This document shows, piece by piece, positions 1-64,000 of a DNA stretch of 64,000 nt; position 1 is the stretch's first letter; the number at the start of each line of letters is the position of its first letter. This DNA comes from an uncultured Thioclava sp. (GTDB taxonomy: Bacteria > Pseudomonadota > Alphaproteobacteria > Rhodobacterales > Rhodobacteraceae). Below the pieces are notes generated by a model. The model had not been told where the DNA came from, searched no databases, and saw only the letters and a program-made list of their open reading frames with translations. The stretch covers positions 1 to 64,000 of the forward strand of contig NZ_CAJYBT010000017.1 of assembly GCF_913064665.1 (NCBI RefSeq), given 5' to 3'. The translations under genes and the position numbers were made by a program.

Positions 1-1
1 G

Positions 2-328
2 ATCATCGCCACGATCATTGCTGCACTTGCCGCCTATGTGTTGACGCAAAACCCCTATCAGGCGGCCAGTGTGTTTGCGATCATCGGCGTGCTGCAATTC
101 ATCATCGGCAATGTGATTGACCCGATGCTGATGGGGCATGCGCTGCGCCTCTCGAGCTTTGGGATCATTATCTCGCTGGCCTTCTGGGGTGCGGTCTGGG
201 GCCTGCCGGGGATGTTTCTGGCGGTGCCGATCATGGTGGCACTGATGATCATCTGTGCGCAAAGCCCGACGCTGCGCCCGCTGGCGGTGTTGCTATCGCG
301 CGAAGGCCTGCCCGAATCCGAGCATTGA
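2..328 (+). CDS. AI-2E family transporter, C-terminal part (cut by window start)
   Basis: The frame is open from the first bases of the window, so the N-terminus lies outside. The visible 108 residues are mostly hydrophobic. They carry the pattern IGNVIDPMLMG followed by FWGAVWGLPGMFLAVPI, typical of the last membrane segments of the AI-2E/PerM/YdiK permease family (PF01594). The family includes the AI-2 exporter TqsA, but most members have no proven substrate, so the name should not be read as evidence for AI-2 transport. The gene ends three bases from the convergent MFS gene, so the two probably share a termination zone. Family identity is good; function is unknown. Confidence 0.85.
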   Translation: MIATIIAALAAYVLTQNPYQAASVFAIIGVLQFIIGNVIDPMLMGHALRLSSFGIIISLAFWGAVWGLPGMFLAVPIMVALMIICAQSPTLRPLAVLLSREGLPESEH

Positions 329-331
329 GGC

Positions 332-1783
332 CTAGCGATCTTGCGGCGGGCGTTGCGGCTCGCGTGACGACGACAGCGGTTTAGATTTGCGGCGCCGCAG
401 CCCATCGGCATCGCCACGCTTGAGGCGCATGAAATACAGCGCCGAGAGCGGCCCCATCATTCCGCTCAGAAGATAAGCGATGGTGAAGGCGTGTAAGGGC
501 AGGGCCGTGGAGCCATCGGTGCCCCCCGCAGCACCCGCGGTGAATTGCAGCACGACCCCAGCAAACGCGATTCCCATCGCCAGCGAGATTTGCCGCGTCA
601 TTGCCGAAAATGCCGTGCCCGTGCTGATTTCCGCAGCCTCCAGATCAGCATAAGCGATGGCATTGACGGCCGTAAATACCACCGCTTGTGCCGCCCCGCC
701 GATCAGCAGTAGCGGGATAAGCTGCCAATCGAAAATGCTGGTGACAGTCGCAAAGCCAAAGATCGTGACGCCCCGGATCAACGCGGCCAGTACCATTACC
801 GGTTTGAACCCAAAACGATCAAGAAAACGGGGCGCAATCGCGCGCATCGACACCGCTCCCACAGCGTTCAGCCCGCTGAGCGCGCCTGATACCATGATCG
901 TGGTGCCCAGCCCCAGCTGGAAGAACAGCGGCAACAGCAGCGAGATCGCGCCGTTGGAAAGGCGAAAAATCAGCCCTCCAATCGTGCCAATATCGAAAGT
1001 GCGATGGCGAAACAGGCTTAGATCGAGCAACGCATCGCTCCTCCCTGAGGCACGCAGCCCGTAAAGGATCAGCAAGATCACCCCCAGCACAGCTAGTCCC
1101 GTCGCGGCTTGCCAGGGCAAGATATGCTCGCCCAGTGCCGACAGCCCTGTCATGGCCGCGACAAGCCCCGAGGCGGAGAGCACAAACCCCGGCAGATCAA
1201 AAGGTTTCGCCATCGCCGGGCCGTCTTTTGGCATCACCTTCCATGTCAGCGCAATCGCGGCGGCGGCCAGTGGCAGGTTGATCAAGAAGATCGCGCGCCA
1301 GCCCAGATAAGTCGTGACCGAGGCCCCGATAAAAGGCCCGATGGCAGGCCCGATCAGCGCAGGCAGGGTGACGTAAACCATCGCGCGGGTGATTTCAGAC
1401 CGCTCGGTATGGCGCAGCACGATGATGCGTCCCACGGGAGACATCAGCGCCGCCCCCAGACCTTGCACGGCGCGCGCAGCGATCAGACCGGGCAGGCTTG
1501 TTTGCAGCGCGCAGACCAGCGAGGCGGCCGCAAAGACGATCAGCGCGGTGATAAACACCCGCTTGGCTCCAAAACGGTCGGCGATCCAGCCGGACACTGG
1601 GACAAAGGCGGCCAGCGCAATCAGATAGGTCGCCATCGCCATCTTGAGCGACAGGACCGCCACCCCCAACTCGCGCGCAATCACCGGGACTGCGGTGGCC
1701 AGAACAGTGGCGTCCACCATTTCCATCAGGAGGGCGAGCGCCACCGTCAGGGGCAGGATATTGTCACGAAGGTTTTTCAGCAT
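332..1783 (-). CDS. MFS multidrug-type transporter (DHA2/EmrB-like)
   Basis: About 483 residues with many hydrophobic segments. The N-terminus has the drug:H+ antiporter pattern DATVLATAVPVIARELG in helix 1 and GWIADRFGAKRVF (motif A) after helix 2. GRIIVLRHTERSE and PALIGPAIGPFIGA fit motifs B and C of 12/14-helix exporters. Length and a central insertion suit the 14-helix DHA2 group. I chose the ATG at 1783 because a GTG four codons upstream has no clear ribosome site. It lies downstream of a small DUF3096 gene in the same direction and may be cotranscribed with it. Expected inner-membrane efflux pump; substrate unknown. Confidence 0.85.
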   Translation of the reverse strand: MLKNLRDNILPLTVALALLMEMVDATVLATAVPVIARELGVAVLSLKMAMATYLIALAAFVPVSGWIADRFGAKRVFITALIVFAAASLVCALQTSLPGLIAARAVQGLGAALMSPVGRIIVLRHTERSEITRAMVYVTLPALIGPAIGPFIGASVTTYLGWRAIFLINLPLAAAAIALTWKVMPKDGPAMAKPFDLPGFVLSASGLVAAMTGLSALGEHILPWQAATGLAVLGVILLILYGLRASGRSDALLDLSLFRHRTFDIGTIGGLIFRLSNGAISLLLPLFFQLGLGTTIMVSGALSGLNAVGAVSMRAIAPRFLDRFGFKPVMVLAALIRGVTIFGFATVTSIFDWQLIPLLLIGGAAQAVVFTAVNAIAYADLEAAEISTGTAFSAMTRQISLAMGIAFAGVVLQFTAGAAGGTDGSTALPLHAFTIAYLLSGMMGPLSALYFMRLKRGDADGLRRRKSKPLSSSREPQRPPQDR

Positions 1784-1816
1784 GCCCAAAGGCACTTAGC
1801 GCAGGAAATGCCGAAG

Positions 1817-1984
1817 TCACCCCATCGGCGTGCCAATCATCAACGGAAACAACCCCGCCAGTCCGATCGCGATCAGATAGACCGCCACGATATAGCTTAA
1901 AAGACGTGGGAAAATTAAGATCAGCACGCCTGCGAATACTGCCATCAGCGGCGCGAGCATCACCATCGACCCTGAATATACCAT
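1817..1984 (-). CDS. DUF3096-type small membrane protein
   Basis: A 55-residue reading frame that is almost entirely hydrophobic. The core LILIFPRLLSYIVAVYLI followed by GLAGL resembles the DUF3096 family of two-helix membrane peptides. A clear GGAGG lies six bases upstream of the ATG, supporting translation. It precedes the MFS gene by 33 bases on the same strand. The family has no known function. It is short enough to be missed by automatic gene callers. Confidence 0.7.
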   Translation of the reverse strand: MVYSGSMVMLAPLMAVFAGVLILIFPRLLSYIVAVYLIAIGLAGLFPLMIGTPMG

Positions 1985-2020
1985 TTAAACCTCCATCACG
2001 TCACCGACTGGCAAGGCCGA

Positions 2021-2809
2021 TCAGTTCATATACCAGCCATGGCTGACCACCAGGCTTTGGCCCGTCAGCGCGTTGCTGGGGAAGGCGGCAAAGACATAGG
2101 CCACTTCGGCGACATCCTCGACCGTTGTGAATTCGGTATCGACGGTGCCCCCGAGCATGATGTCATTGACGACCTCTTCTTCGGAAATCCCCAGATCCTT
2201 GGCCTGTTCGGGAATCTGTTTTTCCACCAGCGGCGTTTTCACGAAACCGGGGCAGATCACATTGGCACGCACGCCGTATTTGCCGCCCTCTTTCGAGATC
2301 ACGCGCGCCAGACCCAGCAGCCCGTGCTTGGCCGTGACATAGGCGGATTTGAGCGGCGAGGCCTCTTTTGAGTGGACCGAGCCCATGAAAATGATCGAGC
2401 CCGATTTTTGCGTCTTCATGTAGGGGATCACCGCCTTGGAGGTCAAAAATCCGCCATCAAGGTGGACCGAGAGCAGAAATTTCCAATCCTTGAACGGGAA
2501 GTCCTCGATCGGGTGGACGATCTGGATGCCGGCATTCGAAACCAGAACGTCAATGCGGCCCCATTTGTCGGCCACCGCCTTGACGCCCGCATTGACCTGA
2601 TCTTCATCGGTCACGTTCATCTCGACGGCCATCGCGCGGCCCGGTCCTTGGGCGTTCAATTCATCGGCGGTCGCCTGCGCGACCGCCAGCTTGAGGTCGG
2701 CAATCGCAACCTTGGCACCGCCTGCGACATAGCGCTCAGCAATCGCCTTGCCGATGCCAGAGGCCGCGCCGGTGATGATGCAGATTTTGTCTTTCAGATC
2801 GAGGGTCAT
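2021..2809 (-). CDS. bdhA: 3-hydroxybutyrate dehydrogenase (SDR)
   Basis: A 262-residue short-chain dehydrogenase. The cofactor motif TGAASGIG is near residue 14, NAG near 90, and a catalytic Tyr-x-x-x-Lys in the YVTAK context near 155. The C-terminus [15 protein letters not shown] matches D-3-hydroxybutyrate dehydrogenases, which oxidise 3-hydroxybutyrate to acetoacetate with NAD+. AAGGAG precedes the ATG. The upstream neighbour encodes acetoacetate decarboxylase and the next a patatin-like hydrolase, all on one strand with short gaps. Together these suggest storage-polymer or ketone-body turnover. The specific substrate is inferred from the C-terminus and context. Confidence 0.88.
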
Positions 2810-2844
2810 GGAGTAACTCCTTGGGTTAACTTATTAAATTTATG

Positions 2845-3585
2845 TCAGGCGAGGTAGTCATGGACCACCATGCCCAGACCCAGCGTCAGATCGGTAAGAA
2901 TGTGGCTGGCCGAGACCACCTCGTGCACGGGCAGATCGGCGACCGGGGCGAGGGCGTGTTCAAACAGCTCCAGCCGGGCAGGGGCGGACCATGCGCCTTT
3001 GACGGTCACGTCTTGCGAAGCATAGCGCACCAGTTCGCAAATCCGCGGCGTGCAATCGACATGCGGGATGATCTTGAGCAGGAAAGCCGGGGCCTCGACG
3101 GCGGCCTTGGCCTGCACCAGATCCATCGCGGTATATTTGAACCCCATCGTGGCCGTGGCAATGCGCACCGGGCCAATATCGAGCGTGCCCAGCAGCGTGT
3201 CTTTCTCGACGCTCAGACGCGGCGCGCCCAGTTTCTTGGGAAAGCCCCAAATCTCGCGCCCGCCCGCAATCGGGGCTTCGTCATCAAGATACATCGCGTG
3301 GCTATAGCCGCCCTCGACCCCATTGAAACTGACGGGAATGACTTGGCCGCTTTCGGTATAATCGCCAAAGCCAGTCGAATTGGGCATGCGGATGAATTCA
3401 AATTTCACAAGGCCCTCGGGATTGGGCACAAGGGGTTCGGGCACCACGTCGCGCAACAGATTGGGATCGGTGCGATAGGTGATGGTAAAGAATTCGCGGT
3501 TGATAAAACGATAGGGGCCGGGCGGAAATGCGGGGCTGGTGAGGGGCATTGCGAAAGCGGTTTTGAGAACATCGTCTTGTTTCAT
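2845..3585 (-). CDS. adc: acetoacetate decarboxylase
   Basis: A 246-residue protein of the acetoacetate decarboxylase family (PF06314), which converts acetoacetate to acetone and CO2 through a Schiff-base lysine. The block [15 protein letters not shown] in the middle contains the Lys pair expected at the active site, preceded by the conserved EFIRMP region. Length is normal for the family. GGAG lies seven bases before the ATG. The gene is 35 bases upstream of bdhA and 20 bases downstream of the patatin-like gene, so the three probably form one operon acting on 3-hydroxybutyrate and acetoacetate. Confidence 0.88.
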
Positions 3586-3605
3586 CGGAGGGCTCCAAAC
3601 TTCGG

Positions 3606-4835
3606 TTATCGCAGGCTTAAATCAAAGGCTTTCATGCCCTCGCCGGGGGCCAGTAGGGTTTCCCAATCGGCATTGGCATGGCTGCGCTGCACGTCGCGGC
3701 TTCCGGCCTGCCAATGCTCCAGCATCGAAGGGCGCGAGAACTCGTAATCTTTTGAGCCGTTTTCATAGGCAAAATGGCGATATATCAGGTGAATGACCGT
3801 CACGTCCGAATTTGCGGCCGCATCCATCAGCAGTCGCAGGTCGGGATCGTCGCGCAACTCGGGGGGGAGTTTTGCCGCCAGTCGACGTGCAAGCTCTGAC
3901 ACGCGCGACAAGTCCTTCATCCGGTCGGTCGTTGCGCGGGTGCGCGATGAAAACCGGATGTCCTTTTCGCGCGTCTCGATGCCCGCAAGCGTCGCGGGGG
4001 CCTCGCCCGAAGCCGGAAACAGATCAACCTGATAAATCAGAAGCGGCGGGCAATTGCCTTGCGCGCAACTCAGTTGCAAGCCGTCCTCAAGCACGTATTG
4101 CAACGGTGCATTTGACACCAAGCCACCATCCCAATAGAGCGCACCGTCAATTTCGATCGGGGGAAAGCCCGGCGGCAGCGCGCCTGATGCCATCACATGA
4201 TCGGGCGTGAGGATGGTATCTTCGCTGTCGAAATAGGTCAGGTTGCCGGTCTCGATATTGACCGCCCCAAGGCTGACGCGCACCGGCCCGTCATTGAGCA
4301 GGTCAAAATCCACCAACCGCTCCAGCGTGTCGCGCAGTGGAGCGGTGTCGTAATAGCTGATTTTGGTCGGGTCGGTGAATTTGGTGATCCATGCACTCGG
4401 CATGCGCGGGCGGAAAAACCCCGGCACGCCGAACATCATTGCTTCCAGAGATGAGGCGCTGTTCCAAGGCCCGCGCGCGATGCCCGTGGGCACGAAGGGC
4501 AAGCTGGCGGTGGCCATGCTGGTTTTTTCCCAGAAGTCCCGCAGGGCCGCTACGCGTTTTTCCGGCGGGTTGCCTGCGATCAGGGCGCAATTGATCGACC
4601 CGATCGAGATTCCCGCCACCCAGTCAGGGCTCAGCCCGGAATCTGCGAGCGCCTCGAATGCGCCCGCTTGATAGGCCCCCAGCGCGCCGCCCCCTTGCAG
4701 CACCAGCACTTTATGTCGGTCTTTCGCCTGTTCAGGGATGTGGATCGGGATATGGGCTGCGTGGCGGCGGGTCTGACCGAGCACGTCGCGGTTCGGGGAT
4801 TTACGGCTTGTTCGGGTGGGGCTGCTTCGTGCCAT
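3606..4835 (-). CDS. patatin-like phospholipase family protein
   Basis: About 409 residues. It has the patatin oxyanion-hole motif [15 protein letters not shown] near residue 50, the nucleophile elbow GISIGS about 33 residues later, and the DGG of the Ser-Asp dyad ([12 protein letters not shown]). Patatins are serine hydrolases on lipids or esters. The C-terminal half resembles the DUF3734-bearing bacterial subgroup. I chose the ATG at 4835 because AGGAG lies eight bases upstream; an ATG six codons earlier lacks one. It leads the adc-bdhA operon. That position suggests release of hydroxyacids or lipids feeding the downstream enzymes, perhaps as a polyhydroxybutyrate depolymerase-like step, but this is inference. 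Confidence 0.85.
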
Positions 4836-5163
4836 TGGAATGGCTCCTCGCACTGTGCTTCACTGGCGCTTCATCGACAGAACTCTGCGCGGATGGCGTT
4901 GTTCCTGCGCGACACGGGCATGTGTGCGCAGAGGAGGAGATGTGAAAAAGCCCGCCCTTTTTCGGGGCGGGCAGGTGGGAGAGAAACACGATGATGGGCG
5001 AACGCGCCCCCGCAGACCGGAGAGAGAACAGTGCGAGGGCGGCTCGTAACGGGTGGCGCGCGATTGAGGGGGGGAGAGAGCCCCCTGTCTCGGCGCACCC
5101 GTTTGGCGGGATGTTTGCGGGCTGCGCGACCAAAATGAGAGGTTTGATTGCGCGGCACATCTG
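4836..5163. other. intergenic region
   Basis: No credible gene. It holds the probable promoter and leader of the patatin operon and the terminator of the flavoprotein gene to the right (listed separately). The rest shows no repeat or conserved element I can recognise. Confidence 0.6.
4945..4972 (-). terminator. intrinsic terminator of the SQR-like gene
   Basis: On the minus strand GCCCGCCC pairs with GGGCGGGC around a short A/T loop, and a run of five T follows at once. It lies about 190 bases past the stop of the flavoprotein gene. Confidence 0.75.
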
Positions 5164-6447
5164 TCAACTTGGCAGTAGTGTTTCGATGCTCCATTCCGAT
5201 ATCGGCACACCCCAGCTGGGCACGCGGCCATTGTTGCGAAAAAAGATTTCCTTGTAGGCCAGCTTTTGCATATAGGGCATTTTGCCCATCCGCAGTTCCT
5301 GAATATCGCCGCCAAACCAAGAGGTTGAGTGGATGTAAAAGCCCTTGCCACCGCCCATGTCGCCAATGCAGATGACCTCGGGGTGCCACTCTTTATTGGC
5401 CTCGGCCTTACTGAGGCGGCCCAGATCGCCCGCGATCTGACGCCCTACCACGTCACATTCCTGATGCCCGATCGCGCCCAGCTTTGGCACGGTCAGCGCG
5501 GCGGCATCGCCACAGGCAAACACCTCGGGGTGGTCAGGGTTGCGCATCCGCATATCGGTGACGATAAAGCCGACCTCATCGGACACCGACAGCCCTTTGA
5601 GGAAGTCATGCGGCTTCCAGTTTGGCAAAACGATCTTGAGTTCAGCCGGCAGGGAGCGCCCATCGGTGAACTCGATCCCCTCTTTGGTCAGGCGTTTGAT
5701 CCCCTCGACTTTGTTGACATAGTTGAACCCCATCGAGCCCGCCGCCTCCAGCAGCTTGCCCACGACCTTCTCGCCCGCATCTTCGGCGATCAGTTCCGCC
5801 GGAGTGAAAAGGGTGATGTCTTTGGGACCACCCTTGTTGCGCTCCCCCAGCCAATGCGCCAGCGACAAGGCAATCTCGACGGGCGGCCCCTCGCAGGCGG
5901 CCAAGGCGGTGGGCAGCCAATCGGGGCGGCCCTTATGGCCCTGCTCAAAGCGGTCCGAACCCACCACGATCGGCCCGCCTTGATAGTCATTCTCAAGGAA
6001 GTCGATCAGCCGATTGGCATGAAACGCGTCTGAAACCGTGTGGCCATGTTCGGCAAAGCCTTCGATGTCGTCATAGGCCAGCTTGGCCCCGAGGGCGATC
6101 ACGACATAATCATAGCCGCGCGCGTATTCCGGCGCACCGGGGCGTTCATTGGGGCGAATCTTGACCGTCTTGGCGTCAATATCGAGCCCCAGAATCTCAG
6201 CCTGCACGAAATGAATGTCATCCTTGGCCAAGGCCGAGAGCAGATCCATATGCATCGTAACGGCCGGGTCGCGCCCCTCAAAGGCTTCAAGCGGGATATT
6301 GGGGATGAAATCGAGATAGGCTTTGCGGTCGATCAAGGTGATCTCACAAGCATCGCCTGCATAATCCCGGATCTTCTGTGCCGCCTCGAGGCCAGCAAAA
6401 TTGCCCCCTAAAACAACAACCTGCGGTTTATTTTTGTGCGTAGCCAT
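5164..6447 (-). CDS. FAD-dependent oxidoreductase, sulfide:quinone oxidoreductase-like
   Basis: About 427 residues of the two-dinucleotide-binding flavoprotein fold (Pyr_redox_2). It has an N-terminal FAD motif VVVLGGNFAGLEAA, an ATG-type motif VIALGAK near residue 110, and a C-terminal FAD motif VFACGDAAAL. The C-terminal part, with GFYIHSTSWFGG, resembles the membrane-associated sulfide:quinone oxidoreductase group. Cysteines are few and I cannot align them to the SQR catalytic triad with confidence, so sulfide may not be the substrate. The ATG at 6447 is chosen because the family motif follows directly; a 57-residue upstream extension looks non-conserved. It is transcribed alone and followed by a terminator. 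Confidence 0.75.
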   Translation of the reverse strand: MATHKNKPQVVVLGGNFAGLEAAQKIRDYAGDACEITLIDRKAYLDFIPNIPLEAFEGRDPAVTMHMDLLSALAKDDIHFVQAEILGLDIDAKTVKIRPNERPGAPEYARGYDYVVIALGAKLAYDDIEGFAEHGHTVSDAFHANRLIDFLENDYQGGPIVVGSDRFEQGHKGRPDWLPTALAACEGPPVEIALSLAHWLGERNKGGPKDITLFTPAELIAEDAGEKVVGKLLEAAGSMGFNYVNKVEGIKRLTKEGIEFTDGRSLPAELKIVLPNWKPHDFLKGLSVSDEVGFIVTDMRMRNPDHPEVFACGDAAALTVPKLGAIGHQECDVVGRQIAGDLGRLSKAEANKEWHPEVICIGDMGGGKGFYIHSTSWFGGDIQELRMGKMPYMQKLAYKEIFFRNNGRVPSWGVPISEWSIETLLPS

Positions 6448-6678
6448 GGCGGCCCTATCCTTTGCTCGCCGCTTACCGACGCTGTCATGACAACTGATGC
6501 GCAGATGCAGCGGTTCCCAAATTTCAAAGCGTTCGCGCCAATGTGATAGACTCGAGACATGGCGTGCTGAGGCCAATTGATTGCGCGGCGAAGGCGGAAA
6601 AGCGCTTGGGTTTGTCACAGGTCAAACGCGCCACGCTTTGAATGTGCTAATCTCATGCCTCAACCTATGGAGGATGCC

Positions 6679-7050
6679 ATGGCTGTTACGAAACTATCAC
6701 CGGGTTCTAAAGCGGCAGGCTTCATGCCATTGCCCGATAGTGGCGATGTCTCGCAGATCGTTACGCCGCATTTGCATATGGCAGATGCGTTGATTGCCCG
6801 GAATATCGAGATGCTCGATTTCCTGAAAGCGCGCTTTGAACGTGATCGAGAGATGATCGGCAAGCTTGCGGACGAGCGCGATCCGATGAAAGCGATGAGC
6901 CTTTGGGGCGAGTTCTGGCAGTGCACGATGACCGATTACAGCACGCAGATGACCAAGTTGGCCACCTCTGCCAGCGGCCTCGCTGAGCAAGCGGTGCGCG
7001 CGGCTACTGAAGAAAGCGAGGCGATCGCGAAAGCGACTGCGGGAAAGTGA
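6679..7050 (+). CDS. phasin family protein
   Basis: A 123-residue, probably helical protein with the phasin pattern. The segment HMADALIARNIEMLDFLKAR is followed by WGEFWQ near residue 80 and an Ala-rich C-terminal helix ending in EAIAKATAGK. Phasins coat polyhydroxyalkanoate granules and control their size. GGAGG lies five bases before the ATG at 6679, fixing the start. Other storage-related genes are nearby (bdhA, adc, patatin) and a PhaJ-like hydratase is at 40.8 kb. Convergent with mnmA across a large palindrome. Confidence 0.8.
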   Translation: MAVTKLSPGSKAAGFMPLPDSGDVSQIVTPHLHMADALIARNIEMLDFLKARFERDREMIGKLADERDPMKAMSLWGEFWQCTMTDYSTQMTKLATSASGLAEQAVRAATEESEAIAKATAGK

Positions 7051-7053
7051 CGA

Positions 7054-7101
7054 CTCAGACGGGTAGATCACCGGTCAGTCTGACCGACGTGCCCGTCTGA
7101 G
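7054..7101. repeat. nested palindrome between phasin and mnmA
   Basis: An outer 10-bp perfect inverted repeat (CTCAGACGGG at 7054-7063 with CCCGTCTGAG at 7092-7101) encloses an inner 6-bp hairpin (CGGTCA/TGACCG with a 3-base loop). No T-run follows on either strand. It may be a Rho-type or bidirectional transcript end for the convergent genes, or a protein-binding site. Confidence 0.6.
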
Positions 7102-7162
7102 ACGCCAATATGACGATTGGTGCGGCGGGGGCATGTGGAACCCGCCGCGCCGTTATCGCGTC

Positions 7163-8299
7163 TTAGCCCTTCCAGATCCAGCCGCCGCCAAAGATACGGC
7201 TGTCATCGGGGGCGTAGAACACGCAGGCCTGTCCGGGGCTGACGCCTTCTTCGGGGACCAGCAGTTCCACCTCTGCCGTCGTCTCTGACAGCGGGCGAAT
7301 GATCGCCTCACGCGGCGGGCGGGTTGAGCGGACCTTGACGCCCAGATGCCACTCCTTGCGCGAGGTAAACGCCTCATCGCCTAGCCAGTTGATTTCGCGC
7401 ACCGGGATGATGCGGGTCGAGAGCGCCTCTTTCGGGCCCACGACCACATGGCGGGAGTCGGGATCAAGCTTGACCACGTAAAGCGGATCCTCCAGCCCAC
7501 CGATGCCCAGACCGCGCCGCTGCCCGACCGTATAATGGATCACGCCGCGATGCTGGCCCAGAACATTACCCTCCATATCCACGATATCGCCGGGATCCGC
7601 CGCGCCCGGACGCAGCTTTTCGATCACCGAGGCATAATCGCCATTGGGCACGAAACAAATATCCTGACTGTCGGGCTTATCCGCGACCGCCAGCCCATAT
7701 TTCGCCGCCAAGGCGCGGGTCTCGGCCTTGGACGCCAGATGGCCCAGCGGAAAGCGCAAATAAGACAGCTGCTCGGGTGAGGTCGAGAACAGGAAATAGC
7801 TTTGGTCGCGATTGGCATCTGCGGCGCAATGCAGTTCTGGGCCCAGTGCGCCGACCTTGCGCTGGATGTAATGGCCTGTCGCCATGCAATCGGCGTCCAG
7901 ATCTTTCGCCGTTTCCAGCAAGTCCTTGAACTTCACGCGCTCATTGCAGCGAATGCAGGGCACCGGGGTCGCCCCGCCCAAATACGCATCAGCGAACTCG
8001 TCGATCACCGCCTCGCGGAAGGTGTTTTCGTAATCCAGCACGTAATGGGGAAAGCCCATCTCCTCGGCCACGCGGCGCGCATCGTGAATATCTTGCCCCG
8101 CACAGCACGCGCCTTTTTTCGCCAAGGCCGCGCCGTGATCGTAAAGCTGCAACGTCACGCCCACCACATCATAGCCTTCCTCGGCCAGTTGCGCCGCCAC
8201 AACCGAGCTATCGACGCCGCCTGACATGGCAACGACGACACGGGTTTCGCTGGGCGGCTTGGCGAATCCCAGCGAGTTGAGAGGCAAATCTTTAGGCAT
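7163..8299 (-). CDS. mnmA: tRNA-specific 2-thiouridylase MnmA
   Basis: A 378-residue protein that installs sulfur at U34 of tRNA Glu, Gln and Lys. The ATP-pyrophosphatase P-loop SGGVDSS is at residues 26-32. The catalytic cysteine region [13 protein letters not shown] is near residue 110, and the partner cysteine lies in [10 protein letters not shown] near 210. The C-terminal beta-barrel includes VGQRRGLGI. Length is normal for alphaproteobacteria. AAAGG lies upstream of the start. It is transcribed alone, divergently from sciP. Confidence 0.95.
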
Positions 8300-8428
8300 G
8301 TTGAACGGACCTTTAACCAGACCCGCTGAAATATAGGAAAATGCGACGCACTCACAACCCTCTGTTTCACACGCTGTTAAGAGCGATCGCGCAAACTGCC
8401 CGGTGTGAAGAGGAAGAAGGGGTGTCCC

Positions 8429-8707
8429 ATGTATCTCAAAAAAGTCGATGGTCCACGCGCTGTGACCCTGCCTGACGGCTCGGTCCTGACCCGCGCTGAC
8501 CTACCGCCCGCCCAGACCCGACGCTGGGTCGCCAGCCGCAAAGCCTTGATTGTTCGCGCACTCTCCCATGGGTTGATTTCCCGTCCCGAGTTGATTGAGC
8601 GATACGAGTTGTCCGATGAAGAGCTCGATATCTGGATCGAGGCAATTAAAAAACACGGAACAAAAGGTTTGAAAGTGACGGCAATCCAGAAATTTAGACA
8701 ACTTTAG
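8429..8707 (+). CDS. sciP: CtrA inhibitor SciP (DUF1153)
   Basis: A 92-residue helix-turn-helix protein. It opens with [18 protein letters not shown] and continues with [16 protein letters not shown], the hallmark of the DUF1153/SciP family. In Caulobacter SciP binds DNA or CtrA and represses CtrA-dependent transcription in part of the cell cycle. An in-frame GTG lies eight codons upstream, but the ATG at 8429 matches the family N-terminus and has a purine-rich AAGGGG before it. It sits directly upstream of ctrA in the same direction, 95 bases apart. Confidence 0.92.
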
Positions 8708-8734
8708 GTTGCATTGTCACGAAATCGTGCGAAG

Positions 8735-8750
8735 GTAACCGGGTATTAAC
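8735..8750 (+). promoter_or_regulatory. probable CtrA box upstream of ctrA
   Basis: GTAA, seven bases, then TTAAC differs at one position from the established CtrA consensus TTAA-N7-TTAAC. It lies 53 bases before the ctrA start, suggesting autoregulation. A TTAAC half-site follows at 8784-8788. Confidence 0.55.
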
Positions 8751-8802
8751 CAATTGATGGCAGGCTCATTCCTGACTGAGGGATTAACGCGGAGAACCCA
8801 AG

Positions 8803-9516
8803 ATGCGGATTTTGTTGGTGGAAGACGACCCGACCACGTCGCGCAGCATTGAATTGATGCTCACCCACGCAAACCTGAACGTGTATTGCACCGATCTTGG
8901 TGAAGAAGGGATCGATCTGGCAAAGCTCTATGATTACGATCTTATCTTGCTGGATCTGAACCTGCCCGACATGAACGGGCATGAGGTGTTGCGCCAATTG
9001 CGCCTGTCCAAGGTGGACACGCCGATCCTGATTTTGACCGGCTCGGACGATACCGAGAACAAGATCAAGGGATTTGGCTCGGGCGCCGATGATTACATGA
9101 CCAAACCGTTCCATCGTGAGGAATTGGTGGCGCGCATTCATGCCATTATCCGGCGCTCCAAGGGGCATGCGCAATCCATCATTCGCACCGGCAAAGTTTC
9201 GGTCAATCTGGATGCCAAAACCGTCGAGGTAGAGAGCAAACCGGTCCATCTGACGGGTAAAGAATATCAGATGTTGGAATTGCTGAGCCTGCGCAAGGGC
9301 ACGACGTTGACGAAAGAGATGTTTCTCAACCATCTTTATGGCGGAATGGATGAGCCCGAATTGAAAATTATCGACGTCTTTATCTGTAAATTGCGCAAGA
9401 AAATGGCCGATGCCACGGGTGGCGACAATTACATCGAGACGGTTTGGGGGCGCGGCTATGTGTTGCGCGATCCTGATCCTGATGAGTTGGAGCGTCGCAT
9501 CGCGATGGGTGCCTGA
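8803..9516 (+). CDS. ctrA: cell cycle response regulator CtrA
   Basis: A 237-residue OmpR-type response regulator. The receiver domain spans residues 1-115 with acidic pocket EDD at 7-9, phospho-accepting Asp51 in LILLDLNLP, and Lys at MTKPF near residue 104. The winged-helix domain covers residues 125-230 with the conserved [12 protein letters not shown]. CtrA controls division, motility and gene transfer agents in alphaproteobacteria; in Rhodobacterales it is usually non-essential and often linked to quorum sensing. GGAG precedes the ATG. sciP lies upstream, and a terminator-like hairpin follows. Confidence 0.97.
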
Positions 9517-9554
9517 GCCCGCTTAGCCGATGATCTCCGTCACGGCTCTTTACG

Positions 9555-13814
<4,260 letters not shown>

Positions 13815-13848
13815 CTAATTCCCTTCATTTTGGCGCTTGTTCTCAAAT

Positions 13849-13863
13849 GTTCTCAAAAAGTTC
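13849..13863 (+). promoter_or_regulatory. LexA-type SOS box
   Basis: GTTC, seven bases, GTTC is the LexA operator form established for many alphaproteobacteria, including Rhodobacter. A third GTTC at 13839-13842 lies one base out of register. The box is 58 bases before the ATG of the 40-aa peptide. Eight fixed bases would occur by chance about once per strand in 64 kb, so position is the stronger argument. Confidence 0.5.
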
Positions 13864-13920
13864 TTTACAGGGCGTTAAGAATATGAGAACAAAGTGGCAA
13901 CAGAGATGAAGGAGACCAAA

Positions 13921-14043
13921 ATGGCCCAACAAATCAAAGCAGTCTTTGCAAGAAACTCCTCGACGCTTTTGCATGACGCCATCGGTGGTGTCGCGCTATG
14001 TGTCAGCTTTCTGATCGCGCTTTATTTGCCCGGGTTGTTGTGA
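13921..14043 (+). CDS. 40-aa single-span membrane peptide, possibly SOS-regulated
   Basis: A short reading frame with a strong GGAG site seven bases before the ATG. The first 20 residues are polar and basic (MAQQIKAVFARNSSTLLHDA). The remaining 20 are one continuous hydrophobic segment ending in LPGLL, so one membrane span reaching the C-terminus is likely. A LexA-type box lies upstream and a strong terminator downstream, making an independent transcription unit. The architecture recalls Caulobacter SidA, a small SOS-induced inner-membrane division inhibitor, but I see no sequence match and the role is unproven. It is too short for most gene finders. Confidence 0.6.
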   Translation: MAQQIKAVFARNSSTLLHDAIGGVALCVSFLIALYLPGLL

Positions 14044-14092
14044 TCCTTCGCTTCGTTCGCCTTTGACGTTACTGCCTCGCGCTTTCTGCTTT

Positions 14093-14195
14093 GCCGCACC
14101 TGTCCCAAACAAACGCGGCCCGCCTGTCCCAAGGTTTTGCCTGTCCGAAAGCGCAAACTTGCCGCCATCCCCTCACCGGGGTGGCGGTTTTTTTT
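14093..14195 (+). ncRNA. possible 3'-UTR-derived small RNA with repeated C-rich motif
   Basis: Downstream of the 40-aa peptide the motif CCTGTCC plus C/G and AA occurs three times (14099, 14123, 14140). The first copy lies in the loop of a GCCGC/GCGGC hairpin, and the block ends in a strong terminator. Rhodobacter is known to make sRNAs with C-rich loop motifs from 3' UTRs of small-protein genes. This assignment is inference. Confidence 0.25.
14162..14195 (+). terminator. intrinsic terminator
   Basis: CCGCCATCCCC pairs with GGGGTGGCGG around a TCAC-type loop, followed by eight T. It ends the transcription unit of the 40-aa peptide and lies 20 bases before the convergent scaffold gene's stop. 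Confidence 0.9.
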
Positions 14196-14215
14196 CATGG
14201 TGAAAGGGGCAGGGG

Positions 14216-14653
14216 TCAGGCCGCGATGGCGCTGTCGAAAGCCGCCAAGGTGGCCTCGGGGGCGAGCAGGATCGAGCCATGCCGATTGGGATATTCGCGT
14301 GCGGCCGTGAGCACTTCGTACTCGCCGAAGGGGGCATCGGGGACCGGGCCGCCTTTGAGCATCGCCGCCAGTTGATCGCGCAGCCGCGCCACCTGATCGC
14401 GTGAACACCCGATGACCTGCGCGCCAAAAATTGCTGCCGAAGCTTGCCCCAAAGCGCAGGCGTGAACCGTCTGACTATAGCCGCTGATCCGCCCGTCCTG
14501 CAGCGTGATCGCGACCTCAACCGTCGAGCCGCAAAGCGGCGCGCGTTTGCGCAGCACAGCGTCGGGATTCGCAAGCGGGTCGGTGCAGGGCATGTCGGCC
14601 GCCAGTGCGAGAATGCGCTGGGAATAGAGTTTGATCAGATCAGCGTCGCTCAT
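14216..14653 (-). CDS. iron-sulfur cluster assembly scaffold protein (NifU_N/SufU-like)
   Basis: A 145-residue protein with the NifU N-terminal/IscU fold pattern. The first conserved cysteine is in [10 protein letters not shown] near residue 41 and the second in [12 protein letters not shown] near residue 66. The usual third cysteine near the C-terminus is not evident, as in the divergent alphaproteobacterial subgroup, so true scaffold activity is uncertain. It is followed convergently by the peptide terminator and is divergent from hisI with a 61-base gap. Confidence 0.75.
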
Positions 14654-14714
14654 GGCTTTTCCCTTCGGTCCGTCCGGGGTAAATAGGGTGAGCGCCCCCA
14701 GAAGGAAAGTGTCG

Positions 14715-15077
14715 ATGCCGTTTGATCCCGCCAGCCTGCGCTATGATTCCAACGGGTTGATTCCCGCGATTGCCCAAGACTATCAGACCGGAGAGGTGCT
14801 GATGATGGCTTGGATGAACGCCGAAAGCATTGCGCATACACTTGAGAAAGGTCACGTAACCTATTGGTCCAGATCGCGAAAGTCGCTTTGGGCCAAGGGT
14901 GAAAGCTCGGGCCATGTGCAAAGCCTGCGCGAGATGCGGATTGATTGTGATCGCGATTGTTTGCTGCTGTTGGTCGATCAAATCGGTCCCGCATGCCATA
15001 CCAATCGCCGCTCATGTTTTTATACGGCGCTGCGTGAAGGCGACGAAGTCGAGATCCTGAGCCCCATTGAGGATTAG
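14715..15077 (+). CDS. hisI: phosphoribosyl-AMP cyclohydrolase
   Basis: A 120-residue enzyme for the third step of histidine biosynthesis, opening the purine ring of PR-AMP. Conserved blocks are [14 protein letters not shown], then [19 protein letters not shown]. The metal-binding [11 protein letters not shown] and [11 protein letters not shown] carry the expected Asp and Cys ligands. AAGGA lies before the ATG at 14715; upstream in-frame starts would overlap the divergent promoter. It is a stand-alone HisI without the HisE domain. Convergent with gluQ three bases downstream. Confidence 0.93.
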
Positions 15078-15080
15078 CGC

Positions 15081-15917
15081 CTAAAGCCCGACCATCCGGC
15101 GAATGTCGGCGGGGCTGGCCCCATCTTCACGATATTTCGCAATTGCTCTTGCATCGTCACGCTTGGCAAGACGTTTGCCATTTTCGTCACGAATTAACGC
15201 GTGATGACAATAGCTTGGCGTTGGAAGTTGAAGTAGCTTCTGGAGCGTGACGTGGATTTTTGTGGCGTCAAACAGGTCTTCGCCTCGTACGATATGGGTC
15301 ACGCCCTGAGCCGCATCGTCCAGCACCACGGCGAGGTGATACGACGTGCCCATCTCGCGCCGCGCAAGCACCACATCGCCCACATCTTTGCGCATTTGCT
15401 CCGGGGTAATCTGATGCACGCCCGTGCGATCCTTGCAGAGTTCGGTAAAGCTGCACTCTGTTGCCGCGCGCAGCATGTTTAACCTCAGCACGTCATTGGG
15501 TAGGGGTTGACCAGGGCGCGGGGCACCGGACTGGCGGCAGGTACCGGGATAGATCAGCCCATCGGGGCCAAACCCTGCACCTTCTTGCGGGGCATTCGCG
15601 GCCTCTTCAATATCGCGACGGGTGCAGGTGCAGCGATAAAGGAATCCGGTTTTCCAAAGTGTATCAAGGGTTTCTCGGTAGCAGCTAAAGCGGTCGGATT
15701 GGCGCATCACGGGGCCGTCCCACGTGATGCCAAGCCAGTGCAGGTCGTCGTAAATCTGGCGTTCCCAATGCGGTCGCGCCCGGCTTTGGTCAATATCCTC
15801 AATGCGCAGCAGAAACTGACCGCCCGCTTTGCGCGCCATGTTATGGGCCAAAAGCGCGCTATAGGCGTGACCCAGATGAAGTGGCCCGGTGGGCGATGGC
15901 GCGAACCGGGTGATCAT
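15081..15917 (-). CDS. gluQ: glutamyl-Q tRNA(Asp) synthetase
   Basis: A 278-residue truncated glutamyl-tRNA synthetase paralogue that attaches glutamate to queuosine at position 34 of tRNA(Asp). The HIGH-type motif is FAPSPTGPLHLGHAYSA at the N-terminus. Zinc ligands appear as C-x-C (RCTCTRRD near residue 80) and YPGTC near 110. The KMSKS-like motif is RLAKRDDARAI near the C-terminus. There is no anticodon-binding domain, as expected. I chose the ATG at 15917, giving the family N-terminus and starting one base after the trmFO stop, which implies translational coupling. Confidence 0.92.
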   Translation of the reverse strand: MITRFAPSPTGPLHLGHAYSALLAHNMARKAGGQFLLRIEDIDQSRARPHWERQIYDDLHWLGITWDGPVMRQSDRFSCYRETLDTLWKTGFLYRCTCTRRDIEEAANAPQEGAGFGPDGLIYPGTCRQSGAPRPGQPLPNDVLRLNMLRAATECSFTELCKDRTGVHQITPEQMRKDVGDVVLARREMGTSYHLAVVLDDAAQGVTHIVRGEDLFDATKIHVTLQKLLQLPTPSYCHHALIRDENGKRLAKRDDARAIAKYREDGASPADIRRMVGL

Positions 15918-15918
15918 C

Positions 15919-17277
15919 TTAGGTTTGGCTTTCAAGCCATTGATTAAACGTCTCTTTCGCGCGATCTGTATAGGCTTTGTAACGGTCCTTGCGCCCACGC
16001 CGTCCGCCTTTGGCGTCAATTGGCGGGAAAAGCCCAAAATTGACATTCATCGGCTGAAAAGTCTTGGCTTCGGCACCGCCAGTGATGTGGGTGACAAGCG
16101 CGCCCATCGCGGTGTCGGGGCCGGGTGGTGGCAATGCGCGCCCCTGAAGTTCAGCCGCCGCCATCCTCCCCGCCAGCAGCCCCATTGCGGTGCTTTCGAC
16201 ATAGCCCTCAACCCCGGTGATCTGCCCAGCAAAGCGCAGATGCGGGTGCGATTTCAGTCGCATCTGGGCATCCAGCAGCGTCGGGGAGTTGATGAACGTA
16301 TTGCGGTGAATGCCGCCAAGGCGCGCGAACTTGGCATCCTGAAGGCCGGGAATCATTCGGAAAACAGAGGCTTGCGCACCATATTTCATCTTGGTCTGAA
16401 AACCGACGATATTATAAAGCGTGCCAAGCGCGTTGTCGCGGCGCAGTTGCACCACAGCGTAGGGCTTGTTCTGCGGGTCGTGATCATTGGTCAGACCGAC
16501 GGGCTTCATCGGGCCAAAGCGCAGTGTTTCGCGCCCGCGTTCGGCCATGACCTCAATCGGGAGGCAGCCGTCAAAATAGGGTGTGGGCTTGTCACCTGAA
16601 CCCGCTTCGCCCTCGTGAAACTCGGTCTTTTCTGCGGCCATGAGCGCGTCGATGAACGCCTCATACTGATCATGCGTCATCGGGCAGTTGATATAGGCAG
16701 TGCGCTCTTCTTCGGTCTCGCCCTTGTCATAGCGCGACTGCCGCCAAGCGATGGACATATCGATGCTTTCGGCATAGACGATCGGCGCGATGGCATCGAA
16801 AAAGGCCAGCCTGTCCTGCCCGGAAGCGGCCCCAATCGCGGTCCCCAAGGCCGGAGACGTCAGCGGACCGGTCGCAAAGATCCAGTTGCCACTTGAAGGA
16901 AGACTTGTAACCTCTTCTTCAACAAAGGAAATGTTTTCATGCGCGCGCAGGCGATCTGTCACGGCTTGCGAAAATGCATCACGGTCCACCGCCAATGCTC
17001 CGCCCGCCGGCAAGCGATGCTGGCGTGCCATTTCCATGATCAAACCACCCGCCGCGCTCATTTCCCAATGAAGCTGGCCGACCGCGTTTTGCTGATCGTC
17101 ATCAGAACGAAACGAATTCGAGCAGACCATTTCAGCGAAATTTCCGCTTTGATGGGCAAAGGTTTCGACCTTGGGGCGCATCTCGTGCAGCACGACATGC
17201 ACGCCTGCATTGGCCGCCTGCCAGGCTGCTTCTGATCCGGCCATTCCGCCGCCGACAATGTGAAGTTCTTGGGTCAT
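15919..17277 (-). CDS. trmFO: tRNA (uracil-5-)-methyltransferase TrmFO, folate-dependent
   Basis: A 452-residue flavoprotein that makes T54 in tRNA using methylenetetrahydrofolate. The FAD motif [19 protein letters not shown] is at the N-terminus, followed by HEMRPK. The conserved CSNSFRSDD region is near residue 53, and [12 protein letters not shown] near residue 325 is a family signature. The start at 17277 places the FAD motif four residues in. The gene reads directly into gluQ, a second tRNA-modification gene. Confidence 0.93.
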
Positions 17278-17297
17278 GATCCGCCTAATATAAGCGA

Positions 17298-17326
17298 AAA
17301 GCTGCGCTTGCAATCAGCGCAGCTTT
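17298..17326 (-). terminator. hairpin terminator after the outer-membrane protein gene
   Basis: A perfect 10-bp stem (AAAGCTGCGC/GCGCAGCTTT) with a 9-base loop. On the minus strand TTTTC follows, a weak T-run. It lies between the outer-membrane protein stop and the trmFO start. Confidence 0.5.
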
Positions 17327-17356
17327 CCAGAGTATTCCTGTCTTGCCAACGCAGCC

Positions 17357-18067
17357 TTATAGGCCGGGCAGCAAATCCTGTAGTCCGCGTTGCGAGAAGC
17401 TGGTGCCTTGTCCGGCCCCAAACGTCGCGCGCAAACCGAGACCGATGTAGCCCTTAGCATCGGCGCCTTGCGCATCAACGCGCCCGACTTCGCCGTAAAC
17501 ACTGTAGCTTGACGCCAGCTTGTAATCCGCAGTCACGCCGATCCGGTTGTAGTCATCGCCGCGTCCGTTGAACGCATCTAGACGCCCGCCCAGCGAAAAG
17601 CGATCGTTGAGGGCATAGCTGCCACTCAGACCCAGCGCGGTGCCGTCCGAACCGCTTTCGGTGTGCCACACATAGCCTTCCAGATCGATCATGTTGAGCT
17701 TTTGGCTAGCCTCAAGACCGTAGAAATCGACATTCTGGCTGTTCAGACGATCACGCCCGACAAAGGCGCCAAGGGCGGTGCCTTGCATCGGGTGATAGAC
17801 CCCGTGCAGCGCGAACATGCCGCCATCCCAATTTGTCCCGCCAAAACGGTTCAGCGCCATATCGCCCTGCACGCTAAACGCGGGCGAGAAGGCGACCTCG
17901 AGCGAGCCGAAGGCCGAAAGTTTATTGGCGTCGCTCGCCGAACCGGTCAGGTTCGAATAGCTCACCCCGACTTGCGCGCCGCTCACTTCGGCAGCTTGCG
18001 CGATAGGCGCGTTCAGCGCCGTGCTTGCGGCCAACGCAGCGACCGCTCCGAAAATCCACTGTTTCAT
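17357..18067 (-). CDS. probable outer-membrane beta-barrel protein
   Basis: About 236 residues with an N-terminal signal peptide (MKQWIFGAVAALAASTALNA, cleavage probably after the AQA that follows). The mature part alternates polar and hydrophobic residues with many Gly, Ser and aromatic residues, as in transmembrane beta-strands. Examples are GVSYSNLTGSAS, LGGRLDAFNGRG and IGLGLRATFG near the end. The start at 18067 has GAGG eight bases upstream. I do not recognise a named porin family; length fits an 8- to 10-strand barrel. It lies 49 bases after the gyrA stop on the same strand. Confidence 0.65.
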   Translation of the reverse strand: MKQWIFGAVAALAASTALNAPIAQAAEVSGAQVGVSYSNLTGSASDANKLSAFGSLEVAFSPAFSVQGDMALNRFGGTNWDGGMFALHGVYHPMQGTALGAFVGRDRLNSQNVDFYGLEASQKLNMIDLEGYVWHTESGSDGTALGLSGSYALNDRFSLGGRLDAFNGRGDDYNRIGVTADYKLASSYSVYGEVGRVDAQGADAKGYIGLGLRATFGAGQGTSFSQRGLQDLLPGL

Positions 18068-18088
18068 GTTCTGCCTCATCGGTAATGC

Positions 18089-18109
18089 CCGGGCGTGTTC
18101 TCCGCCCGG
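18089..18109 (-). terminator. hairpin between gyrA and the outer-membrane protein gene
   Basis: A 7-bp GC-rich stem (CCGGGCG/CGCCCGG) with a 7-base loop, eight bases past the gyrA stop. No T-run follows, so it may only attenuate read-through. Confidence 0.3.
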
Positions 18110-18116
18110 TGCGGGT

Positions 18117-20891
18117 TTAGCTTTCTGCTGTCTCATCGCCAGCTTGTTCGGTGAGTCCTTCGACCTCTTCAGCGTCATCGCCTTGATCGGCAATGCGCGC
18201 GACCGAGACGACCTCTTCACCCTTGGCGGTGTTGAAGACGCGCACACCGCCTGCCGAGCGCGAGCGGAACGAGATGTCCTGCACCGGGCAGCGGATCGAT
18301 TGGCCCGTCGAGGTGGCAAGCATGATCTGATCGCTCATCTCGACCGGGAACGACGCCACCAGCAGACCGCCGCGCATCGCCTTGTCAATCGCGCCCACAC
18401 CTTGACCACCACGCCCACGCAGCGGGTAGCCGTGGCTGGAGCTGATCTTGCCCGAGCCCTGCGCCGTGATCGTCAGGATCAGATCCTCGGCAGCGGCCAT
18501 TTCGTTGTAGCGTTCGGGCGACAACTGTCCTTCGGCCACGCCGTCTTCATCCTCATCATCAGAGGACTCATCCTCGGTCACACCCGCCATCAAGCGGCGC
18601 TGCTTGAGATAAGCGGCGCGTTCCTCGGATGTGGCCTCGAAGTGGCGGATCACCGACATCGACACGACCTCATCGTCCGGGCGCAGACGAATGCCGCGCA
18701 CACCGACCGAATTGCGCGAGTTGAACACCCGCACATCGGGCACCGCAAAGCGGATCGCACGGCCCCCGGCGGTGAACAGCATCACGTCGTCATCCTCGGA
18801 ACAAATGCGCGCATTGATCAGGCGCACACCCTCATCCTCGAACTTCATCGCGATCTTGCCGTTGCGCATAACATTTGTGAAGTCTGACAATCGGTTACGG
18901 CGCACAGTTCCAGCAGATGTCGCGAATACGATCTGCAGATCGTCCCAGTCTTCCTCGGCGCGATCCACCGGCATGATCGCGGCAATCGAGACACCCGTCG
19001 GGATCGGCAGGATGTTCACAATCGCCTTGCCCTTGGACTGACGCGAGCCCAGCGGCAACTGCCAGCATTTCATCTTGTAGACCATGCCTTCGGTCGTGAA
19101 GAACAAGAGCGGCGTGTGGGTGTTGGCGACGAACAGCGTGGTGACCGTGTCGTCCTCTTTCAGCGAGCCACCCGACAGCCCCTTGCCGCCGCGCTTCTGC
19201 GTGCGGAAATCGGCCAAGGTGGTGCGTTTGATATAGCCACCTTGAGTGATCGTGACGACCATATCTTCGCGTTCGATCAGGTCTTCGTCATCCAGATCGC
19301 CCGCCCAGTCGATGATCTCGGTGCGGCGCGGCACGGCGAATTGCTCTTTCACTTCGCGCAGCTCATCAGCAATGATCGCCATGATCCGGTCGCGCGAGGC
19401 GAGGATGGCGAGGAAGTCGCGGATCTTGCCCGCCAATTCGGCCAGCTCGTCGGTGACTTCCTTAACGCCAATCTGGGTCAGGCGCTGCAGGCGCAATTCC
19501 AGAATTGCGCGCGCCTGTGCCTCGGAGAGGTTATAGGTGCCATCATCGTTCACCGGATGCAGCGGATCGTCGATCAGCTTGAGATATTCAAGGATCTCAT
19601 GGGCCGGCCAGCGCCGCGTCATCAGCTTTTCGCGCGCCTCAGCAGCGTCAGCCGAGGCGCGGATCGTGGCCACCACCTCATCGACATTGCTGACAGCGGC
19701 TGCGAGGCCACACAGAATATGGCTGCGTTCGCGCGCTTTGCGCAGTTCGAACGCAGTGCGACGTGCGACAACTTCCTCGCGGAAGGTGATGAAATAGCTC
19801 AAGAATTGGCGAAGCGTCAGCTGTTCTGGCTTGCCGCCATTCAGCGCCAGCATGTTACAGCCAAACGAGGTTTGCATCTGCGTAAACCGATGCAGCTGGT
19901 TGAGCACGACATCGGGCGTCGCATCGCGTTTCAGCTCGATCACGACGCGCACGCCAACCCGGTCGGATTCATCGGCGATGTTGGAAATGCCCTCAAGGCG
20001 CTTGTCGCGCACCAGTTCGGCCATTTTCTCGATCATCGAGGCTTTGTTCACCTGATAGGGCACTTCGTCGATGATGATCGCAAAGCGGTCCTTACGGATC
20101 TCCTCGATATGGGTTTTGGCGCGAATGATGACCGAGCCGCGCCCCTCAAGATAGGCTTTGCGTGCACCGCCCCGACCCATGATAAGCGCACCCGTCGGAA
20201 AGTCAGGCGCGGGCACGATCGCCATGATCGCCTCATCCGACATGTCGGGATTGTCGATCAGCGCCAGCGTGGCGTCGCAAATCTCGCCCAGGTTATGGGG
20301 CGGGATATTGGTGGCCATACCGACCGCAATACCGCCCGCACCATTGACGAGCATATTTGGATAGCGCGCGGGCAGAACCGAGGGTTCACGGTCCTTGCCA
20401 TCATAGTTGTCCTGAAAATCGACCGTATCTTTTTCGATATCGGCCAGCAGGGCGCTCGCAGGCTTGTCCATGCGCACTTCGGTGTAACGCATCGCGGCGG
20501 CGTTATCGCCATCCATCGAGCCGAAGTTACCCTGACCATCCAGAAGCGGCAGCGACATCGAAAACGGCTGCGCCATCCGCACCAGCGCGTCATAGATAGC
20601 CGCATCGCCATGCGGGTGATATTTACCCATCACATCGCCCACCGGACGCGCCGATTTGCGATAGGATTTGTCATGCGTGTTGCCGGTCTCGTGCATCGCA
20701 TACAGAATGCGCCGGTGAACCGGTTTCAAACCGTCGCGCAGATCGGGGATCGCCCGGCTCACGATCACGCTCATCGCGTAATCGAGATAGGCGGTCTTCA
20801 TTTCTTGTGCGATGGAAACGGTCGGGCCGAGATAGGCGGGCCGTGCAGGACCCTCTTCTTCGATTTCCGGCGGATCAGGAGTGTCAGTCAC
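18117..20891 (-). CDS. gyrA: DNA gyrase subunit A
   Basis: A 924-residue subunit of the type II topoisomerase that introduces negative supercoils. The N-terminal DHRILY-type block is at [15 protein letters not shown]. The quinolone-resistance region is [12 protein letters not shown], with Ala97 at the position equal to E. coli Ser83. Catalytic Tyr136 is in AAAMRYTE. The C-terminal wheel contains a GyrA-box variant QKRGGKG. An acidic linker near residue 815 (DEDEDGV) and an acidic tail are present. The start is GTG with GAGG eight bases upstream. Transcribed alone or with the following outer-membrane protein gene. Confidence 0.97.
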
Positions 20892-20999
20892 GCGCGCCTC
20901 GATGCTCTAGATATTGTTGTAACAGGTTATAGTCCCCCCAAGCGGCGGGCGCAATCGCCAAGGGCGACAGCAGTGCGTCTGTGGGCGGTTTTGGGACGC

Positions 21000-21070
21000 T
21001 CCGCGGGGAGTATTTATGGCCAGATGAAAAGAGGGCGGTGTTTCATCTAGCTCCAAATACTCCCGCCGGA
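21000..21070. repeat. REP-like intergenic palindrome
   Basis: Outer arms TCCGCGGGGAGTATTT and AAATACTCCCGCCGGA are near-perfect inverted repeats, with an inner GATGAAA/TTTCATC pair. Sequences of this form are, from memory, common between genes in Rhodobacteraceae. I see only this copy in the window. Confidence 0.6.
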
Positions 21071-21087
21071 GGCATCTGGCGTTACTT

Positions 21088-21573
21088 TCAGGCGCTGCGG
21101 CGCGCCTTGAGAAACGCCCAAAGCCAAATTCCCGCTAGCACCAGTGAGCCGATCGCATTCAGGTTCGCCATGGTGATGCCAAACATCTCCCACGGAATCT
21201 CATCGCAACGCACCAAGGGCGCGGCGTTGATCTGGGCCATCAGATCAGCCGCAGAGATTGTGCTGTTCACGGCGCCTGATGTGCAATCGGTGGGGCCTGC
21301 GAAGATATGGCGCTCGACTCCAGAGTGGTAAAACCCAAGCCCAGAAGTGGTCAGGGCCGCGAGCATGCCAAACAGGGCCGTCCACGAGGGCAGGCGGAAG
21401 GCCAAGATCGCCAGCCCGATCAGAATCGCCGCCAGATGTGGCCAGCGCTGCCAGATACACAAATGACAGGGCGCATAGCCCATCGCCTGAAATATCAGCG
21501 CGCCGGCCAGAACGAAGGCCGAGCCAGCGGCGGCGTATCCAATCAACATGCGCGGCGAGAAGGGATCTCTCAT
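21088..21573 (-). CDS. dsbB: disulfide bond formation protein B family
   Basis: A 161-residue inner-membrane protein with four probable spans. The first redox pair is C-H-L-C in YAPCHLCIWQRWP near residue 35, followed by the conserved Gln-Arg. A second periplasmic cysteine pair is at DCTSG and RCDEIP (about residues 110 and 138). DsbB reoxidises DsbA using quinone. Start and upstream stop overlap (TGATG), so it is coupled to the yqaA-like gene. Confidence 0.85.
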   Translation of the reverse strand: MRDPFSPRMLIGYAAAGSAFVLAGALIFQAMGYAPCHLCIWQRWPHLAAILIGLAILAFRLPSWTALFGMLAALTTSGLGFYHSGVERHIFAGPTDCTSGAVNSTISAADLMAQINAAPLVRCDEIPWEMFGITMANLNAIGSLVLAGIWLWAFLKARRSA

Positions 21574-22151
21574 CAGATATACTTCAACAGGTAAAAGCCG
21601 CCGATCAAGAGTACGACGAACAGGGTGAACAGAAGGCCGAGCCAGCGCTCGATGAAGGTCTTAATTGGCGCGCCGAATTTCCAAAGCAAACCTGCGAGGA
21701 TGAAAAAGCGCAGCGAGCGTGCCAGCACCGACACACCCAGAAAGAGCGGCGGGGACAAGTGCGTTGCCCCTGAAAAGATCGTGATAACCTTGTAGGGGAA
21801 GGGGGTGACGCCCGCGATCAGCACCGCCCAGCCGCCCATCTCGTTAAACCGCAGGGCCAGTTCGTCAAAACTTTGCGCCTTGCCGTAAAACTGCAAGATC
21901 GGCTGGCCGATCACATCCATGAACCCATAGCCGATCAGATAGCCAAGGCAGCCCCCCGCGACTGAGCCCGCCGTCGCCACCAGGGCGATTTTCCAAGCCC
22001 GCCACGGGGTTGCAAGGATCATTGGGATCATCAGCACATCGGGGGGAATCGGAAAGACCGAGGCCTCGACAAAGGCGGTGATGGCGAGAAACCACATTGC
22101 TTTGGGATGGCTCGCCTTGGCCATCGTCCAGTCATAGATGCGCCGGATCAT
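21573..22151 (-). CDS. YqaA/DedA-like membrane protein
   Basis: A 192-residue membrane protein of the SNARE-associated/DedA superfamily, nearest the short YqaA branch. It has EASVFPIPPDVLMIPM near residue 30, GGCLGYLIGY in the second span, and the conserved GVTPFPYKVITIFSGA region near residue 118. Members are thought to act in lipid scrambling or membrane homeostasis. The start at 22151 is preferred over an upstream extension rich in charged residues. First gene of a two-gene unit with dsbB. Confidence 0.8.
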   Translation of the reverse strand: MIRRIYDWTMAKASHPKAMWFLAITAFVEASVFPIPPDVLMIPMILATPWRAWKIALVATAGSVAGGCLGYLIGYGFMDVIGQPILQFYGKAQSFDELALRFNEMGGWAVLIAGVTPFPYKVITIFSGATHLSPPLFLGVSVLARSLRFFILAGLLWKFGAPIKTFIERWLGLLFTLFVVLLIGGFYLLKYI

Positions 22152-22285
22152 CAGATTTTGGCCTCGGTTGTCGCTGTCTGCCCGCTTCGTGCCTGCGCGC
22201 GCGCGCAAGGTCAAGCGCAGCAGTGCTGTTCACTCGCACACGATCACGCTAATCTCACACAAAAGTGGGATGGGAGATCGCAGCA

Positions 22286-23149
22286 ATGCAATGGCGAGGG
22301 CGGCGGGGCAGCCGCAATATCGAAGATCGGCGCACGCAATCGCGGATGTCGGGTGGCAAGACGATGCGGCTTGGCGGGGGCGGACTGGGCGTATTGGCCA
22401 TCGTTGTTGTGGGCTATTTCCTTGGGGTCGATCTGACGCCCTTGCTGGAGGGTGGGCCGCAAGGCAGCGTCACGCAGCAAAGCGGTCCTCTGAGCGAGCG
22501 CGAGAAGTCGATGGGCGATTTTGTCTCGGTCACTCTGGCCGATACTGAAGATGTCTGGCAGGGGATATTTAAGCAGCAACTGGGCAAGACCTATCACCCG
22601 GTGACGCTTGTGCTTTTCAGCGGTGTGACGCGTTCGGCCTGTGGCAATGCCAGCGGGGCAACGGGGCCGTTTTATTGTCCGGGCGACAAGCGCGTCTACC
22701 TTGATACCGCGTTTTTTGACACGCTCAGCCAACAGCTGGGCGCCAAAGGCGATTTCGCCGCTGCTTATGTCGTGGCCCATGAGGTCGCTCATCATGTTCA
22801 GGACGAGTTGGGAATTTTAAGCAAGGTTAATGAGTTGCGCGCGCAAGGCTCTGAGGCGCAATCCAACGCGCTTTCCGTGCGCATCGAATTGCAGGCTGAT
22901 TGTTTCGCCGGAATATGGGCGCGCGCGGCGCAAGATCAGATCGGTGCGGTCGAGCCGGGTGACATCGCCGAGGCGATGAACGCTGCCGCGCGCATTGGTG
23001 ACGACACGTTGCAACGCGAGGCGGGCAGGGTGCCCATGCCCGACAGTTTCACCCATGGGTCCTCAGTTCAGCGCCAGCGTTGGTTCCAAAGCGGCTATCG
23101 CAGCGGCGATCTGCGCCAGTGCGACACATTTTCTGTGCGAAACCTGTGA
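22286..23149 (+). CDS. YpfJ-type neutral zinc metallopeptidase
   Basis: About 287 residues. The N-terminus MQWRGRRGSRNIEDRR is characteristic of the YpfJ family (PF04228). A single membrane span follows (LGVLAIVVVGYFLGV). The zinc motif HEVAHHVQD is near residue 165 and a downstream glutamate sits in IELQADCFAG. The end has the conserved HGSSVQRQRWFQSGY. The protein is anchored with its protease domain probably periplasmic; substrate unknown. The start has GGGAG nine bases upstream. Confidence 0.85.
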   Translation: MQWRGRRGSRNIEDRRTQSRMSGGKTMRLGGGGLGVLAIVVVGYFLGVDLTPLLEGGPQGSVTQQSGPLSEREKSMGDFVSVTLADTEDVWQGIFKQQLGKTYHPVTLVLFSGVTRSACGNASGATGPFYCPGDKRVYLDTAFFDTLSQQLGAKGDFAAAYVVAHEVAHHVQDELGILSKVNELRAQGSEAQSNALSVRIELQADCFAGIWARAAQDQIGAVEPGDIAEAMNAAARIGDDTLQREAGRVPMPDSFTHGSSVQRQRWFQSGYRSGDLRQCDTFSVRNL

Positions 23150-23198
23150 TCCAGACGCTTGTCATGGCCGCGCGGTTTCGCTAGAGGAAGCGAACTGG

Positions 23199-23282
23199 GC
23201 CCGAGTGGCGGAATGGTAGACGCAGCGGATTCAAAATCCGCCGATGCAAATCGTGCGAGTTCGAGTCTCGCCTCGGGCACCA
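23199..23282 (+). tRNA. tRNA-Leu (anticodon CAA)
   Basis: Acceptor stem GCCCGAG pairs with CTCGGGC, followed by A and an encoded CCA. The anticodon stem GCGGA/TCCGC closes the loop TTCAAAA, giving CAA. A long variable arm precedes the T arm containing GTTCGAGTC. At 84 bases it is a class II leucine tRNA reading UUG. Confidence 0.95.
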
Positions 23283-24108
23283 GCCCAGCCCAATACTCCT
23301 TTAGATTGTATGCGTTAGCGCCTCTGGGCGCGCGCAATCGCGTCATACACGGCCGTTCAATTCGGCGTGCAGATTCGTTGCCAAAAGGTGATTCGGGCTG
23401 TCGGGGCGGGATTGGTAGAACAAAAGGCGGATATCGCCTCATTTAGCCGCAATCTGAGAACAATGTTCACAACTTTGTGTCACGACTATGGCCGCGAATT
23501 GGCCACAGATTAGCCACGCTGTGGAAACGATTACGGGGTCGGTATGTTTCCGGAGCGCGAACAATCACCGGCGCTCTTTTGTCCTGAAACGCGGTTTATG
23601 GCCTGCTCACCAATCCTAAAGGACAGGTTTTAAAGGAATTGCCCGCATCTTTTTGGGGTGCTCTTGAAACAATCCTTTCGGTGTAGGTGGATTGGATGCG
23701 CTGGATCCCGGCCGATTTGCGCGGAAATCGGGGTAAATGCGGCGAGAAGATGGCAAATTCCGCTTTCATTATGGCGCGTCTGTGTCCATTTTCGACGCAT
23801 GCCCAATTGTGGGGCATCATGGCCATGGGGGTGGCCAGTGAGGGGACGGCATCTACGGATGTGTGTTCGACAGCTGCCAGCGAGACGCGCCAAAAGGCGC
23901 AGCGATACTCGCAACATTGACAGGTGCACCGATGATATCGGTTGGGCCTGATCTTGGGACGTTGTCTGCACGCAGTAGCGAAACAACCCGATCTTCACAG
24001 CAAATCACCGGGGCGTAAGCCCTGACGAAAAATCGGCGCTGCCATTTGCGCCTTCAGAATTGACGGCGCACGGGTCGATTGACCGACGGTGTAAAAGGAG
24101 ACGTAGGG
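23283..24108. other. 826-base gap without a recognisable gene
   Basis: Short open frames of up to about 120 codons exist on both strands here, but none has a family pattern or convincing ribosome site. A terminator-like hairpin sits at 23553-23580. The right part is presumably promoter and long leader of the RTX/Hint gene, ending in AAAGGAG before its ATG. Confidence 0.5.
23553..23580 (+). terminator. terminator-like hairpin in the gap after tRNA-Leu
   Basis: GAGCGC pairs with GCGCTC, followed by TTTT. It is the first such structure after the tRNA, about 270 bases downstream. Confidence 0.4.
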
Positions 24109-26394
24109 ATGACGCTTTGGTATTGGGATTGCAACAATAACCCTGTTGCCCATGATGACACGGCTGAGACGGCCTTTAACACAGCAGTCAAAATTGATGT
24201 TTTGGCCAACGACACTGATCCAGACTGTGACAAGCTGCGCATTTTCGGGACGCCCACATCGACCCATGGCTCGGTTGTGGTCAATTCCGACGGCACGCTG
24301 ACCTTTACACCAGCTCCCGGTTTCGCGGGCACGGCAGAAATCTGCTATACTGTTTCAGATGGCAACGGCGGTCATGACAGTGCCACGGTGCACATTCAGG
24401 TCGACGAGGAAAAGCCCGACGGTATCGTCGAAGGCACCTCGGGCAATGATCTGATCGATGCCCACTACACCGGCGATCCTCAGGGCGACATGGTGGATCA
24501 TAACGACGCGATCCTGCCCCATGTCACGTCCAATGATGACATCATCAAGGCGGGTGCGGGAAATGACACCGTTTTTGCGGGCGCGGGCAATGACTCGGTC
24601 GATGGGGGCGCAGGCAATGATCTGATCTATGGTCAGGGCGGCAATGACACGCTCAATGGCGATTCCGGCAATGACACGATTTATGGCGACAATGGCGGCA
24701 TTGCGAGCCCGCCTGCCGCCGATCCGGTGAATCAAACCGTTGATTGGGGGAATTTCAAAACCGATTGCGGCAAGATCGAGGATCAAACTGTTGATCTGGG
24801 CGACACCAAAGTGGCGTTCGATTTCACCGTGCTCGATCACGGCGCAACGGCGAGCTACACCAACACCACCGAATATACCGGCGGTGCCACGTTTGACGCG
24901 CATTCCGGTCTGAAACTCTATGGCTGTGGCGGGGAGGGCGGTGTTGATCCGACCTCGTTGACGACGTTGACCTTCAGCTCGGACAATTCCGATTATACCG
25001 GCGAAGTTCAAAATACCTCGTTCCGTATCAACGATCTGGACAGGGGCAACCCTTCGGATAACCACGTCGATGTGGTGACGCTGCAGGCCTTGGACGGCGA
25101 CGGCAAACCGGTCGATATCAAGATCACGCCGTCGGGTCATCAGACCGTCAGCTATGATGCCACCACCGGCACCTACACCATCACCGGCACCGATTCCGAC
25201 ACGGGTAGCTTGCACTCGGACGATGCGGTGGGCTCGGTTCTGGTCGAAATCGCGGATCCGACCGCGAAACTCTCGATCGGCTATGCCAACGGTGCCAACA
25301 CCGATCAGGCGATCACGATCACCGACATCCACTGCGAGACCGTTCCCGTCGCCACCGATACCGGTGAGCCGGGCAATGACGTGATCAGCGGCGGCACCGG
25401 CGGTGACGTGCTGTATGGCGAGCAGGGCAATGACACGCTTTCGGGCGACGCTGGCAACGACTCGCTGAACGGCGGTTCGGGCGACGATACGGTCATGGGC
25501 GGTTCGGGCAATGACACGCTGGTTGGCGGCACGGGCAGCGACTCGGTCTCGGGTGGCGATGATCGTGACCTGTTCATTGTTGACTCGCAGGCTGATGGCG
25601 TTGGCGATACGCTGGATGGCGGTCAGGGGGGCGATAACTTCGACACGCTCGATCTGACGGGGGCGGGGCCGCTGCGTGTTGACAGCCATGTCACCGCTTA
25701 CGATCCGGTTTCGGGTGTCAGCTCCTATGCGGGCACGGTCACGTTCCTGGATAGCAATGGCAACCCGGATGGCACGCTGCAATTCTCCAATATGGAGCGT
25801 GTGATCCCTTGCTTTACGCCGGGCACCTTGATCGCGACTCCGAAAGGCGAAGTGCCTGCCGAGACGCTCAAAGAAGGCGACAAGGTTTTGACGCGCGACA
25901 ACGGCATCCAAGAGATCCGTTGGGCCGGGCGTTGCGATATGACCCGCGACGATCTGGCAGACGCGCCGCATTTGGCTCCGGTGCTGATCAAGGCTGGCTC
26001 GCTTGGCAATGATCTACCCGAGCGTGACATGCTGGTCTCGCCCAACCACCGGATGCTGGTCGCCAATGACAAGACCGCGCTCTATTTCGAAGAGCATGAG
26101 GTTTTGGTCGCAGCCAAGCACCTGATTGGCAATGCGGGCATCGCCAAGGCGCAGACTCTGGGCACCAGCTATCTGCACTTTATGTTCGATCGCCATGAGG
26201 TAATTCTGGGCAACGGCGCCTGGACCGAAAGCTTCCAGCCGGGCGATATGACCTTGGGCGGCATGGGCAATTCTCAGCGTCAGGAAATCTTTGAACTGTT
26301 CCCGGCGCTGCAAACCTCTGAGGGTCGTCAAGACTATCAGGCGGCGCGCAAAACGCTCAAAAAGCATGAGACTGCGGTTCTTCTGAACGGCTGA
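24109..26394 (+). CDS. large secreted-type protein: cadherin-like domain, RTX repeats, C-terminal Hint domain
   Basis: 761 residues with no classical signal peptide. Residues about 8-100 form an Ig/cadherin-like bacterial module (VAHDDTAET ... [10 protein letters not shown] ... [15 protein letters not shown]). Nonapeptide RTX calcium-binding repeats follow ([19 protein letters not shown], about 145-205), then a beta-rich domain (about 210-420), a second RTX block (about 425-500), and a Hint_2 domain from Cys567 ([11 protein letters not shown] ... LTRDNG ... SPNHRML). RTX proteins usually leave by type I secretion, and Hint domains can self-cleave. AAAGGAG precedes the ATG at 24109. A second Hint gene follows. 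Substrate or adhesive role unknown. Confidence 0.8.
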
Positions 26395-26481
26395 TCTCAT
26401 TTGAGACTGCGCCCGGGCTCAAGGTCTCGGGCGCAGGCATGTCTGGAACAGTTTATGTCTGTTTCATTTAAGGAAACGCTC

Positions 26482-26516
26482 AATTTCGCAGATCGTGGCG
26501 AAATTTTGGCTTTTTT
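26482..26516 (+). terminator. intrinsic terminator after the RTX/Hint gene
   Basis: AATTTCGC (26482-26489) pairs with GCGAAATT (26498-26505), then TTGGC and six T. A second GC-rich hairpin without a T-run (26407-26436) lies directly after the stop. The terminator argues that the next gene starts to its right. Confidence 0.65.
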
Positions 26517-26577
26517 ACGTTTCATTACAAGTCTTTCTGTCATACCTTTTTTATGGGGGCTCAAGTTCATCGGCACT

Positions 26578-27384
26578 ATGCCGAGGGGATGGGCGAGGAT
26601 GGCTGCGGCAGAATTGCGCATGAGCTTAATGGCGAACATATCGGGCGAAGCCCCGTTTCTGTCTTCTGTGTTCGCAGAACACGGGCCCAATTCGGCACAG
26701 ATCCTGCGCCTTGAATTCAGCGATTATGATGAACGCAACGGCCTTTTGCGTGGCTATGACGCAAAAGGTCAGCTGCTTTATAGCGGTGAGATCGCGCAGG
26801 TTATCTCGGCGCTGCCCTGTTTTACTCAAGATGCACGTATCACCACGCAGGCCGGAGAGGTCGCCGTAGCAGATCTGCGCGCAGGCCAGCGTGTGGTGAC
26901 GCGCGACAATGGCCTGCAGGAGCTGCGCTGGATTGGTGTGCGCCGCTTTGACTGGCATATGCTGGGGCTCAACCCGCTGCTGCGCCCGGTGCGTTTGGCG
27001 GCCAACGCCTTGGGTATCGATCTGCCCGAAACCGAAATCACCGTTTCGCCCAATCACCGTCTGCTGTCGAACGTGCCCGCGTTGGGCGTGACCGGAGAGC
27101 AATTGGTGAAGGCGCGCGATCTGGTCGGGCTGGACGGGGTGACGCAGTGCGCCTGTTCCGAGGTGACCTATTTCCAACTGCTTTTTGATCACCATGAACT
27201 GGTTTTGGCCAATGGTATCTGGTCCGAAAGTTTCCGCCCGACGGCAAATAATGTCGCGGCTCTCTCAGCGCAGTCGCGTGCCGATTTGATGGCCGTGCTG
27301 CCCGGTGTCTTTGACGGGGACGACTATGCGCCGGTGCGTCCCGATGCGTCCGCATTGCCCTTGGTGCGCCACGATCATTCCTAG
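26578..27384 (+). CDS. Hint-domain protein
   Basis: About 268 residues. An N-terminal part contains MSLMANISGEAPFLSSVFAE and a short beta-rich segment (ILRLEFSDYDERNG). A Hint_2 domain follows from about Cys81 (CFTQDARITTQ ... VTRDNGLQELRW ... SPNHRLL). It ends like the preceding protein with LANGIWSESFRP. The start is uncertain: 26578 gives MPRGWARM; 26599 and 26620 are other in-frame ATGs. A frame from 26455 is unlikely because it would run through the terminator. It seems to be a compact partner or paralogue of the RTX/Hint protein. No signal peptide is visible. Confidence 0.75.
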   Translation: MPRGWARMAAAELRMSLMANISGEAPFLSSVFAEHGPNSAQILRLEFSDYDERNGLLRGYDAKGQLLYSGEIAQVISALPCFTQDARITTQAGEVAVADLRAGQRVVTRDNGLQELRWIGVRRFDWHMLGLNPLLRPVRLAANALGIDLPETEITVSPNHRLLSNVPALGVTGEQLVKARDLVGLDGVTQCACSEVTYFQLLFDHHELVLANGIWSESFRPTANNVAALSAQSRADLMAVLPGVFDGDDYAPVRPDASALPLVRHDHS

Positions 27385-27418
27385 GCCGACTGCCCTCTGA
27401 TGCAGTTTGCACGACAAA

Positions 27419-27442
27419 GACCGGGCGCTATCGCGTCCGGTC
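27419..27442 (+). terminator. hairpin after the Hint gene
   Basis: A 10-bp stem with one G-T pair (GACCGGGCGC/GCGTCCGGTC) around TATC, followed by GTTTGC. A plausible plus-strand transcript end. Confidence 0.5.
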
Positions 27443-27460
27443 GTTTGCAAATTGGCGATT

Positions 27461-27488
27461 AAAAAAAGGCCGGGCGCAGGGCCCGGCC
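27461..27488 (-). terminator. intrinsic terminator of the DUF1127 gene
   Basis: A perfect 8-bp stem (GGCCGGGC/GCCCGGCC) with a 5-base loop. On the minus strand seven T follow directly. Confidence 0.9.
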
Positions 27489-27528
27489 AGATGACGGAGC
27501 CTCCGGGGAAACAGAGGACCCGCTTGCG

Positions 27529-27717
27529 TCACAGGAAGCGGCGCATCTCGATTTGCGCAGTGGCGCGGCTGACTCCGATGTCGCTCAATAGGCGATCATC
27601 AAGCTTCCCCAAGGCTTTGCGCGACCGATACGCAGACAGCACGCGCGCAACGCGCGCGGTCAGGCCATGGGTGGCGTGACGGGCGAGGGCGGGGCGGGTC
27701 CGCGAGAGGGTCAACAT
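27529..27717 (-). CDS. DUF1127 small basic protein
   Basis: A 62-residue Arg-rich protein. The C-terminal half, RKALGKLDDRLLSDIGVSRA, is the DUF1127 (YjiS-like) signature. In Rhodobacter and Agrobacterium such proteins act in RNA turnover and in carbon or phosphate adaptation, and their mRNAs can yield small RNAs. AAAGG lies before the ATG at 27717. It is divergent from the MocR regulator, which may control it, and ends at a strong terminator. Confidence 0.85.
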   Translation of the reverse strand: MLTLSRTRPALARHATHGLTARVARVLSAYRSRKALGKLDDRLLSDIGVSRATAQIEMRRFL

Positions 27718-27738
27718 GGGGAAGCCTTTCTTGTGTTG

Positions 27739-27818
27739 ATACAATGCCAGTTGATCTGGTATGCGATGAATACAAAGAGCGAAATGACTCAGCCAGAGAA
27801 ACATTGTGACTGATACAA
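27739..27818. promoter_or_regulatory. repeated ATACAA elements in the DUF1127-mocR promoter region
   Basis: ATACAA occurs at 27739, 27770 and 27813, each preceded by GA or TG-type bases. MocR regulators often bind direct repeats near their own promoter. This is a weak motif and the assignment is inference. Confidence 0.2.
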
Positions 27819-29218
27819 GCTGGACAGCAGACCTTACCCGCCAAAGCGGCCCGAAATACCTCGCCTTGGTGCGGGCCCTGCGCGAGGGGATACGCCGCGG
27901 AGACCTTGCGCCGGGGGCAAAACTCCCCACCGTCAGGGACTTGGCCTGGCGCCTTGGAGTCACGCCGGGCACGGTCGCGCGGGGCTATCAGATCGCCACG
28001 CAAGAGGGGCTTTTGCAGGCCGTTGTGGGGCGCGGCACGTTTGTATCGACACAATCTCGCCGGATGGGTCCGACCGAAACGATTTATCCGATGTCGACGC
28101 GCGACCCCGAGGCCGAAGAGGGCATTGTCGATCTGCGCTCGCCACAGCTGCCCGATATTGGCCAGACTGAGGCACTTTCGCGCGCGATGATCGCGGCGGC
28201 GCATGATATCGGCGGGCATTATCTGGAATATCCCGGCCTCAAGCGCGACGAATATTGTCGCCGAGCCGCATTGAGTTGGTTCAGCGAATATACCGATTTC
28301 GACACGGTCACGGCGGATGATCTGGTGCTGACCCATGGCGGGCAGAACGGGATCAATGTGGTGATGCAATGCTGTTTGCGCGGCGAGCGTCCGGTGATCC
28401 ATGCCGAGGCGCTGGCCTATCCCGGTTTTCGCCACGCAGCCCGTCTCAACCGGGCTGAGATCCGCGCCGTTGCGATTGACAGCGAAGGGATGATCCCCGA
28501 GGCGCTGGATGCGGCCTGTCGGCGTCATGGCGGGCAGTTGGTGTGCGTTACCCCCGATGCGCAAAATCCCACCGCCGGGCGGATGGGAATGGCGCGCCGG
28601 CACGCACTGATCGAGGTCGCGCGCCGCCATGATCTACAAATCATTGAGGATGATTGCTACACTGCCCCCGTCACCGGTCTGGCCAGCCTGCGCAGCCTCG
28701 CGCCCGAGCGCTGCTGGCATATTTCCTCACTGTCGAAATCAATCTCGGCGGGGATGCGTTTTGGCATCGTGGTCGCGCCCGAGGGGATGGGCGAGGCGGG
28801 TCGCTTAACCGCGCAGCACAGCTATTTCGGCCTGTCGCGTCCGGTGACCGATATCATGACGCAACTGTTTGAAAGCGGCGAAGCGCTGGATCTGAAGCAT
28901 CGCGCGCAGGCCGAGATGGGGCGGCGGTTGCAGATGCTGCTACAGGCGCTTGGGGATCAGGAATTGGGCTGGCAGCCGGGGCTGAGCTTTGTCTGGCTGA
29001 CGCTGCCGCTGGGCTGGCGGGCGTCGGCCTTCGCACGCATGGCCGAGGCCGAGGGTGTGCTGCTGCGCGCGGCGGATGAATATGTGCTTCAAGACGGGCA
29101 GGCCCCCAATGCCGTGCGCATCGCGCTGGCGGGCGGCGTCAGCGAAGAGCGGTTTCGCCAAGCGATCGACACACTCAAGCGCTTGCTGGAGCGTATGCCC
29201 AACGATTTGCTGGTCTGA
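27806..29218 (+). CDS. MocR-type (GntR/aminotransferase) transcriptional regulator
   Basis: A 470-residue fusion. The N-terminal GntR winged helix (about residues 15-85) contains LPTVRDLAWRLGVTPGTVAR. A class I aminotransferase-like domain follows, with the PLP lysine in SSLSKSISAGMRFG near residue 313 and the NPTAGRMG pocket near 255. MocR proteins use PLP as sensor or cofactor and control amino-acid, vitamin B6 or GABA metabolism. The start is a GTG with only a weak purine-rich region. The divergent neighbour is a DUF1127 gene, which may be its target. Effector unknown. Confidence 0.88.
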   Translation: MTDTSWTADLTRQSGPKYLALVRALREGIRRGDLAPGAKLPTVRDLAWRLGVTPGTVARGYQIATQEGLLQAVVGRGTFVSTQSRRMGPTETIYPMSTRDPEAEEGIVDLRSPQLPDIGQTEALSRAMIAAAHDIGGHYLEYPGLKRDEYCRRAALSWFSEYTDFDTVTADDLVLTHGGQNGINVVMQCCLRGERPVIHAEALAYPGFRHAARLNRAEIRAVAIDSEGMIPEALDAACRRHGGQLVCVTPDAQNPTAGRMGMARRHALIEVARRHDLQIIEDDCYTAPVTGLASLRSLAPERCWHISSLSKSISAGMRFGIVVAPEGMGEAGRLTAQHSYFGLSRPVTDIMTQLFESGEALDLKHRAQAEMGRRLQMLLQALGDQELGWQPGLSFVWLTLPLGWRASAFARMAEAEGVLLRAADEYVLQDGQAPNAVRIALAGGVSEERFRQAIDTLKRLLERMPNDLLV

Positions 29219-29222
29219 CACG

Positions 29223-29252
29223 CCCCCCAAGGTGTGCGTAAACCTTTGGGGG
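29223..29252 (+). terminator. terminator-like hairpin after the MocR gene
   Basis: CCCCCCAAGG pairs imperfectly with CCTTTGGGGG around a 10-base loop, followed by TTGAG. The weak T-run lowers confidence. Confidence 0.4.
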
Positions 29253-29301
29253 TTGAGCCAGTTTTAAGGATACCAGACCTAGTGCCAGATCAGGCGGCAG
29301 T

Positions 29302-29970
29302 TTAGGCGGCCGGGCGGATCGCGTGCCGGGCGGTTGATAGAGGCATGGGGATCTTTGCACCGCCCATCTGCGCGCGCCGCGCGTTTGAAAATGCCACCGG
29401 CATTCGCAAGGCGGCATAGCTGCGCCCGTCCTCGTCATTGCGATAGACCGGGCCCATTCGGCTGACATCATAGCCCACCTGACGCAAGGCACGCATCAGG
29501 GCGAGCGATGACAGGCAGATCAGCTCCTCTGCGCCCCGAGCCATCGCGCGTTCGACCAGACCATCCACGATCATGCCAAGGCAGGCGGTGCGTTCAACCT
29601 GCGTGCTCAGCGCGTCTGAAATCACTAGCCGCGTGCATTCCCAGATGCGGTCCGAGGCGATGTCATCGGGTAGCACTTGCGCGGGGATATGGCCTAGCTT
29701 TCCCAGATGCGCGTCGCGCAGCATATAGGTGTTGGGGCCCCAGATCGCCGTGGTGGACATTGCGCGCGCGCCGCCCACAACATTGCCGTCTTTGAGGACG
29801 ATCGAATAATGCGCGAGGGGCGTGTCATATTGGTCCATCTCGACATCGCTATTGTGGGGAACGTCCCAGCCAAGCTGATCCACGAAGACTTTCTTGCGCA
29901 GGCGCAAGAAGTCGTAAAACGCGGTTCCATGTTGATGCAGTTGAGAAAATTCGAATGTTTTAGCGTGCAT
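29302..29970 (-). CDS. acyl-homoserine-lactone synthase, LuxI family (pair 1)
   Basis: 222 residues with the invariant LuxI residues in order. Arg and Phe appear in LRLRKKVFVDQLGWD, then Asp pairs in VEMDQYDTP near residue 44, Arg in VVGGARAMST, and Glu-x-x-Arg in WECTRLVI near residue 110. LuxI enzymes make N-acyl-homoserine lactones from SAM and acyl-ACP. AGGAGG lies six bases before the ATG. It lies 72 bases downstream of a luxR gene on the same strand, so the pair is arranged luxR-luxI. The C-terminal 20 residues are unusually Ala/Arg-rich. Acyl specificity cannot be read from sequence. Confidence 0.92.
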   Translation of the reverse strand: MHAKTFEFSQLHQHGTAFYDFLRLRKKVFVDQLGWDVPHNSDVEMDQYDTPLAHYSIVLKDGNVVGGARAMSTTAIWGPNTYMLRDAHLGKLGHIPAQVLPDDIASDRIWECTRLVISDALSTQVERTACLGMIVDGLVERAMARGAEELICLSSLALMRALRQVGYDVSRMGPVYRNDEDGRSYAALRMPVAFSNARRAQMGGAKIPMPLSTARHAIRPAA

Positions 29971-30042
29971 GTTAACCTCCTTTTGGATGGTTAATCACAA
30001 GCACTAATTGGTTAAAGAATTACCACCTTGAGTTGAATCGCG

Positions 30043-30651
30043 CTAAATGAGTCGCCTCGCGGATGCGATTGCCAGCAACTCGATGGCGTTCTTTGCGCCA
30101 AGTTTCCGGCAGGCCGAAGAGATGCGCGCCTTCACCGCGCTTTCCGAAATCGCCAGTTCTGCCGCAATCTGCTTCAACAGCAACCCATCGGCGCGCATCC
30201 GGATCGCTTCGGCCTCGGCATCCGTCAGGCTGGGGCCGCTTTGCCCGCGCGTGTGCAGCCGTTTGAGCATCGCAAACGTCTCGGTAAGCTCGCGATCATC
30301 GAACTCGCGATCGGCACGAAACAACACCGCATAACTGCGCCGCCCGACATCGGCATCGCCCCTGACCGAAATCGTCGCGCCGAAATTGAGGTTTAAATCG
30401 CGCGCCAAAGGAATCACGCCCGCCGGATCAGGCAACGCCAGTTCGCTCCAGCGGATTGCCCCCTGATTGCTGTAAATCCAGCGCATCGACGGGTCATGTA
30501 CGAACAACCCCCGTCGGGTGTAGATATCGACCCAGTTTGAATCGAGCGCGTTCATTTCCTCTTCGGGAAATGAATATCCAACCCGCAAGGCTACATAAAA
30601 GCCAGCAGGCGCAAGCGTCTGGAGGTAGGGCTGGCTTCGTTTCAAGGTCAT
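30043..30651 (-). CDS. LuxR-family quorum-sensing regulator (pair 1)
   Basis: 202 residues. The autoinducer-binding domain (about 10-130) keeps the pocket residues Trp, Tyr, Asp-Pro and Trp (NWVDIYTRRGLFVHDP, then IRWSEL). The C-terminal LuxR helix-turn-helix (about 140-200) contains LTDAEAEAIRMRADG and LLKQIAAELAISESAVKARI. It lies upstream of its luxI partner and divergent from the HTH-less LuxR homologue, 100 bases away. No strong ribosome site is seen before the ATG. A dyad at 30692-30712 in the shared promoter is a candidate binding site. Confidence 0.92.
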   Translation of the reverse strand: MTLKRSQPYLQTLAPAGFYVALRVGYSFPEEEMNALDSNWVDIYTRRGLFVHDPSMRWIYSNQGAIRWSELALPDPAGVIPLARDLNLNFGATISVRGDADVGRRSYAVLFRADREFDDRELTETFAMLKRLHTRGQSGPSLTDAEAEAIRMRADGLLLKQIAAELAISESAVKARISSACRKLGAKNAIELLAIASARRLI

Positions 30652-30691
30652 TCGCAGGTCAAGCTACTTGCGTTTCAAAAGGGTGATATTT

Positions 30692-30712
30692 AGTCTCTCT
30701 TCATTGGAGACT
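30692..30712. promoter_or_regulatory. 21-bp dyad, candidate lux-type box
   Basis: AGTCTC and GAGACT are perfect 6-bp arms nine bases apart. Lux boxes are imperfect dyads of about 18-22 bp, so the size fits. The site lies between the divergent luxR1 and the HTH-less homologue and could serve both. Confidence 0.35.
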
Positions 30713-30751
30713 TGGGGGCATTGGGACTTAACCTATGATTGTATTCGGCAT

Positions 30752-31177
30752 ATGAAAACCGAAATTCGACATTCGGTTGTGCAAATCCTGAACGAGACCG
30801 GGGCGCTGTGCGACTCAGGATACGCTTTCGCGCTTCATATCCGCTTTGCTCGGCCCAATATTTTGTATCGTACATACCCGCAAAGCTGGATTGATCACTA
30901 CGACGAACAGGGCATGATCGTCGAAGATCCGGTGGTGAAATGGGGCCTGAGCAAAACGGGGTTCGTGTATTGGAAAGATCTTGATGATCCTGCTGGGATT
31001 CTGGCGGATGCCGCAGCGCATGGTTTGACCAACGGGTTGACCTGCGCAGTGGGGGCGCTCAGTTCACGCTCGATTGCGGGATTCACCCGGTCGGATCGCG
31101 CTTTTAGCGCGGCCGAGGCGCAAAAACTCTTGGATATGACATCACAATTACATGATCTGACCGCAGAGACGCTTTGA
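30752..31177 (+). CDS. LuxR-type autoinducer-binding domain protein lacking the DNA-binding domain
   Basis: 141 residues covering only the LuxR N-terminal domain. The ligand-pocket residues are present (SWIDHYDEQGMIVEDP, then FVYWKDL), so it may still bind acyl-homoserine lactone. It is closer to the second LuxR (at 38.6 kb) than to the first: both share HIRFA, a YP..WI..Y..Q block, and SRSI.G near the end. The frame stops exactly where the linker to the helix-turn-helix would begin. I find no HTH in any frame downstream. The role could be ligand buffering or heterodimer inhibition, as TrlR does to TraR, but that is inference. The start at 30752 has no clear ribosome site. Confidence 0.75.
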   Translation: MKTEIRHSVVQILNETGALCDSGYAFALHIRFARPNILYRTYPQSWIDHYDEQGMIVEDPVVKWGLSKTGFVYWKDLDDPAGILADAAAHGLTNGLTCAVGALSSRSIAGFTRSDRAFSAAEAQKLLDMTSQLHDLTAETL

Positions 31178-31293
31178 TTGCCAGATCAGCCGGGGCAGGG
31201 CGATCGCCGCATCGCAGGCTCTTGGGGCTTTGCAATCAGCGTGCAAGGCGCTGTTCGTTATTGGCTAGAAGAAAACCCTATTTGATAACAGTC

Positions 31294-31311
31294 TTGTAAT
31301 CGCGCTGTTAC
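31294..31311 (+). promoter_or_regulatory. probable Pho box upstream of ugpB
   Basis: TTGTAAT, four bases, CTGTTAC is a 7-4-7 direct repeat close to the PhoB consensus CTGTCAT-N4-CTGTCAT. It lies 94 bases before ugpB, whose E. coli counterpart is in the Pho regulon. Confidence 0.5.
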
Positions 31312-31404
31312 ATAAGCAGACTAGGCAGCGTGGCGTGGGCGACCTCTCAGGTCGCAAGAGCATGAAATGCCAATCATATCCCGCTACCCACTTGGGAGGA
31401 AAAC

Positions 31405-32718
31405 ATGAAGAATTTTGCACTGGGCGCTCTTGTCGCCTCGTCGGCGCTGCTGTCGCCATTCGCGGCTTTCGCGCAGACTGACATTCAGTTCTGGCACGCC
31501 TTTACCGGACGGTTGGGTGAGTTGGTGGACGCGCAAGTCGCGCAGTTCAATGCCAGCCAAAGCGACTATAAAGTCGTGGCCAATTACAAGGGTAACTACT
31601 CGGAAACGCTCAATGCCGGGATCGCGGCGTTCCGCGCCGGAGAGCAGCCCGATATCTTGATGGTGTTCGAAGTCGGTACCGCCACGATGATGGCAGCCAA
31701 GGGCGCGATCAAGCCGGTCTATCAGGTGATGGCCGATGCGGGCGTGCCGTTCAATGCTGACGATTATATCGGCGCGGTGAAGGGCTATTACACGGATACC
31801 GATGGCAAAATGCTGTCGCTGCCGTTCAATTCCTCGACGCCGGTTCTTTGGGTCAATCGCGATCTGCTCGACAAGGCAGGCGTGGCCAAGGATGCCGATC
31901 TGAGCACCTGGGAAAGCATCGGTCCGGTGCTTGATAAACTCAAGGCGGCGGGCGTTGATTGCCCGATGACCACCGCTTGGCAAAGCTGGATCCAGCTGGA
32001 AAACCTGTCGGCCTATCACAACGTCCCGTTTGCCAGCAAAGAGAACGGCTTTGGCGGGCTCGATACCGAGCTGGAATTCAACGGCCCCGTGCAGGTCAAA
32101 CACATCCAGACCTTGGGCGATTGGGCCAAGAAGGGTGAGTTCATCTACAAGGGTCGTCGCAACGAGGGCGGGGCGGATTTCCGCGCTGGCTCCTGTGCGC
32201 TGTTCACCGAAAGCTCGGCGGGTTACGCGGGCATCAAGGCTGAAGCCAAGTTCAACTTCGAAGTCCATCCGCTGCCCTATTGGTCCGATGTCGCAGGCGC
32301 GCCGCAAAACACCATCATCGGGGGCGCCTCGCTTTGGGTAATGGCGGGCAAGCCGGCCGAGGATTACAAGGGCGTGGCCGAATTCCTGAGCTTTCTGTCC
32401 TCGCCCGAGGTGCAGGCGAAATGGCACCAGGACACTGGCTATCTGCCGATTACCAAGGCCGCGGCGGACCTGACGCGCGAGCAAGGCTTTTACAAAGCGA
32501 ATCCGGGCACCGATGTTGCAGTGATCCAGATGACCACGAAAGAGCCGACTGGCAATTCCAAGGGCATCCGTCTTGGCAATTTCGACCAGATCCGTTCGAT
32601 CATCGACGAAGAGCTGGAAGCCGTTTGGTCGGGTGACAAGACGGCGCAGGATGCGCTTGATACGGCTGTGACGCGGGGCAACCAGTTGCTGCGCCGCTTC
32701 GAACAAGCTAACCGCTAA
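31405..32718 (+). CDS. ugpB: sn-glycerol-3-phosphate ABC transporter, periplasmic binding protein
   Basis: 437 residues with a signal peptide (MKNFALGALVASSALLSPFA, cleaved probably after AFA). The mature start TDIQFWHAFTGRLGELVD matches UgpB-type extracellular solute-binding proteins. YSETLNAGIAAFRAGEQPDI and LPFNSSTPVLWVNRD are family blocks lining the glycerol-3-phosphate site. GGGAGG precedes the ATG. It heads the ugpBAEC operon behind a Pho-box-like repeat, fitting uptake of glycerol-3-phosphate or phosphodiesters under phosphate limitation. Confidence 0.92.
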   Translation: MKNFALGALVASSALLSPFAAFAQTDIQFWHAFTGRLGELVDAQVAQFNASQSDYKVVANYKGNYSETLNAGIAAFRAGEQPDILMVFEVGTATMMAAKGAIKPVYQVMADAGVPFNADDYIGAVKGYYTDTDGKMLSLPFNSSTPVLWVNRDLLDKAGVAKDADLSTWESIGPVLDKLKAAGVDCPMTTAWQSWIQLENLSAYHNVPFASKENGFGGLDTELEFNGPVQVKHIQTLGDWAKKGEFIYKGRRNEGGADFRAGSCALFTESSAGYAGIKAEAKFNFEVHPLPYWSDVAGAPQNTIIGGASLWVMAGKPAEDYKGVAEFLSFLSSPEVQAKWHQDTGYLPITKAAADLTREQGFYKANPGTDVAVIQMTTKEPTGNSKGIRLGNFDQIRSIIDEELEAVWSGDKTAQDALDTAVTRGNQLLRRFEQANR

Positions 32719-32778
32719 GACCAACCCTGTCGCGGGCGGCATTTGCGCTGCCCGCGATTTCCTTTTGCCGAGGCCGGA

Positions 32779-33660
32779 ATGGAAAAACGCGTCACCTTCA
32801 AGGGCTGGCTGTTGCCGCTTTTGCTGATCGCTCCGCAGCTTGTGATTTCGGGGGTGTTCTTTTTCTACCCCGCGGGCGAGGCGGTGTGGCAATCTTTGTT
32901 CATTCCCGACCCGTTCGGCCTGTCGATGCAATATGTCGGGCTGGGCAATTTCGAATACTTGCTAAGCGATCCCTATTACCGGGCCTCCTTTCTGACGACG
33001 GCGGTGTTTTCCACGCTGGTGACGCTGGTTTCGATGATCCCGGCGCTGTTTTTGGCGGTGTTGGCGGATCGGCTGGTCAAAGGGGCGGGGGCCTATCGCA
33101 CCATGCTGATCTGGCCCTATGCGGTGGCACCGGCTGTCGCGGGCGTTTTGTGGCTGTTCATGTTCAACACCCGTATCGGGATTGTCGCGTGGTATCTCGG
33201 CCTGCTGGGCTATGATTGGAACTACGTGCTCAACCAGAACGAGGCGATGGGGCTGGTCGTTGTGGCCTCGTCCTGGGGGCGCATCAGCTATAACTTCCTG
33301 TTCTATTTCGCCGCCCTGCAAGCTGTGCCGAAATCGGTGATCGAAGCGGCAGCGATTGATGGGGCGCGCTTTTGGCGGCGGTTCTTTACGATCGTGCTGC
33401 CGCTGCTGTCTCCGACCACGTTTTTCCTGCTGGTGGTCAATATCGTCTATGCGTTCTTTGAAACCTTTGGCGTCATTCACACGATCACCAGCGGCGGGCC
33501 GCAACAGGCCACCACGATCCTTGTCTACAAGGTCTATGCCGACGGGTTCGTCGGACAGGATCTGGGCTCATCTGCCGCGCAATCGGTGATCTTGCTGCTG
33601 GTCGTGGGGCTGCTGACGGTGCTGCAATTCAAGTTCATCGAGAAACGGGTGCATTACTGA
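32779..33660 (+). CDS. ugpA: sn-glycerol-3-phosphate ABC transporter permease UgpA
   Basis: 293 residues with about six membrane spans. The cytoplasmic EAA loop reads [20 protein letters not shown], which contacts the ATPase. The N-terminus [20 protein letters not shown] and the stretch [15 protein letters not shown] match UgpA. GAGG lies before the ATG. It starts 60 bases after ugpB and overlaps ugpE by one base (TGATG), indicating coupled translation of the two permeases. Confidence 0.93.
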
Positions 33661-34538
33661 TGGCAAACGCATCCACCCCCCTCAAAGAGCCGCCCCCCGG
33701 CATGGTCGAAAAGCGCGGGCGTGGCCTGTGGTTTACCCATGCGCTGATGATTTTGGGCGTGCTGGTGATCTTCTTCCCGATCTGGCTGGCCTTTGTGGCC
33801 TCGACGGTGCCGCAAGCCGCGATCACCCATCCGCCGATGCCGCTGCTGCCGGGCGATCAGTTCCTCACCAACTATAAACGCGCGCTGTTTTCGGGCGTGA
33901 ACGTGCCGGTGGCAACGATGTTGCTGAACTCGCTGGTGATGGCGATGGGGATTGCCGTGGGCAAGATCGCGATTTCGATCCTGTCGGCCTTTGCGATCGT
34001 CTATTTCCGCTTTCCGGGGCGCAATTTCTTCTTCTGGCTGATCTTTATCACGCTGATGCTGCCTGTCGAAGTGCGCATCGTGCCGACCTATCAGGTGATT
34101 GCCGGCTTTGGCATGCTCAATAGCTATTCGGGGCTGATCTTGCCGCTGATCGCCTCGGCCACAGCGACGTTTCTGTTTCGCCAGTTCTTCCTGACGGTGC
34201 CCGATGAGCTGGCCGAGGCGGCCCGCGTCGATGGCGCGCGCCCGATGCGGTTTTTCGTCGATATTCTGCTGCCGATGAGCCGCACCAATATCGCAGCACT
34301 CTTCGTCATTCTCTTTATTTACGGCTGGAACCAGTATCTCTGGCCGCTTCTGATCACCACCGATCCCTCGATGAACACGGTCGTCATGGGCATCAAACAG
34401 ATGTTCCCCTCGGGCGATGATATCGCGGATTGGCCGGTGATCATGGCGACCTCGATCTTGGCGATGATCCCGCCGGTGATCGTGGTGATTTCGATGCAGA
34501 AACTCTTCATCCGCGGTCTTGTGGATAGCGAGAAATAG
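33660..34538 (+). CDS. ugpE: sn-glycerol-3-phosphate ABC transporter permease UgpE
   Basis: 292 residues with about six spans. The EAA loop is [20 protein letters not shown]. The C-terminal [12 protein letters not shown] and the [12 protein letters not shown] segment match UgpE proteins. It forms the heterodimeric channel with UgpA. Eight bases separate its stop from ugpC. The fourth-gene ATPase completes a canonical importer. Confidence 0.93.
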
Positions 34539-34546
34539 GACAGGCA

Positions 34547-35605
34547 ATGGCAACGGTCGAACTGGACAACGTCAAGAAACGCTTTGGCTCCACCGAGGTG
34601 ATCCACGGCGTCAGCACGCAAATCGAGGATGGTGAATTCATCGTGATTGTCGGCCCCTCGGGCTGCGGGAAATCCACGCTGTTGCGCATGGTCGCGGGGC
34701 TGGAAAGCGTCTCTGAGGGCGAGGTGCGCATCGGTGGCAAGCGTGTCAACGAAATTGAGCCGATGGATCGCGACATCGCGATGGTGTTTCAGAATTACGC
34801 GCTTTATCCGCATATGTCGGTGCGCCAGAACATGGGCTACGGGCTGAAAATTGCGCGGCTGCCAAAGGCCGAGATCACCGCCAAGGTGGAGCAAGCCGCC
34901 GCCCTGTTGCAACTGGGTGAGTTGCTGGATCGCAAGCCCAAGCAACTATCGGGCGGGCAGCGGCAGCGCGTCGCAATGGGGCGCGCCATCGTGCGCGAGC
35001 CGGCGGTGTTCCTGTTTGACGAGCCGCTCTCGAACCTTGACGCCAAGCTGCGCGTTCAGATGCGTGTCGAGATCCGCGAATTGCAGGCCAAGCTGGGTAT
35101 CACTGCGCTATACGTGACCCATGATCAGGTCGAGGCGATGACCATGGCTGACCGGATGATCGTGATGAATGCTGGCGTGGCCGAGCAGATCGGCACGCCA
35201 TTGGAGGTCTATGAGCGCCCCGTCACGATCTTTGCCGCACAGTTTATCGGCAGTCCCTCGATGAATATCCTGCCAGCCCAGATCAAGGGCGGGCAGATCA
35301 AACTGGGGGACGCGGTGCTGGGTCAATGCAGTCTGCCCGATGGCCCCGTCAGCTTTGGCATCCGCCCCGAGCATTTGCGCCCCGACCCGCAAGGCGCCAT
35401 CGCGCTTGAGGTGCATCTGGCTGAGCCATTGGGTGCCAATACTCTGTTGCATGGCGTGCTTGCTGGTTCGGGTGAGACGATGACCGCCGCTTTGCCGGGC
35501 GTGCATCGCAGCAATATCGGGCGTGAGATGTTGAAACTCACCGCCGATCCCGCGCATTTCCACTTTTTTGACTCCGAAAGCGGCAAGCGCATCGAACCCG
35601 TCTGA
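34547..35605 (+). CDS. ugpC: sn-glycerol-3-phosphate ABC transporter ATPase UgpC
   Basis: 352 residues. Walker A is GPSGCGKST at residues 36-44, the Q-loop is MVFQNYALYPHM, the signature is LSGGQRQRVAMGRA, and Walker B is VFLFDEPLSNLDAKLR. The C-terminal OB-like domain (about 240-345) includes GIRPEHL and is typical of the MalK/UgpC group, where it can receive regulatory input. Last gene of the operon, followed by a strong hairpin. Confidence 0.94.
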   Translation: MATVELDNVKKRFGSTEVIHGVSTQIEDGEFIVIVGPSGCGKSTLLRMVAGLESVSEGEVRIGGKRVNEIEPMDRDIAMVFQNYALYPHMSVRQNMGYGLKIARLPKAEITAKVEQAAALLQLGELLDRKPKQLSGGQRQRVAMGRAIVREPAVFLFDEPLSNLDAKLRVQMRVEIRELQAKLGITALYVTHDQVEAMTMADRMIVMNAGVAEQIGTPLEVYERPVTIFAAQFIGSPSMNILPAQIKGGQIKLGDAVLGQCSLPDGPVSFGIRPEHLRPDPQGAIALEVHLAEPLGANTLLHGVLAGSGETMTAALPGVHRSNIGREMLKLTADPAHFHFFDSESGKRIEPV

Positions 35606-35733
35606 CTTTGGGGCGGGGAAGATTGCGCGCCATCGGTTCGCTTGCGCGAAACATGACAGTCCCGCCAAGATGCGTTTGCGTCTCTTATATGCGTGCAAGC
35701 CCATGAGGCATCGCGGCGGTGCCCAGAAAAGTC

Positions 35734-35762
35734 GCCCGCGCGAAACCTGATTTCGCGCGGGC
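35734..35762. terminator. strong hairpin between ugpC and the fasciclin gene
   Basis: A perfect 12-bp stem (GCCCGCGCGAAA/TTTCGCGCGGGC) with a 5-base loop between two convergent genes. On the minus side it is followed by GACTTTTC; on the plus side no T-run follows. It is probably a two-way transcript end. Confidence 0.6.
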
Positions 35763-35802
35763 AAGCCGATGAAAGCCACCAAGGTGTGTGGCCAAGTTCG
35801 GG

Positions 35803-36285
35803 TTACATCTTGGGCATGATCACCGAGTCGATCACATGGATCACGCCATTGCTGGCCTCGATATCAGCCTGCGTCACCGTCGCGCCGTCGACCATCACGG
35901 CGGGATCGGTCTTGATCGTGACCTGTGATCCCTGAACGGTCGCAGCCATCAAACCATCGCTCAGATCGCCTGACATCACTTTGCCCGGAACGACGTGATA
36001 GGTGAGGATCGCGCTCAGTTTGTCTTTGTTTTCAGGCTTGAGCAAATCCTCAACCGTGCCCGCAGGCAGCTTGGCAAAGGCCGCGTCGGTGGGGGCAAAG
36101 ACGGTGAAAGGGCCTTCGCCCTTCAGCGTCTCGACAAGCCCAGCGGCCTGAACGGCGGCAACAAGCGTTTCAAAATTGCCTGCAGCAACGGCAGTATCGA
36201 CGATATCCATATCGGCCGCATGAACGGGGGTGGAAACGAGGGCGGTGCCAGCAACAATCGCCGCGATGAAGGTTCTTCTGAGCAT
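35803..36285 (-). CDS. secreted fasciclin-domain protein
   Basis: About 160 residues: a signal peptide ([17 protein letters not shown], cleavage after VHA) and one fasciclin domain (PF02469). Family blocks are [17 protein letters not shown] near residue 65, LTYHVVPG near 100, and [12 protein letters not shown] at the end. Such small FAS1 proteins are periplasmic or surface proteins linked to adhesion. I chose the ATG at 36285, with GGGAG eight bases upstream; an ATG two codons earlier is too close to that site. Convergent with ugpC. Confidence 0.88.
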
Positions 36286-36479
36286 ACTCATACTCCCTGG
36301 TTTGAACACGTGTGGATCGTGTTAGGGTTACGTCGAGGCGAGAAAAATGGATCACAGGAAGATCACGGATGCGCACGCCTTCGCGAGAATTTGGGACCCC
36401 GCGCATGGCCTTTGTGCGAAAACCTGCCGATCAAAGACGTGGATCGCGCGCGACAGAGATCGCTCAAAAGCCGCGCTTA

Positions 36480-37088
36480 TCAGCGCACTGCGTCAAGCGC
36501 GCCCAGTTCCTGCAAGATCGACTGCGTTACTTCCTGCGGGTTGGCCCCACCAGTCTTTCGCGGGCAGGCAGATCACGCGCCATCCAAAGGCCTCCAAAAA
36601 AGTCGCGCCTGCGCTGAACATTTCTCCAATTTCGAGGCTGTGAAACAGGTCTGGGCGATCAATCAGCACCGTGAGTTTAAAGTGATTGCTGATCGGGCGC
36701 GCAAGAAGATCGGCTTCTTATCGGGCAAAAGCGCGCCTGCGGGCCCGTGCAGCATTTCGCGCGGCGAACGATGGGTGCGGGTCTTTATGAATCCGTCTTC
36801 CAAGGCGCGCCTGGCCCAAACATAGGCCGCTTTGCGCCCCCGATCATGGGGCGTCAAGTCGCGATCGGGCTTTTCCATCAGCGTGATATCCGTATCAAAG
36901 CGCGCAATCGCGCGCAGCGATGGCCATGCGCGCCTCTTCAAACATGCGCGACCCGATTGCGGCAGGGTGCGGATCAGCGAGCGCAGGATTGCCTCGTTCA
37001 GCACGGCGGTATCAAGCGCGGGCGCCTGCAGATCAAGCTGGCGCAAGCAGGTCCAGATTGCTGCGGGTGCAGCCGCGAGCGGGGCCAA
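36480..37088 (-). pseudogene. truncated, frameshifted remnant of an unrecognised gene
   Basis: The minus strand can be read as one protein only across two frame changes. A first segment (about 37088-36730) contains RGRKAAYVWARRALEDG and HGPAGALLPDKK. A second (about 36665-36540) contains TVLIDRPDLFHSLEIGE and FLEAFGWRVICLPAKDWW. A third ends in LQELGALDAVR and a stop. Each piece has typical coding composition. The 5' end is missing and meets another gene remnant at about 37090. I do not recognise the family. Confidence 0.5.
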
Positions 37089-37090
37089 TT

Positions 37091-37231
37091 CTTGATGGCG
37101 CCGAGATCGCGATTTTCGATCGCTCTTACGACGCGCTCAAGATCAAGACGCCACGCTGTCGTCAGGCGGTGGGCAACCTGTCGGGCGGCAACCAGAAACA
37201 GATCGTCATCTTCCTGGGGGCGTGCAAATGA
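37091..37231 (+). pseudogene. fragment of a ribose/xylose-type sugar ABC transporter ATPase
   Basis: A 46-residue piece containing VGNLSGGNQKQIVIF, the ABC signature of the second ATPase domain in RbsA/MglA/XylG proteins, preceded by LKIKTPRCRQ. It begins abruptly, has no start codon or upstream domain, and stops shortly after the signature. Its TGA overlaps the T-run of the neighbouring cold-shock terminator. It is a remnant left by deletion or recombination. Confidence 0.7.
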
Positions 37232-37253
37232 AAAAGGGCGCCCGAAGGCGCCC
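37231..37253 (-). terminator. intrinsic terminator of the cold-shock gene
   Basis: A perfect 7-bp stem (GGGCGCC/GGCGCCC) closing a TTCG tetraloop on the minus strand, then five T. It lies 24 bases past the csp stop. Confidence 0.92.
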
Positions 37254-37276
37254 CGTTCCGAATTCGGTCAAACCGT

Positions 37277-37483
37277 TCAGGCGAGCTGAAGGTTCGCAGC
37301 CGACTCACGGCCGTCACGGCCGGATTCGACGTCATAGGTGACTTTCTGATCGTCGTTCACCGAGGTCAAGCCAGCACGCTCAACAGCGGAGATGTGCAGG
37401 AAGACATCTTTTCCGCCGGTGTCGGGTGCGATAAAGCCGAAGCCTTTAGTTGCGTTAAACCATTTCACGGTACCAGTGGCCAT
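37277..37483 (-). CDS. cold-shock domain protein
   Basis: A 68-residue single CSD protein. RNP1 is KGFGFIAPD and RNP2 is DVFLHIS, both intact. MATGTVKWFNATKG is the typical N-terminus of alphaproteobacterial CspA-like RNA chaperones, so I chose the ATG at 37483, which has AGGAG eight bases upstream. An ATG eight codons earlier lacks a site. A long upstream gap suggests a long 5' leader as in other csp genes. Ends at a strong terminator. Confidence 0.93.
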   Translation of the reverse strand: MATGTVKWFNATKGFGFIAPDTGGKDVFLHISAVERAGLTSVNDDQKVTYDVESGRDGRESAANLQLA

Positions 37484-37918
37484 CGTGAGATCTCCTTTAG
37501 TATTCAACCTGTTCGCGGAAGTGCAACAGCGTGGCGCAGTCGGCCAAGATCGAGTTCGCTGAAGTCCGGTAGGGAACGCAGGGGATCGATATAGGAAACG
37601 TAGCCCGCCCCTTATGACAGAGCGCCGCCCGCTTGTCTATGCCTTATATCGCCCATCTTGGATCCATACTGACGACTGCCGCACGACTTGGCGGTTTTGC
37701 GCCGACGGATCCAGATTCGTTGCAAACAAAAAAGACTGAGAAACCTGTGTTGCGCTTTTCCGAGATCGCCCGAGGGGCAGGTGTATGGACGGCCGATCAT
37801 ATATCGATCTGGCCAGGGAGGCGCCTTATCGACCCAAGCGCAGGTCACAGGGGCCGGGCGATCAAGTTGCGAAAACCGCGCGCGCACAAGCAGCTGCGCG
37901 CGCGAGCCTGCAACAAAA
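37484..37918. other. 435-base gap between csp and luxI2
   Basis: It holds the csp promoter and probably a long csp leader. Near 37,790-37,815 an imperfect dyad with GGCC ends around an AT-rich centre is visible. No gene is convincing. I see no terminator for the luxI2 transcript. Confidence 0.5.
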
Positions 37919-38506
37919 TCAATGCATCTTCGTTGCCATGTTGATGTTCACGCAAACGCTGCGCGACCCTTCGATCTCAAGAACCGGACCCGCCGCAACG
38001 CAATCAAGCCCAACGCGCCGCGCAAGGCGGGGCGAATTTTCGGGGATCATGCCGATCACGCTCGTGGCTCCCAATTGACGCGCTGAAATCACCATTTCAT
38101 TAATCAACTGCATCTGAACACGCATCCTCAGCTTCGCCGGGACACTGTCACTTACGAAAACCCTTGAGCTTTCCCAAATATGTGACGCGGTCGGAGCCTC
38201 GTCGAAAAGCAGGTTTTCTGGAATCGTCTCAAGCAAGCCGCGCTGTGCATCACGGATCATATAGGTGTAGATTCCGCATTGATGCGTGGTGGGCGTCAGG
38301 CGAACACCCGCCATGACGATCCCACGATCATGGACCGCAACCCAGCGGCTGGCGGGGGTGTCATATTGGTCGAATTCCATCCCGTCGGCTTCGGGGAGTT
38401 TCCATTTGTTTTGCACAATGAATGCACGATGTCTTGCGCGAAACATGTTTGCGAAAAGTTCGCCATGGTTGTGTAGATTTTTGTAAGAAAGGGTTGTGAC
38501 TTCCAT
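37919..38506 (-). CDS. acyl-homoserine-lactone synthase, LuxI family (pair 2)
   Basis: 195 residues with the LuxI invariant residues: Arg and Phe in MFRARHRAFIVQNKWK, Asp in EFDQYDTP near residue 45, Arg in AGVRLTPTT, and Glu-x-x-Arg in WESSRVFV near residue 112. It is clearly diverged from the first LuxI, so the two may make different signals. GGAGG lies eight bases before the ATG. It lies 52 bases downstream of luxR2 on the same strand. The C-terminus lacks the extra tail of pair 1. Confidence 0.92.
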   Translation of the reverse strand: MEVTTLSYKNLHNHGELFANMFRARHRAFIVQNKWKLPEADGMEFDQYDTPASRWVAVHDRGIVMAGVRLTPTTHQCGIYTYMIRDAQRGLLETIPENLLFDEAPTASHIWESSRVFVSDSVPAKLRMRVQMQLINEMVISARQLGATSVIGMIPENSPRLARRVGLDCVAAGPVLEIEGSRSVCVNINMATKMH

Positions 38507-38558
38507 TGGAGTGCCTCCGTCTGGGGTTGAAAAAACCGGTCAGATGGGCCGCCACGTG

Positions 38559-39170
38559 CTAAAGGTATTGATATTCCCTAGCCTTGCGCAAAGCCTCCGA
38601 TGTCGTGCGCGCTTCCAATCGAATCCGCGCCGATTTCAGGCGTGCTTTCAATGCGCTCTCCGATATCCCGAGTTTTGCTGCAGCAGCAGTGTGCCGATCC
38701 CCATTCGCGACACACTGAAGTGCCTCGACTTGAGCTTTCGTCAACTCGGATGGAGGTTCCGCCGCAACATGCAGCCGAGCCGTAATTTCGCTCAGTTCGG
38801 ACAATTCTTCATCGTTGAATTCACGATCAGTGTGGCTGATTCCAACGATGGATCGCGACGTGATCGGGCCGTAAGAAGAGACCGCGCCATATTTCAGGCC
38901 ATAGCTTGCCGCTTTGGCAATCACACCAAACGGATCTGGCAGCGGAATTTCGCTCCACCGCGTGGTTCCAGCCGTTCCGATTCCCCAAAACACCAAGGGA
39001 TCTCTGAGATAATACGCCTGGTCGTTGTAAAATTTGATCCAGGCGCTGGGATACGAGCTTTCATAAACAAGCGGGCTGGCAAAGCGAATGTGCAGCCCAA
39101 CGCTATATCCGCAGGGCGCAAGCTGTTGGAGTTCGGAAAAGGGCACAGTGAGGGCTTTTGAAATGGACAT
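38559..39170 (-). CDS. LuxR-family quorum-sensing regulator (pair 2)
   Basis: 203 residues. The autoinducer-binding domain keeps Trp, Tyr, Asp-Pro and Trp (AWIKFYNDQAYYLRDP, then TTRWSEI). The C-terminal HTH (about 143-200) contains LTKAQVEALQCVANGDRHTA and LGISESALKARLKSARI. Upstream of the ATG is a short perfect dyad, ACTTA-AA-TAAGT, but no good ribosome site. It is the closest relative in the window of the HTH-less LuxR protein at 30.8 kb. It forms a luxR-luxI unit with the next gene. Confidence 0.92.
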   Translation of the reverse strand: MSISKALTVPFSELQQLAPCGYSVGLHIRFASPLVYESSYPSAWIKFYNDQAYYLRDPLVFWGIGTAGTTRWSEIPLPDPFGVIAKAASYGLKYGAVSSYGPITSRSIVGISHTDREFNDEELSELSEITARLHVAAEPPSELTKAQVEALQCVANGDRHTAAAAKLGISESALKARLKSARIRLEARTTSEALRKAREYQYL

Positions 39171-39762
39171 AATTTACTTAAATAAGTGCCGTTAAGGTCC
39201 GTCAACCTAAAATCGCATTGTCTGAATATGGGGCTTCTGCTGCGGGCAGTCTGGCCTTGAACCGGGTTGGCACGCATTGACGCGGCGGCATGCGTTTGGG
39301 CTCCGGTTTGCGTCTGTTGGAGGGGCGCATAGCGCATCTGCCAAGCGATTTTCCCAAGTGATAGGTTTTGTTTATAAGTTTTCGGTCTCTTGCGTAACTA
39401 TCCCCCTGATGAACGTGACGTTTCCGCGCGTTCAGCGTTCTTTGTGCGCCCGATATTGAAGGCCGCCATTGCCAAATATGCAGGTTTTCCAGTGGAATCG
39501 TGTAGGCCCACCTTTGTTGCAGGCGCCACATATGTCGTTGGTATCGGGGCGCTGAGGGCGGACTTGCGCCACGTCATTTCTTCGAAGGCTGGAAATGGGC
39601 TGTGCCAGTTTGCCGCAGAATTCTCGCGTCAGGTGGGCTGCGCCTTGGCGGGCTTGATTAACACTGCATCCGTCACTTTGCCTTCGCGTCTTTGCGTGCC
39701 ATATGCTGTGTGCAAAAGGTTCGGGAACTGCCCCGGCATCGCAACGCTTCGAAAGGCCCCCC
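39171..39762. other. 592-base gap without a recognisable gene
   Basis: Open frames of about 110-140 codons exist on both strands, but with no family pattern and poor start sites. The left end carries the luxR2 promoter with an ACTTA/TAAGT dyad at 39176-39187, and the right end the promoter of the HAD gene. Confidence 0.5.
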
Positions 39763-40641
39763 ATGACACAGATCATTTCCTCGCTTGCCGAGATTTCCGC
39801 CCCCTATGATACGCTGTTTTGCGACCTGTGGGGCTGTCTGCACAATGGCGTGACACCGTTCCCCGAGGCCGTCGCCGCTCTGCAAGGGTTTCGCGCGCGA
39901 GGCGGCAAGGTCGTCTTGTTGACCAATGCGCCGCGCCCTGCGCGGTTCGTGATCGAATCTCTGGATCGGATGGGCTGCCCGAAAGATGCCTATGATCTGG
40001 TCGTTTCGTCAGGTGATGCCGCGCAGGATGCGATGTTCGCGGGCGCGCTCGGGCGCAAGGTCTGGCATTTGGGGCCAAGCAAAGATGACGGGTTCTTCAC
40101 CGAGATTCCCACAGAATGGCAGGGCCAGGCCGATATCGAGCGGGTCGATTTCGATGACGCCGAGGGGATCGTTTGCACTGGCCCGTTTGATGAGGCCAAC
40201 GAGGTGCCCGAGGATTACCGCGCCAAGTTCCTTTTGGCGAAAACACGCGGACTTCCAATGCTTTGCGCCAATCCTGATGTCGTGGTGGATATGGGCGATC
40301 AGCGAATCTACTGCGCCGGGGCGCTGGCGGTCTTGTATGAAGATATGGGCGGCGAGGCGATGTATTTTGGCAAACCGCACCCGCCGATCTATGACATGGC
40401 GCGGCGCAAGCTGGCGGCGATCGGTGGGGGCGATGACGGTCGCATCCTCGCGATTGGCGATGGTATCAATACCGATGTGCCCGGTGCCGCAGGAGAGGGG
40501 ATTGATTGTCTGTTCGTGACCGGCGGCTTGGCGCATGACCAGTTCGGCGCGGATCAGAAAAACCCCGATCCCGAGTTGCTGCGGGCATGGCTCGGTGCAC
40601 GTCAAACGGATCCGCGCTACACGATTGGCACTTTGCGCTGA
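39763..40641 (+). CDS. HAD-superfamily hydrolase, subfamily IIA (TIGR01459-like)
   Basis: 292 residues. The nucleophile motif is FCDLWGCLHNG near residue 20; the +2 residue is Trp rather than the Asp of classic phosphatases. Motif II is VVLLTNAPRP, and the C-terminal motif is AIGDGINTDVPGAAG near residue 235. A C2 cap domain lies between, as in NagD-like proteins. The substrate is unknown. The ATG at 39763 follows GAAAGG; upstream codons in frame look non-coding. Transcribed alone. Confidence 0.85.
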   Translation: MTQIISSLAEISAPYDTLFCDLWGCLHNGVTPFPEAVAALQGFRARGGKVVLLTNAPRPARFVIESLDRMGCPKDAYDLVVSSGDAAQDAMFAGALGRKVWHLGPSKDDGFFTEIPTEWQGQADIERVDFDDAEGIVCTGPFDEANEVPEDYRAKFLLAKTRGLPMLCANPDVVVDMGDQRIYCAGALAVLYEDMGGEAMYFGKPHPPIYDMARRKLAAIGGGDDGRILAIGDGINTDVPGAAGEGIDCLFVTGGLAHDQFGADQKNPDPELLRAWLGARQTDPRYTIGTLR

Positions 40642-40763
40642 TATTCGGCCCGGTAACTTTGTTGCGCTGCAGGCTGCTTTCGGGTAAATAAGTTGCGCTG
40701 GCATCTTGCGCGCTCTGCTGCATGTGCTATGCTGCAGTGCAACATGGCTTCAGGCAGGGACCG

Positions 40764-41213
40764 ATGGATATGCTCGACAATTTGCCGCGCGGCACGATCT
40801 GCATCGAAGATCTTGAGATCGGGATGCTGCGCTATCTGCGCAAGGAAATTACCAATCGCGACATTGAGCTGTTCGCCGAGGTCTCGACCGATCATAACCC
40901 GGTCCATCTGGATGATGCCTATGCCCAAGACACGATCTTCGAGGGGCGCATCGCGCATGGAATGCTGACGGCGGGGCTGATTTCTGCAGTGATCGGCGAA
41001 CAGCTTCCCGGCCATGGCACGGTCTATCTGGGCCAGTCGCTCAAGTTCATGGCGCCGGTGCGGCCGGGCGATGTGGTCTATGCTGAGGTCAAAGTGACCG
41101 CGATCGACCATTCGCGTCGCCGTGTCACGCTTGAAACCCATTGCGCGGTGGGCGATACGGTGGTGCTCAAGGGAGAGGCGCTGGTTCTGGCGCCCTCGCG
41201 CAAGTTCGACTGA
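40764..41213 (+). CDS. MaoC-like (R)-specific enoyl-CoA hydratase
   Basis: 149 residues of the hot-dog fold. The hydratase motif is DHNPVHLDDAYAQDTIFEGR followed by IAHGM, with catalytic Asp and His in place. This matches PhaJ-type (R)-enoyl-CoA hydratases that feed beta-oxidation intermediates into polyhydroxyalkanoate. GYRP-like elements are replaced by VRPGD near residue 108. The ATG at 40764 has AGGGA just upstream. It lies 29 bases before ribF in the same direction. The PHA role is supported by the phasin gene elsewhere in the window but unproven. Confidence 0.85.
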   Translation: MDMLDNLPRGTICIEDLEIGMLRYLRKEITNRDIELFAEVSTDHNPVHLDDAYAQDTIFEGRIAHGMLTAGLISAVIGEQLPGHGTVYLGQSLKFMAPVRPGDVVYAEVKVTAIDHSRRRVTLETHCAVGDTVVLKGEALVLAPSRKFD

Positions 41214-41242
41214 TCCGGCGACCCATGCCGGAAGGCGGGGTG

Positions 41243-42172
41243 ATGGAACGCTACTTTGACTGGAAATCGCTGCTGAAATCGGCCCGTGGTGCCTCGGTTG
41301 CGATGGGCAATTTCGACGGGCTCCATCTTGGTCACCAATCGGTGATTGATCAGGCGCGGGGCCGCGCAGCCCCTTTGGGTGTGATCACGTTTGAACCCCA
41401 TCCGCGCGAGTTTTTCGCCGCCCGCGCGGGCAAAACGGTTGCGCCGTTTCGCCTGATGAACCCCGAGGCGCGGGCCAATCGTCTGGCCAAGCTGGGCGTC
41501 GATGTCTTGTTTGAATTGCCCTTCAACGCTGAATTGGCCGATCAAAGCGCCGATCATTTCGCGCGCGATGTGTTGGGGCAGGGCTTGGGCGTGTCCCATG
41601 TCGCGGTGGGCGGTGATTTCCGTTTTGGGAAGGGCCGCGAGGGCGATGCGGCGATGCTGACGGATCTGGGGCAGCGTTACGGGTTCAACGTGACCATCGC
41701 GCCCTTGTTGCATGTCGATGGGGTCGAGGCGTCATCGACCGCGATTCGCGCGGCTTTGGCCGAGGGACGCCCGCAAGAGGCAGCCGCAATGCTAGGCCAT
41801 TTGCACCGTATCGAGGGCGCGGTGCTGCATGGCGAGAAACGGGGCCGCGAATTGGGCTATCCCACCGCGAACATGTCGGTGGCGGGGCTACACCTGCCCA
41901 AGCTCGGGGTTTACGCGGTCAAACTCGATGTGCTGAGCGGGCCGCATCAGGGCAGCTATCGCGGTGCTTCCAGTCTTGGCGTGCGTCCGATGTTTGGCGA
42001 GAATACCCCAAATCTTGAAACCTATATCTTTGATTTCAAAGGCGATCTTTATGGCGAGCATGTCTCGGTCGCCCTCGTCGAATATCTCCGCCCCGAGATG
42101 AAATTCGACAGCCTTGAGGCGCTGGTGGCGCAGATGGCGGCCGATTGTGACCGCGCGCGGGCGCTGACCTAG
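41243..42172 (+). CDS. ribF: bifunctional riboflavin kinase / FAD synthetase
   Basis: 309 residues. The N-terminal adenylyltransferase domain has VAMGNFDGLHLGHQ near residue 20 and EASSTAIRAALAEG near 170. The C-terminal kinase domain has RGRELGYPTANM and GVRPMFGE near residues 205-250. It converts riboflavin to FMN and then FAD. GGAAGG lies ahead of the ATG at 41243. Length is normal. Possibly cotranscribed with the upstream hydratase gene. Confidence 0.95.
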   Translation: MERYFDWKSLLKSARGASVAMGNFDGLHLGHQSVIDQARGRAAPLGVITFEPHPREFFAARAGKTVAPFRLMNPEARANRLAKLGVDVLFELPFNAELADQSADHFARDVLGQGLGVSHVAVGGDFRFGKGREGDAAMLTDLGQRYGFNVTIAPLLHVDGVEASSTAIRAALAEGRPQEAAAMLGHLHRIEGAVLHGEKRGRELGYPTANMSVAGLHLPKLGVYAVKLDVLSGPHQGSYRGASSLGVRPMFGENTPNLETYIFDFKGDLYGEHVSVALVEYLRPEMKFDSLEALVAQMAADCDRARALT

Positions 42173-42267
42173 GCGCAAGTCTCGCTCACGCACGCTTACC
42201 TGTGCTCACGAAAGCGGGAATATGGCACGCCCGCATGCGTTGCATCCCTCCAACCGGAGGATTTATC

Positions 42268-42740
42268 ATGCCATATCAACTCGCTGGGCCCAATTGCCGG
42301 GGGCGCAATTTGCTGGGTGCCGTGGCGCTTGTGTTCGCGGCCAGCTCCGGCGTTGCCGAATACGTGCAAGTGCCCGCCTGTGGCTCGGTGTCCGAAGTTG
42401 CAGATCGCTTTGAGGCAGCGGCGCAAAAGGCGGGGGCACCGTGTTCGCCCGCGTCGATCACGCCAGCGGCGCGGCTGCCGTTGATATGGAAATGCCCGAT
42501 GCGACGTTGGTGATTTTTGGCAACCCGCTGCTGGGCATGCCCGCGATGCAGCAAGATATTCGCGCCGGTGTGGTCCTGCTGCTGTGCGTTCTGGTGGCGG
42601 ATGAGGATGGCCAGACCATGCTGATCTATCAAAGCGTTGATGACATGTTCGCCGGCACGTCGGTCGACCCCAGCGCGGAATTCGCCACCAAGATGACGGG
42701 CGCTTTGGCGAAACTGACGGCGACAGCGGCCAAGGAATAA
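42268..42740 (+). pseudogene. DUF302 secreted protein with a frameshift
   Basis: The 5' part encodes a signal-peptide-like start and VSEVADRFEAAAQKAGA. The 3' part, in another frame, continues with FARVDHASGAAAVDMEMPD and LVIFGNPLLGMPAMQQD, the DUF302 core. One extra G in the G-run at about 42435 would join them into a normal protein of about 157 residues. GGAGG lies seven bases before the ATG. A homopolymer at the break makes sequencing error a real option. DUF302 proteins have no settled function. Confidence 0.75.
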
Positions 42741-42852
42741 CTGCTGCGGCTGGGCTGAAAGCCTTTGCTGTGAGGGGGCGCACAGAGGCGTGTTCATCGC
42801 GCTACTGTGTGCCCCCTTTCCATTTGCGCGCAATTGGGTCAGGTTCCGCGCC

Positions 42853-43302
42853 ATGAACAAACTGCGCCCCGAATTCTGGACCAAACCGCTTAAATCGCTC
42901 AACCCCGCTGAGTGGGAAGCGTTGTGCGATGGCTGCGGCAAATGCTGCCTGAACAAGCTGGAATATGAGGACACGAACGAGCTGGTTTTCACCCGCGTCG
43001 CCTGTCGATTGCTGGATGGCGAAACTTGTCGTTGCACCCAATATGACATTCGCCACCAATTCGTGCCCGAATGCGTGACGCTGAAGCCCGCCAGCATCGC
43101 CGATATCGCTTATTGGATGCCCAAGACTTGCGCCTATCGGCTGCGATTTGAGGGCAAGCCATTGGAAAGCTGGCACTATCTTATCTCTGGCTCATATGAA
43201 ACCGTGCATGAGGCGGGCCAGTCCGTGCGCGGCTGGACGGTGCCGGAGTTTGAGGTTCCCGAAGAAGATTGGGACGACTACACGATTGAGGATCTGTCAT
43301 GA
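42853..43302 (+). CDS. YcgN/UPF0260 cysteine-cluster protein
   Basis: 149 residues. The metal-binding-like cluster CDGCGKCCLNKLE is near residue 26. Further cysteines lie in VACRLLDGETCRCTQY and FVPECVTL. The ending AYWMPKTCAYRLRFEGKPL and SWHYLISG is typical of the UPF0260 family. Function is unknown; the cysteines suggest a zinc or iron-sulfur site. The ATG at 42853 is chosen by family length. It overlaps ltaE by four bases (ATGA), so the two are coupled. Confidence 0.88.
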   Translation: MNKLRPEFWTKPLKSLNPAEWEALCDGCGKCCLNKLEYEDTNELVFTRVACRLLDGETCRCTQYDIRHQFVPECVTLKPASIADIAYWMPKTCAYRLRFEGKPLESWHYLISGSYETVHEAGQSVRGWTVPEFEVPEEDWDDYTIEDLS

Positions 43303-44348
43303 ATTTTGCCTCCGACAACACCTCTGGCGCGCATCCTGATGTGATGGCGGCGCTGGGGGCGGCCAATACTGGCCACATGCCCTCTTATGGGGCCGATCTT
43401 CTGAGCGATGGCGTTCAGACCCGCATCCGCGAGATTTTCGAGGCCCCCGAGGCGCGCGTCTATCTTGTCGCGACCGGGACGGCGGCGAACGCGCTGTCCT
43501 GCGCGGTGCTGACCCAGCCCTGGGGCGCGATTTTCTGCCACCGCAACGCCCATATCGAAGAAGACGAATGCGGCGCGCCGGAATTTTACACCAATGGCTC
43601 CAAGCTGGTGCTGGTCGATGGGGCGGATGCCAAGATGGACCCGGTCGCGCTGGAACGCGCGATTGCCCATACCGGGCGGGGCGGCATTCACAACGTGCAG
43701 CGCGGGATGGTGTCGATCACCAACGCGACCGAGGCGGGCGCGGTTCATGCCCCCGCCGAGGTGGCCGCGCTCAGCGAAATCGCGCGCCGCTTTCATCTGC
43801 CCGTGCATATGGATGGCGCGCGCTTTTCCAATGCGCTGGTCGCAGCAGGCTGTTCGCCCGCCGAAATGACATGGAAGGCGGGCGTTGATGTGCTGTCCTT
43901 TGGGGGCACGAAAAACGGCTGCATGGGCGTTGAGGCGGTGGTGATTTTTGATCCTAAACGCGCCTGGGAGTTTGAGCTGCGCCGCAAACGTGGCGGGCAT
44001 CTGTTCTCCAAGCACCGCTTTCTGGCAGCCCAAATGCAAGCCTATCTGACCGATGATTTGTGGTTGAAGCTTGCCACGCATGCTAATGAAATGGCTGCGA
44101 AACTTTCCTTTGGCATCCAAGCTATTCCCGGCGCGAAGCTGGTGCATCCCACGCAGGCCAATGCGGTCTTTGCCGCTTTTCCGCGCGGGGCGCATAAGCG
44201 CGCGCAGGGGGCGGGGGCGTATTATTATCTCTGGCCGTTTGATCAATCGCTGGAGGGCGATGAAAATGTGCAGCTCGCCGCGCGGCTGGTCTGTTCTTGG
44301 GCCACCACGCCCGAAGAAATCGACGCGTTTCTGTCCCATCTGCGCTGA
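43299..44348 (+). CDS. ltaE: low-specificity L-threonine aldolase
   Basis: 349 residues of PLP-dependent fold type I. The N-terminus NFASDNTSGAHPDVMAAL is the usual substrate-site block. VHMDGARFSNAL near residue 170 holds the PLP-binding Asp, and the Schiff-base Lys is in SFGGTKNG near 206. The enzyme cleaves threonine and allo-threonine to glycine and acetaldehyde. Coupled to the YcgN-like gene upstream and followed by a strong two-way terminator. Confidence 0.92.
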   Translation: MNFASDNTSGAHPDVMAALGAANTGHMPSYGADLLSDGVQTRIREIFEAPEARVYLVATGTAANALSCAVLTQPWGAIFCHRNAHIEEDECGAPEFYTNGSKLVLVDGADAKMDPVALERAIAHTGRGGIHNVQRGMVSITNATEAGAVHAPAEVAALSEIARRFHLPVHMDGARFSNALVAAGCSPAEMTWKAGVDVLSFGGTKNGCMGVEAVVIFDPKRAWEFELRRKRGGHLFSKHRFLAAQMQAYLTDDLWLKLATHANEMAAKLSFGIQAIPGAKLVHPTQANAVFAAFPRGAHKRAQGAGAYYYLWPFDQSLEGDENVQLAARLVCSWATTPEEIDAFLSHLR

Positions 44349-44387
44349 CGCGCCGCGCAGGTTGCCGCGCCACACATGAGCCATTAA

Positions 44388-44420
44388 AAACGCGCCGCAG
44401 AGGCTCTCTGCGGCGCGTTT
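44388..44420. terminator. bidirectional terminator between ltaE and sat-cysC
   Basis: A perfect 15-bp stem (44388-44402 with 44406-44420) and a GCT loop. TTT ends the plus-strand arm and five T follow on the minus strand. Confidence 0.88.
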
Positions 44421-44443
44421 CAGTGTGTCAGGGCAAGGCGCGA

Positions 44444-46159
44444 TCAGCCTTTGATCAGCCCCATGCTTTCGAGCTTCAGGATCACCTGATGGGCGCAGTG
44501 ATCGACATCCACATCCTTGGTGTCCACGACCAGCTCGGCATTGGTAGGGGCCTCGTAAGGGTCTGAAATTCCCGTGAATTCCTTGATCTTGCCCTCGCGT
44601 GCAAGCTTATACAGCCCCTTGCGGTCCCGCGATTCACATTCCTCCAGCGAGGTCGCGACATGGATTTCGACGAAGGCCCCGAACGCCTCGATCATTTCGC
44701 GCACGCTGCGCCGCGTCGCGGTATAGGGCGCGATGGGCGCACAGATCGCGATGCCGCCATTCTTGGTGATTTCGCTCGCGACATAGCCGATGCGTTCGAT
44801 GTTGAGGTCGCGGTGCTCTTTGGAGAACCCCAGTTCGCTCGACAGGTGTTTGCGCACCACATCGCCATCCAGCAAGGTGACCGGACGCCCGCCCATCTCC
44901 ATCAGCTTGACCATCAACGCATTGGCAATGGTGGATTTTCCTGACCCCGACAGGCCGGTGAAGAACACCGTAAAGCCCTGCTTGGCGCGCGGCGGCGAGG
45001 TGCGGCGCAACTCGGCCACCACTTCGGGGAAGGAGAACCACTCGGGGATTTCCAGACCTTCGCGCAGACGGCGGCGCAGCTCGGTGCCCGAGATGTTGAG
45101 GATGGTGACATTGTCACGATCCTCGATCTCGTCATTGGGCTCGTATTGGGCGCGTTCCTGCACATAGACCATGTGTTTGAAATCGACCATTTCGATGCCG
45201 ATATCATCCTGATTGGCACGGAACAGATCTTGCGCGTCATAGGGGCCGTAGAAATCCTCGCCCGCCGAGTTCTTGCCCGGACCCGCATGATCGCGCCCGA
45301 CGATGATATGGGTGCAGCCGTGGTTCTTGCGGATCAAGCCGTGCCAGACCGCCTCACGCGGGCCCGCCATGCGCATTGCAAGATTGAGCAGGCTCATCGT
45401 GGTGGTCGATTGCGGATATTTGTCCAGCACCGCCTCGTAGCAGCGCACGCGGGTGAAGTGATCGACATCGCCGGGCTTGGTCATGCCTACGACCGGGTGG
45501 ATCAGCAGGTTGGCTTGGGCCTCTTTGGCGGCGCGGAAGGTCAGTTCCTGGTGCGCACGGTGCAGCGGGTTGCGGGTCTGGAAGGCGACAACCTTGCGCC
45601 AGCCCATCTTGCGGAAATAGGCGCGCAATTCGTTGGGCGTGTCGCGGCGACCTTTGAAATCGTAATGCACAGGGGGCTGGATGCCAGTGATCGGGCCACC
45701 CAGATAAACCGGGCCTGCGGTGTTGTGCAGATAGTTCACCGCCGGGTGGGCGAGATCATCGGCGCCAAAGACCTTTTCGGCCTCATGGGCTTTGTTGGGC
45801 ACCCATTTATCGGTGATCGAGAGGATCGCAAGGATCACGCCCTCTTGGTCGCGCAGCGCAATATCCTGACCTTCTTCGATGCCCTCGGCAAATTTTTCCG
45901 ACACATCAAGATTGATCGGCATCGGCCACAGCGCGCCATCGGCCAGACGCATATTGTCCACGACGCCGTTGTAATCTTCTTCGCTCATAAAGCCTTTGAG
46001 CGGATTGAACCCGCCATTCATCAGCAGTTCCAGATCGCAAATCTGACGCGCGGTCAGATCCCAGCTGGTCAGGTTACCGGCCTCAACCTTGAGCTTCTGC
46101 GCCGACTCATATGAGACAAAAAGTTCGGGGACCGGGGCGTGGATCGGGGGCTGGCTCAT
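44444..46159 (-). CDS. bifunctional sulfate adenylyltransferase / adenylylsulfate kinase
   Basis: 571 residues in two domains. The ATP-sulfurylase domain (about 1-385) has the nucleotide motif QTRNPLHRAHQEL near residue 195 and VGRDHAGPGKN near 290. The APS kinase domain (about 395-571) has Walker A GLSGSGKST, then the DGD of LLDGDVVRKHLS. Together they make PAPS from sulfate and ATP in assimilation or sulfation. This Sat-CysC fusion is common in Rhodobacterales. The ATG at 46159 is preferred; upstream codons lack family similarity. Transcribed alone toward the terminator. Confidence 0.94.
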   Translation of the reverse strand: MSQPPIHAPVPELFVSYESAQKLKVEAGNLTSWDLTARQICDLELLMNGGFNPLKGFMSEEDYNGVVDNMRLADGALWPMPINLDVSEKFAEGIEEGQDIALRDQEGVILAILSITDKWVPNKAHEAEKVFGADDLAHPAVNYLHNTAGPVYLGGPITGIQPPVHYDFKGRRDTPNELRAYFRKMGWRKVVAFQTRNPLHRAHQELTFRAAKEAQANLLIHPVVGMTKPGDVDHFTRVRCYEAVLDKYPQSTTTMSLLNLAMRMAGPREAVWHGLIRKNHGCTHIIVGRDHAGPGKNSAGEDFYGPYDAQDLFRANQDDIGIEMVDFKHMVYVQERAQYEPNDEIEDRDNVTILNISGTELRRRLREGLEIPEWFSFPEVVAELRRTSPPRAKQGFTVFFTGLSGSGKSTIANALMVKLMEMGGRPVTLLDGDVVRKHLSSELGFSKEHRDLNIERIGYVASEITKNGGIAICAPIAPYTATRRSVREMIEAFGAFVEIHVATSLEECESRDRKGLYKLAREGKIKEFTGISDPYEAPTNAELVVDTKDVDVDHCAHQVILKLESMGLIKG

Positions 46160-46319
46160 AATATGCACTGTCCTGCTGCTTGAGATATGGTCGGGATGAA
46201 ACTCCGTGCCCGCGCGGCTTAGACCCGATGGGAGCGCCATTTCAAGCAAAACTGTGCCCATTCAGCAGAGTTTTCAGGCCAATTCACCCGTTTCGGTGCA
46301 ACTTTGCCGATATGAGAGA

Positions 46320-46862
46320 CTATCGCGGTGGCAAGTCGCGAAACGCCATTTTTTCCGGCGGGCCAGTCCATTCGGGGTGATCGGCCTGCGCGGTGCGCAG
46401 CGCGGCACGAAACCGCCGCAGCGCGCCCAGCCCCGGCAAGCGCGGAATATGGGCCAACTCCCAATGGATGCCGTTGATCGGATCGTCGAAAAATACCGCA
46501 TAATAGCCCGGCGCATAAACCGGGTATTCCTGCGGCGTATCGGTCACGCTTAGCCCGCGCGGGATCAGGAAGTTGTGGTGAAACGCATCCACCTCGCGCC
46601 GGTTGCGCGCCCAAAGCGCGATGTGATGAATCCCCACCGCACGCGCCGCATGATCAAGCTTTTGCCCCGTCTGTGCGGGCTGAATGCCGATATAGGAATG
46701 GGGCATCGGAAAGCGCGCCATGTAATAGGTCGAGCGATAACCGATATCGAGCGTCCAGAAACTTTTATAACCCAGCCAGCCAAACATCGCGTCATAAAAC
46801 GCGACCGAGTTTTCGTAATCGAGTACCGAAAATTCAACGTGATTGACCCCGCGCCAGCGCAT
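46320..46862 (-). CDS. VOC-family (glyoxalase/bleomycin-resistance-like) protein
   Basis: 180 residues. It opens with GVNHVEFSVLDYENSVAFYD, the first half-motif of the vicinal oxygen chelate fold with a metal-ligand His. The second half has GIHHIALWARNRREVDAFH and the ending FFDDPINGIHWELAHIP with a metal-ligand Glu. VOC enzymes include dioxygenases, isomerases and resistance proteins, so the reaction cannot be assigned. An extension of about 35 residues follows the VOC fold. Transcribed alone on the minus strand. Confidence 0.85.
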   Translation of the reverse strand: MRWRGVNHVEFSVLDYENSVAFYDAMFGWLGYKSFWTLDIGYRSTYYMARFPMPHSYIGIQPAQTGQKLDHAARAVGIHHIALWARNRREVDAFHHNFLIPRGLSVTDTPQEYPVYAPGYYAVFFDDPINGIHWELAHIPRLPGLGALRRFRAALRTAQADHPEWTGPPEKMAFRDLPPR

Positions 46863-46920
46863 CCGCAGCCCTCCTGTTGGCGCGCAGATTAGCCGATGTT
46901 CGTGTCAGGTCAATGATGGC

Positions 46921-47397
46921 TCAGGCGCAAACGGGGTAGGGCGGGTGCCACGGCAGGGCGGGGCCTGCGGCGCGCACGATGGAGGACGAGACCTCAAACA
47001 GCACCAGATGGCTGAGATCGGGGCGCGAGCGCGAGGCGTAGATCATCCCTTGCGCCCCTGTCGCGCGTGCGTGCTCGGAATAGACCCATGTCGGGGCCGG
47101 GGCACCGTTGGCGCGGATGTCTTGCCAGACGACCGAGGCCGCTTGCGCCTGAGGCGTTGTGCGAAGATCAAGGATGCGCGCGGCATCGACGGCCAGTTCC
47201 ACGATCACGCGCGGCGCGTCATCGGCCCTGACATAGCGCCGGATCGCCACGCCCGCGCCCTCAGCCGAGAGCGAAGCATAAAGCGCGGCCTGCCCGGCGT
47301 GGTGCAACCGCCCCTCGGGCGCGCGCACCGAGGCGCAGGGCTTTGCGGCCCGATCGGCGAACAAAATCCGCCAGACCGGGCCGCAAAAAGAGATCAC
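46921..47397 (-). CDS. RES-domain protein
   Basis: About 158 residues. [11 protein letters not shown] then [19 protein letters not shown] resembles the RES family (PF08808), where the first Arg and the Tyr take part in NAD+ phosphorolysis. The end [16 protein letters not shown] also fits. I cannot place the catalytic Glu with confidence; the usual position reads [13 protein letters not shown] toxins are normally paired with an Xre/ParS antitoxin, but none is next to it. The GTG at 47397 overlaps the trxB stop (GTGA), suggesting coupling. An upstream ATG at 47424 would extend 27 bases into trxB. Confidence 0.65.
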
Positions 47398-48344
47398 TCG
47401 GCCTCGCCCTGTTCGGCCAGCCATTTCTCGGCATCCAGCGCCGCCATGCAGCCCATCCCGGCACTCGTCACGGCTTGGCGATAAGTGTGATCGGTCAGAT
47501 CGCCCGCGGCAAACACACCCTCGACAGAGGTGCGCGTCGAACCCGGATCGACCCAGACATAGCCGCCCGAATGCAGTTTCAACTGCTCGGTGACCAGTTC
47601 GGACGAGGGGGCATGGCCAATCGCCACGAAGAACCCGTCACATGGCACGACTTTTTCCGCCCCGTCCGTGGTGGATTTCACCCGCACACCGGTCACGCCC
47701 AGCGGGTTCTCATCGCCCAAGATTTCCTCGACCGTGTGATTCCACAGCAATTCGACCTTGGGGTTCTTGAAAAGCCGCTCTTGCAGGATCTTTTCCGAAC
47801 GCAGCGTGTCGCGGCGATGGATCAGCGTCACTTTCGAGGCGAAATTGGTCAGGAATAGCGCCTCTTCCACGGCCGTATTGCCGCCACCGATCACGACAAC
47901 CTCTTTGCCACGGTAAAAGAACCCGTCACAGGTCGCACAGGCCGACACGCCGAACCCCTTGAACTTCTCTTCCGAGGGCAAATCCAGCCATTTCGCCTGC
48001 GCGCCGGTGGCGAGGATCACGGCCGAGGCTTCATACACCGTGCCCGAATCGCTTTGGGCGATGAAGGGGCGCTTGGAGAGGTCGAGATCGGTGATCATAT
48101 CGGTGATCACCTCAGCGCCCATCGCCTTGGCATGAGCCTCCATTTTGACCATCAGATCGGGGCCCTGAATTTCGGTCTCACCGGGCCAGTTTTCGACCTC
48201 AGTCGTAATCGTCAGCTGCCCGCCCGGCTGCATGCCCTGCACCAAGACCGGCTCGAGCATCGCGCGCGAGGCATAGACCGCGGCGGTGTAACCCGCAGGC
48301 CCCGAGCCGATGATCAGAACCTTCGTTTTCTTCGTCTCGCCCAT
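47394..48344 (-). CDS. trxB: thioredoxin-disulfide reductase
   Basis: 316 residues. The FAD motif is [14 protein letters not shown] near residue 10, the redox CxxC is Cys136-Cys139 in [13 protein letters not shown], the NADPH motif is [13 protein letters not shown], and the second FAD motif is [10 protein letters not shown] near 275. The enzyme reduces thioredoxin with NADPH. It is divergent from an Lrp-family regulator and coupled downstream to the RES-domain gene. Confidence 0.96.
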
Positions 48345-48511
48345 CCCGGCCTCCGTAAAAATTCCTGATTGGATATAGTCGGCCCGGGGCGTGACGAAAA
48401 GCCCTTGTGATGCGCGACGAATTGCCCTTGCCCTCGGGCGCGCGAAATTTTATTGCGCATAGTCCGCCCCACGGGTAAGTTCCGCAGCAAGTCACGAAGG
48501 ATTATTTCAAC

Positions 48512-49012
48512 ATGCCCACGACCCGGCTCGACGATATCGACCGCAAGATTCTGGCCGAGCTTCAGGGCGATGGTCGCATGACCAATGTCGAACTGGCCAA
48601 GCGAGTCGGTATTTCCGCGCCCCCCTGTCTGCGCCGCGTGCGCACATTGGAAGAGGCGGGCTATATTCAGGGCTACCACGCCGATGTGAACCCGCGCGAA
48701 TTGGGCTTTGAGGTGCAGGTCTTTGCAATGGTGCGGCTGCAAAGTCAGGCCGAGGCTGATCTGTCCGCCTTTGAGGCGCGCTGCCGCGACTGGCCGCTTG
48801 TGCGCGAATGCCACATGTTGAACGGTGAGATCGACTTTGTGCTCAAATGTGTGGCCCCCGATCTGTCCAGTTTCCAAAGTTTCCTGACCGGGCAGCTGAC
48901 GGCGGCCGATAACGTCGCCTCGGTCAAGACCAGCCTTGTGATCCGCTGCGCCAAGGATGATCCCGGCGTGCCCTTTGACGTGCTTGAGGCGCGGCTGGCA
49001 AAACGGGCCTGA
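48512..49012 (+). CDS. Lrp/AsnC-family transcriptional regulator
   Basis: 166 residues. The N-terminal winged HTH (residues 5-55) contains LDDIDRKILAELQGDGRMTN and VGISAPPCLRRVRTLEEAG. A C-terminal RAM ligand domain contains REFHMLNGE-like RECHMLNGEIDFVLK. Such proteins respond to amino acids. It lies divergent from trxB, with a 167-base shared upstream region in which I see no clear operator. Its effector is unknown. Confidence 0.92.
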   Translation: MPTTRLDDIDRKILAELQGDGRMTNVELAKRVGISAPPCLRRVRTLEEAGYIQGYHADVNPRELGFEVQVFAMVRLQSQAEADLSAFEARCRDWPLVRECHMLNGEIDFVLKCVAPDLSSFQSFLTGQLTAADNVASVKTSLVIRCAKDDPGVPFDVLEARLAKRA

Positions 49013-49180
49013 TCGCTAGGGACGGATCTTGCGCTGTGTCTTGAGAACGAGACGCGGATCTGCCAAGGCGCTGTAGCTTTAGCACCACATCACCGACGCG
49101 CCCCAAGGAATTATCGGGATAGCGCAGCAACCCAGTTCAAGGGCGCGCGCAAGCCAGCATCATGCGCGCCGCCTTCTGGG

Positions 49181-50545
49181 TTAACGCGGGGTTAGGCGCA
49201 GCCAGATCCCGTCTCGCCCGCGCACGGTCAGATGGGCCACCGGGACGGGTTCGCGCCCTGTCACGGGGTCAATGCGAAACGCCCGCACGATCATCGACAA
49301 TAGCAGCGGTCCCTCGGCCATCGCGAAACCCGCGCCGGGGCAGGCACGCGCGCCGGTCGAGAACGGGATATAGGCGCGGCGCAAGCCGGTCTTGCCGTTG
49401 GGCGTGTCCCAGCGGGCGGGATCAAAGCCGTCGGGATTGTCCCAAATCCGCTCGTGGCGGTGCAGATGCCACGGGCTGATCACCACCTGCGAGCCTGCTT
49501 TGACACGGCGGTTGCGGAAGGTTTCCGGGCATTTCGCCTCGCGCACGAACATCGGCACGGGCGGGTAAAGTCGCATCGTCTCGCGAAACACGGCGCGGCT
49601 GAGCTTTAGCTTGTTGAGGATTGAAAAATAAGGGATTTCATCGGCTAAGACCGTTTCGGCCTCAGCCGCGATCCGATCTTGCCAATCGGGGTTCGTGGCC
49701 AGCAGATACAGTGACCATGCCAGCGCCGAAGCCGAGGTTTCATGCCCGGCGAGGAAAAAGATTGCGACCTGATCGACCATTTCAGCGGTGTCAAAGGTCT
49801 TGCCCGTTTCGGGGTCGGGCGTGGTCATGATCTTGGTCGCCAGATCGTTGGGCGCGGTGCCCTGTGCGATCTGCGCGGCGCGCTGCGTCGTCAAGCTTTC
49901 AATCAACGCGCGGATGCGGCGGGCGGTGCGTTTCGTCTGGCGCGAATGAAAGCGCGGAAACCAGCGCGGAAGCGGCAGCAGCGCGCCCAGATTGACCACG
50001 GGCGAGGCGCGTTGATGGGATTTGAACTCGGTAAACACGGCACCTGCGGTTTCATCCTCAATCGGGATCGAGAACAGCGTGCGAAAGATGATATCGGCGG
50101 CCGAGTGCGAGGTTTCTAACTCAATATCAATAGGTTGTGATCCGACCTTCATCTTGAGTCGATCCACGCAAGCCACCCCCGCATCCCACATCGCGGGGAA
50201 GGTTTCGCGCAGCTTGCCGCCCTCAAAAGCGGGGTCAATGATGCGGCGCTGCGCCAGCCATTGTTCGCCATTGGTGATGAACACGCTTTCACGCAACAGC
50301 GGCTTCAGCCCCTCGCGCACGCGGTCGGATTTCGGGAAATCCATCGGGCGCTCTTTGAGTACGAGATCGACCAGATCGGGATCATTGCACAGGTACGAGC
50401 GAAAAAACGGTGTGCGAAACTCGGCCATCCAAGCGCGATAGAGCCGCGCGGGCTGTGCCGAAAGGATGTCGGATTTGAACAGCCGAAAATAGCGCCAGAG
50501 CGAGACGCGATCGGGGCGCGGTATGGGTTTGGGCGGCTGGCTCAT
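49181..50545 (-). CDS. cytochrome P450
   Basis: 454 residues. The I-helix oxygen-activation motif is FFLAGHETSASAL near residue 270, the K-helix ExxR is FRETMRLYPP, and the heme-binding loop is FSTGARACPGAGFA with the Cys ligand near residue 398. There is no membrane anchor or fused reductase. The substrate is unknown; the sequence resembles bacterial P450s close to the CYP4/CYP102 style of motif. Its ATG overlaps the stop of the upstream membrane hydrolase gene by four bases, so the two are coupled. No ferredoxin gene lies nearby. Confidence 0.93.
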   Translation of the reverse strand: MSQPPKPIPRPDRVSLWRYFRLFKSDILSAQPARLYRAWMAEFRTPFFRSYLCNDPDLVDLVLKERPMDFPKSDRVREGLKPLLRESVFITNGEQWLAQRRIIDPAFEGGKLRETFPAMWDAGVACVDRLKMKVGSQPIDIELETSHSAADIIFRTLFSIPIEDETAGAVFTEFKSHQRASPVVNLGALLPLPRWFPRFHSRQTKRTARRIRALIESLTTQRAAQIAQGTAPNDLATKIMTTPDPETGKTFDTAEMVDQVAIFFLAGHETSASALAWSLYLLATNPDWQDRIAAEAETVLADEIPYFSILNKLKLSRAVFRETMRLYPPVPMFVREAKCPETFRNRRVKAGSQVVISPWHLHRHERIWDNPDGFDPARWDTPNGKTGLRRAYIPFSTGARACPGAGFAMAEGPLLLSMIVRAFRIDPVTGREPVPVAHLTVRGRDGIWLRLTPR

Positions 50546-51816
50546 GCGGTGTTGGTAAAGCGGTTTGCGCGCGTTGTAATCACGCTTTTCGACGCAGCCC
50601 GGCCTTTGAACCGCACACCCAGCGTTTGCGGCCCGGCAGTGATGCGAAAGTAGTCGTAATCACCGGGACGATCAAAAGCGCAAAGGTATTGAAAATGCAG
50701 TCGAAAAAACCGCCAGCGCAGCTCGCGCCAGCGCTCGGGGGAAAGCGTCTGCGTGAATGCCGCCGAGATCACAAGCGGGTGGATTTGCCCCTCTGGCGCC
50801 ACGCCCGACACCGCCACCGGGTCGCACAGCGCGAAAGCGCAGCCATCGCCCGGTGCGGTTACATCGAGCCAGAAAACCTCGGGGCGGGTGGCGAGATAGG
50901 CAAGATCGGCGCGCAAGCGCGTGGCGCGGGGCAGGTAGCTGACCATCGGCACGACCTGACCGAGCGAGAGGAAGGAAAGCGCGGGAGGCGCTGCCTGCGG
51001 AGCGTCGGGTCCCTCTTTCGAAAGCGACGGGGGCAGGCGGCTGTCGCGGATCAGATCGGCAAGGATCGAGACGGCAAGATGCGCGCCTGAGCTGTGTCCT
51101 ACGACAAGGACTTCGTCCCAGTCCTCGGACATGGCCTGTTCGATGCGGCTGGCGAATTCTGCCATCCGGGTTTCGAGTTCGGGCGGATTTGCCCCGCCCC
51201 AGCGCGCGGTGAAGGCGTAGTCATGCATCAGGTAATAGGCGAAAAACGTACCGTCATGTTTGCGAAACCAGCGCAGGGTGAGCGCGAGGGTCGCGGCGGT
51301 GAGGGCGAGTCCGAGAAGCCAGTCGAATGAAAAATCTGGTATTATTGTCAGCAGGATAGAGGATAAAGCTAATCCAAATCCGAGGCCAAGCAGCGCCTGC
51401 ACAATCAGCGCAAAAATCGGATAGAGCGCGGCGATCACCGGCCCCTTGCGCAGCCGCATCAGCCCAAACAGCGCGCCAGAAAAGATATAGGTGGCGGCGG
51501 TCTGGATCAGTTGGCCATAAGTCGCGGCAATGGATTTTCCCATGGAATCGCGCACGATATCGGACCAGACGAGCACCTCGATATCGGCCTCGACCGCTGC
51601 ACCATCTTGGGTCGAATTCACATGCCAGCCATAGGGGCCGCCGGATGTCTTGGGAGACAGCGCGATCTCATAGCCCGAGATCGCAGCTTGGGCGGCACCT
51701 TCTTTGCGATAAAGTTCGCGGTAGCGGCGCGGGTGAATCGGGTCATAGCCGGGGATGTAAAACACCCGGCGTTTGCGCACCCGATCGGAGCCGTGATCTT
51801 GCATATCTGCTCTCAT
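50542..51816 (-). CDS. membrane-associated alpha/beta-hydrolase-like protein
   Basis: 424 residues. The N-terminal part has FYIPGYDPIHPRRYRELYRK, reminiscent of an oxyanion-hole segment. A hydrophobic central region (about 105-185) suggests two to three membrane spans. VLVVGHSSGAHLAVSILADL near residue 240 is a clear nucleophile elbow (GHSSG). A distinct lid or tail follows. I know no named family. It is translationally coupled to the downstream P450 gene, so the two may act on the same lipid-like compound; that is inference. Confidence 0.65.
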   Translation of the reverse strand: MRADMQDHGSDRVRKRRVFYIPGYDPIHPRRYRELYRKEGAAQAAISGYEIALSPKTSGGPYGWHVNSTQDGAAVEADIEVLVWSDIVRDSMGKSIAATYGQLIQTAATYIFSGALFGLMRLRKGPVIAALYPIFALIVQALLGLGFGLALSSILLTIIPDFSFDWLLGLALTAATLALTLRWFRKHDGTFFAYYLMHDYAFTARWGGANPPELETRMAEFASRIEQAMSEDWDEVLVVGHSSGAHLAVSILADLIRDSRLPPSLSKEGPDAPQAAPPALSFLSLGQVVPMVSYLPRATRLRADLAYLATRPEVFWLDVTAPGDGCAFALCDPVAVSGVAPEGQIHPLVISAAFTQTLSPERWRELRWRFFRLHFQYLCAFDRPGDYDYFRITAGPQTLGVRFKGRAASKSVITTRANRFTNTA

Positions 51817-51860
51817 CTTGGCGCTAGATTAGCGGGCAAGCTGGGCGAAAGTAAGGAAAT

Positions 51861-52553
51861 TCAGCGTTTTGCAGCCATCCAGCGCGCGGAATTGCTTTCA
51901 ATCGCGGAGATGCGTTTATGGGTCTTGGGATGGGTCAGCAGCCAAGCGGGAATGCTCGCCCCTGCGCCTTGCGTCAGCGCGTCGAGTTTGTGAAACAGCG
52001 AAATCTGGGGCTGCGTTCCGATGCCCGCCTTGATCAACAGGGCGGAGGCGAATTCGTCAGCCTCGAATTCGTCTCGCTGGCTCAGGCGCGCGGCCAAAGC
52101 CGTGGTGATCAGGTTCGCGATCCAGATCCCCAGAAACGGCACCATTCGTCCCAGCACCGTCATCAACACCGCGCGCAGCGCATTTTGGCCTGAAAAATCG
52201 ATCATCCGACGGCGCGAATGGCCCAAGGCAACATGGCCCAACTCATGCGCGACGACTGAGAGTATCTCTTCGGGCGTGACCTCACCAGCGCGGTATTTCG
52301 CCATGAATCCTTCGGTGATGAACACCCGCCCATCGGGCGCGGCCAGCCCGTTGACGGGCGCGACCTGATAGACATGCACAGGCACTTCCGCGACTTCCAG
52401 CGCGGCGGCGAGCCGATCGAGCAGCGGCGCAAGGCGCGTGTCGCGCAACCGGCGGGAATTGGCATCAAGCTGGCGTTTGAGCTGCCAGCTAGAGAAATGC
52501 CACATCGCAAAGCCGTAAAGCGCAAGCAGCAAGAGGGGGAGAAAGCGGATCAT
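51861..52553 (-). CDS. M48-family metallopeptidase
   Basis: 230 residues. It has an N-terminal hydrophobic anchor (MIRFLPLLLLALYGFAMWHF), the zinc motif HELGH in SVVAHELGHVALGHSRRR near residue 115, and a third zinc ligand in DEFEADEFA near 165. The end has THPKTHKRISAIE, conserved in M48 peptidases. It is probably an envelope quality-control protease. The ATG at 52553 places the anchor at the N-terminus; longer frames overlap the DedA gene. Part of a packed minus-strand gene run. Confidence 0.9.
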   Translation of the reverse strand: MIRFLPLLLLALYGFAMWHFSSWQLKRQLDANSRRLRDTRLAPLLDRLAAALEVAEVPVHVYQVAPVNGLAAPDGRVFITEGFMAKYRAGEVTPEEILSVVAHELGHVALGHSRRRMIDFSGQNALRAVLMTVLGRMVPFLGIWIANLITTALAARLSQRDEFEADEFASALLIKAGIGTQPQISLFHKLDALTQGAGASIPAWLLTHPKTHKRISAIESNSARWMAAKR

Positions 52554-52584
52554 GGGGTAGATATGGCGACTCGCGAGGGTGTGA

Positions 52585-53190
52585 TCAAGCTTTGGGCGCG
52601 GCGCGCGCGGCATTCCACAGCCACCAGCCAAACCCCAGCGCCGCAGCGCCCGCCGCCATCAGACCCACAGCATTGCCTGCAAGCTCGGCTGCGGCGTCCA
52701 GATTTGCGCCAAAGGTGATGCCCAGCCCGACATAAAGCGTGACCCAAACCGCTTCGCCTGCCAGATCGGCCAGCGTAAAGCGCCGCCGTCTGAACCCCGA
52801 CGCCCCGGCGGCCAAATTCACCCAAGGCCCGAGTGCCGAGAACAGCCAGCGCGAGAAAAACACCGTCACCAAGCCGCGTTTGCGCAGGCCCGCCATCGCC
52901 TTGGCCACCAGCGCGCCGCGTTTGCTTTTGGGGTGGGGCAAAAAACGTTCAGCACGCTGGCCCAGCGTGAACCCGACCTGATCGCCCAGCACCGCGCCAC
53001 CATAGGCCGCGCTGATGACGGTGAGCAGTGACAGATCCCCCGAGGCCACGAACGCCCCGCTTGCAATCATCATCAGCGACGAGGGCACAGGGATCGCGAG
53101 GCAGGACAGAAAGGTGGTCACCCCTAGCAGCCATGGCCCATAAATCGGAACAAGCGAGAGCAACCAGTCGCTTAGCTCGCTCAGCGTCAT
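52585..53190 (-). CDS. DedA-family membrane protein
   Basis: 201 residues with about five hydrophobic segments. Family blocks are LSCLAIPVPSSLMMIASGAF near residue 30, YGGAVLGDQVGFTLGQRA with the membrane Asp, and FFSRWLFSALGPWVNLAAG with the conserved Arg. DedA proteins are linked to membrane potential and lipid-carrier recycling. Its ATG overlaps the preceding gene's stop by four bases. Confidence 0.9.
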   Translation of the reverse strand: MTLSELSDWLLSLVPIYGPWLLGVTTFLSCLAIPVPSSLMMIASGAFVASGDLSLLTVISAAYGGAVLGDQVGFTLGQRAERFLPHPKSKRGALVAKAMAGLRKRGLVTVFFSRWLFSALGPWVNLAAGASGFRRRRFTLADLAGEAVWVTLYVGLGITFGANLDAAAELAGNAVGLMAAGAAALGFGWWLWNAARAAPKA

Positions 53191-53561
53191 TTTGGCGGGT
53201 CCGCTTGGTGTTGCGCCAAGGCTGCGGGCAGTCCGGTGGCGAGGCGGTCCAGAAGCGCCTCGACAGGTTGGTTGGTGGCTTTGGCGATGCGATCGAGGGT
53301 CGGGCGCCCAGGGCCAACCAGCGCGCGGCCGTTTTCAATGCGCAGAATCGCTTCCACCTCGGGGATCGGCAGGTGCCAGCTGCGCGCGATATAGCCCGGC
53401 GTCATCCAGGGTTCGGGGATTTGGCGGTGATGGGCAGGATTGGACCAATAGATCGCGCGGCGCACAAAGCTGACGGAAAAGAACAGCGCCGCCAGCAGCG
53501 CCACCGTGAAACCGATCGAAGCGACGCGGTGATGGGCCCAAAGATAGCGCAGCTTGCTCAT
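53187..53561 (-). CDS. small single-span membrane protein, unknown
   Basis: 124 residues. One hydrophobic segment (SIGFTVALLAALFFSVSFV, residues about 15-33) is followed by an extramembrane part. That part contains WMTPGYIARSWHLPIPEVEA and a helix-turn-helix-like stretch (PTLDRIAKATNQPVEALLDR). I do not recognise a family. It overlaps both neighbours by four bases, so it is translated with the VWA and DedA genes. Confidence 0.75.
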   Translation of the reverse strand: MSKLRYLWAHHRVASIGFTVALLAALFFSVSFVRRAIYWSNPAHHRQIPEPWMTPGYIARSWHLPIPEVEAILRIENGRALVGPGRPTLDRIAKATNQPVEALLDRLATGLPAALAQHQADPPK

Positions 53562-54739
53562 CCCAGCTCCTTCATCGCGGCCGTGATCCCTTCAAGCGTG
53601 AGCGGGTGCATCCGGTTGTCGAAAATCTCGCGAACAAGCGCAATGGATTGCGTGTAATCCCATTGCTGTTCGGGCAGCGGGTTGAGCCATGTGTGATCGG
53701 GCCATTGCTCGCGCGCGCGGGTAAGCCAGACATGGCCAGCCTCGTCATTCCAATGTTCATTCGCGCCGCCGCGATGGGTGATTTCATAGGGCGACATTGA
53801 TGCATCACCCACGAAAATACATTTATAATCAGGCCCGTAGCGATGCAACACGTCCCATGTGGGGGTCACCTCACCCCAGCGTCGCGCATTGGATTTCCAC
53901 ACGCCCTCGTAAAGGCAATTGTGGAAATACCAGTGCTCGAGATGCTTGAACTCGGCGCGCGCGGCAGAGAACAATTCCTCCACCAGCTTCACATGCGCAT
54001 CCATCGAGCCCCCGACATCGAGAAACAGCACGACTTTCACAGCATTGCGCCGCTCGGGGCGGGTCTTGACGTCGATATATCCGGCCTCGGCGCTGGCGCG
54101 GATCGTGCCGGGCAAGTCCAACTCGTCCTCGGCTCCGTGGCGCGCCCATTGCCGCAACCGTTTCAGTGCCAACTTGATGTTGCGCGTGCCCAGCTCGACG
54201 CTTTCGTCAAAATCGCGAAACTCACGCTTGTCCCAGACTTTCACGGCGCGCTGATGGCGGCTTTCACTCTGCCCGATGCGCACGCCCTCGGGGTTGTAGC
54301 CGTAGGCGCCAAAGGGCGAGGTGCCCCCGGTGCCAACCCATTTGCTGCCCCCCTGATGGCGCCCCTTTTGTTCCTCAAGGCGCTTTTTGAGCGTCTCCAT
54401 CAGCGCCTCAAATCCACCCAAGGCCTCGATCTGGGCTTTTTCCTCGGGGCTGAGATGTTTTTCCAACTCGCGGCGCAACCAGTCTTCGGGCAGATCGACG
54501 GCGTTGAGCACATCGTCGGGCGTGATCGCCTCTAGCCCCTTGAAGGCAGTAGAAAAGGCGCGGTCAAACCGGTCGAGAAAGCGCTCGTCCTTGACCATCG
54601 TGCAGCGCGCGAAATAGTAGAATTCCTCGATGTCATAGGTGCACAGACCCGCCGATAACCCCTCGAGAAAGCTGAGATATTCGCGCAAAGAGACGGGAAC
54701 ACCGCCGCTGCGCAGGGCCTGAAAGAAGGGCAGGAACAT
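53558..54739 (-). CDS. VWA/CoxE-like domain protein
   Basis: 393 residues. An N-terminal helical part (LPFFQALRSGGVPVSLREYL) is followed by a C-terminal von Willebrand A domain. The metal-ion site is VVLFLDVGGSMDAHV near residue 235 (D-x-G-G-S-M form), with further conserved HWYFHNCLYEGVW and FVGDASMSPYEI. This is the CoxE/PF05762 arrangement, whose members usually work with a MoxR-type AAA+ ATPase; none is in this operon. The ATG at 54739 is preferred because MFLPFFQALR is the usual family start. Confidence 0.88.
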   Translation of the reverse strand: MFLPFFQALRSGGVPVSLREYLSFLEGLSAGLCTYDIEEFYYFARCTMVKDERFLDRFDRAFSTAFKGLEAITPDDVLNAVDLPEDWLRRELEKHLSPEEKAQIEALGGFEALMETLKKRLEEQKGRHQGGSKWVGTGGTSPFGAYGYNPEGVRIGQSESRHQRAVKVWDKREFRDFDESVELGTRNIKLALKRLRQWARHGAEDELDLPGTIRASAEAGYIDVKTRPERRNAVKVVLFLDVGGSMDAHVKLVEELFSAARAEFKHLEHWYFHNCLYEGVWKSNARRWGEVTPTWDVLHRYGPDYKCIFVGDASMSPYEITHRGGANEHWNDEAGHVWLTRAREQWPDHTWLNPLPEQQWDYTQSIALVREIFDNRMHPLTLEGITAAMKELG

Positions 54740-54750
54740 CGCCTGCGCCC

Positions 54751-54918
54751 TCAGGCCCAGATACGGTTGATGACGATCGTGATAAAGATCCCGACCAGCG
54801 CCAGCGCGATCGCATGCACGGCAGCATATTGCGCCCGGTCCAGCCCGTTGCCACCGCGCTTGCGTGCGCGCCAATCGCCCAAGATCGCGCCAATCACGAT
54901 CCCTGCAAGAACATACAT
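54751..54918 (-). CDS. small two-span membrane protein, unknown
   Basis: 55 residues: a hydrophobic start (MYVLAGIVIGAILGDWRARK), a basic connector, and a second hydrophobic helix (VHAIALALVGIFITIVI). GGAGGGG lies five bases before the ATG. It sits between the DUF2927 and VWA genes, 11 bases from the latter. No family function known to me. Confidence 0.75.
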   Translation of the reverse strand: MYVLAGIVIGAILGDWRARKRGGNGLDRAQYAAVHAIALALVGIFITIVINRIWA

Positions 54919-54955
54919 CCGCGCCCCTCCCGGCATTGGCCGGGCGATCGCCCGG

Positions 54956-56428
54956 TCAGTTCAGCCGCGCGCCTGCATCGGCCAGCGCCGCCACTTCGCC
55001 CGCGCGACGTTGGACCGCCGCGTCAGAGCCAAATCCATAGCGTGCCCATTGCGCCATGTCGAGACGGGCTTGGTAAGACTGGGCCGCGTTGCCCAACTGT
55101 GCATAGCCCTCGGCGCGGATCATATAAAGCGTCGCCATCAGCGCCGGGGTTTCCCCCGGTGTCGCGGGCACGGGCCAGCGGTTCCCCCAGTGGGTTGCCT
55201 CCTGCGCGCGCCCCGAGGCCAGCGCGAAAGCGGCCAGTTGCATATCGACATGGGCGGCTTGAATGCCCGCGCCGGGGGTGCGGCGATAAATAGCGCCAGC
55301 GTTCAAAAAAGCGCGGATCGCGGCTTGCGGATCTTTCTTCAGGCTGAGCCGGCCGAGTGCAAACCAAGCAAACGCGGCGCGGCTGTCGTTCCAGCCCCGA
55401 GCAGCGGCGATCCGGGTGGCTTGGGCAGCGGCATTGCGCCGTCCCGCATCGCCCGAGGACGCCCCAAGTGCGCGCGTGATTGCTTGCACATAGCTGCGCG
55501 GGGTCGGGTCTTCGCGTAACGCGCGCATCTGGCCGCCGCGGGGATTGGTGCGTGCCAGCACGCCGGGCAGGGCCGAAAATACCTCGGGGCGGCTCATGCC
55601 CGAATGCAGTGCCGGATCGTAGGTCGCGCGCAGAACTGCCATGTCAAAGCGCGTCAGAACGGTGTGGAAATTGTCGTCATTCCAGACCGTATCGGGCAGG
55701 CGATAGAGGTCATTGACTGGCCCCAAGCCTTGGCTGATTTCCTCATGCAGGCAATCGCGGATCTCTTGCGGGGTCGCGGGGTCGGGGATGAAGACGGTCG
55801 CATGTTGGCGCACGCTCAGCTGTGCCCAATCGGTGCGCGCCGTGCCGCGCGCAGAGCGGTAATCGGTCCAGTCGATGACATTGGGCACCACGAAACAAGC
55901 AACATTGGGCACCGCGCGGCGCATTGTGGCCTTGGGCACGAATTGCACATTGATCGTGTTGATATGACCCGGCTTCGTCGTCACATTCAGCCCGGCTTCC
56001 CGCTGCAAGCGGCTGACCAGACGGCCCAATTCGGTTGCGGCCACGGGCGGGGCATTGCCCGACAGCGTGATCGAAACGGGCCCTTCAAAGCGGGTGAAAC
56101 GCGACAAGGCACGCCCGGATTCCAGATAGAAGCTGAGTTCCATGAAATCACGGCCGAGATGGGAGTTGTCGGGAAGGGCAGCGCGCGGGACCGGATCGGA
56201 CAGGCCGGGCACACGATCAGCCTGCGGCAGCTCGATCGTTGCTGTCGAGGCGCGTGCGGCTGTCACTTCGGGTTCGCTCTGCACACAAGCAGAGAGCGCG
56301 TTCGCGATCACGAAACCGCTTAGCAAAGACAGAATTTTCCCCGACCTATTGGCAGTATGGCGGGGCCGGGCGGGCTTTGCGGTGGCAGCTGCAAAGCCCG
56401 CCACGGACGGCAGACAAGTATCGCGCAT
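54956..56428 (-). CDS. DUF2927 lipoprotein
   Basis: 490 residues. A long N-terminus leads to a lipobox-like NALSAC near residue 48, so lipid anchoring is likely. The DUF2927 domain (about 90-290) has HINTINVQFVPK and the signature RDCLHEEISQGLGPVNDLYR near residue 240. The C-terminal third is Ala-rich and helical, like TPR repeats. GGGAAGG precedes the ATG. First gene of a dense minus-strand operon of envelope proteins. Function unknown; the His-Glu-Glu block hints at a metalloprotease-like site, but this is inference. Confidence 0.82.
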   Translation of the reverse strand: MRDTCLPSVAGFAAATAKPARPRHTANRSGKILSLLSGFVIANALSACVQSEPEVTAARASTATIELPQADRVPGLSDPVPRAALPDNSHLGRDFMELSFYLESGRALSRFTRFEGPVSITLSGNAPPVAATELGRLVSRLQREAGLNVTTKPGHINTINVQFVPKATMRRAVPNVACFVVPNVIDWTDYRSARGTARTDWAQLSVRQHATVFIPDPATPQEIRDCLHEEISQGLGPVNDLYRLPDTVWNDDNFHTVLTRFDMAVLRATYDPALHSGMSRPEVFSALPGVLARTNPRGGQMRALREDPTPRSYVQAITRALGASSGDAGRRNAAAQATRIAAARGWNDSRAAFAWFALGRLSLKKDPQAAIRAFLNAGAIYRRTPGAGIQAAHVDMQLAAFALASGRAQEATHWGNRWPVPATPGETPALMATLYMIRAEGYAQLGNAAQSYQARLDMAQWARYGFGSDAAVQRRAGEVAALADAGARLN

Positions 56429-56670
56429 GGCAGTGCGCCTTCCCAGGTTTTGAGTGTCCAGACTAGGCAGATTACATTAAGTTCTCCTAGTAAATATTTG
56501 TCCTACAAACAGAAAATTTTGCGGCGATCCCAGATATGGTGCCCAGACCGGGCCGCGCACACGCCTTGTTGTTGCTATATTTGGAGCAGGCGCACGCGGT
56601 TGACCTGAGTTTGGAAACGCAACGGTCACGAAAACGCGAATCGCCGTGATCTGGCGACATTGCCGGGCGC

Positions 56671-57816
56671 TTATCCCAGGATGTCGCGCGCGATCTGCGC
56701 AAATATCTTTGGACCGATCGCGATCAGATCATCGGGGAAATCGTAATCGGGATTGTGCAGCGCGGGGTGGGTCTGTCCCGCGCCCAGACACAGCATGGCC
56801 GATTTTGCGCCATGGCCAAACAGCCCGAAATCCTCGGACGCGTGCATCGGCACGCCGTCTTCGGAATGGGGAACCTGAAGCTGATCAAGTGCCGAGCGCG
56901 CCAGCATTACCGCCTGCGCGTCGTTGATCGTGGCGGCGAACGGCTCGCACGTCTCAATGCGCAGCATGAGCCCGCCGTGCGCCGCCTCCTGTGCAGCCAT
57001 CGCACGGGTCTGCGCCTCCAGATCGGCCAGCGTGGCGTCTTGGGCGCTGCGTAGGGTGACATGCAACATGGCTGCGCCGGGGGCCACGCCAAACGTCGCC
57101 TCGCCCAATTGCGCATGGGTCACGGTGAGCAGGCGGAAGGTATCATCCAGCGCGCCACCTGGCCCCAGATCGGGCAGGGCCGCGATCAGCCGGGCCAGCG
57201 CGGGGCCGGGTGAAATGCCGGTTTCGGGCGTCGCCGCATGGGCGGTTTTGCCCGTCAGATGGATCGCTAGCCCCACCGAGGCGCAATTCATCAACCCCGC
57301 GCGCAGCCCGACATGGCTCAGCGGTAGACCGGGCAAGTTATGGATCGCAAAGGCATAATCGGGGGCGATCGCGGTAAAGGCTGGGTCGTTGATCACCGCA
57401 CGCGCCCCCGAGCCGATTTCTTCGGCGGGTTGAAACAGCAACACGATACGGCCCGTTTTGGGCGGGCGGCGCGAGATCAGCCGCCCCAGACCCAGCAGCA
57501 TCGCCATATGCCCGTCATGGCCGCACAGATGTCCGTTGCCGGGGATCGCAGATGCCCAAGCCGCGCCCGAGGTCTCGGCAATCGGCAGCGCGTCCAGCTC
57601 GGCGCGAAACAGCACCGTGGGGCCGGGGGCGCCACTGTCGAAAACAGCCGCCACGCCGTGTCCGCCGATCCCGGTAAGCACGCGGGTTGCGGACAGGGCG
57701 CGCAGCGCTGCTGCGATGGTGCGCGCAGTCTCACCCTCGGCCCCTGACAGTTCAGGGCGGCGGTGCAGGGCGCGCCGGAATTCGGTCAGCTCAATCAGGT
57801 CGGAATTGCTCAGCAT
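56671..57816 (-). CDS. M20-family amidohydrolase (hippurate-hydrolase-like)
   Basis: 381 residues. The metal-site block GNGHLCGHDGHMAMLLGLGR near residue 95 and FQPAEEIGSGARAVI near residue 127 match the HipO/IAA-amino-acid hydrolase group. HASEDFGLFGHGA near the end holds a further ligand His. The N-terminus ELTEFRRALHRRPELSGAE is typical. It removes acyl groups from amino acids or related amides; substrate unknown. The ATG at 57816 is chosen by family length. It lies 40 bases after the corrinoid methyltransferase gene and may be in that operon. Confidence 0.88.
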   Translation of the reverse strand: MLSNSDLIELTEFRRALHRRPELSGAEGETARTIAAALRALSATRVLTGIGGHGVAAVFDSGAPGPTVLFRAELDALPIAETSGAAWASAIPGNGHLCGHDGHMAMLLGLGRLISRRPPKTGRIVLLFQPAEEIGSGARAVINDPAFTAIAPDYAFAIHNLPGLPLSHVGLRAGLMNCASVGLAIHLTGKTAHAATPETGISPGPALARLIAALPDLGPGGALDDTFRLLTVTHAQLGEATFGVAPGAAMLHVTLRSAQDATLADLEAQTRAMAAQEAAHGGLMLRIETCEPFAATINDAQAVMLARSALDQLQVPHSEDGVPMHASEDFGLFGHGAKSAMLCLGAGQTHPALHNPDYDFPDDLIAIGPKIFAQIARDILG

Positions 57817-57856
57817 AGCGGGAAGCGGCACGCCGGTTGCCCGGCGCAGCCCTTGT

Positions 57857-58840
57857 TCAGACGCGTGCGCGACGACGGCCCGAGCGCCCGCCACGCGTGC
57901 TGGCCCCCGCCGCGGCCGAGGCCTCGGCCAGGGTCGCGCCCTCTTTCATCGCCTCAAGAATGCGCGCAAAGCGGATCCAGTCCGCGCCGTTATCATCGTG
58001 GTTCATCAGCAGGTTGGCGGCGCGCACGGCCTCCATTTCCGCGGGACGCACCGGGTTCATGATCGCGCTGGTCATCCCGGCACCAATCGCCATCGGCAGG
58101 AAGGCGGCGTTGATGCCATGACGCCCGGGCAAACCAAAGGAAATGTTGGACGCGCCGCAGGTCGTGTTTACGCCCAGCTCATCGCGCAGCTTGGCGACCA
58201 GTTCAAACACCTGACGTCCCGCAGTGGCCTTGGCGCCAATCGGCATGACCAGCGGGTCGACCACGATATCGCAAGGCTTGATGCCAAAATCAGCCGCGCG
58301 CTGGACGATCTTTTTGGCGACAGCAAAGCGCACTTCGGGATCGTCGGAAATGCCGGTGTCGTCGTTGGAAATCGCCACCACTGGCACGTTGTATTTCGCA
58401 ATCAACGGCAGCACGGTTTCAAGGCGTTCTTCCTCGCCGGTCACGGAATTGACCAGCGGGCGGCCCTCGCAGGCCTCAAGCCCGGCCTTGAGTGCGGCAG
58501 GAACCGAGCTGTCGATGCACAGCGGCACATCGACCAGCGCCTGCACGCGTGCACACAGCTCACGCATCAGGGGCGGCTCGACAAAGTTATTGTCGGCATA
58601 GCGCGGATCAGAGGCCATGCGGTTGGTGAACACCGCGCCTGAGTTGATATCGAGCACCGAGGCCCCGCAGGCCACCTGTTCAATCGCGTCGCGCTCGACG
58701 GTCGAGAAATCATCCAGCTCCAGTTCGGCGGCCAGTTTCTTGCGCCCGGTGGGGTTGATCCGCTCGCCGATCACGCAGAAGGGCTCGTCAAAGCCGATGG
58801 TGACGGTCTTGGATTTCGATTCAAGGACGGTGCGGGTCAT
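57857..58840 (-). CDS. methyltetrahydrofolate:corrinoid methyltransferase (pterin-binding family)
   Basis: 327 residues of the dihydropteroate-synthase-like TIM barrel. CVIGERINPTGRKKLAAEL near the N-terminus, CGASVLDINSGA near residue 58, and SVTGEEERLETVLPL near 130 are pterin-binding blocks. NTTCGASNISFGLPGRHG near 225 is typical of AcsE/MtvA-type methyltetrahydrofolate corrinoid enzymes. It moves methyl groups between folate and a corrinoid protein. It overlaps the MetF-like gene by four bases. A basic C-terminal tail (RGGRSGRRRARV) is unusual. Confidence 0.88.
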   Translation of the reverse strand: MTRTVLESKSKTVTIGFDEPFCVIGERINPTGRKKLAAELELDDFSTVERDAIEQVACGASVLDINSGAVFTNRMASDPRYADNNFVEPPLMRELCARVQALVDVPLCIDSSVPAALKAGLEACEGRPLVNSVTGEEERLETVLPLIAKYNVPVVAISNDDTGISDDPEVRFAVAKKIVQRAADFGIKPCDIVVDPLVMPIGAKATAGRQVFELVAKLRDELGVNTTCGASNISFGLPGRHGINAAFLPMAIGAGMTSAIMNPVRPAEMEAVRAANLLMNHDDNGADWIRFARILEAMKEGATLAEASAAAGASTRGGRSGRRRARV

Positions 58841-59721
58841 TCATGGCCTCTTTGTTGGGCAATCCAGTTGGCTGAGGCGGTGATACCGCCCAGCGGGAAG
58901 AAATGCACGGATTCGATATTGTCGGGGCGGTTGGCGGCCAGATCGGCCAGCAATTCGGTGGGTTCAAAGGGCAGCAGCAGCTTGGTCACGTCGCGGGCAC
59001 GCTTTTGCAACACCTTAAGCGACGGGCCCACACCGCAGGCAATGGCGAATTTCACCAGCGTTTGCAGCTTGGCGGGGCCTGCTACCCCGAGATGGATCGG
59101 CAGGGTGATCCCGTTCGCTGATAGCCGCGCGGCCCAGTCGCGGATCGGGCCAGCCTCGAAGGCGAATTGCGTTGCAATCGCCATATCGGCATCAGAGCGA
59201 TTGGCGAAATCCTGTTTGAGGCGCAGCGCGGCCATCACTTCGGCCTCGCCACCTGCGGGGTCGATATCGCGGTTGCCCTCTGGGTGGCCTGCAACGTGCA
59301 GACGGGCAAAGCCGTCAAACGCGCCGGTTTCGATCAGCTGCATCGCGCAGTGGAAATCGCCCACAGGTTGCTTCACACCGCCGCCCAAAATCAGTGCCTG
59401 ATTAACGCCAGCCTCACCGGTGTAGCGCGCGACCCAATCACGAAGTTGCGCGGCATCGCGAATGATCCGGGCGGGGAAATGGGGCATCGGCACAAAGCCC
59501 TCATCGCGCAGGCGGCGCGCGGTGGTGAGCATCTCATCAAACGGTGTGCCCTCGATATGGGCGATATAGACACGGGTGCCTTGGGGCAGCAGATCGCCGA
59601 AGCTCTCGACCTTGGCGGCCGTGCGCGGCATCAGTTCGATCGAGGCACCCTCCAGCAATGCCGCCATCTGGGCGTTCACCGGCTGGCGCGGCGCCTCACG
59701 GCGGAAATTTACCAAGGCCAT
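58837..59721 (-). CDS. methylenetetrahydrofolate reductase-like protein
   Basis: 294 residues of the MetF TIM-barrel superfamily. RVYIAHIEGTPFDEMLTTAR near residue 50, PHFPARIIRD near 80, and LHVAGHPEGNRDID near 145 follow the folate/FAD-binding pattern, but the sequence is divergent from canonical MetF. The ATG at 59721 has GGGAG eight bases upstream. It is coupled to the corrinoid methyltransferase gene and 13 bases from the Virulence_fact gene. The set suggests methyl-group oxidation from methylated amines or sulfonium compounds; the methyl donor is unknown. Confidence 0.82.
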   Translation of the reverse strand: MALVNFRREAPRQPVNAQMAALLEGASIELMPRTAAKVESFGDLLPQGTRVYIAHIEGTPFDEMLTTARRLRDEGFVPMPHFPARIIRDAAQLRDWVARYTGEAGVNQALILGGGVKQPVGDFHCAMQLIETGAFDGFARLHVAGHPEGNRDIDPAGGEAEVMAALRLKQDFANRSDADMAIATQFAFEAGPIRDWAARLSANGITLPIHLGVAGPAKLQTLVKFAIACGVGPSLKVLQKRARDVTKLLLPFEPTELLADLAANRPDNIESVHFFPLGGITASANWIAQQRGHE

Positions 59722-59734
59722 TCGCATCTCTCCC

Positions 59735-60046
59735 TCAGGGCGCGGGTGGAGTGTTCCACCCGTCATTGGCAATCAGCGTGCGCAACCGCGCGTCGTCATA
59801 ATCCGAGAGAATACGCGCCAGCACTGCCTCGGCCGCATCCGCATCATCGCCCGGCTCTTCGCCCGCAGCCACTTTGCGCCACTCGGCCAGATAGCTGTCA
59901 CTATCGCGCGCCCCGATCTTCATAGCGGCGCGGTCAATCGCCTGTTCAAAGCGCTCGGGCAGGGGCTTTTTGACCCCGCGCCGTCCCTTGCCCGCAATGA
60001 TTTGGGCCGGGATGTCGCGCCAATAAACAAGGGTGATCTGTGCCAT
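59735..60046 (-). CDS. Virulence_fact-family small protein
   Basis: 103 residues. It starts MAQITLVYWRDIPAQIIAGK and has LPERFEQAIDRAAMKIGARD, the pattern of the Virulence_fact family (PF13769). The family name is historical. In alphaproteobacteria these proteins sit next to MetF-like and corrinoid methyltransferase genes, so a role in one-carbon transfer is more likely. GGAGAG precedes the ATG. First gene of the operon. Confidence 0.85.
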   Translation of the reverse strand: MAQITLVYWRDIPAQIIAGKGRRGVKKPLPERFEQAIDRAAMKIGARDSDSYLAEWRKVAAGEEPGDDADAAEAVLARILSDYDDARLRTLIANDGWNTPPAP

Positions 60047-60518
60047 ATCGACTCTCTCCTATGCCCAAGTGTGCGCATGTTTTGCGCCCGCGCGCGGTGC
60101 GATTTCGACATTCCGTCGCAAAGGACCGACGCGCAGGGCATGTCTAGCAGCTTGCGTGGCACCGGGGCCACCGTCCGGGATCGGAAAAATCCGGGGGAAG
60201 AAGATGAGCGGCGCTCAACTGACGCGCGGGGGCATTCCTATGGGCACAGGCGAGACCAGATCGTCACGCGCGGACGGACGGCGACTCTCATGTTGACCGT
60301 TTTGGGGGCGTGCGCTGCTCGCCAACGTTGGACCACCGGAAGCTGGACTTTTTCGGCTGTTTCACGAGGATGGGCTGGTAGCGTCGTCGCGCTATGGGGG
60401 GCGATCTTCGTCGAGGTTCTACTGTTGCCCGGCAGGCGAATGCATGCATTCGCTGAGAGGGGCCAGTCCTCCAGCTTTTCGAGGGCATCTGCAAGGCTCA
60501 TGAAACAGTGGTGAGACA
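60047..60518. other. 472-base gap between the one-carbon operon and the IS remnant
   Basis: It carries the promoter and leader of the one-carbon operon, including the dyad at 60107-60144. The right half has only unconvincing open frames and may be older mobile-element debris. No gene can be supported. Confidence 0.5.
60107..60144. promoter_or_regulatory. two-part dyad in the leader of the one-carbon operon
   Basis: Outer arms GACAT/ATGTC and inner arms CGTCG/CGACG are symmetrical around CAAAGGAC. It lies 61-98 bases upstream of the first ATG. It could be an operator or leader hairpin; it does not look like a cobalamin riboswitch. Confidence 0.3.
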
Positions 60519-61602
60519 TGCGCAAAAGCTGGTGACGCCTGATCAGGCGGCGGCTTCAAGTTGGAGGAGCCCGTCGCGGAACTCCCCCCTGGATGATCTC
60601 GGGCAGGCGGTTCTGGCCCTCGAGTTTGCGCCATTTCTTCTGCGCCGACATCAATAGCTCGAACACCATGGCCAAGCCGGTCTTGCAGCTTAGGCCCCCT
60701 TGGTGCGTTTCGTGCGCTGCCGGACCGTTGCGAAGGTGCTTTCGATCGGGTTCGACGTCCGGATGTGGTTCCAGTGTTCCGCCGGATAATCCTAGAAGGT
60801 CAGCAGCGCGTCGCGGTCCTTGATCAGCTTGGCGACCGCCTTCTCCCCTTTAACGCCGTAAGTATCGACGAAGAAATCGAAGGCGGCGTTGGCTTTCGTC
60901 TCGGCCTGCCAAATGGCGTGCAGGTGTGCCTTTGCCTTGGCCTGCATGGATTTCGCATCGCGTTCAGCCCGTTTATCGTCTTGTGGACCCAGCACCGTTT
61001 TTTCTGCGTCGTGGTGAACACCTCGCGCAGCGCCGTCCAAAAACCAAGTGCGCCGTCGCGAATGGCCAGTTTGGGGGCTTGCTTCAGGCTGCGGCGCTTC
61101 AGATCGAGCAGCACCTCCAGCGCCTCGGTAAAATCGCCTGTAGACACGCCCTTGAGCGAGAGCCACGGCAGCAGTTCCTGGACCGATTCCGCCTTGCGCA
61201 GATGCCGCGGCAGGATGCTGGGCGTGAACGTGTTCTTGTCATCGCCGAAGCCGCGATTGCGCACGCGCGGCACCTTCACGGGCACCGGAGCAATACCGGT
61301 CATGACCTCGCGTTCCGGCAGGAGATCGTGCCGCACCAGGCCTGCCCGCCCATCTTCGAGCCTTTCCCCGGAAAAGGCGTTCATGAGCAAAGCCAGTTCC
61401 GCCTAGATCGGCTGTTCGATCAGCTTGCGCGCTCCATCGCGGAGCACGTCCGTGAATGGGTCGGAGCGAACTCCCGATGGATCGGGCACCTGGGTGATCG
61501 TCGTCTCTGACATGTGGCATATCCTTTTCTCAGCAGAGAATTGACGGCGACCCGACACCGCCTTGATATGCCGCCCCTCAGGGCATCACCAACTTTCGCG
61601 CG
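60519..61602 (-). mobile_element. degenerate IS256-family insertion sequence
   Basis: Imperfect terminal inverted repeats flank a broken transposase: TGCGCAAAAGCTGGTGACGCC at the left and, read inward from the right end (61602-61582), CGCGCGAAAGTTGGTGATGCC. At about 1.1 kb it is shorter than typical IS256 elements, implying internal deletions. No clear target-site duplication is visible, fitting an old insertion. Confidence 0.75.
60543..61512 (-). pseudogene. IS256-family transposase, inactivated
   Basis: The translation follows the family through MSETTITQVPDPSGVRSDPF, then an in-frame TAG at about residue 37. It continues with VPRVRNRGFGDDKNTFTPSI, the catalytic-core region ending near AIRDGALGFWTALREVF and KKRCWVHKT, then AKAKAHLHAIWQAETKANAA in another frame. 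SNPIESTFATVRQRTKRTKG and QKKWRKLEGQNRLPEIIQGG near the C-terminus lie in further frames. At least one nonsense codon and several frameshifts make it inactive. Confidence 0.82.
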
Positions 61603-62219
61603 TTTCTTCTTTGGGTTCCAGACGAGCTCAAACCTGATGATTTCCGGCACTAACCGATGCTTTCTGAGCTATTGATCCGCGTTTGGGTGGTTTTAGTCGT
61701 GCTGTCGATCGGCTCGACGCAGCTAGCGGTCGCTTATGGGGTGCGAAGCGGGATCGGCATCACGCTGGGTGGCCGCCCGGCTTTCCACCTCATCGGATCT
61801 GATACTGTAACCGTCCTCCGTTCCAGATCGTCACGCAGGGGAGGGCGGTCACATCATGAACAAAGCCCAGAACACTGACTGACGTTACTGCGAATCACGG
61901 GGAGACTTAGGAATAACCGGCATGAACTGGCCCGCGCCGTTGGGAGAGTTTCAAGCACAATTGGTTCGAAAAACGAGTGTTTAAGCGCATAATTAATAAC
62001 AAATCCGGCGCCGGGCGAAAAGAATACAAGCCCATAGATCGCGTGAAATATGCACTTGTGTTCCAGCCCTATCCTCAAACTCAGAACGATAGACCGAACT
62101 GGTCAATCGAGGTGAATATTTTCCGCGATGATGGAGGGTGTGGGCGCGAATCGTTCCTTGAAATGCCATGAATTATGATTGATTTGGAATAAACTCCACG
62201 CACCCCAAAGGATGTTAAC
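61603..62219. other. 617-base gap, AT-richer, no supported gene
   Basis: The stretch from about 61,930 to 62,210 is clearly richer in A and T than its neighbours. A 64-codon frame at 61977-62171 has no family pattern. The left part may be mobile-element debris. The right end carries the leader of the rhodanese gene, with AAAGGA before its ATG. Confidence 0.5.
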
Positions 62220-63161
62220 ATGAGACGCTTTGCATTTTCGATTGGGGCAAGCTTTGCCGCATACGCCGCTTGCGCAACCCTCGCGATGGCTTCAAGCTTT
62301 GGCCCGCTTGTGACGCCGTCCCAACTGAAAGCGGGGCTTGCAAGCACGGCCCCCATCATCTTGGATATTCGCGCCAAAGGGTATGATGCGGGCCATATTG
62401 AAGGGGCGATTTCTGCCCCTTACGGGCTGTTTCGCGGCCCTAGCAATGATCCGGGTCAGGTTCCCGCACTCGACAAGTTGGAGGCATCTTATGAGCGCTT
62501 GGGGCTGACGCTTGATCGCCCGGTCGTGGTGGTGTCCCAAGGCGATACCGACAGCGATTTCGGCGCGGCTGCGCGGGTCTATTGGACGCTGAAAAGTTCC
62601 GGCTTCAAGGATCTTTCGATCCTGAATGGCGGAGCGAGCAACTGGGCGAATGCGGGGTTCGCGTTTTCCACCACCCCCGTCACGCCCGCCCCCACGCAGC
62701 TGTCGATCCAATGGAATAACGCCTGGACCGCGAATACTCCAGCGGTGAACCAGATTGTCGAAGGGCAAGCCAAAGCGATTCTGGTCGATGCGCGCCCCAC
62801 GCCCTTCTTCGAGGGTAAGAAAATGCACGATGCAGCCGCGCGGCCTGGAACCTTGCCCGGCGCACAAAACCTGCCCTATTCCCAATTCTTCAGCCCCGGT
62901 GCCACCGCAATCGCGCCCAAACCCGATGTCACCGCCCTCAAGGCGAAACTTGGCATTCAGGATGGCGATGAGGTCGTGTCGTTTTGCAATACCGGGCATT
63001 GGGCGGCGACCGATTGGTTTGCGCTCTCCGAGTTGGCGGGTATCGACAACGTCAAACTCTATCCCGGCTCGATGGTTGAATATTCCGCCACTGACGGCGA
63101 AATGGCCAACACGCCCGGCCTGATTGCCAACTTCCTCAATCAACTGCGGGGCGGCAACTGA
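62220..63161 (+). CDS. periplasmic double-rhodanese sulfurtransferase
   Basis: 313 residues with a signal peptide (cleavage probably after AMA near residue 24). The first rhodanese module (about 30-150) has IILDIRAKGYDAGHIEGAI and lacks the cysteine. The second (about 165-310) has ILVDARPTPFFEGK and the active-site loop SFCNTGHWAATDWF with the sulfur-carrying Cys. It resembles thiosulfate or mercaptopyruvate sulfurtransferases. The stop overlaps the start of a YeeE/YedE transporter (TGATG), suggesting that it hands on or prepares a reduced sulfur compound. Confidence 0.88.
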   Translation: MRRFAFSIGASFAAYAACATLAMASSFGPLVTPSQLKAGLASTAPIILDIRAKGYDAGHIEGAISAPYGLFRGPSNDPGQVPALDKLEASYERLGLTLDRPVVVVSQGDTDSDFGAAARVYWTLKSSGFKDLSILNGGASNWANAGFAFSTTPVTPAPTQLSIQWNNAWTANTPAVNQIVEGQAKAILVDARPTPFFEGKKMHDAAARPGTLPGAQNLPYSQFFSPGATAIAPKPDVTALKAKLGIQDGDEVVSFCNTGHWAATDWFALSELAGIDNVKLYPGSMVEYSATDGEMANTPGLIANFLNQLRGGN

Positions 63162-64000
63162 TGACGACCGCTGCTATCACACAAACCGGGACAGCGCGCG
63201 CGATCCCCGGCCGCAGCGCGCTGATCCTTGCGGCGCTGATCGCGATCGCGACATTGGCGCTGTTTGGTGGCGCACGCTATGCGCTACTGCTGGCGATTGG
63301 GCTGGGCTTTGGGATCACGCTGGAGGGGCTAAGGTTCGGCTTTGCCGGTCCGTGGCGCGCGATGATCTTGCGGCGCGAACCGGCGGGCATTCTAGCCTAG
63401 CTTTTGGCGATTGCGCTGGTGTCCATCGTCGCAATCCCTTTGCTTGCCGCGCATCCCGGTGAGTTGACCGGCGCACAAGCCCCGATTGGCTTTGCGATGG
63501 TCGGGGGCGCCTTTGTCTTTGGTGCGGCGATGCAGGTGGTGTTGGGATGCGGATCGGGCACGCTGGTCAATGCGGGCTCGGGCAATCCAATCGGGCTGCT
63601 GGCGCTGCCATTCTTTGCGATTGGCAGCTTTGCCGGAGCCTACGGGCTGATCTGGTGGACCAACTTGGGCGCGCTGCCGATCTTGACGCTGACGGGCACT
63701 ACGGGGCTGACGATCACGCTGATCGCTTTGGCAATGACGGCAGCGCTGTTCTTTATGCTGGGCAAACCCGGCAGCCGCCGCCTCCCTGCGCGCTATGTGA
63801 TTGCGGCACTGATTTTGGCGGGGCTTTCGATTGCGAACCTTGTCGTCGCGGGCCAACCGTGGGGAGTGGTCTACGGTCTTGGCCTGTGGGTTGCCAAAGG
63901 GGCAACGGCGATGGGCGCTGATCTGTCGGGCTCTGCGTTTTGGGCAGCACCCGGCTCGGTGACGCGCGTTCAGCAAAGCCTGCTGACCGATTACACCTCG
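63161..64000 (+). pseudogene. YeeE/YedE-family sulfur transporter with an in-frame amber codon (cut by window end)
   Basis: Hydrophobic protein continuing in one frame from the ATG at 63161 to the window end, except for a TAG at 63398-63400 (residue 80). The family motif VVLGCGSGTLVNAGSGN with its cysteine lies after the stop, so the truncated 79-residue product would lack it. A CAG-to-TAG change would explain the break; sequencing error is possible. YeeE/YedE proteins import thiosulfate or related sulfur compounds. Coupled to the upstream rhodanese gene. The C-terminus lies outside the window. Confidence 0.8.

Follow-up and report, generated by a model that had tools for sequence, protein, structure and literature searches.

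A stand-alone autoinducer-binding domain beside a luxR-luxI pair of Thioclava: a probable CerN-like partner of LuxR1 in a three-gene quorum-sensing module of the Rhodobacteraceae

Introduction

The 64,000-nucleotide stretch of DNA from an uncultured Thioclava sp. analyzed in this study (the window) encodes, beside the first of two luxR-luxI pairs, a short LuxR homologue without a helix-turn-helix (HTH), here termed S. By analogy with Cereibacter sphaeroides, S is probably a CerN-like, AHL-dependent antagonist of LuxR1, its divergent CerM-like neighbor, and the module is best read as a three-gene version of a CerN/CerM-type system with its own synthase; no such version was found in the open-licence papers searched. 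In the proposed mechanism, LuxR1 would bind its DNA sites without signal, LuxI1 would make the AHL, S would load it, and AHL-loaded S would bind LuxR1 through the binding-domain fold common to both and take it off the DNA, such that the density signal would act by relief. From C. sphaeroides we infer the AHL dependence of S-LuxR1 binding, the signal-free DNA binding of LuxR1 and the direction of control.

Results

Quorum-sensing genes of the window

The module comprises the AHL synthase gene luxI1 (29302..29970, minus strand; PF00765, 55.5 bits), luxR1 (30043..30651, minus strand), which encodes a full-length CerM-like LuxR with a binding domain (PF03472, 43 bits) and an HTH (GerE, 38 bits), and the S gene (30752..31177, plus strand), which diverges from luxR1 and starts 100 bp away. 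The genes luxI2 (37919..38506, minus strand; PF00765, 50.7 bits) and luxR2 (38559..39170, minus strand; PF03472, 31 bits) form a separate pair outside the module; the Pfam GerE match of luxR2 (17.8 bits) is below the cut-off of 23.5, and its C-terminal part is alignable to the LuxR1 HTH despite this score. These ORFs and Pfam families bear out the arrangement given in an earlier note on this DNA, in which two luxR-luxI pairs share one strand and a 141-residue protein keeps the pocket residues and lacks an HTH.

The only Pfam family matched by S was PF03472 (59.5 bits); the canonical C-terminal HTH of LuxR proteins (GerE) gave no match. Alignment with close orthologues at the N-terminus supports its start at the ATG at 30752, and the AlphaFold2 model confidently predicts a whole domain (mean pLDDT 95.2, pTM 0.89) with a C-terminal helix at residues 120-138. 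The pocket residues W46, Y50, D59, P60, W74 and G95 are present in the alignment and correspond to the six listed for TraR in section 3.1 of PMC11655674. This WYDPWG pocket is intact in 73 of 76 S loci, compared with 61 of 71 luxR partners, and its conservation in S points to signal sensing; LuxR1 itself also has WYDPWG, with W57 retained. S and LuxR2 share 37.1% identity across 132 aligned residues, and S and LuxR1 30.6% across 121; S is thus closer to LuxR2, the earlier remark on this similarity was right, and neither value approaches the near-identity to a full-length partner that marks a recent truncation of the TrlR type.

Distribution of S and of the three-gene module

HTH-less S orthologues stand beside a divergent luxR1 and a luxI1 in 11 of the 16 genus genomes, the window's own included; the ten others are 60-76% identical to S. 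A LuxI1-type synthase (E<=1e-38, a cut-off of our own choice) occurs in 45 of 295 family genomes, and in 42 of these 45 an S gene is found at the LuxI1 locus. A divergent CerM-type luxR lies next to S in 68 of the 76 S loci examined; 49 of these have the order luxI1-luxR|S, whereas nine have, in place of luxI1, a luxI resembling cerI together with a CerR-like luxR. The 76 loci were chosen by S-likeness and frame length, such that the layout counts are conditional on S; the HMM profiles that classified the loci were built from those same loci, and one locus with a long overlapping frame (L150) was counted as luxR|S. All 76 reading frames stop within 21 residues past the domain, and HTH-less S genes occur in at least 65 genomes, the counts of S-bearing genomes being lower bounds among the matches listed.

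The earlier note had named orthologues that always carry an HTH, the mark of a recent truncation, as evidence that would refute its reading; the orthologue search instead found the HTH-less form recurring beside luxR genes across the genus and the family sample, in many genera. Judged from this distribution, S is not a recent truncation. The association has exceptions: genome G002 has a LuxR1 orthologue (65%) without S within 8.5 kb around it, and G215 has a LuxI1-type gene and a luxR without S. In a class-wide sample, S matches at E<=1e-15 were found in two of 289 genomes, both from the same family; no match was found in phage records, and a related-locus search with the S protein alone reached two loci. 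A conserved wider neighborhood was also considered and dropped, the neighboring genes being mostly absent from L058-L067, ten 11-kb loci from elsewhere in the genus: the MocR-type and Hint genes that adjoin luxI1 in the window recur in L066 and L067 only, and the ABC transporter genes that adjoin S there recur in none of the ten. Weak transporter matches (28-50%) elsewhere look generic.

Motif searches between luxR1 and S

The 100-bp region between the divergent genes (30652..30751) was read directly. It contains a palindrome with 6-bp arms that had no counterpart in the orthologous regions tested. With up to two mismatches allowed, the CerM motif from the literature occurred in 22 of 50 S-R intergenic regions against about 15.8 in shuffles, weakly above the shuffled level, and the core AAGACR in five of 50 against 7.0. 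A shared lux box was dropped on these results. In 23 of 50 regions a CAACCNNAAAGCGA-like element starts 22-47 bp upstream of the S domain (up to three mismatches; about 4.8 in mononucleotide shuffles); the copy in the window lacks it. Because the pattern was picked by eye from the same set, the element is a lead only.

Selection, phylogeny and co-divergence

S is under purifying selection: of the 45 pairs formed by 10 genus loci (the eleventh, a near-copy, was left out), 31 were discarded as saturated or too close, and the 14 usable ones gave a median dN/dS of 0.12. In the tree, LuxR1 (L010_R) and CerM (L129_R) fall together with the other luxR partners of S on one side of a 100/100 branch (71 rows). 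CerN (L129_S) and the window S lie within one contiguous S block, but no single branch sets this block off from the rest of the tree (2 changes, 0% of bootstrap trees); the tree has a very long CerR branch and a bootstrap that had not yet stabilized. Within the block, CerN and the window S belong to separate S subclades, which join only at an unresolved fork, and no S groups with its neighboring luxR.

Co-divergence was measured against the LuxR2/GtaR-like LuxRs, labeled T2, using 29 T2 LuxR regions plus the window genome's own on contig C48; 27 genomes were left once modules lacking a luxI within reach had been removed. The partial Mantel correlation between S and its LuxR partner, given T2, was 0.59 (0 of 2000 permutations as high), whereas that between S and the GtaR-type LuxR, given the partner, was 0.08 (0.49 uncorrected). 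On these distances S co-diverges with LuxR1-type and not with GtaR-type regulators, although co-divergence of neighbors can be explained by linkage alone.

Other quorum-sensing genes of the genome

A third luxR-luxI pair is located on contig C48 of the same genome; C44 carries a luxI and C33 a LuxR gene, each without a partner match on its contig. LuxI2 and LuxR2 share 61% and 52% identity, respectively, with the LuxI and LuxR encoded by the C48 pair. The gene after the C48 luxRI is presumably an AAA ATPase gene, and an ORF upstream in locus L055 is one that we take to be rpoA.

Discussion

Weighing of alternative explanations

Several other roles for S were weighed against antagonism of LuxR1. 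S could be held in a standing complex with LuxR1, stabilizing or redirecting it as a co-regulator or chaperone. The tight coupling of S and its partner across the family would fit such a role, as would the notable drop of CerM level in a cerN mutant, which the authors attribute to possible stabilization. It is nonetheless unlikely: the genetics, gel shifts and reporter data reported for CerN indicate net antagonism of CerM, with cerN and cerI deletions reported to share a phenotype that is suppressed by deletion of cerM, the CerN-CerM pull-down worked only with AHL (PMC11655674, also for the CerM drop), and the pocket retained by nearly all S proteins points to signal sensing. Possession of a whole binding domain and pocket without an output domain would also suit an AHL sink, which would set a threshold by holding the LuxI1 signal without touching LuxR1. 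Such a sink appears improbable next to the AHL-dependent physical binding of CerN to CerM (PMC11655674) and the co-divergence of S with LuxR1-type proteins, though the latter could follow from linkage.

The earlier note had proposed that S may link the two circuits by binding the pair-2 signal or partnering with LuxR2; the related C48 LuxR would be a further candidate. The higher identity to LuxR2 (37% against 31% for LuxR1) speaks for this proposal, as does the fact that every one of the 11 S-bearing genus genomes has a LuxR 52-54% identical to LuxR2. The proposed link nevertheless failed and is left with a slim chance: a LuxR2 orthologue (at least 62% identity) occurs in one of these 11 genomes and is missing from the other ten, whereas a LuxR1 orthologue (at least 63%) occurs in all 11; the four other genomes with a LuxR2 orthologue (G002, G005, G006 and G011) have no close S orthologue; and the partial correlations (0.59 against 0.08) favor the LuxR1-type partner. 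Because S pairs and co-diverges with LuxR1-type and not with LuxR2/GtaR-type regulators, its resemblance to LuxR2 more likely reflects old kinship than partnership. That S is a functionless remnant of a LuxR gene, degenerate or recently truncated, is suggested by its missing HTH and is scarcely credible in view of the at least 65 genomes with HTH-less S genes, the dN/dS of about 0.12, the absence, in 76 loci, of any frame extending beyond the domain by over 21 residues and the separation of every S from its neighboring luxR in the tree.

Implications

Descriptions of quorum-sensing loci center on luxI and full-length luxR genes, and no mention of a stand-alone binding-domain partner was found in the available parts of roseobacter reviews. 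If an S-like receptor does nearly always accompany one class of synthase, simple LuxI-LuxR loop models would be incomplete for this large family of environmental bacteria, the Rhodobacteraceae. A broader reading, put forward tentatively and with somewhat less than even confidence, is that one whole LuxI class in the family could be a three-gene system, in which S would be the main AHL receptor and LuxR1 a DNA-binding output that works without signal, the two being co-inherited with the synthase family-wide.

Comparison with known systems

By similarity, LuxR2 and the C48 LuxR fall on the side of GtaR among the GtaR/GtaI and roseobacter topology B luxRI systems, and we infer a GtaR-type label for both. 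The AAA ATPase-like gene presumed to follow the C48 luxRI would resemble the putative helicase gene behind the topology B luxRI. According to PMC3824088, this putative helicase gene follows luxRI in topology B and a crotonyl-CoA reductase gene precedes it; a difference is that no crotonyl-CoA reductase gene was noticed upstream in L055. The GtaR and topology B regulators described in PMC11655674 and PMC3824088 differ from S in being full-length, and none of the 11 GtaR-type loci inspected has an S gene.

Like S, TrlR of octopine-type Ti plasmids is a LuxR homologue without an HTH, and it acts, as S is proposed to, on a full-length partner (PMC13043044 and PMC11655674). The earlier note had invoked TrlR as a model, and the idea of inhibition holds, and CerN, the one studied relative of S, inhibits a full-length LuxR with AHL; the comparison breaks down on origin, with TrlR being 88% identical to TraR (Discussion of PMC11655674) and S about 31% identical to LuxR1 and not grouping with it. 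TrlR also differs in acting on an activator that requires AHL (PMC11655674).

Judged by sequence, the closest known system to S and LuxR1 is CerN/CerM. As described in PMC11655674, CerN-AHL of C. sphaeroides binds CerM and removes it from DNA. The corresponding locus was identified as L129 of genome G066, which carries a 2.9-kb stretch of plasmid pC of C. sphaeroides 2.4.1 at 100% and in which the published W57F change and 31% CerN-CerM identity are both seen (PMC11655674, section 3.1 and Discussion). The C. sphaeroides locus continues with cerR-cerI, whereas luxI1 lies directly behind luxR1 in the window, with no CerR, and CerI reaches 65 bits with the LuxI profile, where most LuxI1-type synthases score 270-290. 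CerM carries the pocket change W57F, which the authors suggest may matter (PMC11655674), whereas W57F was not found in the LuxR1 pocket and the change occurs in one of 71 partners. The mechanism of S may differ from that of CerN because the two are 43% identical, belong to separate subclades and accompany different kinds of synthase. Antagonist function has been demonstrated for CerN/CerM only, the window S and LuxR1 being known from their sequences. The likenesses are as follows: LuxR1 is 45% identical to CerM, the HTH-less gene adjoins and diverges from a CerM-type luxR both in L129 and in the window (30651/30752), the short and full-length proteins are about 31% identical in both, and the short protein keeps the WYDPWG pocket in both. 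Should a receptor like S indeed go with nearly every synthase of this class, CerN/CerM, the one studied case in the literature available, would exemplify a more widespread design that makes a clear prediction open to testing.

Gene content of the locus

The earlier note had described two luxR-luxI pairs and an HTH-less LuxR homologue, and ORF and Pfam analyses recovered all of them: luxI1 (29302-29970, minus strand), luxR1 (30043-30651, minus), the 141-residue stand-alone autoinducer-binding protein, hereafter S (30752-31177, plus; PF03472, 59.5 bits), luxI2 (37919-38506, minus) and luxR2 (38559-39170, minus). S matched no Pfam family other than PF03472. It is divergent from luxR1 across a gap of 100 bp, and 6.7 kb separate it from the luxI2/luxR2 pair. 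The HTH regions of LuxR2 and of a related LuxR on contig C48 (L055:5376-5990) scored 17.8 and 17 bits, respectively, vs. a GerE cut-off of 23.5 bits. Between a fasciclin gene and luxI2, about 1.6 kb (36310-37918) holds no recognisable gene, and none of five ORFs tested there had a Pfam match at E<=0.01; the sole Rfam match over the whole window is a tRNA (23199-23279).

The genome as a whole has five places matching PF03472 and four matching PF00765, which beyond the window include a third luxR-luxI pair (C48) as well as one luxI (C44) and one LuxR (C33) on separate contigs. The C44 LuxI (L056) shares approximately 50% identity with LuxI2, and its contig gave no LuxR hit; the C33 LuxR (L057) scored strongly in Pfam (86.2 and 46.7 bits), and its contig gave no LuxI hit.

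Conservation of S in the genus and family

Close HTH-less orthologues of S were found in 11 of the 16 genus genomes, the window's own included (60-76% identity in the ten others), each adjoining a divergently oriented LuxR1 orthologue, with LuxI1 coming after it. The HTH-less form is kept beside luxR, which the orthologue search proposed in the earlier note was meant to test, and a recent truncation, which would have left HTH-bearing orthologues elsewhere, is rejected. Median dN/dS was 0.12 for S (14 usable of 45 pairs), 0.14 for luxR1 and 0.09 for luxI1. Eight genus genomes carry a second S, a paralogue paired with a CerM-type LuxR of its own (L042-L049), and no such paralogue is among the five PF03472 places of the window genome. 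A further S-type gene was seen in each of four genus genomes (L050-L053, from G010, G003, G014 and G008); the 8 kb fetched around it contained neither luxR nor luxI as far as could be detected.

Across the family, 76 S-bearing loci from 65 genomes were examined (53 outside the genus), so that at least 65 genomes bear S. Among these loci, which were chosen by S-likeness and frame length so that layout counts are conditional on S, 49 show luxI1-luxR divergent from S, nine include a CerI-like luxI with a CerR-like second luxR, nine have luxR divergent from S with luxI absent from the fetched stretch (L150 included), one has a CerR-like luxR without luxI, three have S and luxR on one strand, and five have S alone. 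A divergent CerM-type partner was present at 68 of the 76, and as many intergenic regions were extracted. Of 50 intergenic regions, 23 contain a CAACCNNAAAGCGA-like element (<=3 mismatches) directly 5' of S, including the S leaders of L161, L080, L126, L132, L154 and L159; the element is absent from the window's own S leader.

With the synthase as the starting point, a LuxI1-type match (E<=1e-38) was obtained in 45 of 295 family genomes, and S is at the locus in 42 of them, lying downstream of luxR-luxI on the same strand in two (G109 and G198). Among the other three, the contig of G181 stops just beyond luxI, G294 has S and luxR on a different contig, and G215 has a weakly matching luxR and lacks S. 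A class-wide sample gave matches in 2 of 289 genomes, both from the window's family. Overall, the S locus is a real, conserved feature.

Phylogeny and predicted fold of S

A tree of 178 binding domains was divided into S, CerM-type partners, GtaR/LuxR2-type and CerR-type proteins, and these four groups are explained by three changes, the minimum possible. The CerM-type and GtaR-type groups each form one side of a branch (100/100 and 97/60, respectively). S is contiguous and does not form one side of a branch (two changes; 0% of bootstrap trees), with the other groups branching from it, a pattern compatible with one origin of S or with several. S never groups with its neighbouring luxR, and its identity to its own partner is 21-40% (median 33%). 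All six pocket residues (WYDPWG) are retained by 73 of the 76 S proteins and by 61 of 71 partners. AlphaFold2 models S confidently as a complete domain (mean pLDDT 95.2, pTM 0.89; last helix 120-138), and its closest PDB folds are RhlR, QscR and SdiA.

The LuxR partner of S

The suggestion in the earlier note that S may partner with LuxR2 was not borne out. In the genus, LuxR2 orthologues (>=62%) occur in G000, G002, G005, G006 and G011 and close S in 11 genomes, overlapping only in G000, the window's own genome; LuxR1 orthologues (>=63%) occur in all 11 close-S genomes plus G002. With one module per genus (53), S-partner distances correlated at 0.67, the highest of 1000 permutations reaching 0.18; in the 41 modules with luxI1, S-LuxI1 and partner-LuxI1 correlations were 0.52 and 0.43. 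In 27 genomes also carrying a GtaR-type LuxR elsewhere (for the window genome the C48 LuxR, not LuxR2), correlations were 0.71 for S-partner, 0.49 for S-GtaR-type and 0.64 for partner-GtaR-type. The partial correlation of S with its partner given the GtaR-type LuxR was 0.59 (0 of 2000 permutations as high), and that of S with the GtaR-type LuxR given the partner was 0.08. Linkage alone could explain part of the S-partner co-divergence. The label "GtaR-type" is inferred from the C. sphaeroides locus L172, whose LuxR has no luxI within 4.5 kb, which fits the gtaR without gtaI reported for that species (PMC11655674).

Comparison with CerN and CerM

Searches of open-licence papers, including passages of the roseobacter reviews PMC3824088 and PMC3907830, turned up no description of an S-luxR-luxI module. 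The nearest known system is that of C. sphaeroides, for which PMC11655674 describes CerN as an HTH-less LuxR homologue that binds CerM when AHL is present and weakens its hold on DNA, CerM-DNA binding itself needing no AHL; CerN may additionally stabilise CerM. That study checked synteny in three genomes and reported gtaR alone as conserved. Since a 2.9-kb stretch of family genome G066 is 100% identical to C. sphaeroides 2.4.1 plasmid pC, this genome was taken as C. sphaeroides. Its locus L129 has S divergent from a CerM-type luxR, followed by a CerR-like luxR and luxI, and matches the published CerM W57F change and the published 31% identity between CerN and CerM (PMC11655674).

Because CerN/CerM is already published, the locus by itself is only modestly new; the point of interest is the near-obligate coupling of S with one synthase class. 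S is read as CerN-like, with a LuxI of its own and without CerR, a reading supported by that coupling and by the CerM-type branch of the tree. By analogy, S and LuxR1 probably work like CerN and CerM: LuxR1 would be active on DNA at low density, the signal from LuxI1 would load S, and AHL-loaded S would strip LuxR1 from DNA. The window S is 43% identical to CerN (L129) and LuxR1 45% to CerM. Caution comes from the placement of S and CerN in separate subclades with different synthases, from the possible stabilisation of CerM by CerN, and from W57, which CerM has lost and LuxR1 retains, so that LuxR1 may itself sense AHL.
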